From Candidatus Gastranaerophilales bacterium (GTDB lineage Bacteria; Cyanobacteriota; Vampirovibrionia; Gastranaerophilales; Gastranaerophilaceae), in NCBI GenBank assembly GCA_947594025.1, contig CANQDZ010000015.1, positions 1 through 32,999 of the forward strand: DNA of 32,999 bases. The letters are read 5' to 3'. This document shows positions 1 to 32,999 of the stretch, in pieces. The notes beneath the pieces were generated by a model. The model was given only the letters and a program-made list of their open reading frames with translations. It had not been told where the DNA came from and ran no database searches. The position numbers were made by a program, and so were the translations under genes. Position 1 is the stretch's first letter. Each line of letters opens with the position of its first letter.

Positions 1-270
1 CTTCCTACTACACAACAGAAAATGAAGAAGAAATCGCCACGACTCGGAGTCGGCAAGGTTTGTTCTTTAAATGTGCTTTACAAAAAAGTAAACGTGAAAT
101 TTGAAGATGGAAAGATTAAAGAATATCTAAATGATAAAGTTGAAATTATAGATAGAGATGTAAATATCCAAATCGGACAAACGGATGTATTAGGCTACAC
201 TGACGGCGATGAAAATGTTGATATTAAATCTCTTGAAGATGATAAAAACAGCTCAACAGGGAACATATAA
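1..270 (+). CDS. 3' end of an unrecognised protein (partial)
   Basis: The reading frame is open from the first base of the window, and the ATG at 22 has no Shine-Dalgarno sequence in front of it. I therefore read this as the C-terminal tail of a longer protein that starts to the left, not as a small complete gene. The visible part starts basic (KKKSPR). It continues with a short beta-rich stretch of the form GVGKV-x(9)-VNVKFEDGKIKEYL, which has the feel of a Tudor/SH3-like barrel such as those ending some DNA helicases, and it ends acidic. That fold is only an impression and no function is assigned. The stop codon overlaps the rsfS start by one base (TAATG), so the two are probably co-transcribed and translationally coupled. 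Confidence 0.5.
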   Translation, partial: LPTTQQKMKKKSPRLGVGKVCSLNVLYKKVNVKFEDGKIKEYLNDKVEIIDRDVNIQIGQTDVLGYTDGDENVDIKSLEDDKNSSTGNI

Positions 271-665
271 TGGATGTAACTTCAAAGAAACTTGCTTGCA
301 CGATTGCGAGGATTTTAGATGATAAACTGGCAAAAGATATTGAAATATTAAATATTTCAAATGTTAGTATTATGTCTGATTTTTTTGTTATTGCGACCTG
401 CATTTCAACTCCTCAGGTTAGAGGTACAACTCAGGAAGTGCGTGACAAAGTAAAAGAATATTTTTCAATTCTACCCAAAGGAACTGAAACCGACAGTAAA
501 AATCGTTGGAACCTTTTAGATTACGGCGATGTTGTTGTTCATATTATGCATGAAGAAGAAAGGCGAACCTATGCGATTGAAAAATTCTGGAATCATGCAT
601 TCAAAATTGAGCGCAATATCTGGGAAGAAGAATCAAAGGAATTTGCAAAATATCAGGTAAAATAA
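270..665 (+). CDS. rsfS: Ribosomal silencing factor RsfS
   Basis: RsfS (RsfA/Iojap/YbeB family) binds ribosomal protein uL14 on the 50S subunit. It blocks joining with the 30S, lowering translation when nutrients are scarce. The 131 residues carry the family hallmarks: SDFFVIAT at about 36-43 followed by the QVR turn, and W80-NLLDYGDVVVHI at 81-92, with the R/Y-rich segment after it. The length is slightly above the usual 105-120 because of a charged C-terminal tail. The ATG overlaps the preceding stop by one base, with AGGGA about 7 nt upstream as ribosome binding site. It converges on glmS with only three bases between the two stop codons, so no intergenic terminator can fit. Confidence 0.93.
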   Translation: MDVTSKKLACTIARILDDKLAKDIEILNISNVSIMSDFFVIATCISTPQVRGTTQEVRDKVKEYFSILPKGTETDSKNRWNLLDYGDVVVHIMHEEERRTYAIEKFWNHAFKIERNIWEEESKEFAKYQVK

Positions 666-668
666 ATA

Positions 669-2504
669 TTATTCTACCGTTACCGATTTTGCTAAGTTTC
701 TTGGCTGGTCTACGTCTTTTCCTAAATATCCTGCGATATAATACGCTAAAAGCTGTAAAACAACCGCATGAAGTGCAGGCGATACAAAATCGGAAATTTT
801 AGGAATTATAATTAAATCGTTAAATATTTCTTTGTTTTTATCATCCATGCCTGACGCAACACCAATCAGCCTTGCTTGCCTTGCACGCGCCTCCTGACAG
901 TTGGATAAAACTTTATCGTAAACAATTCCGTCGTTTAAAATTGCAAGGACGGGCATAGAATCGTCGAGCATCGCAATAGGTCCATGTTTCAATTCTCCTG
1001 CGGGATATCCCGTTGCGTTTATGTAGCTTATCTCTTTCAATTTAAGCGCACCCTCAAGCGCAGTCGGATAGTTTATCCCTCTTGCGATAAATATAAAATC
1101 TTTAAAACCTGAGTATTTTTTGGAAATCTCAATAATTTCATCTTTATTATTTAATATAATCTCGATTTTGCTTGGAAGCTGCAAAATATCGTGTTTGATT
1201 TCTTTTAATTTAGCTTTCATATCAACTCTCGGGTTATTTTGAGCTAAATATATTGCAAATAAGTATAAAGCAAGTAATTGCGCCATATACGATTTTGTTG
1301 CGGCAACAGATACTTCAATGCCTGCATCAATTGAAAATAAACTATCTCCAAGACGTGCCATTGTACTATCGGGACGATTTGTAATAATCAAAACTTTGGC
1401 GCCTTTTTCTTTTACCTGTTTGATTGCGGTTATTGTATCCGCTGTTTCGCCTGATTGTGATATTCCTATTACAAGCGTGTTTTTATTGGCTGTTTTATTC
1501 CTGTAAATATATTCGCTGGATGCCTCAACATCTGTCGGGATACCTGTCAAATCTTCAATAACGTATTTGCCGACAAGTCCTGCATGATATGATGTTCCGC
1601 ATGCAATAATTTGAATTCTTGAAATATTTTTTAAATCTATTGTTATATTATCAAGCTTTACATCCTCCTCTGCGGATATTAGTCTGCCTGAAAGGATATT
1701 TCTTACAACGTCGCCTTGTTCGTGGATTTCTTTAAGCATATAGTGCTTATAACCCATTTTAGATAAAGAAATAGGCTCAAACGGCAAGTTTTCGACCTTA
1801 TTGTTTCCTTGACTTTTATCGGAATTGTAGATTTCTACGGTATCTTTTGTAACTCTTGCAACTTGATTATCGTTTAAGTATATTGCCTTTTTGGTGTAGT
1901 CTATAATTGCGGGAATATCAGATGCAATAAAGTTTTCACCTTCGCCAATACCTATTAAAAGAGGTGCATTCCTTTTTGCAACAATAATTTCATCTTCTGC
2001 GTTTTTATGCATAACGCATAGTGCATAAGCCCCTTTTATTTCAAGCGTGCTTAACCTTACAGCTTCAAGTAAATCTTTGCATTTGGTATATTTATGAGCA
2101 ATAAGGTGGGCTACAACTTCCGTATCCGTTTCCGATACAAAATTGCAGCCAAGCTTTAAAAGTTCTTCTTTTAATTCTTGGAAATTTTCAATTATTCCGT
2201 TGTGCACAATTGCAAGACTTTTACAATTACAAGTATGAGGATGTGCGTTAACGGTTGTGGGAAGCCCATGCGTTGCCCAGCGGATGTGTCCGATACCTTT
2301 TTTTGAGGTTTTGCAAATTTCTTTATCTTTTACAAGTTCTTTTAAGTTTATGAGCTTGCCTGAAGCCTTATAAATTTCAATATCGGAATTTTCATATAAA
2401 GCAACACCTGCTGAATCATAACCTCTGTACTCCAAATGAGAAAGCCCGTTTAAAAGAACATCTATTGCGGGTTTTTCGCCTATATAACCAACTATTCCAC
2501 ACAT
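669..2504 (-). CDS. glmS: Glutamine--fructose-6-phosphate aminotransferase (isomerizing)
   Basis: GlmS makes glucosamine-6-phosphate from fructose-6-phosphate and glutamine. This is the first committed step towards UDP-GlcNAc for peptidoglycan and lipopolysaccharide. The 611-residue protein has the usual length. It begins MCGIVGYIG, so Cys2 is the N-terminal nucleophile of the class II glutaminase domain, with HIRWATHG and the HNGIIEN loop following. Two SIS sugar-isomerase domains fill the second half (IACGTSYHAG and ISQSGETADT in the first, ARGINYPTALEGALKLKE in the second). The C-terminus NLAKSVTVE is the conserved tail that closes the active site. GAGGTG lies 8 nt before the ATG. It is the last gene after priA, separated by 68 bp that contain a possible promoter of its own; no glmS ribozyme fits in that space. 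Confidence 0.97.
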   Translation of the reverse strand: MCGIVGYIGEKPAIDVLLNGLSHLEYRGYDSAGVALYENSDIEIYKASGKLINLKELVKDKEICKTSKKGIGHIRWATHGLPTTVNAHPHTCNCKSLAIVHNGIIENFQELKEELLKLGCNFVSETDTEVVAHLIAHKYTKCKDLLEAVRLSTLEIKGAYALCVMHKNAEDEIIVAKRNAPLLIGIGEGENFIASDIPAIIDYTKKAIYLNDNQVARVTKDTVEIYNSDKSQGNNKVENLPFEPISLSKMGYKHYMLKEIHEQGDVVRNILSGRLISAEEDVKLDNITIDLKNISRIQIIACGTSYHAGLVGKYVIEDLTGIPTDVEASSEYIYRNKTANKNTLVIGISQSGETADTITAIKQVKEKGAKVLIITNRPDSTMARLGDSLFSIDAGIEVSVAATKSYMAQLLALYLFAIYLAQNNPRVDMKAKLKEIKHDILQLPSKIEIILNNKDEIIEISKKYSGFKDFIFIARGINYPTALEGALKLKEISYINATGYPAGELKHGPIAMLDDSMPVLAILNDGIVYDKVLSNCQEARARQARLIGVASGMDDKNKEIFNDLIIIPKISDFVSPALHAVVLQLLAYYIAGYLGKDVDQPRNLAKSVTVE

Positions 2505-2523
2505 AATTTACACCTCATTTATA

Positions 2524-2551
2524 ATATTATAATACATTTAAAAATAGTCAA
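2524..2551 (-). promoter_or_regulatory. Possible glmS promoter
   Basis: On the minus strand a -35 box TTGACT (2546-2551) is followed after 16 bp by TAATAT (2524-2529). A perfect TATAAT overlaps at 2526-2531, but with a short 14-bp spacer. Transcription would start about 15-20 nt before the glmS ATG, just ahead of the GAGGTG ribosome binding site. The stretch is very AT-rich, so a chance match is possible. Confidence 0.35.
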
Positions 2552-2572
2552 ATAAAGAATATATAAAGGCTT

Positions 2573-4594
2573 TTATAATATGTCAGTCGGGTCCGCGTCT
2601 ACTATCATTTTTATATCTTTTGGCAGAATAACGGTTCTTAAGAACCTTAATACAATTTCGTGCCCCTTATCTTCAAGTGCATTTTTTATCAAAATATTAT
2701 AACGGTATTCTCCTTTTATTTTTTCAAGTACACACGCGCTCGGGCCAAGCACGATAATTTTTTCGGGCAGACTTTGTTTTTCAATAAAATCCCTTAATCT
2801 CTCTGCAATCTCAACAGATGCATGTTCCACTCTGTATCCGGTTTTTGAGCTTAGTATTATCCTTATAATTTTCATAAACGGAGGATAATTAAATTCTTTT
2901 CTCATTTCTATTTCATTTTCGTAAAATGCGGCATAGTCTTGAGCTTGAGCATTCAAAAGAGCAATGTTTTGCGGATTATATGATTGAAAAATAACCTTCC
3001 CTTCATCTTCTCCTCTGCCTGACCTTCCTGCAACCTGAGTGAGTATTGAAAATCCGCGCTCAGAACTTCTGTAATCGGGAAGATTAAAACTCAAATCCGC
3101 ATTAATAACGCCTACAAGTGTAACGTTTGGATTGTCCAGCCCTTTTGCTATCATTTGAGTTCCTATTAAAATATCAATTTCCCCTTTTTTAAAAGCATTT
3201 AAAATTTCTATATGCTCATTTTTCTTGTTCAAAGAATCACTGTCAAGACGGGCAATTCGAGCATCTTTAAATATTTTTTTAGCCATTTCTTCAACTCTTT
3301 GAACTCCGACACCAAAATTTTCAAGAGCCGTTTCTCCGCATTTAGGACAAACTGTAAGATTTTTTGCTTCAAAATTACACCAATGACATTTATGCACCCC
3401 TGTTTCTTTGTGATATACAAGAGGAACAGCACATTTTTCGCACTCTATAACTTCTCCGCAAGACATACATTGAGTGTATGTTGAAAAACCGCGTCTGTTT
3501 ATAAGAAGAATAACTTGTTTATTTTCCGAGATTGTTCTTTCAATGTTTTGAATTAATGTCCTTGAAAATATGCCGTAATTTCCGTCTGCTCTTTCAGATT
3601 TCATATCAACAATAACAACTTTCGGCATAGTTTTACTGTTATATCTTTCTTTAAGCACGAATAATGAGTTTGAGTTTTTTGCCCTGTAATAGCTTGTAAT
3701 ATCAGGAGTTGCGCTTCCCATAACAACATGTGCGCCATATAATTCCGCAAGTTTTTTTGCAACAACAAGAGCATTATATCTTGGGTTTGGCATAGTTTGT
3801 TTGTAAGAAGAATCGTGTTCCTCATCTATTATGATAAGACCTATATTATTCATTGGTGCAAAAACACAAGAACGTGCGCCAAATAAGATTTTTATTTCAT
3901 TGTGTCTTAATCTTTGCCAAACATCGTATTTTTCGGCTTCCGTTATTGAACTATGCCAAATTGCGCAAGAATTTTTTCCAAATCTTTCCATTGTTCTTAT
4001 GGTTAGCTGAGAAACAAGGGCAATTTCAGGCGCCAAAAACATAACGTTTTTGCCTTCTTTAATTGTTTTTTCAATAAGCTTAAAATAAATCTCTGTTTTG
4101 CCTGAACCCGTCACACCGTAAATTAAGGATGTTTCAGGATTTATTCTGATTATTTCGTCATACACTTTTTGTTGTTCGACTGAAAGCGTATTTTTGTCTT
4201 CTTTTTCTTCAATGTCAAATATTTTGTTTTCAATATTTGGCTTTCTGTATTTTTTAAGATTTTTTTCAAAGAATTTTTGAGGAAGAGCAGTTTTTAAAAC
4301 CGTTTGAATGTCACAAAAATAATAGTTTGCGATAAATTCAAGAAGCTTTAAGTATTCAAGGGAAAACAACGCCTCGCTCTCCAATATTTCATCCACATAT
4401 TTAGCATTTATTCCGGCTTCCAGATAGTTTGAAAAGCCTACAACATAAGCTTTGATTTTCCTGTTTTTACCAAAAGGGACGAGAAGTGCCTGACCTATTT
4501 TAATTTTATCTTTAAGTTCATCAGGAATTAAATAGCTAAAAGTTTTTGCCCCCAATTTTCCGATATCTACCAAAACAAGAACGTATTTATACAT
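2573..4594 (-). CDS. priA: Primosomal replication-restart helicase PriA
   Basis: PriA recognises abandoned replication forks, unwinds DNA 3'-5' and reloads the replisome. The 673-residue protein is on the short side for the family (about 730 in E. coli). The N-terminal DNA-binding part occupies about 1-110. The helicase core has Walker A GVTGSGKT at 160-167 and the DEEH Walker B box at 257-260, followed by the aromatic-rich SSYKQ loop. Eight cysteines at about 376, 379, 385, 388, 403, 406, 416 and 419 form the two zinc sites inserted between the helicase lobes. The second lobe has IGTQMIAKGLD and QVAGRSGRG. The start abuts the stop of the upstream small secreted-protein gene with no spacer, pointing to co-translation within the pnp-polA-priA operon. 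Confidence 0.96.
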   Translation of the reverse strand: MYKYVLVLVDIGKLGAKTFSYLIPDELKDKIKIGQALLVPFGKNRKIKAYVVGFSNYLEAGINAKYVDEILESEALFSLEYLKLLEFIANYYFCDIQTVLKTALPQKFFEKNLKKYRKPNIENKIFDIEEKEDKNTLSVEQQKVYDEIIRINPETSLIYGVTGSGKTEIYFKLIEKTIKEGKNVMFLAPEIALVSQLTIRTMERFGKNSCAIWHSSITEAEKYDVWQRLRHNEIKILFGARSCVFAPMNNIGLIIIDEEHDSSYKQTMPNPRYNALVVAKKLAELYGAHVVMGSATPDITSYYRAKNSNSLFVLKERYNSKTMPKVVIVDMKSERADGNYGIFSRTLIQNIERTISENKQVILLINRRGFSTYTQCMSCGEVIECEKCAVPLVYHKETGVHKCHWCNFEAKNLTVCPKCGETALENFGVGVQRVEEMAKKIFKDARIARLDSDSLNKKNEHIEILNAFKKGEIDILIGTQMIAKGLDNPNVTLVGVINADLSFNLPDYRSSERGFSILTQVAGRSGRGEDEGKVIFQSYNPQNIALLNAQAQDYAAFYENEIEMRKEFNYPPFMKIIRIILSSKTGYRVEHASVEIAERLRDFIEKQSLPEKIIVLGPSACVLEKIKGEYRYNILIKNALEDKGHEIVLRFLRTVILPKDIKMIVDADPTDIL

Positions 4595-4936
4595 CTATTT
4601 TACCTTTAGAATTTCACTATCGAGTGTCTTTAATACGTTTTCGGGAATAGTTATGTTAGATAAATCCGAGTCTGCAGGAGTAACCTTTATATAGCTCTCA
4701 TTTCCGACAGAGCTTACTTCAAGCAGATATTCCCTGTTTCCCGCAGAAAATAAAATATATCCGCTTTCAGATTGAATTTCAAGAATTGTATAGTTTAAAT
4801 TTTTTATTGCTGTATATGACATTATATAAGCACGTTCACTATCTATATTGTATTTTTTAATACATCTTGTTAGGGGGTTTGCAAAAGCCAAGCCTAAGTT
4901 TAAGAATATAATTGTAATAAGTAACAGCTTTTTCAT
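4595..4936 (-). CDS. Small secreted protein of unknown function
   Basis: I do not recognise the family. The 113 residues begin with a clear Sec signal peptide: basic MKK, a hydrophobic core at about 4-18, and AFA followed by NP as a likely cleavage site near residue 20. The mature part of about 93 residues has one cysteine and alternating beta-like segments (YTILEIQSESGYILFSAG, YLLEVSSVG, SYIKVTP), which suggests a small periplasmic beta-sandwich. The ATG overlaps the polA stop by four bases (ATGA), and its own stop touches the priA start. It is therefore translationally coupled between two replication/repair genes even though the product leaves the cytoplasm. Composition resembles the neighbours, with no sign of recent transfer. 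Confidence 0.8.
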   Translation of the reverse strand: MKKLLLITIIFLNLGLAFANPLTRCIKKYNIDSERAYIMSYTAIKNLNYTILEIQSESGYILFSAGNREYLLEVSSVGNESYIKVTPADSDLSNITIPENVLKTLDSEILKVK

Positions 4937-7575
4937 TCTTCATCCTTCCAGCTTTTGCCCGTGTGAACATCAACAACCAAAGGAACCTTAAGAGGCTGAC
5001 CCAATTCCATTGACTCTACCACGTATTTTTTAACTTCTTCAAGTTCATCCTTATAAACTTCAACTACAAGTTCATCATGAACCTGCATTATAAGTTTTGA
5101 TTTTAAAGGTTTTAATTTTTCATCAAGCTTTATCATGGCAAGTTTAATTAAATCTGCAGCACTTCCTTGAAGCGGAGCATTTATTGCGGCACGCTGAGCG
5201 AATTCCCTTATATTGGAATTTCTTGACTGTAGTTCATCACTTAAGTATCTTTTTCTTCCAAACAAAGTTTTAACACAGCCTTCCTGATGAGCTTCGATAA
5301 TTGTTTCATTCATATAGTTGGAAATTTTCGGGTAACTTCTAAAGTATTTGTCTATAAAATTTTGTGCGTCTTCCGCTGATATAGAAAGAGAAGACGCAAG
5401 CCCCCAGCGTGTTTGCCCGTATATGATACCAAAGTTTACAGCTTTTGCCCTTCTTCTCATTTCTTTTGTGACATCTTCAATTTTCACATCAAAAATACTT
5501 GATGCTGTTTGCGTATGGATATCAATATCTTTTTTAAATGCTTCAATTAGGTTTTTATCTCCGCTAAAATGTGCCATTAACCTGAGTTCAATTTGGGAAT
5601 AATCGGCGGACAGAATAAGCGCATTTTCTCTGTCTTTAGGAATAAATGCATTTCTTATTCTGTTTCCGAGCTCTGTTCTTATCGGTATACTTTGAAGATT
5701 TGGCTCAGAACTTGAAAGTCTTCCCGTGTTTGTAACTATTTGATTGTAGTGAGTGTGGACTCTGCCGTCTTCTCCGACAAGTTTTGGAAGAACGTCAACA
5801 TAAGAAGTTAGAAGTTTGTTTGCTTGTCTGTATTCTATAATATCGTTTGCAATTTCATATTCCTGAGCCAATTCTTCCAGTATTTTTGCGGATGTGGAAT
5901 AGCTTTTTGAACCTTTATTTTTCTTTTTAGGCTTAATTTCAAGCTTTTCGAATAAAATTTCTGAAACCTGTTTTGGAGAATTTAAGTTAAACTCGCATCC
6001 TGCAGTTTTATATATTTTGTCGGCATAATACTGCATTTTGCCATTGATAAAGTCTGAAAGCTCTTTTAAATAAGGTACATCAATGCTAACCCCTCTGTTT
6101 TCCATACCTTTTAAGACGTATGCCAATGGAATTTCAATTTCAGAGAGGAGTTTTTTCTCATCTTCGTCAAGATTTTCGCTGTAATATTTTGAAAGTTTTA
6201 TCATAAGGGCGGAAAGCGTTTTTGCTTCTTCAAACTCGCTTACCACAATACCTAAATAGTTTTGAATTTGAGAAATTAAATCATGTTTTCTTGAGGAGTC
6301 TTTTACGTAGCTTGAAATAGAAAGGTCTTCTTCTATACCTTTAATATTCGGGCAAATATCAAGAACATTTTTTATGTTGAAAACTACTTTTTTGATATTT
6401 TCATTTTCAATAAGGTCTTTTGAACCTATAACATCAAATTTAGCCGTCATATCGACGGTTGAAGCATAAATATAATCTCCCGTTAAAAATAAGGCGGCTT
6501 TATCGTTGTTTTTTATGTTTTTTAAAAATTCATCGGCAGAAACATCTCTCACATCCGATATAATATCTTCTTTTTTAGGGATAGAATTTGAAAAAATGCC
6601 GAGTTGAAGTCCTTCTTGTATTTCTTCTTCCTTGAATTTAACAATATTTTCCTGATTTTCACATAATTTAGGATTATCTTTGGCAAAAGTCTTGAGTATT
6701 TTTTCCATATTTTTTATAAATCCAAAGAATTGAACCTTATGGAAAAATCCTGTGAGTTCATCGACATTTGGGAGATTAAGACAAGCATTTTTGTAATTAA
6801 AATCGATGTCAACATTTCTTTCAATAGTTGCCAAAAATTGTGAAAGATAGGCAGTTTCTTTATTTTCTTCAAGTTTTAATTTTGTGGCACCTTTGATATT
6901 TTCAATATTACCGTATACGTTATCCAGATTTTGGTATTCCAAAAGTAAAGAGCAGGCAGTTTTAGGACCAATTCCGCGAACACCGGGAATATTATCCGAT
7001 GTGTCTCCGCAAAGTGCTTTATAATCAACTATTTGATTTGGGTAAACTCCCATTTTTTCATAGACTTTATTCCAATCATAAAATTCGAGCTCGCCTTTTG
7101 AGGGAATTAAAACACAAACATCATTTTCTTTGTTGATAAGCTGAAAGCTATCTTTGTCACCCGTTAAAATATAGGTTTTAAAGCCTTCCTTTATCCCGTT
7201 TGTCGCAATTGTGCCTATAATATCATCGCCTTCAAAGCCTTCACGGGTGTAGATAGGAATGTTTAGAGCCTTAAGACCTTCAATGATAAGTCCCAGTTGA
7301 GGACGCAAAGAATCAGGCATGGCAAGCCTGTTTGCTTTATATTGATCGTATTTTTCAAGCCTGAATGTCTTTTTTGAAACATCAAATGCAACCGCTATTG
7401 CATCGGGATTTATTTTTTCGTTTCTCAAGATATCAAAAAGCACTTTAAAAAATCCGTATACGGCCCAAGTCGGCTGATGTTCGGTTGTTTGCATATTTGT
7501 TCTTTCTAATGCAAAAAACATACGGAATGCAAGCGCATGCCCGTCTATCAATAATAAAGTTTTGTTATCGCTCAC
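4933..7575 (-). CDS. polA: DNA polymerase I
   Basis: PolA fills gaps and removes RNA primers during lagging-strand synthesis and repair. The 880 residues hold an intact 5' nuclease domain (1-290: D11, GFEGDD at 113-118, LTGDKD at 137-142, DTSDNIPGVRGIGPKTA at 191-207). A middle domain follows at about 340-480, and then the polymerase. The polymerase has motif A DYSQIELR (658-665), motif B RRRAKAVNFGIIYG (707-720, with K711 and F715) and motif C QVHDELVVEV (831-840). The middle domain has lost the proofreading residues: the DxE of motif ExoI is absent around 360-372, the ExoII Asp is replaced in NIKNVLDIC (400-408), and no YxxxD follows. It is thus probably without 3'-5' exonuclease, as in Taq or Bacillus. 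The start is GTG, overlapping the lipoprotein stop by four bases (GTGA). Confidence 0.97.
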   Translation of the reverse strand: MSDNKTLLLIDGHALAFRMFFALERTNMQTTEHQPTWAVYGFFKVLFDILRNEKINPDAIAVAFDVSKKTFRLEKYDQYKANRLAMPDSLRPQLGLIIEGLKALNIPIYTREGFEGDDIIGTIATNGIKEGFKTYILTGDKDSFQLINKENDVCVLIPSKGELEFYDWNKVYEKMGVYPNQIVDYKALCGDTSDNIPGVRGIGPKTACSLLLEYQNLDNVYGNIENIKGATKLKLEENKETAYLSQFLATIERNVDIDFNYKNACLNLPNVDELTGFFHKVQFFGFIKNMEKILKTFAKDNPKLCENQENIVKFKEEEIQEGLQLGIFSNSIPKKEDIISDVRDVSADEFLKNIKNNDKAALFLTGDYIYASTVDMTAKFDVIGSKDLIENENIKKVVFNIKNVLDICPNIKGIEEDLSISSYVKDSSRKHDLISQIQNYLGIVVSEFEEAKTLSALMIKLSKYYSENLDEDEKKLLSEIEIPLAYVLKGMENRGVSIDVPYLKELSDFINGKMQYYADKIYKTAGCEFNLNSPKQVSEILFEKLEIKPKKKNKGSKSYSTSAKILEELAQEYEIANDIIEYRQANKLLTSYVDVLPKLVGEDGRVHTHYNQIVTNTGRLSSSEPNLQSIPIRTELGNRIRNAFIPKDRENALILSADYSQIELRLMAHFSGDKNLIEAFKKDIDIHTQTASSIFDVKIEDVTKEMRRRAKAVNFGIIYGQTRWGLASSLSISAEDAQNFIDKYFRSYPKISNYMNETIIEAHQEGCVKTLFGRKRYLSDELQSRNSNIREFAQRAAINAPLQGSAADLIKLAMIKLDEKLKPLKSKLIMQVHDELVVEVYKDELEEVKKYVVESMELGQPLKVPLVVDVHTGKSWKDEE

Positions 7576-8261
7576 CCTTCAGTCCCAATATTACCGGCTT
7601 TAATTCCAAACTGATACTCTAAGTCTTTATATTTCACCATAATCGTACAAGAATCATCAACTTCTAAAAAGTTGTAAAAATATTTTTTGTTGTTTGCGCT
7701 GACAGAGCTTACATTATTTAATGCATGAGATGCAACGTCATTGGTCAATCCGCTCAATTGACCGTTTAAATTGTCTCTTGTGTTTTGCTGATAAACAACG
7801 TTTTCTTGTCCTGTCGGCTGGAAGTTGTTTGCAATGGTTGCAATATTTGATATTGTAGGTGCAAGTGCCTGCATACCGGCATAACTTCCCGTTTCTTGGC
7901 TTTGAAAAGCATTAATGTATTCTGACGCCGTCACAAGCCTTACTCTTTCGGTATCTGACGAATATGAAATATTTTTTTGATAAATAATGTAATCTTCGTT
8001 ATTTTTGTTTTCAACATTTATGTATACTATGTAAACATTCGGAATAACAGACCTTGTAACGCCAAGCGTCATATCTACATTTTCAATATCCGAGTGCTTT
8101 CTGTATGTTTTAAAATAAAAACCTGCACTTGTTTGGATACTGCCCGCATTTTGTTCATTGTAGTCACTGCCTGTATAGTCCATACTTGCGCACCCTGTCA
8201 GTAAGAATGCGCAAGTAAGAATTAACAATGAGTTTTTAAGCAAGTTGGGCTTTTTCTTCAT
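7572..8261 (-). CDS. Putative lipoprotein of unknown function
   Basis: The 229-residue product starts with a basic N-terminus and a hydrophobic stretch ending in the lipobox LLTGC, so it should be lipidated at Cys24 after cleavage by signal peptidase II. Residues +2 and +3 are Ala and Ser, which would not retain it at the inner membrane if a Lol system is present. The mature protein has a beta-rich first half (TRSVIPNVYIVYINVENKN), a Ser/Gln/Asn-rich middle and a beta-rich end (YNFLEVDDSCTIMVKYKDLEYQF). I recognise no family. The ATG lies 26 bases inside the 3' end of pnp and is preceded by AAGGGG, a good ribosome binding site that supports this start. The stop overlaps the polA GTG. It appears to be a fixed member of this operon. 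Confidence 0.8.
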   Translation of the reverse strand: MKKKPNLLKNSLLILTCAFLLTGCASMDYTGSDYNEQNAGSIQTSAGFYFKTYRKHSDIENVDMTLGVTRSVIPNVYIVYINVENKNNEDYIIYQKNISYSSDTERVRLVTASEYINAFQSQETGSYAGMQALAPTISNIATIANNFQPTGQENVVYQQNTRDNLNGQLSGLTNDVASHALNNVSSVSANNKKYFYNFLEVDDSCTIMVKYKDLEYQFGIKAGNIGTEG

Positions 8262-10386
8262 CGGTTACCCCTTTTATTGTAAGATTAACTCTGCCTTTGT
8301 CGTCAATTTTAAGAACTTTAACAATAACTTCCTGACCAATTGTTAAATGAGGTTCAATTGTTTCAATTCTTTCATTGCTTATTTGAGAGATGTGAACCAT
8401 ACCGTCTTTGCCGGGTGCAAGTTCAACAAACGCACCGATTGGTATAATTCTTACAACCTTACCTTTTACAACCATGCCTGCTTCTGCTTTAAATGTAAGA
8501 TCTTTAATCATCTTTTTGGCAATTTCGGCACCTTCTTTATCGTTAGATGTGATTGTAACTTTACCGTCATCTTTAATATCAATCTCGGCGCCTGATGCTT
8601 CAATAATGCTTCTTATCATTTTTCCGCCGGGTCCTATTACCGTTCCTATATCTTCAGTTGGAATAGTCATCATATACAATCTTGGGGCATGCGGTGACAA
8701 GTCATCAGCAGGTTTACTTATAACTTCTCTCATTTTTTCCATAATGTGAAGTCTGCCGCGTTTTGCTTGTTCTAATGCCCTTCTTAAAGTTGCATTTGAG
8801 ATGCCTTTAATCTTCATATCCATTTGAAGGGCTGTAATACCTGTGTCATTACCTGTGACTTTAAAGTCCATATCACCCAAGAAGTCTTCAACACCTTGAA
8901 TATCCGTTAAAACGATATCGCCGTCTTCTTCGTGGATTAATCCCATTGCAACACCGCCAATCATACATTTAACTGGAACACCTGCGTTCATAAGTGCCAT
9001 TGATGTTGCACAAGTTGAACCCATTGATGTTGAACCGTTTGATTCAAGTACATCGGATGTAACTCTTATTGTGTAAGGAAATTCTTCTTCACTTGGGAGA
9101 GCTGCAACGTTAGCTCTTTCGGCTAAGTTGCCGTGACCGACTTCACGGCGGCCCGGACCTCTTAATGCTTTAACTTCACCCACTGAGAAACCAGGGAATA
9201 TATATTTATGCATAAAGCGTTTTGTAGTATTCGGGTCAACACCGTCAAGTTCTTGAACCATAGACGGTCCTGCAAGTGTTGCGGAAGAAAGGATTTGAGT
9301 TTGACCTCTCGTGAATACCGCAGAACCATGAACACGAGGTAAAACGCCGACTTCGCACCAAATTGGTCTTACTTCTTCGGTTGTTCTGCCGTCTGCCCTG
9401 ACACCTTCATTTTTAATCATTGCGCGCATTATTTTCTTTTCAAGATACTTAAATTGTTCCGCAATAAAGTCAATGCCTGTTTCTTCCATCATAACGTTGA
9501 TTGGATGTTCTTCGCCAAGATTGGAAACAATTTCTCTGATTTTTGTTTTAACTTCATCAAGCATTTGCTGGCGTTGTTGTCTGTCGAAGTTGTGATAAGC
9601 TGCAGTGATTGTATCAAATGCGTTTTCTTTGATAATTTTATCCAATTCCGTTGTATCATACGGATTAACAAATTCTTCTTTTTTTACGTTGCAGCGTGCG
9701 GCAAACTCAAGTTGAGCTTCGCACTGTTTTTTAATTTCAACTTGGGCAAATTCAACCGCTGCCATAATATCGTCTTCCGTAACAAATTTACAACCTGCTT
9801 CAACCATGATAACTGAATCCATTGTACCTGCAATTACGATATCCATATCTGATTTAAGTACTTGCTGGTGAGTTGGGTTTGCTATCATAACTCCGTCAAT
9901 TCTGCCGACTCTTATTGCGCCGACAGGTCCCTCAAAAGGTGCGCCTGATAACATCAAGGCAGTTGAAGCGCCAAGAATTGATAAAACATCGGGTTGATTT
10001 TCTTGGTCGTAGCTGAATAATTGAGAAACAATTTGAACATCGTTTCTGTAGCCTTTTGGCCATAGAGGTCTTATCGGTCTGTCAATCAGACGTGAAACAA
10101 GAATGGCTTTTTCTGAGGCTTTGCCCTCTGTTCTTGTAAATCCGCCCGGAATTCTGCCGATTGCAGACATCCTTTCTTCGTAGTCTATAAGTAACGGGAA
10201 AAAGTCTATACCGACACGAGGCTCTTTGCTTACCGTTGCATGTATAAACAACATTGTGTCTTCGCATTTTACCGTAACGGAAGAAGTCGCCTGTTTTGCA
10301 TATTTTCCTGTTTCAATTTCTACAACTTTGTCACCGATTGTGACTTGCATTTTTTGGGGTTCCACCCAGTTTGATAATTCTGTCAT
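8236..10386 (-). CDS. pnp: Polyribonucleotide nucleotidyltransferase (PNPase)
   Basis: PNPase degrades RNA 3'-5' by phosphorolysis and can add tails to 3' ends. The 716 residues show the full standard architecture. The first RNase PH domain spans about 14-145, followed by an alpha-helical linker and the second RNase PH domain at about 327-556. In the latter the active-site segment DFLGDMD supplies Asp501, Asp505 and Asp507. A KH domain follows with IGPGGK at 584-589, then an S1 domain at about 637-706 (GAFVELAPGKDGMVHISQI). The tail after S1 is short. The upstream promoter and the overlap with the following lipoprotein gene make it the head of the operon running to priA/glmS. The purine-rich stretch just before the ATG (AGAAGAAAG) is only a weak ribosome binding site. 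Confidence 0.97.
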   Translation of the reverse strand: MTELSNWVEPQKMQVTIGDKVVEIETGKYAKQATSSVTVKCEDTMLFIHATVSKEPRVGIDFFPLLIDYEERMSAIGRIPGGFTRTEGKASEKAILVSRLIDRPIRPLWPKGYRNDVQIVSQLFSYDQENQPDVLSILGASTALMLSGAPFEGPVGAIRVGRIDGVMIANPTHQQVLKSDMDIVIAGTMDSVIMVEAGCKFVTEDDIMAAVEFAQVEIKKQCEAQLEFAARCNVKKEEFVNPYDTTELDKIIKENAFDTITAAYHNFDRQQRQQMLDEVKTKIREIVSNLGEEHPINVMMEETGIDFIAEQFKYLEKKIMRAMIKNEGVRADGRTTEEVRPIWCEVGVLPRVHGSAVFTRGQTQILSSATLAGPSMVQELDGVDPNTTKRFMHKYIFPGFSVGEVKALRGPGRREVGHGNLAERANVAALPSEEEFPYTIRVTSDVLESNGSTSMGSTCATSMALMNAGVPVKCMIGGVAMGLIHEEDGDIVLTDIQGVEDFLGDMDFKVTGNDTGITALQMDMKIKGISNATLRRALEQAKRGRLHIMEKMREVISKPADDLSPHAPRLYMMTIPTEDIGTVIGPGGKMIRSIIEASGAEIDIKDDGKVTITSNDKEGAEIAKKMIKDLTFKAEAGMVVKGKVVRIIPIGAFVELAPGKDGMVHISQISNERIETIEPHLTIGQEVIVKVLKIDDKGRVNLTIKGVTDEEKAQLA

Positions 10387-10430
10387 CTTTCTTCTTCTTT
10401 CTTTTTTCTACACTTCTGTTTTATGGGTAC

Positions 10431-10459
10431 ATTGTAATATAAAAAGAAAGAAATGCCAA
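10431..10459 (-). promoter_or_regulatory. Sigma70-type promoter for the pnp operon
   Basis: On the minus strand TTGGCA (10454-10459) and TACAAT (10431-10436) are separated by exactly 17 bp. Each hexamer differs from consensus at one position. The site sits in the 110-bp gap between dnaE and pnp and would give a leader of about 38 nt before the pnp ATG. Confidence 0.62.
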
Positions 10460-10496
10460 TAAAAAAGTAAGTTTTTTGTTGATTTTATAAAGCTCT

Positions 10497-13400
10497 TTAC
10501 AAAGACCTTATATGAACCTTTACTGCGTCTTTAAAAAGCCCCTCTATTTTGGTTTGCATTTCGTTAGTTGCACTGACCCAGATTTTATTGTGAACAAGAA
10601 CTTCCGTATCTTCCCCGTCGTCATTTTTAAATTTAATAACAACAGGGTCATCACCCTTATGCTGTGCCATAATCTCTTTTAGACAGACCATTTCGTCTGC
10701 TTTTATATCTCTTAAAAATTCAAAAGTTACCAGATTAACATTTTCAATCGGTTTAACGCTGTTTATGACAAGGTTTATCATATCATCTCTTACTTGAACC
10801 TTGGCATTTACGATAACTTTATGCTCGCTTACGATTAAATCGCCAAATTCCTGAACGGCTTTAGGAAAGGCTACAACTTCAATTCTGCCGGTTAAATCTT
10901 CAATAATGCCTGTTTTAAGAATTTTTGAGGGGTCTTTTCTTGTCGGTTTAGATGCTATCTGGGTTAAAAGTCCGCAGATTGTAACGCTTTCATCGTTCTT
11001 CGGATTTTCCGTAATTTCGGATATGGTTTCTGTTGTAAGATATTTAAGCGTATCTTTAATACTTGATAAAGGATGAGATGTAACATAGATACCCATAAGT
11101 TCTTTTTCAAATTTTTGAATATCTGAATCACTAAATTCTTCATCCGTTCCATGAAGCTTAAATGTCGGAAGATTAAGCTCATGTGCACTATCTCCAAGCC
11201 CAGCAAACAGACTCACCTGCCCCGTTTCCCTAAGAGTTCTTGCTTCTTTTACATATTCAACAACATTTTCAATATTTTCCAAAAGTTGTTTACGGCTTTT
11301 TTCTATGTTTGCAAATGCGCCTGCCTTAATTAAGGATTCAAGACATTTTTTATTCAGGCATTTTTGGTCAACTCTGGAGCAAAAATCCACAAAGCTTTTA
11401 AATTCGCCGTTTTTCTCTCTTTCTTCCATAAGTTCGGCTATAACTGCCTGACCTACACCCTTAATTGAATTTAAGCCAAAACGTATGTTGTTCCCGTCAG
11501 GTGCAAATTGTGACTCTGATTTATTAATATCGGGAGGCAAAACATCAATACCAAGTGATTGGCATTGAAGAATATAACTTTGTGTTTTATCTTGGTCGTT
11601 TGCCTGAGAAGTCAAGTTGGCACACATAAATTCAACGGGATAGTGCGCCTTAAGATATGCGGTCTGGTAAGCAACAAAAGCATAAGCCGAGCTGTGTGCA
11701 CGGTTAAAGCAGTATTTTGCAAAGCTTTCAATCTGTTCAAAAAGTGTTGAGGCATCTTTTTCTGACATTCCGTTTTTAGCGGCACCTGCTATAAAGATAC
11801 CTTTTTGCTTTGCCATTTCTTCAAGCTTCTTTTTACCCATCATACGGCGAACCATATCCGCTTGACCCAGAGTATATCCTGCAAGAACTTGGAAAATTTG
11901 CATAATCTGCTCTTGATAAACAAGGGTTCCGTATGTATCTTTTAAGATATTTTCGAGCAGAGGATGTGCATATGTTATCTGCTGTTTTCCGTGTTTTCTT
12001 TCAACGAAATCATTAATCATGCCTGACTCAAGAGGCCCCGGACGAAACAGCGCAACAAGGGCGCCCAAATCTTCAAACACGGTGGGCTTTAATTCTTTAA
12101 CAAGTTTTCTCATACCGCTTGATTCAAGCTGGAATACAGCGTCCGTGTCGCCTTTTTGAAGCATTTTGAATACTTTTTCATCATCAAGCGGAATTTTATT
12201 TATATCGATATCAACTCCATGGCGTTTTTTTACAAGTTCCAATGCATCATTTATAATAGTAAGAGTTTCAAGACCGAGGAAGTCCATTTTCAAAAGACCG
12301 AGTTTTTCAACGGCAGCCATAGGGTATTGAGTTGTTGTTGATTTTTCTTTTGAAAGGGCAATGGGGATAATTTCGTCTAATGGTTTGTGTGAAATAATAA
12401 CCCCTGCAGCGTGAGTACCTACTTGGTTTTTAATACCTTCCAAGTGGCGCGCTTCGTCTATCCATTTTTTAACGGAAGCATCACTTTCGCATAGTTTTTG
12501 AAGCTCCATACCGTCTTGAAGCGCATCATCAATTTTAATACCCGGTACGGAAGGAATCATGCCTGACACTCTGTTACTTTCGGCAAAGGGGATATCATAC
12601 ACCCTTGCAACCGCTTTAACCGCAGCCTTTGCCGCAAGCGTACCAAATGTGATAATTTGGCAAACGTGGTCTTCCCCGTATTTATTTGTGACATAATCTA
12701 TGACTTCACCGCGTCTTCTTTTGCAAAAGTCAATATCAATATCGGGCATGGATATACGCTCGGGGTTTAAAAATCTTTCAAACAACAAATTATGGTAAAT
12801 AGGGTCAAGCTGTGTTATTCCAAGTGCATAAGCAACCAAACTTCCTGCGGCTGAGCCCCTTCCCGGTCCAACGGGAATTCCTTGGTTTCTTGCCCAGTTG
12901 ATAAAGTCCCAAGTCAAAAGAAAGTATGCGGGAAAACCCATTTTATCAATAACGCTTTTTTCGTATTTATATCTTTCTTCGATGTGTTCGGGAATTACGC
13001 CGTTTTTATCCGCATAATGTTTTTTTAGACCCTCTCTGCATAAATGGTCAAAATAGCTTTCTATTGTGTATCCTTCAGGTACGGGGTAACTCGGCAGGTG
13101 TGATTTACCGAGTTCAATTTTAACATCACATTTTTCTGCAATCTTAACAGTGTTTTCAATTGCTTGATTAAATATTTCATCATCAAGCCAATCAAAAGCG
13201 CGCCTTAGTTCTTCCGTGGTTTTTACATAAAACTCGTTATTTGAAAATTTAAATCTGTGGGGGTCATCCTTTAGCGATTTTGTTTGTTCGCATAAAAGAG
13301 TATCATGCCAGCCGCTATCTTCTTTCATCAGGTAGTGGCTGTCATTTGTAATTACAAGAGGAATATTTAGTTCTTTTGCGATTTTAATAAGAGTCGGGTT

Positions 13401-13952
13401 TGACCTTTTTTGTTCAACAAGCCCGTGATCTTGAATTTCTATGTAATAATCTTCTCCAAACAGTTCCTTATACCATTTTGCGGTGCTAAATGCTTCTTCT
13501 TCGCTTCCGTATAAGACCTTGTAAGCAAGCTCCCCTTGAACACAAGCAGACAGACAAATAAGCCCTTCTGAATGCTCCTTTAACATTTCTCTGTTTATAC
13601 GGGGTTTATAGTAATAAGCCTGAGTTGCTGCAATGGAATCAAGTTTAATCAGATTTTGATATCCTTTGTTGTTTTTGGCAATTAAAACCAAGTGGTTCAT
13701 TGTCTTTTTGGTTGTTTTATCGTTTATGACATCCCCTTCGCAAATATAAAATTCGCAACCCAGAAGGGGCTTAACTTCGGGCACTTCCTTCCCTTGAAGA
13801 TAAAATTCAATAAGCCCGTACATTGTTCCGTGGTCAGTGATTGCAACGGCGGGCATGTCGTTTTTTTTAGCAAAATCGAATAAATCTTTTATCTTTATTG
13901 CACCGTCCAATAAGCTATATTCGGTGTGCAAATGTAAAGGAACATACTTCAT
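10497..13952 (-). CDS. dnaE: DNA polymerase III subunit alpha (DnaE)
   Basis: DnaE is the replicative DNA polymerase subunit. The 1151 residues begin with an N-terminal PHP domain whose metal-binding set looks intact: HLH at 7-9, DH at 40-41, E67, DH at 175-176, and D204/H206. This suggests PHP-based proofreading, as shown for some non-proteobacterial DnaE proteins. The polymerase core has GPGRGSAAGS at 362-371, catalytic PDIDIDF at 403-409 (Asp404, Asp406) and Asp557. Finger and helix-hairpin-helix regions follow, then an OB fold near 990-1080. The gene is unsplit: FAKYCFNRAHS at 744-754, the point where cyanobacterial DnaE is divided by the split intein, is continuous. A 15-bp inverted repeat lies directly before the ATG and no Shine-Dalgarno is visible. 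The start is nevertheless firm, because the family begins this way. flhA ends 41 bp upstream. Confidence 0.97.
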   Translation of the reverse strand: MKYVPLHLHTEYSLLDGAIKIKDLFDFAKKNDMPAVAITDHGTMYGLIEFYLQGKEVPEVKPLLGCEFYICEGDVINDKTTKKTMNHLVLIAKNNKGYQNLIKLDSIAATQAYYYKPRINREMLKEHSEGLICLSACVQGELAYKVLYGSEEEAFSTAKWYKELFGEDYYIEIQDHGLVEQKRSNPTLIKIAKELNIPLVITNDSHYLMKEDSGWHDTLLCEQTKSLKDDPHRFKFSNNEFYVKTTEELRRAFDWLDDEIFNQAIENTVKIAEKCDVKIELGKSHLPSYPVPEGYTIESYFDHLCREGLKKHYADKNGVIPEHIEERYKYEKSVIDKMGFPAYFLLTWDFINWARNQGIPVGPGRGSAAGSLVAYALGITQLDPIYHNLLFERFLNPERISMPDIDIDFCKRRRGEVIDYVTNKYGEDHVCQIITFGTLAAKAAVKAVARVYDIPFAESNRVSGMIPSVPGIKIDDALQDGMELQKLCESDASVKKWIDEARHLEGIKNQVGTHAAGVIISHKPLDEIIPIALSKEKSTTTQYPMAAVEKLGLLKMDFLGLETLTIINDALELVKKRHGVDIDINKIPLDDEKVFKMLQKGDTDAVFQLESSGMRKLVKELKPTVFEDLGALVALFRPGPLESGMINDFVERKHGKQQITYAHPLLENILKDTYGTLVYQEQIMQIFQVLAGYTLGQADMVRRMMGKKKLEEMAKQKGIFIAGAAKNGMSEKDASTLFEQIESFAKYCFNRAHSSAYAFVAYQTAYLKAHYPVEFMCANLTSQANDQDKTQSYILQCQSLGIDVLPPDINKSESQFAPDGNNIRFGLNSIKGVGQAVIAELMEEREKNGEFKSFVDFCSRVDQKCLNKKCLESLIKAGAFANIEKSRKQLLENIENVVEYVKEARTLRETGQVSLFAGLGDSAHELNLPTFKLHGTDEEFSDSDIQKFEKELMGIYVTSHPLSSIKDTLKYLTTETISEITENPKNDESVTICGLLTQIASKPTRKDPSKILKTGIIEDLTGRIEVVAFPKAVQEFGDLIVSEHKVIVNAKVQVRDDMINLVINSVKPIENVNLVTFEFLRDIKADEMVCLKEIMAQHKGDDPVVIKFKNDDGEDTEVLVHNKIWVSATNEMQTKIEGLFKDAVKVHIRSL

Positions 13953-13953
13953 A

Positions 13954-13968
13954 GTGATAAAGTATCAC
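13954..13968. promoter_or_regulatory. Inverted repeat abutting the dnaE start codon
   Basis: GTGATA-AAG-TATCAC is a perfect 6-bp inverted repeat with a 3-base centre, one base away from the dnaE ATG. It takes up the space where a Shine-Dalgarno sequence should be. It could be an operator, or a small hairpin that hides or presents the start codon. On the minus strand it also contains TGTGATACT, which resembles an extended -10 element. Confidence 0.45.
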
Positions 13969-13993
13969 AAAAAAATATTAAGTTAGGTAAAAA

Positions 13994-16069
13994 TTATTCA
14001 CCGATTGTATCGATTGCTTCAACCCTAATATCGGTTATAAGTTCAGAGTATGAAACAACAACAATGGTAGGAATGTGTCGTTCCAACATCTGATACAAAG
14101 GAAGCCTTATTCTTGGAGAACATAAGATAACAGGCTGATAGCCGACGCTTCTTGTTGCTCTTGCAATTGTGTTAGCTGTTGTTTCAATAAGCTCTTGAAC
14201 CTGCATAGGGTTTAAGAGAAACATTGTTCCGAGTTCTGTTCTCTGGCAGCTGTCATCAAGCATTTTTTCCCATTCACTTGAAAGCGTAAGTGCGTATAAC
14301 ACACCGTTAACTGAATTTTTAAGGCATATTTGACGTCCGAGCGCTGCACGCAGCCTTTCGGATAAAATATCCGGTTCTTTTGAAAACCTTGCATAGTCGC
14401 AAAGTCTTTCAAATATAAAGATAATATCTCTTATTGAAACCTTCTCCCTGATTAAGTTTACAAATATTTTTCTTAAGTCGGATGTTGAGATAATTGTAGG
14501 AACAAGGTCATTTACAAGTGTCGGGTCTGATGATTTTACAAGCTCCATGAGCTTTAATACATCAGTTTTTGTCATAATTTCATCAACGTATTTTCTAACA
14601 CACTCTCTCAGGTGTGTTACAATAACGTCAACACTATCTACCGCCCTTATCCCGTCATTTTGATCAATGTGTGACGGATCAAGCCAATATGCTTGAGTTT
14701 GATAAGCAGGGTCAACACTTATGATTACATCTTGAGGAACTTTTTTTCCTAAAGCATTCCACTGGTCTGCAATAACCATAAGTTTTCCGGGGTATACGGT
14801 ACCTGAAGATACTGTATTTCCTCTAATCATTATTATGTAATCATTTGCGTTTAAGGCTGACGCATCCATAATTCTTATATTGGGTATGATGTAGCCTAAA
14901 TCGTCAGTCACCATTTGTCTTAGAGCCGCAATTTTAGGCAAAAGCTGTCCGTTTTGTTCCGGATCTGCAATAGGTAAAAGACCGGAGCCTACCTGCAAGC
15001 TCAAAACGTCCACGCCAAGTCTTTCGTACATCTTGTTGGGGTTAACAATATCCCTCATATCCTGTTTTACTTTATCGAGTTGACCAAGCTGCTGCTGGAC
15101 ATCCTGATTAACCGCGACAGAGAACCATGCAGCAACAATAATACCTATAAATAACACAAACGGCCACCAGGGAAGATGTGTCCAGTGGCAGGTTAAAACA
15201 ATTAAACCTAAGAATAAGCAGGCAAAACCTAAAGCACCGGGTTTTGCAAATAGCTGTATGGATAAATCTTGACCCAAGGATGAACTTTGAGCTGTTGAAC
15301 GAGTCATTACAACACCTGCTGCAATTGACATCAAAAGAGAAGGTATTTGAGATGCAAGACCGTCGCCCACCGTTAACACCGTGTACTTTTGAACGGCGTC
15401 TGCAACGGGCATTTGGTTCATCATACATCCTACGCACAAGCCGCCTACAATATTTATGATAACGATAATTATACCCGCTATTGTATCGCCTTTAACGAAC
15501 TTCATCGCACCATCCATGGAACCAAAGAGGTTTGATTCTCTTTGAAGGTCTTCACGGCGCCTTATTGCTTCTTCCGGAGATATAAGCCCTGCGTTGAAGT
15601 CGGCATCGATTGTCATTTGTTTACCGGGCATGGCATCAAGTGCAAACCTTGCGGAAACTTCCGCGATACGTTCCGCACCTTTTGTGATAACCAGAAATTG
15701 AACGATTGTAATAATCAAGAATATTACAAAACCGACAACCAGATTACCGCCCGTAACAAAATTACCAAATGCTTCAATAACGGCACCGGGTTCACCCGTC
15801 GCTAAAATCAGACGGGTTGATGCAATTGACAAAATAAGACGAAACATTGTCCCCATAAGCAAAATTGAAGGGAATGAAGCAAGTTCGAGCGGTCTTTGTA
15901 CATACAGGGATATCATTAAAAGCACAATACCTATTGTGATATTTAGGCTTATTGAAAAGTTAATAATGGCAGGCGGAAGCTCTACAAGCAAAATTACAAT
16001 AAGCGTTATGACAAACAGAGCCAATACGACTTCAGCTATTTGATTATTTTCTTTTATATCTGCTGCCAT
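13994..16069 (-). CDS. flhA: Flagellar export gate protein FlhA
   Basis: FlhA forms the nonameric inner-membrane export gate of the flagellar type III secretion apparatus. The 691 residues have the usual two halves. The membrane part, up to about residue 330, has around eight hydrophobic segments. A soluble cytoplasmic ring domain follows. The FHIPEP signature segment RLILSIASTRLIL lies at 77-89. The conserved cytoplasmic loop has MTIDADFNAGLI, EEAIRRREDLQ and FVKGD, whose Asp corresponds to the proton-coupling residue studied in Salmonella. Assignment to flagella rather than an injectisome (SctV) rests on the adjacent fliE, fliF and fliH genes. It starts 9 bp after fliH. fliI, which often sits between these genes, is absent. 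Confidence 0.93.
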   Translation of the reverse strand: MAADIKENNQIAEVVLALFVITLIVILLVELPPAIINFSISLNITIGIVLLMISLYVQRPLELASFPSILLMGTMFRLILSIASTRLILATGEPGAVIEAFGNFVTGGNLVVGFVIFLIITIVQFLVITKGAERIAEVSARFALDAMPGKQMTIDADFNAGLISPEEAIRRREDLQRESNLFGSMDGAMKFVKGDTIAGIIIVIINIVGGLCVGCMMNQMPVADAVQKYTVLTVGDGLASQIPSLLMSIAAGVVMTRSTAQSSSLGQDLSIQLFAKPGALGFACLFLGLIVLTCHWTHLPWWPFVLFIGIIVAAWFSVAVNQDVQQQLGQLDKVKQDMRDIVNPNKMYERLGVDVLSLQVGSGLLPIADPEQNGQLLPKIAALRQMVTDDLGYIIPNIRIMDASALNANDYIIMIRGNTVSSGTVYPGKLMVIADQWNALGKKVPQDVIISVDPAYQTQAYWLDPSHIDQNDGIRAVDSVDVIVTHLRECVRKYVDEIMTKTDVLKLMELVKSSDPTLVNDLVPTIISTSDLRKIFVNLIREKVSIRDIIFIFERLCDYARFSKEPDILSERLRAALGRQICLKNSVNGVLYALTLSSEWEKMLDDSCQRTELGTMFLLNPMQVQELIETTANTIARATRSVGYQPVILCSPRIRLPLYQMLERHIPTIVVVSYSELITDIRVEAIDTIGE

Positions 16070-16078
16070 TTATACTTC

Positions 16079-16780
16079 CTATTTATAGATTTCAAATGCG
16101 TTTTCAATGAGTTTTAACTGCGTTTTAAAATTAGCATCGACAACACCGTTTGAAACTATAAGTACACAACTTCCTTTTTCAACTTCATCATCAGGAATGA
16201 CCAAGAGTTTTGCATCTATTTTAGAATTTTTTAAAATTTTGGGCACCGTTTCTTGAGCATATTCTAAATCAGAACTTTCGACCTTTATTGTAATTTTTTG
16301 TTCATCCAGAGAAACTTTTTCAAGCACTTCTTCAAGAATTGAACCGAGTATATCATTATCCAGAAATACTTCTCTTTTAATAATTTTTTTTGCAACTTCA
16401 ACGGCAAGCTCTAAAATATCCTTAGAAATTGAAGAAAGAATTTCGTTTTTTGCATTTAGGAGTGAGGAAATTGCGTTTTTAACTTCTTCAATGTCTTCTT
16501 TTGCTTTTTCCATTCCTTCTTTATAACCGTCGTTTTTTGCATTTTCTCTTATGTTTTGGGCTTCCTCCTGAGCACGTGAAACAAGGCTTCTTTCGTCTAT
16601 TCTTCTAAACCCTCTCCTTCTTTCACCTCTGCGCCTTTCAAATCTTTCTTTGAACTCTATTGCGGAAATATCAATATCCTCAAGTGCAAGTACTTCCTCT
16701 TGAGGTTCTGCTTCCTTTGAAACTTTTTCTTCATCCGACGGCTTTATATCGACGTCATTTTTCTTTCTTCTGATTATCAT
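16079..16780 (-). CDS. fliH: Flagellar assembly protein FliH
   Basis: FliH is the stator-like regulator of the export ATPase FliI and links it to the C-ring. The 233 residues match the FliH/SctL pattern. A disordered acidic N-terminus is followed by an Arg-rich patch (about 46-60, RRRGERRRGFRR). A long coiled coil then includes GYKEGMEKAKED at about 85-96. The C-terminal domain contains ILELAVEVAKKIIKREV and ends in the beta/alpha repeat that binds FliI. Similarity to ATP synthase b/delta subunits is typical of the family. The start overlaps the upstream gene's stop by four bases. Its partner FliI is not encoded in this window. The Arg-rich patch is unusually strong. Confidence 0.85.
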   Translation of the reverse strand: MIIRRKKNDVDIKPSDEEKVSKEAEPQEEVLALEDIDISAIEFKERFERRRGERRRGFRRIDERSLVSRAQEEAQNIRENAKNDGYKEGMEKAKEDIEEVKNAISSLLNAKNEILSSISKDILELAVEVAKKIIKREVFLDNDILGSILEEVLEKVSLDEQKITIKVESSDLEYAQETVPKILKNSKIDAKLLVIPDDEVEKGSCVLIVSNGVVDANFKTQLKLIENAFEIYK

Positions 16781-17748
16781 TGTAAAACTTTTTCTCTTAA
16801 GTGTTTACAGATGGTATCCATAACCATTGCCGGCATTTCAATTCTGGTATCGTTATATGCGGACATAACCAATTTTTTTACATTTGGTCTTTCATTAGAT
16901 ATAATACTATCTATTTTGGATTTTTCCGAATTTTTTACAATTTTACACAATTGCATGTAACATCTTTCGTAAGAAACTTTTTTTGGTTTTGGCAGATGTT
17001 TTTTCATATCGGACAAAAATGTTGCCGCAAGCGACGGATTAAATTTTGTTTCGAAATCTTTCATATGCATATATTGTGCGAGAATGGTTGCCTCTTTTTT
17101 ATCAAATTTATTAATTATGGATTTGATTTTATCGTCAGGATAATTTCTTACTAAGAATACCAAAGATGCAAGCTTGCCTTTTTTCACATCGCTGATGTCG
17201 TTATATGTTTCATGCTTTAAGGCTTCTTCCGTTTGCTGCTGGGCCATCATATCCATATTAGACTGATTTACGGCATTATTAAAGTCGTCTTTTTGAATAA
17301 CATTTCTGTTTGATAAATCTTCAAGCGCCTTTTTGTAGCTGTTTTTTACATGAAACTCAACAAGTTCAATCATTTTTTCTTGAGGCATATCATGTTGTAT
17401 GGGTATTTTTAAGATTTCGTAAGCAGTACGCGCAACTTGGTCAAGGATACCTTTTCTGAGTTCAGGAATAATACCCCCTCTTATAAGGTCAATTGATTTA
17501 TGGAAAGTCCATTCTGCGACAATTTGGGATAAAAACTCAGCCTTATTCCTGTCAAAATTAACACTGGGGTCGCACTTGATGGCTTCACCTGCCATAAGGG
17601 TGTACTGGTGAACAAAATTCACAACAACGGCTTTGTCACTTTCGCTTATATCAGGCGGAATAAGCTCTTTTGCCTGACTTGCCAATTCTTGAGCAAAAGC
17701 AACATGGTTAAAATCTTTAATTCTATCTACATTTTGATTTGCCGGCAT
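16777..17748 (-). CDS. Unrecognised protein in the fliG position
   Basis: The gene sits exactly where fliG normally lies, 8 bp after fliF and overlapping fliH by four bases, yet I cannot see canonical FliG motifs. There is no EHPQ segment, no MFxFEDI box and no charged torque helix of the LKGAxEELxxK type. The 323 residues are almost entirely helical, with no signal peptide or membrane segment. They fall into an N-terminal block (about 1-150), a Gln/Met-rich linker (about 151-180), and a C-terminal block. The latter contains YPDDKIKSIINKFDKKEATI (203-222), loosely reminiscent of FliG armadillo helices. It may be an extremely divergent FliG or an unrelated replacement or adaptor that binds the FliF tail. 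Position suggests a switch or C-ring role; sequence alone does not prove it. Confidence 0.8.
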   Translation of the reverse strand: MPANQNVDRIKDFNHVAFAQELASQAKELIPPDISESDKAVVVNFVHQYTLMAGEAIKCDPSVNFDRNKAEFLSQIVAEWTFHKSIDLIRGGIIPELRKGILDQVARTAYEILKIPIQHDMPQEKMIELVEFHVKNSYKKALEDLSNRNVIQKDDFNNAVNQSNMDMMAQQQTEEALKHETYNDISDVKKGKLASLVFLVRNYPDDKIKSIINKFDKKEATILAQYMHMKDFETKFNPSLAATFLSDMKKHLPKPKKVSYERCYMQLCKIVKNSEKSKIDSIISNERPNVKKLVMSAYNDTRIEMPAMVMDTICKHLREKVLQ

Positions 17749-17756
17749 TTAACTCC

Positions 17757-19439
17757 CTACTCAGCATCAATCCATTTCTTTAGATTGTCTGCAATATCTT
17801 CATCATCTATGTCGTTCATATCAACATTTAATTCTGATATAACGTCATTTATATTTAATTCGTTTTGGATATTTATAGTATTTCTTGCTTGCTGGGTTTG
17901 AAGTGCCTGAATATTTTGTTGTTCAACAAGAGTTTTAGCTAAATCCTGTTGATTTTGCATTAATTCGCTTGCTCTGTGTGTAACATTTTCAAGCTGCTGC
18001 TGCTGTTTTTGTGACAATTCTCTTAAAAGTTCAAGTTCTTCAACCTGTTTTTCTGATTCTTTTCTTACTCTTGATGTTATATGTTTCAAACCGAGCGCTA
18101 AGCCTAAGAATAACGCGCCGCCCACAATCCACCAAGGGTTTCCGCTTTCTTCGGGTCTTGGAAGGTCATTTTCTTTATCAGGCGCCAAAATTGCATCATT
18201 TGAATCAATAAATGCAAGCGATACGTTTTCGATTTTTACTTTTGGGCTTGCACTTCTTGCGATAAGCTCTTTGAGCTCAGTAATGCTCATGGAAATCGGA
18301 ACGGCAGATTGTTCCATTGAAACGGCGATTGAAATTTCTTCAATAACGCCTTTATTCATATATTCGTTTACTTGGGTCTTGGAAACACCATACTGCGTTT
18401 CGTTTGCTGACCTTGAATAGTTTCTGTCTTGTGACGCAGAGGATGAACCTCCGCCAATTCCGTAAGGAAGATAGGTGCTCACTGCATTTGTTGCAGAGTT
18501 TACATCTGATGAATTATCACCCAATCTTTCGGAAAATTCTTGCTCCGATACTGCGGTTTTTGAACTCGGGTCATATATAATGCTTGATTTTTCAACAGGT
18601 GATTGAGTTAAGAATGTTGAAACCGTTACAACATAATTTCCTTTACCTAAAAGTCTGTCGAGTTGTTGAGAAACTTTAGCTTGCATATATCTGTCATTTT
18701 CTTCAATTTTTGCAAGCGCGTCATCTGATGAATCAGAGATACTGTTATATACATTACCGTTTGTATCCGTAACTGAAATATTTTCTACATGGAGGTCTTG
18801 CACTGCGCCTAAAAGCAAGTTTTGAATTGCTTTTACCTTCATACTGTCCAATTTTTCACCGCTTGGAATTGTAACCTGAACCGTTGCGGTAATAGGTTTT
18901 TTATCAGCTTTAAAAAATGTCTGTTCCGGAATTGAAACAAAAACTTGTGCGTTTTCAATCGGGGGGATTTTTCTGATTAATCTTGAAAGTTCACCGTTGA
19001 TAGCACGAACAAGTCTGATTTTTTTATCTTCCTTGGTAGATGTAAAATCACCTTTGTCAAAAATTTCAAGTCCGACATGTTGATCGACAAGTCCGCTTTT
19101 AACAATTGCCAAAAGAGCCATGTCCCTGTCTTTCATTTTATTTTTTTTCTTCTTTAGAACAAGAACTGATTTATTACCGTCAAGTTCTCTTTCAACCTCT
19201 ATACCTTGACGGGCAAGAAGGGCTTGAACTTCAAGAGCTGTTCCTATATTATCGGTAGAAAACAGTTTAACATCTTCTTTGAGTGCTTCCTCATTTTGAG
19301 CTTTTACTCCGCCGTTAACGGATGTTGATGCTGCAATACCCACAACAATAAATAAGGCAAGAACGACAAATGCGGCTATAACCCCGTATAGCATCATTTT
19401 ATTTTCTTGCAGTCTGCTGAGTATTGCCTTGAAATCCAT
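17757..19439 (-). CDS. fliF: Flagellar MS-ring protein FliF
   Basis: FliF builds the MS ring in the inner membrane, the base on which rod, export gate and switch assemble. The 560 residues have an N-terminal transmembrane helix (about 17-38) and a periplasmic YscJ/FliF region (about 45-225, including the segment IRLVRAINGELSRLIRKI). A second ring-building region contains a flexible Ser/Gly/Asn-rich insertion (about 305-350). A second transmembrane helix follows at about 435-452, and then a Gln-rich coiled-coil tail. The end, IADNLKKWIDAE, keeps the hydrophobic-Trp-hydrophobic pattern by which FliF tails bind the FliG N-domain. This implies that a FliG-like partner exists, although none is recognisable next door. 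GAGG about 12 nt before the ATG and an upstream promoter suggest a new transcription start here. Confidence 0.93.
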   Translation of the reverse strand: MDFKAILSRLQENKMMLYGVIAAFVVLALFIVVGIAASTSVNGGVKAQNEEALKEDVKLFSTDNIGTALEVQALLARQGIEVERELDGNKSVLVLKKKKNKMKDRDMALLAIVKSGLVDQHVGLEIFDKGDFTSTKEDKKIRLVRAINGELSRLIRKIPPIENAQVFVSIPEQTFFKADKKPITATVQVTIPSGEKLDSMKVKAIQNLLLGAVQDLHVENISVTDTNGNVYNSISDSSDDALAKIEENDRYMQAKVSQQLDRLLGKGNYVVTVSTFLTQSPVEKSSIIYDPSSKTAVSEQEFSERLGDNSSDVNSATNAVSTYLPYGIGGGSSSASQDRNYSRSANETQYGVSKTQVNEYMNKGVIEEISIAVSMEQSAVPISMSITELKELIARSASPKVKIENVSLAFIDSNDAILAPDKENDLPRPEESGNPWWIVGGALFLGLALGLKHITSRVRKESEKQVEELELLRELSQKQQQQLENVTHRASELMQNQQDLAKTLVEQQNIQALQTQQARNTINIQNELNINDVISELNVDMNDIDDEDIADNLKKWIDAE

Positions 19440-19469
19440 TTTTTAAAACTTTCCTCACCCTATTGTTAT

Positions 19470-19498
19470 ATTATACTATGTTTTTTCAGATAAGTTAA
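19470..19498 (-). promoter_or_regulatory. Sigma70-type promoter for fliF
   Basis: In the 62-bp gap after fliE, TTAACT (19493-19498) and a perfect TATAAT (19470-19475) are 17 bp apart on the minus strand. Transcription would start about 24 nt ahead of the fliF ATG. This looks like a housekeeping promoter; I see no sigma28 or sigma54 pattern. Confidence 0.5.
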
Positions 19499-19501
19499 TA
19501 C

Positions 19502-19825
19502 CTATATTTGAATTTGTGATACTTTTTCATACGCTTGGATGACTTTTCCGACGATAGTTGTTGCAATGTTTACTTGAATATCTGCTTTTTGAATTGCGCT
19601 CATTACATCGTGAATATCTGCTTGTCCCATCATAGCGTCATTTAACACCTGATCGGGAGCATTTACCGTTTCATTTAAATTTTCAACAAGACCTGACAAA
19701 ACTGTTTTAAAATCGGCAGTTTCAGGTTGCTCTATACTTTTCATACGCATAGAAGGCGAATTTGTTGAAATTTTACTTGGCTCAATTCTTTCAAATAAAT
19801 TAATTTTTGGTGTTAAGTTTGACAT
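19502..19825 (-). CDS. fliE: Flagellar hook-basal body protein FliE
   Basis: FliE is the first axial protein exported by the flagellar apparatus and links the MS ring and export gate to the proximal rod. The 107-residue length is typical. It has a disordered N-terminus and then ADFKTVLSGLVENLNETVNA (about 37-56), the conserved phenylalanine-led helix. Next come DxMMGQADIHDVMSAIQKAD (about 63-82) and the C-terminal helix VNIATTIVGKVIQAYEKVSQIQI, which are standard family features. No Sec signal is present, as expected for a protein using type III export. It follows the lytic transglycosylase gene by about 13 bp and precedes fliF. Confidence 0.92.
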   Translation of the reverse strand: MSNLTPKINLFERIEPSKISTNSPSMRMKSIEQPETADFKTVLSGLVENLNETVNAPDQVLNDAMMGQADIHDVMSAIQKADIQVNIATTIVGKVIQAYEKVSQIQI

Positions 19826-19838
19826 AATCTACCTCTCT

Positions 19839-20489
19839 TTACAGATAATTATTCAACACTGACATTACATAATTTTGTGTTTCTTTATAAGGGGGAACCC
19901 CGTTATATTTTTTAACTGCGTTTGGTCCCGCATTATATGCAGCAAGAGCCAAAACCTTGTTGCCGTTGAATTTTTCAAGCATAGATTTCAGATATCTTAC
20001 TCCGCCGTCAACATTTTGCGCGGGGTTTAAGCTGTCTTTTACGCCTAAACTTTTTGCAGTTGCGGGCATTAACTGCATAAGCCCCTGAGCACCTGCTTTT
20101 GATTGTGCTTTGGGATTAAAACCTGATTCTTGTTTTATAACCGCTTTAACAAGTTTTTCGTCGACTCCGTATTTTTTTGATGTTTGTTCAATAAGGTCAA
20201 TAATCTGTTCTTTTGTATAGGAAAGGTTATTAACGGCATTGTTTGATACATTTGTAAGCGAGCCGAATTTTATATTGCTGATTGGAGGTGTATCAATATC
20301 AAAAACGCTTCCGTCCTCAAGTGTTGCCTGAAGAACATCTTTAAAAGGCTGCGCCTTAACCTCTTTTGAAACGGAAATTTCTTGAGGTCGGGATAAATTA
20401 TTCACGTAGCCTTCAAGCTGCGCAATCCTTTTTCTCATTTGCGCTTCGCCTGATGTATTTATATAATTTTGTATGGTTGGGCTAAACAC
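19839..20489 (-). CDS. Lytic transglycosylase, probably flagellum-associated
   Basis: This is a GH23/Slt-type soluble lytic transglycosylase that cleaves peptidoglycan glycan strands. In the 216-residue product the catalytic Glu121 lies in [18 protein letters not shown] follows at 136-145 and AYNAGPNAV at 184-192, the three signatures of the fold. I start it at the GTG at 20489 because GGAGG lies 7 nt upstream; the frame is also open from a GTG at 20510, which lacks such a site. There is no Sec signal peptide or membrane helix. Next to fliE, a product without a signal is likely exported by the flagellar apparatus to open the wall for the rod, the role of FlgJ or SltF elsewhere. The N-terminal [13 protein letters not shown] resembles the FKTVL segment of FliE. 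Confidence 0.85.
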
Positions 20490-20542
20490 CAATAAACCTC
20501 CGCTCTCCACTATCAGTTTACGGGAAAAATTCAGATTTTTTT

Positions 20543-20573
20543 ATACATACTTAAAAAAATCCTACGTATGTAT
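20543..20573. promoter_or_regulatory. Inverted repeat upstream of the transglycosylase gene
   Basis: ATACATAC and GTATGTAT form a perfect 8-bp inverted repeat around a 15-base AT-rich centre. It lies in the roughly 120-bp gap between the BioY-like gene and the transglycosylase/fliE genes. It could be an operator or a weak hairpin ending the speD-rimI-bioY transcript. It lacks a good U-tract and a GC-rich stem, so neither reading is firm. Confidence 0.3.
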
Positions 20574-20612
20574 TAGAGTCACAACCGTTATTTAATGATT
20601 TTTAATACAAAG

Positions 20613-21308
20613 TCATGAGTTTTCTTGTAAATTCTTATTTTTAATTTTTCTTTTAAAAGGGCTTTTTATGGCAACCCATAAAATATTTTTAATGGGATTT
20701 GCCGTATATATTGCAAATATTGAAAATAATAAGTCGTATAATAATTTTGTTTTGCTCGGAAAAACAGCTTCCGCAACAAAGAGTCTTATGCTGATTATGT
20801 GAAGCAAAAATAATGCAAAAGAATATAAAAACCCTGTAATATAGATGGAAAATACCCCGCCGAGAGCAGACAACAAGTTTTGATACCACTTATCTTCAAA
20901 TTTTTTTCTAAGAAAGCCGACAACAAGAGCGCATGGAATAAACCCCAGAAGATAACCAAACGCACAATATTTTAAGTACCCGATACCACCGCCGTAGGCA
21001 AATATTCTCCAGCCAAAAAGCCCGAGTATTAAATATAAAACCATGGCAAAAACGGAATACCTGACGCCCAAAAGTACAACAACAAAAATAAATACCGGAA
21101 TTTGCGCCACATAGATAAACTTACTTACAAGGAAACCTGAACCGTCCGCAGCAGGAAATACCCTTATAAGGTCAATTTCCGTAAACGTTGATAAAATCAT
21201 CATTAAAAAACAAAATGCAAGAACAACAATCGCACCAAAAGTTAGGGGGGTCTTTTCCCCTTGATATTTAAATTCATCTATTTCGGCTTGCAGTCTTTTG
21301 TGTCCCAT
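20613..21308 (-). CDS. bioY: BioY-like biotin transporter membrane component
   Basis: BioY is the substrate-binding membrane (S) component of energy-coupling-factor biotin uptake. The 231-residue protein has about six hydrophobic segments. The stretch at about 67-130 follows the BioY pattern closely: QIPVFIFVVVLLGVRYS in place of VPxTLQxxxxLLAGxxLG, then LYLILGLFGWRIFAYGGGIGYL (the LYLxxGxxGxPVFxGGxxG motif) and FGYLLGFIPCALVVG (GGYLxGF). The start overlaps the rimI stop by one base. The protein is longer than most BioY proteins and ends in a Lys-rich tail. No ECF ATPase or BioN gene is nearby, so it would work alone or with subunits encoded elsewhere. A related S component for another vitamin is possible. 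Confidence 0.65.
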   Translation of the reverse strand: MGHKRLQAEIDEFKYQGEKTPLTFGAIVVLAFCFLMMILSTFTEIDLIRVFPAADGSGFLVSKFIYVAQIPVFIFVVVLLGVRYSVFAMVLYLILGLFGWRIFAYGGGIGYLKYCAFGYLLGFIPCALVVGFLRKKFEDKWYQNLLSALGGVFSIYITGFLYSFALFLLHIISIRLFVAEAVFPSKTKLLYDLLFSIFAIYTANPIKNILWVAIKSPFKRKIKNKNLQENS

Positions 21309-21814
21309 TATTTTGAAAAAATCTCATCCTTAATATTTTTGTATAGTTTTTTGTAGTCGTTTTTTAGTATATTCGTCGTCCACATAATAATAGCATCTTC
21401 GCCGTTATCTTGATAGTATTTTTTTCTTACTCCCAAGGAATTAAACCCGAATTTTTCATACAATTTAATTGCAGGTGTATTTGAGGGTCTCACCTCAAGA
21501 GTTAAATATTTTATTTGACAATCGGCGCATTCTTCAATCTGTGCAATCATAAGCGCCTGCGCTATATGCTGCCCCCTGCATTCGGGATGTACGGCAAGAG
21601 TTGTAATGTGCGCCTCATCCACTATTTTCCACACACCCATATAACCTACGCATTTGTTATCTTTAATTGCAACAACATAATGAGATGCCGGATTTATTAT
21701 TTCACTTTCAAAAGAGTCCCTCGACCAATGATGAGCTCCGTAAGACAGCACTTCAATTTCTTCAATATCGTCAAGATATTTTTCGCTTATAACTTCAATA
21801 GAAAAATCATTCAT
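21308..21814 (-). CDS. rimI: Ribosomal protein S18-alanine N-acetyltransferase (RimI-like)
   Basis: This is a GNAT-fold acetyltransferase; RimI acetylates the N-terminal alanine of ribosomal protein bS18. It has the RimI ordering: EVLSYGAHHWSRDSFESEI near the N-terminus, then VGYMGVWKIVDEAHITTLAV, and the acetyl-CoA loop HPECRGQHIAQALM. LEVRPSNTPAIKLYEKFGF and KYYQDNGEDAIIM follow. I place the start at the ATG at 21814, giving 168 residues. A TTG at 21832 would add six residues and overlap the speD stop by four bases, and neither start has a convincing Shine-Dalgarno. The C-terminal tail of about 20 Lys-rich residues is longer than usual. Other peptide-acetylating GNATs cannot be excluded from sequence alone. 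Confidence 0.8.
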   Translation of the reverse strand: MNDFSIEVISEKYLDDIEEIEVLSYGAHHWSRDSFESEIINPASHYVVAIKDNKCVGYMGVWKIVDEAHITTLAVHPECRGQHIAQALMIAQIEECADCQIKYLTLEVRPSNTPAIKLYEKFGFNSLGVRKKYYQDNGEDAIIMWTTNILKNDYKKLYKNIKDEIFSK

Positions 21815-21828
21815 AAAGCTATTATATA

Positions 21829-22275
21829 TCAATATTGTGCTTTAACGCAAAAAGGTGCATGTTTAACATTAAGATTTTTATTATCCAAAATACCTCTGTT
21901 TAATTGCGAGTATGATGTATCCTTTGCTCCAAACACCTTTTTAAGATATTCATAAGCAATTTTAGGGTCGCATTTTTCTCCGCAAGTAAACAAGTCAACT
22001 GCCGCATAACCAAGCTCGGGCCATGTATGAATTGCAAGATGGCTTTCAGAGATAATAATTACACCTGAAATTCCGTAAGGTGAAAACATATGAAAACATT
22101 TTTGAACAACGGTTGCACCACACTCAAGGGCTGCTTCAACCATATATTCTTCTACTAATTTGGGGTTGTTTAAAATATTTGAATCGCATTCAAAAAATTC
22201 TGCTAGTATGTGTCTGCCAAGATATTTTGAGTCTTGTTTTTGTTCTTTAATATCGATAGGTACGCTTACTGCCAA
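21829..22275 (-). CDS. speD: S-adenosylmethionine decarboxylase proenzyme
   Basis: The enzyme decarboxylates S-adenosylmethionine to provide the aminopropyl group for spermidine. It is the short prokaryotic form that processes itself at Glu77-Ser78, inside ISESHLAIHTWPE, to create the pyruvoyl group. His83 and Cys98 have the same spacing from Ser78 (5 and 20 residues) as the catalytic His68 and Cys83 from Ser63 in the Thermotoga enzyme. The product is 148 residues, with an extra charged N-terminus of about 16 residues before the usual YLGRHILAEF start. The start is a TTG at 22275, 8 nt after a strong AAGGAGG. An ATG at 22280 lies between them but is out of frame and stops after four codons. 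It heads a coupled speD-rimI-bioY operon. Confidence 0.93.
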   Translation of the reverse strand: MAVSVPIDIKEQKQDSKYLGRHILAEFFECDSNILNNPKLVEEYMVEAALECGATVVQKCFHMFSPYGISGVIIISESHLAIHTWPELGYAAVDLFTCGEKCDPKIAYEYLKKVFGAKDTSYSQLNRGILDNKNLNVKHAPFCVKAQY

Positions 22276-22310
22276 TTCATAGTCCTCCTTATGAGATTAC
22301 TTACATTTTC

Positions 22311-22316
22311 ATTATA
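22311..22316 (-). promoter_or_regulatory. Possible -10 box for speD
   Basis: A perfect TATAAT lies 35 nt before the speD start codon on the minus strand. The best upstream partner is TTGTTT at a 16-bp spacing, matching only half of the -35 consensus. The call rests mainly on position in the only sizeable gap before the operon. Confidence 0.3.
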
Positions 22317-22359
22317 ATATAATACAGGAAAAAAACAAACTACACAAAAAGTTGATATT

Positions 22360-22378
22360 TTGTAAATATTTTTTACAA
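22360..22378. promoter_or_regulatory. AT-rich palindrome upstream of speD
   Basis: TTGTAAA-TATTT-TTTACAA is a perfect 7-bp inverted repeat in the 165-bp gap between rpe and speD, about 45 bp upstream of the possible -10 box. Its symmetry and spacing suit a dimeric repressor or activator site. In such AT-rich DNA it could also arise by chance. Confidence 0.3.
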
Positions 22379-22390
22379 ATTTAATATTTC

Positions 22391-22413
22391 AAAAAGAGTT
22401 ATTCAATCTCTTT
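22391..22413 (-). terminator. Weak hairpin terminator after rpe
   Basis: Read on the minus strand, AAAGAG and CTCTTT form a 6-bp stem around a nine-base loop, followed by two further T's. It lies 33-55 bases past the rpe stop, at the end of the pyrH-rpe operon. The stem is short and AT-rich, so termination would be inefficient. Confidence 0.35.
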
Positions 22414-22445
22414 AAATTTTTAACATTGCCATATTTCGTTTTGCC

Positions 22446-23090
22446 TTAAAGGTTTTTTAGCTTTTTAATTGATTCCGTTATATTTTTGCTTTCAAAAATA
22501 TAATTTCCCGCAACAAGACAATTTGCGCCGTAATCCCTGCATATTCTGCCCGTTTCTTCGTTTATTCCGCCGTCAACCTGTATTATTAAATTGGGATATC
22601 TTGCCGCTTTTTCCGCTTTTAGCGCTTGAATTTTACTTGCCGCCATATGCATAAACCTTTGACCTGAAAACCCGGGTTCAACTGTCATAACCAGAATAAC
22701 ATCAACCAGAGTCAGAAAATTTATTATTTGCCTTACGTCCGTTCTCGGCTTAATTGCAAGACCCGACATTTTTTTATTATTCTTTATGTGCGCCAAAAGA
22801 TTTGGTATATTCGTTCTTGCTTCCGCATGAAATGTAATTATATCAGAACCCGCATTTATAAAATCGTCAACATATTTATCGGGATTATCAATCATTAAAT
22901 GTACGTCAAGCTTTGCGTTTGTTACTTTTCTTAAAGATTTAACAACGGGAGCACCGATTGTAATATTCGGAACAAAATGCCCATCCATGACATCCACATG
23001 AATCCATTCTGCGCCAAGGCTTGTAACCGTTTTTATATCTCGTTCGAGATTTGCAAAATCAGCAGATAAAATAGACGGAGATAGTATCAT
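22446..23090 (-). CDS. rpe: Ribulose-phosphate 3-epimerase
   Basis: Rpe interconverts ribulose-5-phosphate and xylulose-5-phosphate in the pentose phosphate pathway. The 214-residue protein is a complete TIM barrel. It starts SPSILSADFANL, followed by HVDVMDGHFVPN (metal-binding His31 and Asp33) and LDVHLMI (His64). MTVEPGFSGQ and VDGGI follow (Asp173, the second catalytic Asp), then CLVAGNYIF for phosphate binding. Its start overlaps the rnc stop by four bases, so it is translated as the last gene of the pyrH-frr-cdsA-rnc-rpe operon. A weak hairpin follows its stop. Confidence 0.96.
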   Translation of the reverse strand: MILSPSILSADFANLERDIKTVTSLGAEWIHVDVMDGHFVPNITIGAPVVKSLRKVTNAKLDVHLMIDNPDKYVDDFINAGSDIITFHAEARTNIPNLLAHIKNNKKMSGLAIKPRTDVRQIINFLTLVDVILVMTVEPGFSGQRFMHMAASKIQALKAEKAARYPNLIIQVDGGINEETGRICRDYGANCLVAGNYIFESKNITESIKKLKNL

Positions 23091-23794
23091 TTTTCCTCCT
23101 TTTTAATAAGCCCGAGTTCCGTTATTGCATTTTTTGCCGCATTTTTTTGAGCCTCTTTTTTAGAGCTTCCAAATCCCGCAGGATAAGTTTTATTGTTAAT
23201 TGAAACCTCTATTTTAAAAGTTTTTTCATGTTCAAGCCCCGTTTCTTCCACGAGATTGTATTTAGGAAGTTTGTGAAATTCGCCTTGGCTGTATTCCTGC
23301 AATATTGCCTTAGGGTTTAGATAATCAACTTCTTTTTCTATTTCTTCAATTTCCTCTTTAAAATTTTCAAAAATGAAGCTTGAAATAATGCCGATTGCTT
23401 TATCTTGTCCGTATTCAAGATAAATTGCACCCAAAAATGCTTCAAAGACGCACGCCATAATTGTATCCATAGAGCGCCCTTTTCTTTTTTCGGTTTTACC
23501 TAAAATAATATATCTGTCAAATTCCAATTTTTCCGCAAAAGTTGTAAGCGTCTTGTCGGATACAATTTCCGCTCTGATTGAAGTCAGTTTTCCCTCATTT
23601 TCATTTTTGTACTTATTGAAAAGATAATCACTTATTACAAGCTTTAAAACAGAATCTCCCAAGAATTCCAGTCTTTCGTAATTACCCTCGCCAAATGACG
23701 CATGAGTAAATGCCGTTTTCAGATTATCTGAATTCTTAAACGGAAGCTTAAGCCCTTCACAAAAACTCAAAAGATTTTTGCTACATCCACACAC
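23087..23794 (-). CDS. rnc: Ribonuclease III
   Basis: RNase III cuts double-stranded RNA, including rRNA precursors. The 235 residues comprise an endonuclease domain with the signature ERLEFLGDS (Glu40, Glu43, Asp47) and MACVFEAFLGAIYLE, followed by a C-terminal double-stranded RNA-binding domain from about 160 (PKAILQEYSQ to AAKNAI). Glu118 matches E. coli Glu117. The residue three places before it, normally the metal-ligand Asp (E. coli Asp114), is Cys115 here, encoded TGC. The start is a GTG with AAAGGTG 6 nt upstream, lying 14 bases inside the cdsA 3' end. Its stop overlaps the rpe start. Confidence 0.95.
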   Translation of the reverse strand: MCGCSKNLLSFCEGLKLPFKNSDNLKTAFTHASFGEGNYERLEFLGDSVLKLVISDYLFNKYKNENEGKLTSIRAEIVSDKTLTTFAEKLEFDRYIILGKTEKRKGRSMDTIMACVFEAFLGAIYLEYGQDKAIGIISSFIFENFKEEIEEIEKEVDYLNPKAILQEYSQGEFHKLPKYNLVEETGLEHEKTFKIEVSINNKTYPAGFGSSKKEAQKNAAKNAITELGLIKKEEK

Positions 23795-24695
23795 TTATCA
23801 CACCTTTTATATATTCAAAAAAATCAAAGAATAAGTTATTTCCGTGCGTAAAGTATAAAATGTAATAATATGCCACGGGAAGTGCAAAAATATAGCCGTC
23901 AATTCTATCTAAAAATCCTCCATGTCCCGGAAGCATATCGCTTGAATCTTTAACGCCTGCATCTCTTTTAATTAAAGACTCCGATAAATCGCCCAATTGA
24001 GCGGAAACGGTAACCGCAAGACCTAAAATAGCGCTTTGAAGGAGGGTAAGCTCTGTATACAAAGTGCCTGTTAGAGAAACAAGTATGGCGCAGATGCCGC
24101 CGCCAATTGCGCCTTCAACGGTCTTTTTGGGGCTGATAACTTCCGCAAGTTTGTGTTTTCCATGTCTTGAGCCAAAGAAATATGCCCCGATATCAGTTAC
24201 AACAACTGCCAAAAACACAACGGTTGCAAGATATAAGCCTTCATTGGTTTGAACTTTAAAGAAATTTATTTCACCTGAACCATATTGTCTTAAAAGCAAT
24301 ATATGACAAGGAAGCCAGCTTCCGTACATAAAGCCGAGTGTTGTTGTTGCAACATTTGCAATGTACGGTTGTCTTCCCTTAAACAATACAACCAAAAATG
24401 AGGCAATTATGGAAAGCGTAACCGCAAGAGACAAAAAATCAAAACCGCCCAAAAAAACCAAAAGGGCATAGCATATATTTGCCGTGTGCATTAAAGATAA
24501 GCTTGGATAAAATCCTTTGTTATTGAGTATTTGACGATATTCCTTTGTGACAAAATAGGTTACAACCAATAACAGCAAAAGAAGATACACTCCGCCCGAT
24601 AAAAATCCCGCAAGGGCAACAAGACCGGCTATCCAGCCCGTTATGTATCTTTTTATGCTTGTTTGTTTTGTTTCTTTGTTTTCTTCTAAGCCCAT
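23781..24695 (-). CDS. cdsA: Phosphatidate cytidylyltransferase
   Basis: CdsA makes CDP-diacylglycerol from phosphatidic acid and CTP, the branch point for bacterial phospholipids. The 304-residue membrane protein has about eight hydrophobic helices. The family signature sits near the C-terminus: SLIKRDAGVKDSSDMLPGHG followed by GFLDRID. The preceding TDIGAYFFGSRHGKHKLAEVISPKKT stretch is also conserved. It starts 16 bp after frr and ends inside the rnc start. The pyrH-frr-cdsA order is common across bacteria, which supports the operon reading. Confidence 0.95.
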   Translation of the reverse strand: MGLEENKETKQTSIKRYITGWIAGLVALAGFLSGGVYLLLLLLVVTYFVTKEYRQILNNKGFYPSLSLMHTANICYALLVFLGGFDFLSLAVTLSIIASFLVVLFKGRQPYIANVATTTLGFMYGSWLPCHILLLRQYGSGEINFFKVQTNEGLYLATVVFLAVVVTDIGAYFFGSRHGKHKLAEVISPKKTVEGAIGGGICAILVSLTGTLYTELTLLQSAILGLAVTVSAQLGDLSESLIKRDAGVKDSSDMLPGHGGFLDRIDGYIFALPVAYYYILYFTHGNNLFFDFFEYIKGVISVWM

Positions 24696-24711
24696 ATGTC
24701 CTTTAGCCCTG

Positions 24712-25272
24712 CTATACGGTCATTACTTCTTTTTCTTTAGCCGTAACCGTTTCATCAACTTCTTTAATGAAGCCGTCGGTTATTTTTTGCACCTTATCCT
24801 GAGCATCTTTCACCGCATCTTCAGGCATATTTTCAGATTTTTCAAGCTTTTTAACGTCCTCTGTCATATCGCGTCTTACATTTCTGATTGCAACTTTTGC
24901 ATTTTCGCCGATAGCTTTAACTTCTTTTGCAAGTTCTTTTCTTCTGTCTTCGGTCAAAGGCGGAAATACAAGTCTTAAAACCGTGCCGTCTGAGTTTGGA
25001 GCAATACCTAGTTCTGCTTTTACAATAGCTTTTTCTATTTCTTTTATAATTGAGCGGTCAAAAGGGGCAATAACAAGCGTTGTACCTTCTTGCACGCTTA
25101 CTTGAGCAATTTGTCTTAAAGGAGTGGGAGCACCATAATAATCCACAACAACCTTTTCTAAAATAAGAGGGTTTGCTCTGCCGGTTCTAATTGTTGCCAA
25201 ATCTTTTTTTAATTGGTTAATGGCTTTTTCCATTTTTTCTTTACCTGATGCGTAAATACTGTCAACAGTCAT
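24712..25272 (-). CDS. frr: Ribosome recycling factor
   Basis: RRF, with EF-G, splits post-termination ribosomes. The 186-residue protein has the usual length and the two-domain pattern: helix KEKMEKAINQLKKDLATIRTGRANP, then a beta domain (VVDYYGAPTPLRQIAQVSVQEG, IAPFDRS). The return helices carry FPPLTEDRRKELAKEVK and VAIRNVRRDMTEDVKK. It lies 11 bp downstream of pyrH and 16 bp upstream of cdsA, the classical neighbourhood for this gene. Confidence 0.97.
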   Translation of the reverse strand: MTVDSIYASGKEKMEKAINQLKKDLATIRTGRANPLILEKVVVDYYGAPTPLRQIAQVSVQEGTTLVIAPFDRSIIKEIEKAIVKAELGIAPNSDGTVLRLVFPPLTEDRRKELAKEVKAIGENAKVAIRNVRRDMTEDVKKLEKSENMPEDAVKDAQDKVQKITDGFIKEVDETVTAKEKEVMTV

Positions 25273-25283
25273 TTTATTCTCCT

Positions 25284-26003
25284 TTAATTAACGTACGTTC
25301 CGATATTTTTGCCATGCAAAATGCTTATAATACTATCTTTTGCGGTGAAATCAAATACAACAATCGGTATATTATTTTCTTTGCATAGAGCACAAGAGGT
25401 TAAATCCATAACCTTTAAATTGTTGTGAATAATGTCGTCATATGCGATATTATCCAATTTTTTTGCATTTTTGTTTATATTAGGGTCATCCGTATAAATT
25501 CCGTCTACCCCGTTTTTAGCCATAAGCATTGCTTCGGCATCAATTTCGGATGCGCGAAGTGCAGCAGCGGTATCGGTTGTGAAAAACGGGTTTCCCGTAC
25601 CTGCCGCAAATATAACAACTCTGCCCTTTTCCAAGTGTCTTATAGCCTTAAATCTGATATAAGGTTCGGCAATTTGATTCATTGTTATTGCCGTTTGAAC
25701 CCTGCATGAAACATTTATTTTTCTAAGTTCGCTCTGGAGTGCAATTGCATTCATAACGGTTGCAAGCATGCCTACATAATCACCCGATGCTCTATCCATA
25801 CCGAGTCTTGAGCTGTTTTTCATCCCCCTGAATATGTTCCCGCCGCCAACAACAATTGCAACTTGAACACCTTCATCAACCGCTTTTTTAATTTCACGTG
25901 AAATCATTTCGACAGGTTCAGGGTCTATACCAAAATCTTGCTTGCCCATAAGTGCTTCACCGCTTATTTTTAAAAGAATACGCTTATATTTTGTCTCACC
26001 CAT
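25284..26003 (-). CDS. pyrH: Uridylate kinase
   Basis: PyrH phosphorylates UMP to UDP and belongs to the amino-acid kinase fold. The 239 residues show KRILLKISGEALMG at the N-terminus, VVGGGNIFRG, the uridine site DYVGMLATVMNAIALQ, and RHLEKGRVVIFAAGTGNPFFTTDTAA, with the C-terminal FDFT. AGGAG lies about 8 nt before the ATG. It is the first gene of the pyrH-frr-cdsA-rnc-rpe operon and is preceded by a promoter that overlaps an inverted repeat. Confidence 0.97.
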   Translation of the reverse strand: MGETKYKRILLKISGEALMGKQDFGIDPEPVEMISREIKKAVDEGVQVAIVVGGGNIFRGMKNSSRLGMDRASGDYVGMLATVMNAIALQSELRKINVSCRVQTAITMNQIAEPYIRFKAIRHLEKGRVVIFAAGTGNPFFTTDTAAALRASEIDAEAMLMAKNGVDGIYTDDPNINKNAKKLDNIAYDDIIHNNLKVMDLTSCALCKENNIPIVVFDFTAKDSIISILHGKNIGTYVN

Positions 26004-26025
26004 TGTTTTTCTCCTGTCTTGAGTT

Positions 26026-26054
26026 ATTATACTAAAAATTACCCTTTAAAACAA
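26026..26054 (-). promoter_or_regulatory. Promoter for the pyrH operon
   Basis: A perfect TATAAT (26026-26031) lies 17 bp after TTGTTT (26049-26054) on the minus strand. This gives a leader of about 16 nt that includes the AGGAG ribosome binding site. The -35 half is weak. The -35 box and most of the spacer lie inside the 26038-26061 inverted repeat. Confidence 0.5.
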
Positions 26055-26061
26055 GGGTAAT
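26038..26061. promoter_or_regulatory. Inverted repeat overlapping the pyrH promoter
   Basis: ATTACCCTT and AAGGGTAAT form a perfect 9-bp inverted repeat with a six-base loop. On the minus strand it is followed by five T's and could act as a second terminator for the upstream parvulin gene. Because it covers the pyrH -35 box and spacer, it could instead be an operator. Confidence 0.5.
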
Positions 26062-26075
26062 TTATATATTTTATA

Positions 26076-26108
26076 AAAGATATCCTCGCGGAGGGCGAGG
26101 ATATCTTT
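26076..26108 (-). terminator. Rho-independent terminator after the parvulin lipoprotein gene
   Basis: AAAGATATCCTCGC and its exact complement form a 14-bp stem with a five-base loop (CCTCC on the minus strand). The 3' arm ends in TCTTTT and continues into AT-rich DNA. It begins 5 bp after the stop of the parvulin gene and ends the acyltransferase-mfd-parvulin unit. It is the strongest terminator in the window. Confidence 0.85.
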
Positions 26109-26112
26109 CAAT

Positions 26113-27231
26113 TTATTTATCTTCTTGTTGAGGTTTAGCCTGTTTTGCATTAAGAGCATCTTGGATTTTCTTTTGAATAACCTCAGGTTTAAATTCTTCG
26201 TCGATGTATTCAATTTTTGCAGTTGATTTTAAACCTGAAAACATTCTGTCCAAAACTTCAACTTTCTTTTGTTTTATAAGATATGCTCTTATTTCTTCCT
26301 TTACTTCGTCAAGAGAGTCTTTGCCCGCTTTTTTTCTGTCTGTCACAACAATTATATGATAGCCGTACGGCGTTTTAACAACTTCTGATATTTGGTTTGG
26401 GGCAATTTTAAATGCAACGGCTTCAAATTCGGGAACCATTTGTCCTTTTGGGAAGAAGCCTAAATCTCCGCCTTTATCTTTTGAGCCGGGGTCTTGAGAA
26501 TTTTCTCTTGCAAGTTTTTCAAAATTATCGGGAGCATTTACGGCTTTTTCTCTTATTTCTTCAGCCTTAGCTTTTAGCTTATCGATGTTTTCTTGAACCT
26601 TTTCTTCAATTTGTTCGGCGCTCAATAAACCTTTTTTGTCTTTGCTGATAATATCTTGTCTTATTGTTTCAGGATTTGCCTCAATCAAAATGTGAGATGC
26701 TCTCACCATTTCCGGGTGAGTGAATTTTGAAGCATTTTCTTTGTAGAATTTTTCAACTTCTTTGTCTGTTACCTCGACTTTTTCTGCTTTTTCAACAAGT
26801 TTGTCGATTTTAATTTCTTCTTTAATGTCGCTTTTTAGTTTTTTTTCGCTCACGCCTGCCTGTTTTAAGCGGTTTTTAAATCCTTCTTCTCCGCCGAGTT
26901 GAGCAATGATTTCCTGCTCTTTTGCGTCAATTTCGTCATTAGAAACCGTAATTTCCTGTTTTGCAATTTCTTGTTCGATTAACTTTTTGACAATAAGTTT
27001 ATTTATAACTTGGTTTTTTAAAATCAAACTAAATAAACTATCGGGATTTTTTAAGCTTTCGCCGCCAAGCATTACGAATTGGGGTGACTTTGCTTCTTCA
27101 TTGAATGCCCTGTTGTATTCTCCTCTTGTAATAACTTCGTCATTTACGCTTATGACTCCGTTAATTTTTGTACAGCCCGTAACGAGAAGCAAGGATGCTA
27201 AGGCTGTCAAACAAATTTTTGTAAACTTCAT
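26113..27231 (-). CDS. Peptidyl-prolyl isomerase lipoprotein (PrsA/SurA-type parvulin)
   Basis: This is an exported folding helper. The 372 residues begin with a signal peptide and the lipobox LVTGC, so Cys20 is the likely lipidated residue. A SurA/PrsA-like chaperone region follows at about 25-170 (ISVNDEVITRGEYNRAF, then long charged helices). The parvulin rotamase domain lies at about 176-299 (VRASHILIEA, FEKLARENSQDPGSKDKGGD, LGFFPKGQMVPEFEAVAF, TPYGYHIIVVTDRK). A helical insertion at about 190-225 lies within the rotamase domain. The tail is Lys/Gln-rich. It starts 12 bp after mfd and ends at a strong terminator. Whether it acts like Gram-positive PrsA or periplasmic SurA cannot be told from sequence. 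Confidence 0.9.
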   Translation of the reverse strand: MKFTKICLTALASLLLVTGCTKINGVISVNDEVITRGEYNRAFNEEAKSPQFVMLGGESLKNPDSLFSLILKNQVINKLIVKKLIEQEIAKQEITVSNDEIDAKEQEIIAQLGGEEGFKNRLKQAGVSEKKLKSDIKEEIKIDKLVEKAEKVEVTDKEVEKFYKENASKFTHPEMVRASHILIEANPETIRQDIISKDKKGLLSAEQIEEKVQENIDKLKAKAEEIREKAVNAPDNFEKLARENSQDPGSKDKGGDLGFFPKGQMVPEFEAVAFKIAPNQISEVVKTPYGYHIIVVTDRKKAGKDSLDEVKEEIRAYLIKQKKVEVLDRMFSGLKSTAKIEYIDEEFKPEVIQKKIQDALNAKQAKPQQEDK

Positions 27232-27243
27232 GATTATCTCCTT

Positions 27244-30200
27244 TTAGTTATTATTCTTACTAAACTCTACTATTATACCAGATATATAATAAAACAAATC
27301 GCTCAATATGTTAAATATCTCGTCGAAGTCTTTTTGGTTTTTATTCATAATAATTATACCGTTAATGTCAGGGAGTGACTTTGGCGGTTTTTGAAAACTA
27401 TAATATTTTGTAATATTTTTATCTGCCTTGTTTTTCAATATAAGCCATTCTTGAAAAGTAAAAGGAGTATAAAGCCTGATTTCTCCCATAACTTCTCTTA
27501 TTGAAGTAATACCTATATTTTCAGCAAGAAGGCGTAATTTTATAAGTTTAATAAGATTTTGAACACTTTCCGGAAATTTTGAAAATCTGTCTTTTAAACT
27601 TAATGTCATGCTCTCAAGTTCACTTAAAGTTTTAACGTCGCTTAATTTTTTGTATTCCTGAATTTTTTGCTCGGTTGACCCTACCCATTCATCAGGTATA
27701 AATGCGGTAACATTTAAGTCTATCGTGGTCATCACTTTTTTCTTTTGTTTTTCACCGCTCTTAAGTTCGTTTATGCATTCTTCAAGCAAATTGCAGTACG
27801 TATCAAAACCGACAGATACCATATGACCATGTTGTTTTGAACCCAGCAGGTTGCCCACACCTCTGATTTCCGCATCCTTAAGCGCTATATGATATCCGCT
27901 TCCCAGTGTTGTAAAATCCTTTATGGCATTAAGTCTTTTGTAGGCATCTTGGGTTATTTCCTTTGATTTTTTATAAAAACAATAACAGTATGCCTGACGG
28001 TCAGAACGTCCCACCCGACCTCGCAGTTGATATAATTGCGCCAGACCAAACCTATCTGCATCATGAATTATAATGGTGTTGACATTTGGCATATCAAGCC
28101 CTGATTCAACAATGGTTGTGCATAAAAGAATATCAAAATCGCCGTTTACAAAGCTAACCATTGTATCTTCAAGCTGATTACCCTTCATCTTCCCGTGTGC
28201 CACTTGAATTTTTGCGTCGGGAACAAGAGCTTGAAGCTCATCTTTAAACCTGTATATAGACTCAACCCTGTTGTACAGATAAATAACCTGTCCGTCGCGC
28301 ATCATTTCGTTATAAATTGCATTTTTAAGATAATCTTCTCTCATTTCGCCGACATAGGTTTTTATGGGAAGCCTGTTTTTTGGCGGAGTATTTATAACGG
28401 ACATATCTTTAATGCCCGATAGCGCCATGTTTAACGTTCTTGGAATTGGCGTTGCGGAAAGACTCAAGATATCAATATTTTTTCTTAAGCTTTTTAGCTT
28501 TTCCTTATGTTTAACGCCAAATCTGTGCTCCTCATCAATTACAAGAAGTCCGAGATTTTTAAAGTCAATATCCTCCTGAAGAAGCCTGTGCGTTCCGATT
28601 ATTACATCACATTCGCCGTTTTTTAGCCTTTCGATTGTTTCTTTCTGCTCTTTTTTGGTTTTAAACCTTGAAAGGAGCTCGACTCTCACTGAAAACGGCT
28701 TAAATCGTTCTTCAAAGGTTTTAAAGTGTTGCAGCGATAATACGGTAGTAGGCGCCACAACCGCTGCTTGGTATCCTGACATAACGGCTTTAAATGCAGC
28801 CCTCATTGCAACTTCCGTTTTGCCAAAACCAACATCTGCGCATATTAGCCTGTCCATCGGACTCGCTTTTTCCATATCTGATTTTGTGTCATTTATGGCT
28901 TTCATTTGGTCCGGAGTTTCCGTGTATTCAAAGGCATCTTCCATTTCAACTTGCCAATTTGTATCAAAATCAAATTTAATGCCTTCGCTCATCTGTCTTT
29001 TTGCATAGAGGATTAAAAGGTCTTGCGCAATTTCTTCAACTTCTTTTTTTGCTTTGCTCTTTGTCTTTTCCCAAGCGTATCCGCCCATTTTGGATAAAGC
29101 AGGCTTAGCATTGCTTCCCGCTCCTCTGTATCTGAATAAAAGGTTTACCTGCTCTGCAGGCATATAAAGTTTATCTTTGCCTGAAAATTCAATTTCAAGG
29201 TAATCTTTATAACTGCCGTCAAGTTCCTGTTTTGTAAGTCCTCTGTATATTCCTATTCCATGAAATTGATGAACTACGTATTCTCCTTCCGATATATCAT
29301 TTACGGAATCGATATAGTCTTGAGAAGACCGATTTTGAGAGTATTTCCTGCTTGTAATATCTTTTGAACGCTGATTAAAAAGCTCTTTATCCGTAAGAAA
29401 AACGGCCTTTCCCCTCTCTATAACACCCCCTCCTAAAGATAACGGCTTTAAAATTTCAATCTTGTCGGTCGGAATTTCTTCTTCTTTTAGAATTTCCTCA
29501 AATCTTGAAGGATAATTTGTGCATGCGTAAATTTTAAAATTGTCGGATATTTTTTCTTTCAAATAATTGGTAATTTTATTTATATCAGCAGTAAATAAAG
29601 GCGGAAGCGAGCTTTCAAATTCTACATAATCATCACTTTCCGTAATAAAATTATCAAAACCGATAGCCTTAAAGTCTTTTATTTGAGATAAAAATTCTTC
29701 GCAGCTTGTGTGATTATATGACTTTAGGGGAAGCTTCATCTCATCTTTTTGATTTTTTTCAAAAAGCTCTTTCAATTCTTTATCAAAAGCTTCATACCTT
29801 CCAAGAATTTGAGAAGACTCATCATATACAATCACATAATCTTTAAAATTATCAAGGAAGCTTGATAAGTCTTTATTTAAGTATTGAAAATAATATTCTA
29901 TCCCTTCGAAATAACCTGATTCAATAAGTTTTTCTTTTATTTCATCTCCTAAGTTTTTATTTTTAAAAGGGATTTTTTCAAAATCTTCTTTTGTTTTCTC
30001 GTCTAAAATAAGCTTATAAAAAGGGTAAATAACAATATTTTCGCACTTTTTAAAGCTTTTCTGAGTTGCAGGGTCGAAACATCTGATATCTTCTATTTCA
30101 TCGCCAAAAAACTCAATCCTTACAGGGTATTTATAAAGGGGGTAAATATCAATGATATCCCCTTTGACAGAAAATTCGCCGATATCGATTGTAGTATTTT

Positions 30201-30672
30201 TTCTTTTGTAACCGAGTTTTATAAGTTTTTCAATAAAATTTTGGTAGTCAAGCTCTCTCCCTTTTTTTATTTCTACAGAATTATTATCGTAAAAATTTTT
30301 AGAGGGGAACTTCTCTAAAACTGCTTTAATTGGCGCAATTACAATATCATCGTTATTATTTATGATATTTACCTGCTCTTGGTAAATATATTTGTTTTGA
30401 AGAACATCATCATAAAGAGAAGTCTCCTGATAAGGGAAAATGCTCCCCTCAAGGTTGAGCGCATTCAAGTCGTTTTGGTATTTTAGGGCGGTTTGTTCGT
30501 TGTTAACCAAAAACAGCACCTTTTTCCCCTCATCGGTTATGGATTTAATAAGAAGAAGCTTTATCGGATTATTTAAGCCTGAAAGGGATAAAAAACCGCC
30601 GTTTTTGCGCAGCAAAAAATGTTTGATTTTTCTAATTTCTTCACCCTCTAAAATATCAGACAGTATGTTCAT
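27244..30672 (-). CDS. mfd: Transcription-repair coupling factor Mfd
   Basis: Mfd pushes stalled RNA polymerase off damaged DNA and recruits UvrA. I start at the ATG at 30672 (1142 residues) because AAGAG lies just upstream and the family begins at this point. An in-frame ATG at 30723 would add 17 residues but has no ribosome binding site. The N-terminal UvrB-like region includes SLSGLNNP and PYQETSLYDDV. The RNA polymerase-interaction domain (near 460) has VVHQFHGIGIYRGL. The RecG-like translocase has GFGKTEV (about 612-618) and DEEHRFG (about 711). QLRGRVGRSDRQAY follows, and a C-terminal TRCF domain closes the protein. Confidence 0.95.
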   Translation of the reverse strand: MNILSDILEGEEIRKIKHFLLRKNGGFLSLSGLNNPIKLLLIKSITDEGKKVLFLVNNEQTALKYQNDLNALNLEGSIFPYQETSLYDDVLQNKYIYQEQVNIINNNDDIVIAPIKAVLEKFPSKNFYDNNSVEIKKGRELDYQNFIEKLIKLGYKRKNTTIDIGEFSVKGDIIDIYPLYKYPVRIEFFGDEIEDIRCFDPATQKSFKKCENIVIYPFYKLILDEKTKEDFEKIPFKNKNLGDEIKEKLIESGYFEGIEYYFQYLNKDLSSFLDNFKDYVIVYDESSQILGRYEAFDKELKELFEKNQKDEMKLPLKSYNHTSCEEFLSQIKDFKAIGFDNFITESDDYVEFESSLPPLFTADINKITNYLKEKISDNFKIYACTNYPSRFEEILKEEEIPTDKIEILKPLSLGGGVIERGKAVFLTDKELFNQRSKDITSRKYSQNRSSQDYIDSVNDISEGEYVVHQFHGIGIYRGLTKQELDGSYKDYLEIEFSGKDKLYMPAEQVNLLFRYRGAGSNAKPALSKMGGYAWEKTKSKAKKEVEEIAQDLLILYAKRQMSEGIKFDFDTNWQVEMEDAFEYTETPDQMKAINDTKSDMEKASPMDRLICADVGFGKTEVAMRAAFKAVMSGYQAAVVAPTTVLSLQHFKTFEERFKPFSVRVELLSRFKTKKEQKETIERLKNGECDVIIGTHRLLQEDIDFKNLGLLVIDEEHRFGVKHKEKLKSLRKNIDILSLSATPIPRTLNMALSGIKDMSVINTPPKNRLPIKTYVGEMREDYLKNAIYNEMMRDGQVIYLYNRVESIYRFKDELQALVPDAKIQVAHGKMKGNQLEDTMVSFVNGDFDILLCTTIVESGLDMPNVNTIIIHDADRFGLAQLYQLRGRVGRSDRQAYCYCFYKKSKEITQDAYKRLNAIKDFTTLGSGYHIALKDAEIRGVGNLLGSKQHGHMVSVGFDTYCNLLEECINELKSGEKQKKKVMTTIDLNVTAFIPDEWVGSTEQKIQEYKKLSDVKTLSELESMTLSLKDRFSKFPESVQNLIKLIKLRLLAENIGITSIREVMGEIRLYTPFTFQEWLILKNKADKNITKYYSFQKPPKSLPDINGIIIMNKNQKDFDEIFNILSDLFYYISGIIVEFSKNNN

Positions 30673-30682
30673 AACCACTCTT

Positions 30683-30880
30683 TTAAACAATATTATCTTC
30701 AAAAAATACTGCGTTTGCAACATTTAAAACAGAGGCAAATTCTTTCTTTTTTAAAAGTGCCAAAGTTCTTTGTACAAAAGTAAACCCTTTTGCAAACGTC
30801 TCCAAGCATCCGATTTGCTTGCGAGTGCAGTTTCTTTTTTTAGGGTAAGTTACTATCGGATATTTTTTCATTTTGTTCAT
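30683..30880 (-). CDS. Doubtful small basic ORF between the acyltransferase gene and mfd
   Basis: A frame of about 65 residues starts at an ATG (30880) with AAAAAGG close by. It overlaps the acyltransferase 3' end by 41 bases and stops 10 bp before the preferred mfd start. The peptide is Lys-rich with two cysteines (CTRKQIGC) and no recognisable domain, signal or membrane segment. The long overlap is larger than others in this window, and the frame may be chance. It is listed because it fills an otherwise empty gap. Confidence 0.22.
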   Translation of the reverse strand: MNKMKKYPIVTYPKKRNCTRKQIGCLETFAKGFTFVQRTLALLKKKEFASVLNVANAVFFEDNIV

Positions 30881-31724
30881 TACCTTTTTCAAGAAGCATA
30901 GCTTTTTTCATACCGACGCTTTTAAGCTTATATTCAATGCTTTTCCACCAGTGAAGCTTGTTTTTGTAGAAATAATAATACCCTTCAAAATTTGCGTTTC
31001 CGATATCGTCCTTTTGTTTATCACAAAGCTCTTGAAACTCTTTTTCCAGTTCGCGGGTGAGTTCCCTTCTGTCAGGATTTATATTTTCAGACGTGATTGT
31101 TTTAACTTTTCCGTATTCAACAAGGATTTCTGGTCTATCCTGTCTTAAAAAGCAATACGTTGTAGCAACAGGTATTATGTTAATTCCGCCATACAATTTA
31201 ACTGCTTTTTCTATCATATAGGCAAGACCTGAATCAAACTTTTCGGGTCTGTGAAAAGGGGGGCGGATTATCCCTTGAGGAAATATTAGAAAAGCACAAT
31301 CCTTATCGTTTAATACATGTTCATAGGTATATTTTAAAGCCTGCATTGCGGTTTGAGGAGTTTTTTTGTTAACGGGATATGCTCCCACGTATTTAAAGAG
31401 AGGAAATCTGTTCATCTCCTCAATCATAATTCTAAACTTTTTAACATGGAGAAGCTTTCTCATTAAAATGTAGTGAAAACTCCCGTCCCACCAATTTGTG
31501 TGAGGAGCGTAGTAAATGGTTGCGTATTTTTTATCTCTTTCATCAAAATTTTCCCAGTTTTTAACCATAGTTGAGAAAAAACGATTTTTAATCATTTTTC
31601 CAAACACATAGTCGGCTATCATGTGCCAAAAAGGGTTATTTTGAGGTTCTCTAAAGACTTCGTATCTATGCCTGATTCTTGTTGGCGGCACATTAGAATA
31701 AAGGTCATCTGCAACTTTCTTCAT
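30840..31724 (-). CDS. PlsC-like lysophospholipid acyltransferase family protein
   Basis: This is a glycerolipid-acyltransferase-type enzyme that probably transfers an acyl chain to a lysolipid or lipid precursor at the membrane. The 294 residues contain the HX4D motif as HTNWWD (His75, Asp80). Motif III is FPQG at 148-151, with Gln in place of the common Glu. A conserved IPVATTYCF segment follows. No clear transmembrane helix is seen. The C-terminal third is basic and aromatic-rich (YYYFYKNKLHWWK). It heads the unit leading into mfd and the parvulin gene. A near-consensus promoter lies so close that transcription should start at the ATG itself. Confidence 0.85.
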   Translation of the reverse strand: MKKVADDLYSNVPPTRIRHRYEVFREPQNNPFWHMIADYVFGKMIKNRFFSTMVKNWENFDERDKKYATIYYAPHTNWWDGSFHYILMRKLLHVKKFRIMIEEMNRFPLFKYVGAYPVNKKTPQTAMQALKYTYEHVLNDKDCAFLIFPQGIIRPPFHRPEKFDSGLAYMIEKAVKLYGGINIIPVATTYCFLRQDRPEILVEYGKVKTITSENINPDRRELTRELEKEFQELCDKQKDDIGNANFEGYYYFYKNKLHWWKSIEYKLKSVGMKKAMLLEKGNEQNEKISDSNLP

Positions 31725-31730
31725 ACGAAA

Positions 31731-31759
31731 ATTTTATAAAAAATTTTACTTAGTGTCAA
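31731..31759 (-). promoter_or_regulatory. Near-consensus promoter giving a leaderless acyltransferase mRNA
   Basis: A perfect TTGACA (31754-31759) and TAAAAT (31731-31736) are 17 bp apart on the minus strand. The -10 box ends six bases before the acyltransferase ATG, so the expected start site falls on the A of that ATG. No Shine-Dalgarno sequence is present. Confidence 0.65.
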
Positions 31760-31773
31760 ATAAAGACATATAT

Positions 31774-31813
31774 AAAAATGACTCTCAAAAAATTATTTTT
31801 AAAAGTCATTTTT
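31774..31813 (-). terminator. AT-rich hairpin between the repeat field and the acyltransferase promoter
   Basis: AAAAATGACT and AGTCATTTTT form a perfect 10-bp inverted repeat around a 20-base AT-rich loop. On the minus strand the 3' arm ends in five T's, so it may stop transcripts coming from the pseudopilin side before the acyltransferase promoter. The stem is poor in GC. Confidence 0.4.
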
Positions 31814-31867
31814 GACGAATTTATCAAGCATTATGACGCAGCATCTAATTAATGTTGAAGATTATCT

Positions 31868-32150
31868 GTGATAAGTTTCTCAAGTATTGGGGGCGAAAGC
31901 CCCCTAAATTAAAATAGTAAGCTGTTTAATTTTAAGGTAGATTTGCCGGGTGTTATAGGCTCAGCCCTCTAAATTAATACGAGAGTTATTTATGATAAAT
32001 TTTTCGAGTGTTAGGGCGAAGCCCCCCTAACTTTTGAACTTCGAAGAAGTTTAAAAGTTAAGCTAAAAATATAACTCCCGAAAATTAAATCCTCGAGAGT
32101 TATCTAAATTTGGGATAGATTTATCGAGTGTTAAGGCGAAGCCTTCTAGT
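31868..32150. repeat. Four degenerate copies of a hairpin-forming intergenic repeat
   Basis: Copies start near 31868, 31936, 31992 and 32112. The last two share TCGAGTGTTARGGCGAAGCC (32004-32023 and 32124-32143, one mismatch) and an upstream CGAGAGTTAT (31980 and 32094). Three copies fold as a short GC hairpin with a GAA or GAAA loop: GGGGGC-GAAA-GCCCCC at 31889-31904, GGGC-GAA-GCCC at 32014-32024 and AAGGC-GAA-GCCTT at 32033-32045 plus 100 (32133-32145). The second copy keeps only GGC-TCA-GCC. The mix of conserved core, changed stem bases and variable spacing looks like a decayed REP-like family rather than a CRISPR. Confidence 0.7.
32028..32060. repeat. 15-bp stem-loop inside the repeat field
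   Basis: TAACTTTTGAACTTC and GAAGTTTAAAAGTTA pair over 15 positions with one G-T wobble around a GAA loop. It lies directly after the third repeat core and may be part of a composite element. Confidence 0.6.
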
Positions 32151-32179
32151 TTTGTGAGGTCAATGACCTCACAAAACTA
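32147..32179 (-). terminator. Perfect 16-bp hairpin at the end of the pseudopilin gene
   Basis: TAGTTTTGTGAGGTCA and its exact complement flank one central base and begin one base after the pseudopilin stop codon. Position suggests a terminator or 3'-end stabiliser for that gene. No run of T's follows on the minus strand, so it may work as a stabilising or bidirectional hairpin instead. It overlaps the end of the fourth repeat copy. Confidence 0.55.
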
Positions 32180-32180
32180 A

Positions 32181-32999
32181 TTAATATTTCATCTCCCACC
32201 CTTCTTCCATGATACGTCCTGCACAGCCGTAACCGTCAGTCTTTTTGCTGCATCCTTCTTCTTTGTCATCGTTTTTCCAATAGCCCCTGCAAGATTCAAG
32301 ATTCTCATATTCGCAGTTTTGAGTATAATAAACGGCAAAATCCACACTACCTTCAGGGTATAATGTGCCGTCATTGTCCAAATAAAATGTGAATAAATCA
32401 CGACCTAAAACATTTGGACCCTTTGGACCGTTAACATCAATATCCATATAACCTAAATATTCCCAAAGTTTTGTCTTGGTATTTCTTTTTTCCTGAAATT
32501 CTTTTAAAGAAGAACATCTTTTATTGCCACAATACACTGCGCTTGGAGTTTTGAGTAAATAAAAATATAAAAAAGTGCCGTCTGCTAAATATATTGCAGA
32601 ATCATACGGATCGAGGTCATCACCGTTCAAACCTTTATATTTCGGGTTGTATTCATCAGGGATATTTCCTGAACCATACTCTGCAATAACTTTAAATGTT
32701 TTAAAGAATTCATTTTTAAAATCTGAATTTTTAGGCTGTAAAATTTCCTCTGAATAAAAACTATACGACCCTGACGGCAATTTTGACCATAGAGTGGTAT
32801 CGGATAGCTTTGTAACACCGTCATTTGCCATTATGGTTCTAAAGGCATTGGTTAGGTTGTTGTAAGACTTTTTAAGCTGAGTAACATACATTTTCTTTTG
32901 ATAATTTGTGATAACGGTTGGAATTGTAAGTGCTGCAACAACACCTATGATAGCAAGAGTGATTAGAACCTCAGCCAATGTGAATGCTTTAATTTTTTT
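32181..32999 (-). CDS. Type II/IV pseudopilin-like protein, 5' end outside the window
   Basis: The frame runs to the right edge, so the start is missing; the visible 273 codons begin KKIKAFTLAEVL. This is a prepilin signal: a short basic leader, a probable cleavage between Ala and Phe, then the hydrophobic helix TLAEVLITLAIIGVVAALTIP with the conserved Glu at +5 (counting Phe as +1). The TTG inside this motif is not a true start. The body is a globular extracellular domain with six cysteines in three pairs (CGNKRC, then NCEYENLESC, then GCSKKTDGYGC), likely disulphide-bonded, and ends GRIMEEGWEMKY. Such proteins often occur in many copies in Gastranaerophilales-type genomes. Whether this one belongs to a secretion pilus, a type IV pilus or a surface protein is unknown. 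Confidence 0.88.
   Translation of the reverse strand, partial: KKIKAFTLAEVLITLAIIGVVAALTIPTVITNYQKKMYVTQLKKSYNNLTNAFRTIMANDGVTKLSDTTLWSKLPSGSYSFYSEEILQPKNSDFKNEFFKTFKVIAEYGSGNIPDEYNPKYKGLNGDDLDPYDSAIYLADGTFLYFYLLKTPSAVYCGNKRCSSLKEFQEKRNTKTKLWEYLGYMDIDVNGPKGPNVLGRDLFTFYLDNDGTLYPEGSVDFAVYYTQNCEYENLESCRGYWKNDDKEEGCSKKTDGYGCAGRIMEEGWEMKY

Follow-up and report, generated by a model that had tools for sequence, protein, structure and literature searches.

Which protein occupies the fliG position in a flagellar-type gene cluster of Gastranaerophilales? The stretch of DNA analysed here (the window; 32,999 nucleotides) lies on contig 15 of a 1.51 Mb assembly that is 98.9% complete. ORF calls and Pfam searches revealed a run of minus-strand genes in the order SLT transglycosylase, fliE, fliF, X, fliH, flhA, X being the gene in the fliG slot. 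The end of fliF is separated from the start of X by 8 bases, and the last 4 bases of X (16777-16780) are also the first 4 of fliH. An earlier note on this DNA had described the order fliF-X-fliH with a 4-base overlap, and the ORFs and Pfam matches of the neighbours bore this out. The following features are referred to below.

13994..16069, minus strand: flhA/sctV export gate of the X system, 691 aa (Pfam FHIPEP, 3.4e-215)
16079..16780, minus strand: fliH/sctL stator of the X system, 233 aa (Pfam FliH, 1.2e-19)
16777..17748, minus strand: X, all-helical two-domain protein in the fliG slot, 323 aa (ORF, overlap with fliH; AF2 model, pLDDT 89.5)
16780..17202, minus strand: C-terminal domain of X (residues 183-323), probably remotely FliG N/M-like (ARM, MgtE_N-like; AF2, sub-threshold Pfam matches, hhalign)
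17269..17706, minus strand: N-terminal domain of X (residues ~15-160), long-helix bundle, lineage-specific module (AF2 helices 15-147)
17757..19439, minus strand: fliF (MS ring) of the X system, 560 aa (Pfam YscJ_FliF, 4.7e-34, and YscJ_FliF_C)
17760..17795, minus strand: C-terminal tail of FliF (DNLKKWIDAE), candidate docking site of X (tail conserved in the order and in a related family)
19502..19825, minus strand: fliE of the X system, 107 aa (Pfam FliE, 5.7e-16)
19839..20510, minus strand: SLT lytic transglycosylase, regular member of the X operon (Pfam SLT, 1.7e-35; position shared by most X loci)

X alone gave no above-cut-off match in Pfam or NCBIfam, and its matches to PrgK and glutaredoxin in HMMER searches were at chance level. 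FlhA of the window scored under the NCBIfam cut-offs of both FlhA and SctV.

Relatives of X are encoded at 436 loci of GTDB species representatives, and X was present in 55 of the 59 relatives searched. Among 100 distinct X loci, some of which end early at contig ends, FliH was encoded near or adjoining X in 100, FlhA in 98 and FliF in 93. Because these three recur beside X so regularly, the arrangement is not due to chance. Intact X operons of relatives contain, according to Pfam, flgF-like, flgG-like, flgB, flgC, SLT, fliE, fliF, X, fliH, flhA and fliI; at one locus (L047) the operon continues with fliJ, a FliK-like gene and a FlgE/F/G-like gene. Outside these kept-together operons lie the genes of FliPQR and FlhB, and that of a lone protein with a SpoA domain (FliN/SctQ-type). 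In the genus of the window, the rod genes and fliI are not adjacent to X. The window's genome encodes FliO, FliP, FliQ, FliR and the SpoA protein on contig 13 and FlhB on contig 6, and its rods are represented by one weak Flg_bb_rod match. Several families carry, upstream of the flgF-like gene, a gene of ~310-350 aa without convincing Pfam match (L045:3474-4397, L046:15518-16570, L053:3280-4209), a candidate substrate or regulator. Two X frames contain one in-frame TAA inside the profile match (G020:C104:3919-4932 and G030:C103:3302-4336); these may be assembly errors or broken genes.

We surveyed the gene content of the 59 relatives, 44 of which were at least 90% complete (termed good genomes: 43 members of the order, and G058 as the sole genome from outside it). 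FliG_C was found in 34 of the 59, FliP in 58, SpoA proteins in 58, flagellin in 36 and MotB_plug in 35, and FlhB was present in all genomes of a 39-genome subset. FliG_C, Flagellin_N and MotB_plug were each found in 24 of the 44 good genomes, the same 24 as judged by reading of the rows, and flagellin in good genomes occurred only together with FliG. X and FliP were each present in 43 of the 44, i.e., in all 43 order-level genomes, the exception being G058. Thus, X is found throughout the good genomes of the order, and 24 of these 43 genomes also hold a flagellum with canonical fliG at a separate locus. The canonical locus (flgB, flgC, fliE, fliF, fliG, fliH, fliI) lies on a contig other than that of the X locus or far away from it, and canonical FliG was found in none of the 100 X loci. 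FliG-positive genomes mostly had two FliP and two FlhB; FliG-negative genomes mostly had one of each, with a single SpoA protein of ~370-430 aa and often a second, weak SpoA stretch.

The earlier note had assumed, without saying so, that the cluster is part of a flagellum. This premise was not supported: no FliG_C, flagellin, MotB or FliM/FliN pair was found in the window's genome. In the other flagellum-less relatives, searches gave no FliG_C or MotB_plug and one SpoA protein only. A second canonical fliG, whose presence elsewhere the note had held to argue against a replacement, was absent from the window's genome and present at another locus in flagellated relatives. Because these relatives carry the X operon beside a separate canonical flagellum with ordinary fliG, X is not a replacement of FliG in a rotary motor. 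X very likely belongs to a second, separate flagellar-type export system. In flagellum-less genomes that system has no FliG_C, no MotB and no FliM/FliN pair, and we infer the same for genomes that also have a flagellum.

The AF2 model of X was confident, and the C-domain alone had a pLDDT of 91.7. When 44 diverse C-domains were searched singly against Pfam with hmmscan, the two most frequent families were MgtE_N (22 domains; best 6.4e-4) and FliG_M (16 domains; best 1.2e-4); FliG_N and FliG_C were also listed, all scores to FliG families being below the gathering thresholds. MgtE_N and FliG have a common fold. A C-domain profile compared with PDB sequences had MgtE 2oux (0.023) and FliG 3hjl (0.049, chain residues 132-236) as top matches. 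In hhalign, the C-domain scored 31.0 against a broad FliG profile built with FliGs from plasmid records (P 0.0012, probability only 19%); 59 column shuffles scored at most 14.8 and the reversed profile scored 18.3. The C-domain spans FliG_N and the start of FliG_M in this alignment. FliG ranked top among 43 non-X families from the same loci; the margin was modest because the next family, canonical FliF, reached 24.7. FliG's best non-self matches in the reciprocal comparison were X, and FliG predominated among the weak matches of the C-domain profile in the ORF set. A phylum-level match in G287, to a 692-aa protein that is polyphosphate kinase-like by sequence, was taken as chance. A FliG profile of 16 close sequences was too shallow (P 0.003-0.04).

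Only two C-domain residues are invariant, the E and R of 'ERPxVKxFV', and they align to the E of the E(N/H)PQ motif of FliG_M. Going by this alignment, the E-R-P of the C-domain may be a relic of EHPQ. The earlier note had listed FliG patterns as missing from X; the alignments confirmed the absence of the EHPQ string, MFxFEDI and the FliG_C torque domain, with the reservation of the possible relic. X has no counterpart of FliG_C: it stops after the ARM-like domain, and there was no above-cut-off match to PF01706. A Foldseek search with full-length X against PDB and viral structures gave nothing significant, and the two-domain build of X may have confused it; with the C-domain alone, three FliG chains were among 20 matches, with E > 4 and low TM-scores.

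Taken together, the sequence comparisons indicate that the C-domain is probably related to the N/middle (ARM) domains of FliG. We grade this relation as probable rather than proven because the agreeing tests are weak and none passed a strict cut-off. An alternative is that X is an unrelated helical scaffold in the fliG slot, its likeness to FliG and MgtE_N being generic to superhelices of short helices. Helical repeats do attract one another, and all of the homology tests were weak, with no significant FliG match in Foldseek; however, FliG and its fold-mate MgtE_N came out on top independently in Pfam, PDB and the controlled hhalign comparison, and X already occupies the exact position of FliG. 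We consider this alternative unlikely. The earlier note had left the choice between a FliG diverged beyond recognition and a different protein, to be settled by profile comparison and structure prediction. The results point to a mixture, in which a new N-terminal domain precedes a FliG-like ARM domain with a remote N/middle match, and the torque domain is missing.

X resembles FliG (PF14842 FliG_N, PF14841 FliG_M, PF01706 FliG_C) in its slot between fliF and fliH and in its C-domain alignment. It differs from FliG in its extra N-terminal domain of 150 aa, in the remoteness of the sequence relation and in belonging to a machine that lacks stators. The FliF proteins of the two systems both have a short terminal tail of helical type that includes an aromatic residue (W or Y). 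The Trp-containing pattern that the earlier note had pointed out in the FliF tail is indeed present in the window (...DNLKKWIDAE), and the W motif is found order-wide as ...LKSWIE, versus ...LLLSYIKD in canonical FliF. In f9, another family of the class, the operon is the same, and the slot protein has 130-150 aa and corresponds only to the C-domain; the FliF tail of this family is conserved (...LQ[IV]WLEEG), and no FliG_C was found in its genomes. Since f9 has just the C-domain in the slot, the C-domain is the constant part of X. Another family (f10) has a two-domain X plus a separate canonical FliG. Judged by the tail motifs, a FliF tail of the FliG-docking type is retained wherever the C-domain occurs. 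FliH of f9 (L189, L190, L193, L195) is mostly 400-500 aa long, with a long acidic C-terminal extension, and X of f9 has no N-terminal domain.

The N-terminal domain of X had no relative outside the class in the sequences searched. In one family it forms a 187-aa protein by itself, encoded between fliF and X (L044:10843-11406, minus strand; L045:9492-10055, plus strand). In one genome (G013), a 593-aa protein (L093:8042-9823, minus strand) has the N-domain of X at residues 3-188 joined to the cytoplasmic domain of FlhA (FHIPEP 8e-51 at 377-581). This fusion protein does not contain the membrane part of FlhA, and a normal flhA is also present in that genome (L051). Because the N-domain occurs fused to the cytoplasmic domain of FlhA, its domain context suggests that it works at the export platform. 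Copies of the N-domain also occur away from the X gene, with differing or no C-terminal parts (L041:3621-4607, L091:9429-10121, L094:9159-10103, L095:9371-10210, L096:8782-9906, L097:9543-10232); no Pfam family was found above cut-off in their tails. An apparent fusion of X to a PLD protein was rejected: the 599-aa frame is the protein that joins the N-domain to the FlhA cytoplasmic domain, and PLD is encoded by a separate gene in the same stretch. Extra X matches were also seen in other genomes of the genus of G013.

Maximum-likelihood trees of FlhA were examined. X-system FlhA formed a clade with 100/100 support and a long stem, apart from local canonical FlhA and from the SctV references, which were rhizobial only and formed a separate 100/100 clade. 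In the trimmed tree, X-system FlhA lay outside all sampled flagellar FlhA (96/89); the AU test did not reject a clade of X-system and local flagellar FlhA (p 0.079), and long branches in these trees may draw the X system towards SctV. The FlhA tree argues against the flagellum having been duplicated locally in recent times, though with the above AU value. The X system is evidently old, because its FlhA forms a distinct, long-stem clade.

We also considered that X might be a sorting-platform adaptor of SctK type in a genuine non-flagellar type III secretion system. The X system resembles the injectisome, including the secretin-less type of Myxococcales (PMC3459982), in lacking motility parts, in having one SctQ-like SpoA protein of ~400 aa, and in a gene order that fits sctI-J-K-L as well as fliE-F-G-H. 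However, its FliF is of flagellar type (YscJ_FliF_C), and its operon includes FliE, FlgB, FlgC and FlgF/G, i.e., flagellar rods; FlgB, FlgC and FliE are flagellum-specific markers in Abby and Rocha (PMC3459982). Furthermore, its FlhA lies outside the sampled, rhizobial SctV clade, and the 25 Pfam families that the 44 C-domain members matched most frequently included none of SctK type. An SctK-type function of X is therefore improbable. A further reading, in which X truly replaces FliG in a flagellum that is degraded or still rotates and the gene set is a remnant in a reduced gut bacterium, draws on the inference of Soo et al. 2014 (PMC4040986) that flagella were lost and gene subsets remained, and on the small genome without flagellin, MotB and FliG; yet it is strongly disfavoured, because remnants would not persist so uniformly across all good order-level genomes, among them the 24 with a canonical flagellum, at a locus separate from canonical fliF-fliG-fliH and with FlhA in a distinct deep clade.

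In our preferred reading, to which we assign a probability of roughly 65%, Vampirovibrionia possess a second type III export system that is flagellar-type but motor-less, and X serves as its adaptor. The X system shares with the bacterial flagellum FliE, FliF with YscJ_FliF_C, FliH, FliI, FlhA, FlhB, FliO-R and the rods FlgB, FlgC and FlgF/G. It differs in lacking FliG_C, the FliM/FliN pair, MotB and flagellin, in being present irrespective of the cell's flagellum, and in the deep separate clade of its FlhA. The C-domain of X, as a diverged ARM domain of FliG N/middle type, would dock on the tail helix of FliF as FliG_N does; its position, the conserved tail and the remote homology point to this docking. 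The ring would not be rotated, consistent with the missing torque domain in a system without MotB and the FliM/FliN pair. Judging from its fusion to the FlhA cytoplasmic domain, the N-domain probably ties the FliF ring to the export platform, with this FlhA domain, the FliH/FliI stator or the lone SctQ-like SpoA protein as its partner. Rod-type subunits and other substrates, rather than a flagellin filament, would leave the cell through this machine. For this detailed chain from FliF tail through X to export platform, we put the chances slightly above even.

Di Rienzi 2013 (PMC3787301) and Soo 2014 (PMC4040986) described flagella in some Melainabacteria and incomplete flagellar gene sets in others. 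The ACD20 genes used in the former study form one run (flgG, flgG, flgC, fliF, fliH, flhA, fliI) that matches the X operon, and the numbering of these genes leaves out one number between fliF and fliH. These papers counted such genes to the flagellum, as lost or incomplete in many members, whereas here a second system was found in every good order-level genome. Because the X system is present with or without a real flagellum, the 'partial flagella' look like a separate secretion system. In the literature searched, we found no report that these bacteria possess a second type III system. The hat-shaped inner-membrane structure of Kaplan 2022 (PMC9380563) was considered, and no link to the X system was made. 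The 'partial flagella' of a whole order of gut bacteria would be reread not as flagella in decay but as a conserved second export machine of motile and non-motile species. Abby and Rocha 2012 (PMC3459982) proposed a motility-less intermediate between flagellum and injectisome that survives in Myxococcales; the X system differs from it in retaining rod genes. If the preferred reading is true, a motor-less machine with rod, gate, ATPase and cut-down FliG would be a living counterpart of this intermediate. X also suggests that the ring-adaptor role of FliG is separable from torque, and makes this separation testable.

Vampirovibrionia, the class that is the sister group of photosynthetic Cyanobacteria, might even possess a type III export machine of a third, ancient kind that is distinct from both flagellum and injectisome. 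We put this forward tentatively, as a proposal with odds somewhat against it. Such a machine would be non-rotating and rod-bearing, with a FliG-derived adaptor and a position outside known flagellar FlhA, and would have been kept after loss of the flagellum for secretion or cell-surface interaction.

Apart from the X operon, the window encodes a type IV pilin-like protein at 32181-32999 (starting FTLAEVLITLAIIGVVAALTIPTV), with a similar copy at L079:1-732; these proteins seemingly belong to a multi-copy family in the window's genome.

Follow-up and report, generated by a model that had tools for sequence, protein, structure and literature searches.

Does the mRNA of a PlsC-like acyltransferase gene from the Gastranaerophilales, gut bacteria known mainly from metagenome assemblies, begin on its own start codon? 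The question is raised by a promoter that stands directly before the gene in a 32,999-nucleotide stretch of DNA, which we analysed as a whole and refer to as the window. The source genome (G000) is a 1.51 Mb assembly in 52 contigs; its named relatives are Gastranaerophilales, the nearest being a contig of Cyanobacteria bacterium SIG30 at 67% identity. A sequence-only reading of the locus had proposed that a near-consensus promoter ends six bases before the ATG, that no Shine-Dalgarno motif precedes this codon and that the mRNA is therefore leaderless. The elements concerned, all on the minus strand, are as follows.

31754..31759, minus strand: -35 hexamer TTGACA, 6/6 match to the consensus, identical in 26/26 leaderless-type orthologues
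31737..31753, minus strand: 17-base spacer; in the orthologues 17 bases in 25/26 and 16 in 1/26, with 20 distinct sequences
31731..31736, minus strand: -10 hexamer TAAAAT, 5/6 match to the consensus, its first three bases forming an in-frame TAA stop
31725..31730, minus strand: TTTCGT, the six bases between the -10 hexamer and the ATG, predicted to be untranscribed
31722..31724, minus strand: ATG start codon, with the predicted transcription start (+1) on its A
30840..31724, minus strand: PlsC-like acyltransferase gene, 294 amino acids, with a PF01553 match and an HX4D motif at residues 75-80

The promoter stands where it had been placed, at 31759-31731 on the minus strand, and the A of the ATG (31724) is the seventh base after the end of the -10 box (31731). 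With 11 of 12 consensus bases and a 17-base spacer, TTGACA-17-TAAAAT has the form of a sigma-70/SigA promoter (hexamers 16-18 bases apart) and scores highest among the 16 promoter-like sites in 30000-32999; only three sites in the window match at 11/12 or better, and neither of the other two is followed by an ATG within 12 bases. Under a first-order Markov model fitted to the 456 upstream bases, the site itself included, a match of at least 11/12 at a distance of 5-7 bases is expected in 6e-5 of starts. The Shine-Dalgarno motif is indeed absent before the acyltransferase ATG, an absence that is partly forced, as the -10 box occupies its place. The accompanying claim that most nearby genes carry clear Shine-Dalgarno motifs is roughly right, with 15 of the 25 genes called in the window having one by a crude four-base rule.

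A -10 box about six bases before a start codon marks a leaderless gene if that codon is genuine. The alternative would be a misannotated start, with an internal ribosome-binding site directing translation from a codon farther into the gene. Candidate internal starts do exist, namely a GTG at codon 12 of the acyltransferase and, at codon 35, the next in-frame ATG; however, 84 of 85 homologues have L or M at residue 8, as many have Y at residue 9, and residues 13-15 (PPT), 18, 22 and 25, all of which lie before codon 35, are identical in 85/85. The single gap at residues 8-9 belongs to locus L083, whose start was placed by rule at an internal GTG. Between the in-frame TAA within the -10 box, four codons upstream of the ATG, and the conserved residues 8-9 there is only one ATG, GTG or TTG, namely the ATG at 31724. 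Since the conserved residues precede every alternative start codon, translation starts at 31724, and because conservation and the upstream stop together fix the start codon we consider internal initiation extremely improbable. A translation start deeper inside the gene, which had been named beforehand as evidence against a leaderless mRNA, was thus not borne out.

The gene product matches the PF01553 acyltransferase profile at 28.3 bits, above the curated cut-off of 23, and shares with PlsC-type acyltransferases the HX4D motif, of which H75 and D80 are invariant in 85/85 homologues. PlsC-type enzymes usually have a motif of the form FPEG, whereas this protein has FPQG. Its closest solved relative by sequence is PlsC 5kym, a weak match (E 0.05), and a search of NCBIfam gave no match at E 0.1. 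We describe the product as a PlsC-like acyltransferase, with lysophosphatidate acyl transfer as its putative activity. Homologues occur in 183 of the 191 family genomes searched. A phage origin of the gene was rejected, tblastn against 50,697 phage records giving no match, as was an RNA element in the window, where Rfam gave no match at gathering scores.

The sequence-only reading had also proposed comparing the promoter-to-ATG distance among orthologues. From 110 orthologue loci (best matches only, 30 and 80 from two sets) we retained 85 distinct upstream regions after dropping 25 duplicates. A rule under which any ATG in the vicinity counts if a promoter stands at the appropriate spacing, and which so leans towards the leaderless label, assigned that label to 27 of the 85; L083 was reassigned by hand, as its hit was the internal GTG, leaving 26. 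In these 26 regions TTGACA is followed by a 16-17 base spacer and by a -10 box (TAAAAT in 17, TAGAAT in eight, TAGACT in one) lying six (16 regions), seven (nine) or eight (one) bases before the ATG. The distance is thus kept at 6-8 bases despite divergent sequence, and because the 26 regions have 20 different spacers and 19 different discriminators their shared layout is not simple recent copying. Fourteen of these promoters sit in the 35-36 bases that follow the upstream gene's stop codon.

The other 59 of the 85 upstream regions are laid out otherwise and are not leaderless: 28 lie within 30 bases of the upstream gene, 20 of them with a Shine-Dalgarno motif, and 31 received the default label 'leadered', of which 21 have a promoter 13-27 bases before the rule-chosen start and 10 do not. 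On the protein tree the three layout labels need three changes, a number that none of 200 shuffles matched or undercut. Although the leaderless label takes two changes on this tree, we do not claim independent origins of the layout, as one origin fits too and the fork that places the window's genus is weakly supported (80/8). In one group of orthologues (L081, L082, L093, L094 and L099) the acyltransferase seemingly starts with TTG behind a leader that contains GGAG.

A second alternative concerns transcription from farther away. The acyltransferase is separated by 456 intergenic bases from a pilin-like gene upstream (32181-32999, PF07963) and is followed downstream by a gene with mfd domains (27244-30723). 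The intergenic space contains two further elements.

31774..31813, minus strand: AT-rich hairpin just upstream of the promoter, with 18-base arms that are 89% complementary and a 4-base loop
32071..32103, minus strand: terminator-like hairpin after the upstream pilin-like gene, with a 15-pair stem and a T-rich tail

The main transcript could arise from a farther-upstream promoter, or by read-through from the pilin-like gene, and thus carry a leader, with the promoter at the ATG playing a minor role. The length of the intergenic space leaves room for this, and two promoter-like sites of 9/12 (31956-31929 and 31858-31830) could give rise to a second, leadered transcript. Such a leader, however, would lack a Shine-Dalgarno motif at the acyltransferase ATG; two hairpins that could end transcription stand in between, the one at 31774..31813 being a possible terminator for read-through; and it is the proximal promoter that is kept in 26 divergent orthologues. 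We accordingly regard a predominantly leadered mRNA as quite improbable, and a transcript that begins on the A of the ATG as the preferred reading.

Two side observations concern the same neighbourhood. By eye, the mfd gene probably starts at ~30672 (the ATG of MNILSDIL, behind a AAAGAGTGG stretch) and not at the upstream ATG at 30723. The intergenic region also holds, at 31808-32143, four degenerate copies of a 36-base repeat, perhaps a dispersed one; its core GGCGAAGCC is exact in two of the four copies and was counted 24 times in 793 kb of genome sequence, against ~0.7 expected naively.

Other genes of the same genome share the spacing of the acyltransferase promoter. Gene calling in 40 stretches of the window's genome (793 kb) yielded 665 genes of at least 100 amino acids, of which 302 are operon-leading, that is, at least 50 bases from the upstream gene or with none in view. 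With a promoter threshold of at least 9/12, the promoter ends exactly six bases before the start in 22 of the 302, the acyltransferase included, against a background of 1.53 per position (Poisson P 2.5e-18). The peak recurs in 40 stretches taken from other genomes of the family (17 of 404, background 2.33, P 5.6e-10), where the background is noisier and includes seven genes at distance 9. At this threshold the leaderless share would come to ~7% of operon-leading genes in the window's genome and ~4% in the other family stretches. A second, broad group of promoters lies 20-40 bases upstream of the start, and its genes have Shine-Dalgarno motifs in 41 of 57 cases in the window's genome and in 47 of 67 in the other family stretches.

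The sharpness of the peak bears on a third alternative, namely that transcription starts 1-3 bases before or after the A and yields an almost leaderless mRNA, whose leader would not exceed a few bases. Such a shift is favoured by the 10 of the 26 orthologues in which the distance is 7 or 8 bases; in the window's genome, however, the peak falls exactly at six (22 genes, against none at five and three at seven), and a T precedes the acyltransferase ATG, as an initiator would want. T is likewise the base before the ATG in 34 of 39 distance-6 genes compared with 305 of 600 other operon-leading ATG genes (P 7.5e-6), which fits the expectation of a pyrimidine-purine transcription start. An offset of this kind therefore seems to us an outside chance, and a start on the A itself remains our preferred reading.

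A map made without gene calls gives a similar picture at 10/12, with ATG at distance 6 found 40 times against 17.9 expected (P 4.8e-6); distance 4 likewise has a raised ATG count (28), whereas at distance 6 neither GTG nor TTG is in excess and ATA stands slightly high, at 51 against 37.3. Counts at 11/12 are low, and the excess there is not ATG-specific (ATG 6 against 1.9, ATA 12 against 4.4, GTG 4 against 1.1). Other genes in the distance-6 set of the window's genome match Pfam models of RuvB, cytidylyltransferase, methionyl-tRNA synthetase, ETF and fumarase; two of the ten proteins scanned (MetG-like and fumarase-like) were read from the longest open frame and are slightly longer than when read from the ATG. 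The RuvB-like protein looks leaderless both in the window's genome and in G040, where the copy was named by eye.

Taken together, the fixed start codon, the distance kept in 26 orthologues and the genome-wide enrichment of the same distance give the leaderless reading strong though indirect support, and we consider it highly likely that the acyltransferase mRNA is leaderless, with transcription starting on the A of the ATG. A housekeeping sigma factor of the sigma-70/SigA type would bind TTGACA-17-TAAAAT, RNA polymerase would begin on the A of the ATG, at the seventh base past the -10 box, and the resulting mRNA would begin 5'-AUG with neither leader nor Shine-Dalgarno motif. By analogy with the leaderless route known from other bacteria, a ribosome, mainly the intact 70S particle, would then bind the 5'-terminal AUG. 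On the best reading, the acyltransferase gene appears to be one of a family-wide leaderless class. The sequence-only reading was thus right about the site itself and missed both this genome-wide and family-wide class and the different layout of 59 of the 85 orthologues.

A simple gene for testing the leaderless idea is ruvC. Its start cannot lie far inside the gene, because the PF02075 match begins at residue 3. Under the same permissive rule as for the acyltransferase orthologues, a -10 box lies 5-8 bases before the ATG in 33 of 35 family loci, giving them a leaderless look, and 21 of these have a -35 match too. The count comprises 28 of 30 loci from 23 genera (18 with the -35 match) and 5 of 5 further loci (3 with it). 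Within the class and outside the family, the box is found 5-8 bases before the start in 2 of the 26 loci with an identified start, the remaining 3 of 29 having none. Beyond the class, a -10-like box at 5-8 bases was seen in 5 of 15 ruvC loci (L293, L295, L296, L298 and L301); strict restriction to the lineage is rejected on this count, and leaderless use of ruvC may be older or recurrent in the phylum.

Whole genomes were compared by counting TTGACA-16..18-TANAAT followed by an ATG at 5-7 bases or at 11-13 bases. In 48 family genomes the pattern occurs 376 times at 5-7 bases versus 92 times at 11-13, counts to which repeated elements contribute (in G095 at least ten near-copies), and the shorter distance is the commoner one in 48/48; the window's own genome contributes only two versus one. 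The corresponding counts are 44 versus 38 in 66 genomes outside the class and zero versus one in three genomes of another family in the class. Gene-based counts showed no significant excess at distance 6 in 20 stretches of another family of the class (three genomes; 2 versus 0.53, P 0.1), and no distance-6 promoter among 235 in 20 stretches from 11 genomes of other classes of the phylum.

Some individual sites may be described in their own right. In G095 at least ten promoter-ATG sites are near-identical and end in AAATTATAATTCTAATATG; they may belong to a multi-copy gene whose promoter is of the leaderless type. A further 16 strong promoter-ATG sites (L310-L325, including G000:C30:13418-13455, which is L310) were picked by eye, so that no rate can be claimed from them; 15 are leaderless-type, and nine of those 15 contain a palindrome by a simple even-length rule. 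Among the genes that they head are a MarR-like regulator (L310), S24-peptidase proteins resembling LexA (L311 and L320, and by eye L312 and L321; four genera) and toxin genes of HigB-like (L313, L325) and Gp49-like (L315, L318) type. Eight of the 16 sites were scanned, and the L314 protein among them had no match.

From these comparisons we think it rather probable that in the Gastranaerophilaceae leaderless expression is a regular mode for particular genes, operating alongside a functioning Shine-Dalgarno system and less frequent or lacking in the sampled genomes of the same phylum, and that genes can switch between operon-internal and leaderless layouts when the short space behind an upstream stop codon acquires a promoter. 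With the same reservation, the genes concerned would be ruvC, possibly ruvB, the acyltransferase (in several clades) and genes for regulators and toxins, some of which have an operator between -35 and -10. If leaderless genes are as common as the shares of ~7% and ~4% suggest, start-codon annotation and expression prediction in the clade need a promoter-at-ATG model, and drugs and stresses directed at Shine-Dalgarno initiation could affect translation there differently.

Leaderless genes as such are an established phenomenon (PMC3160421, PMC9581028), and the leaderless idea already exists for this phylum, since Nakagawa et al. 2017 (PMC5397173) count Cyanobacteria among the phyla in which an AT-rich bias upstream of genes may point to leaderless mRNAs; that paper covers nine cyanobacterial species and does not mention Melainabacteria. 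Our searches of an open-access collection found no report of leaderless genes in Melainabacteria, Gastranaerophilales or Vampirovibrio. The proposed mechanism is the ordinary leaderless design, but it leads on to a predicted family-wide class in a clade for which no such report was found. Within the phylum, a study of Synechococcus elongatus UTEX 2973 (PMC6091082) gives 19 gene starts judged leaderless from mapped 5' ends; that organism is photosynthetic, whereas the class described here is predicted from genome sequence. As summarised in a review (PMC9031893), leaderless mRNAs are translated by 70S ribosomes from a 5'-terminal AUG, with AUG preferred over GUG and UUG in E. coli, and the ATG excess at 10/12 seen here is in line with that preference, though at 11/12 GTG and ATA rise as well. 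Another parallel is with the 'TA-led' genes of Zheng et al. 2011 (PMC3160421), a survey in which genes count as leaderless if a TA-like box lies ~10 bases before the start codon; it reports high shares in Actinobacteria and Deinococcus-Thermus, with many Cyanobacteria genomes using neither signal. The promoter box just upstream of the start is common to both, whereas in the Gastranaerophilaceae the boxes peak at one exact distance, beside a working Shine-Dalgarno system.
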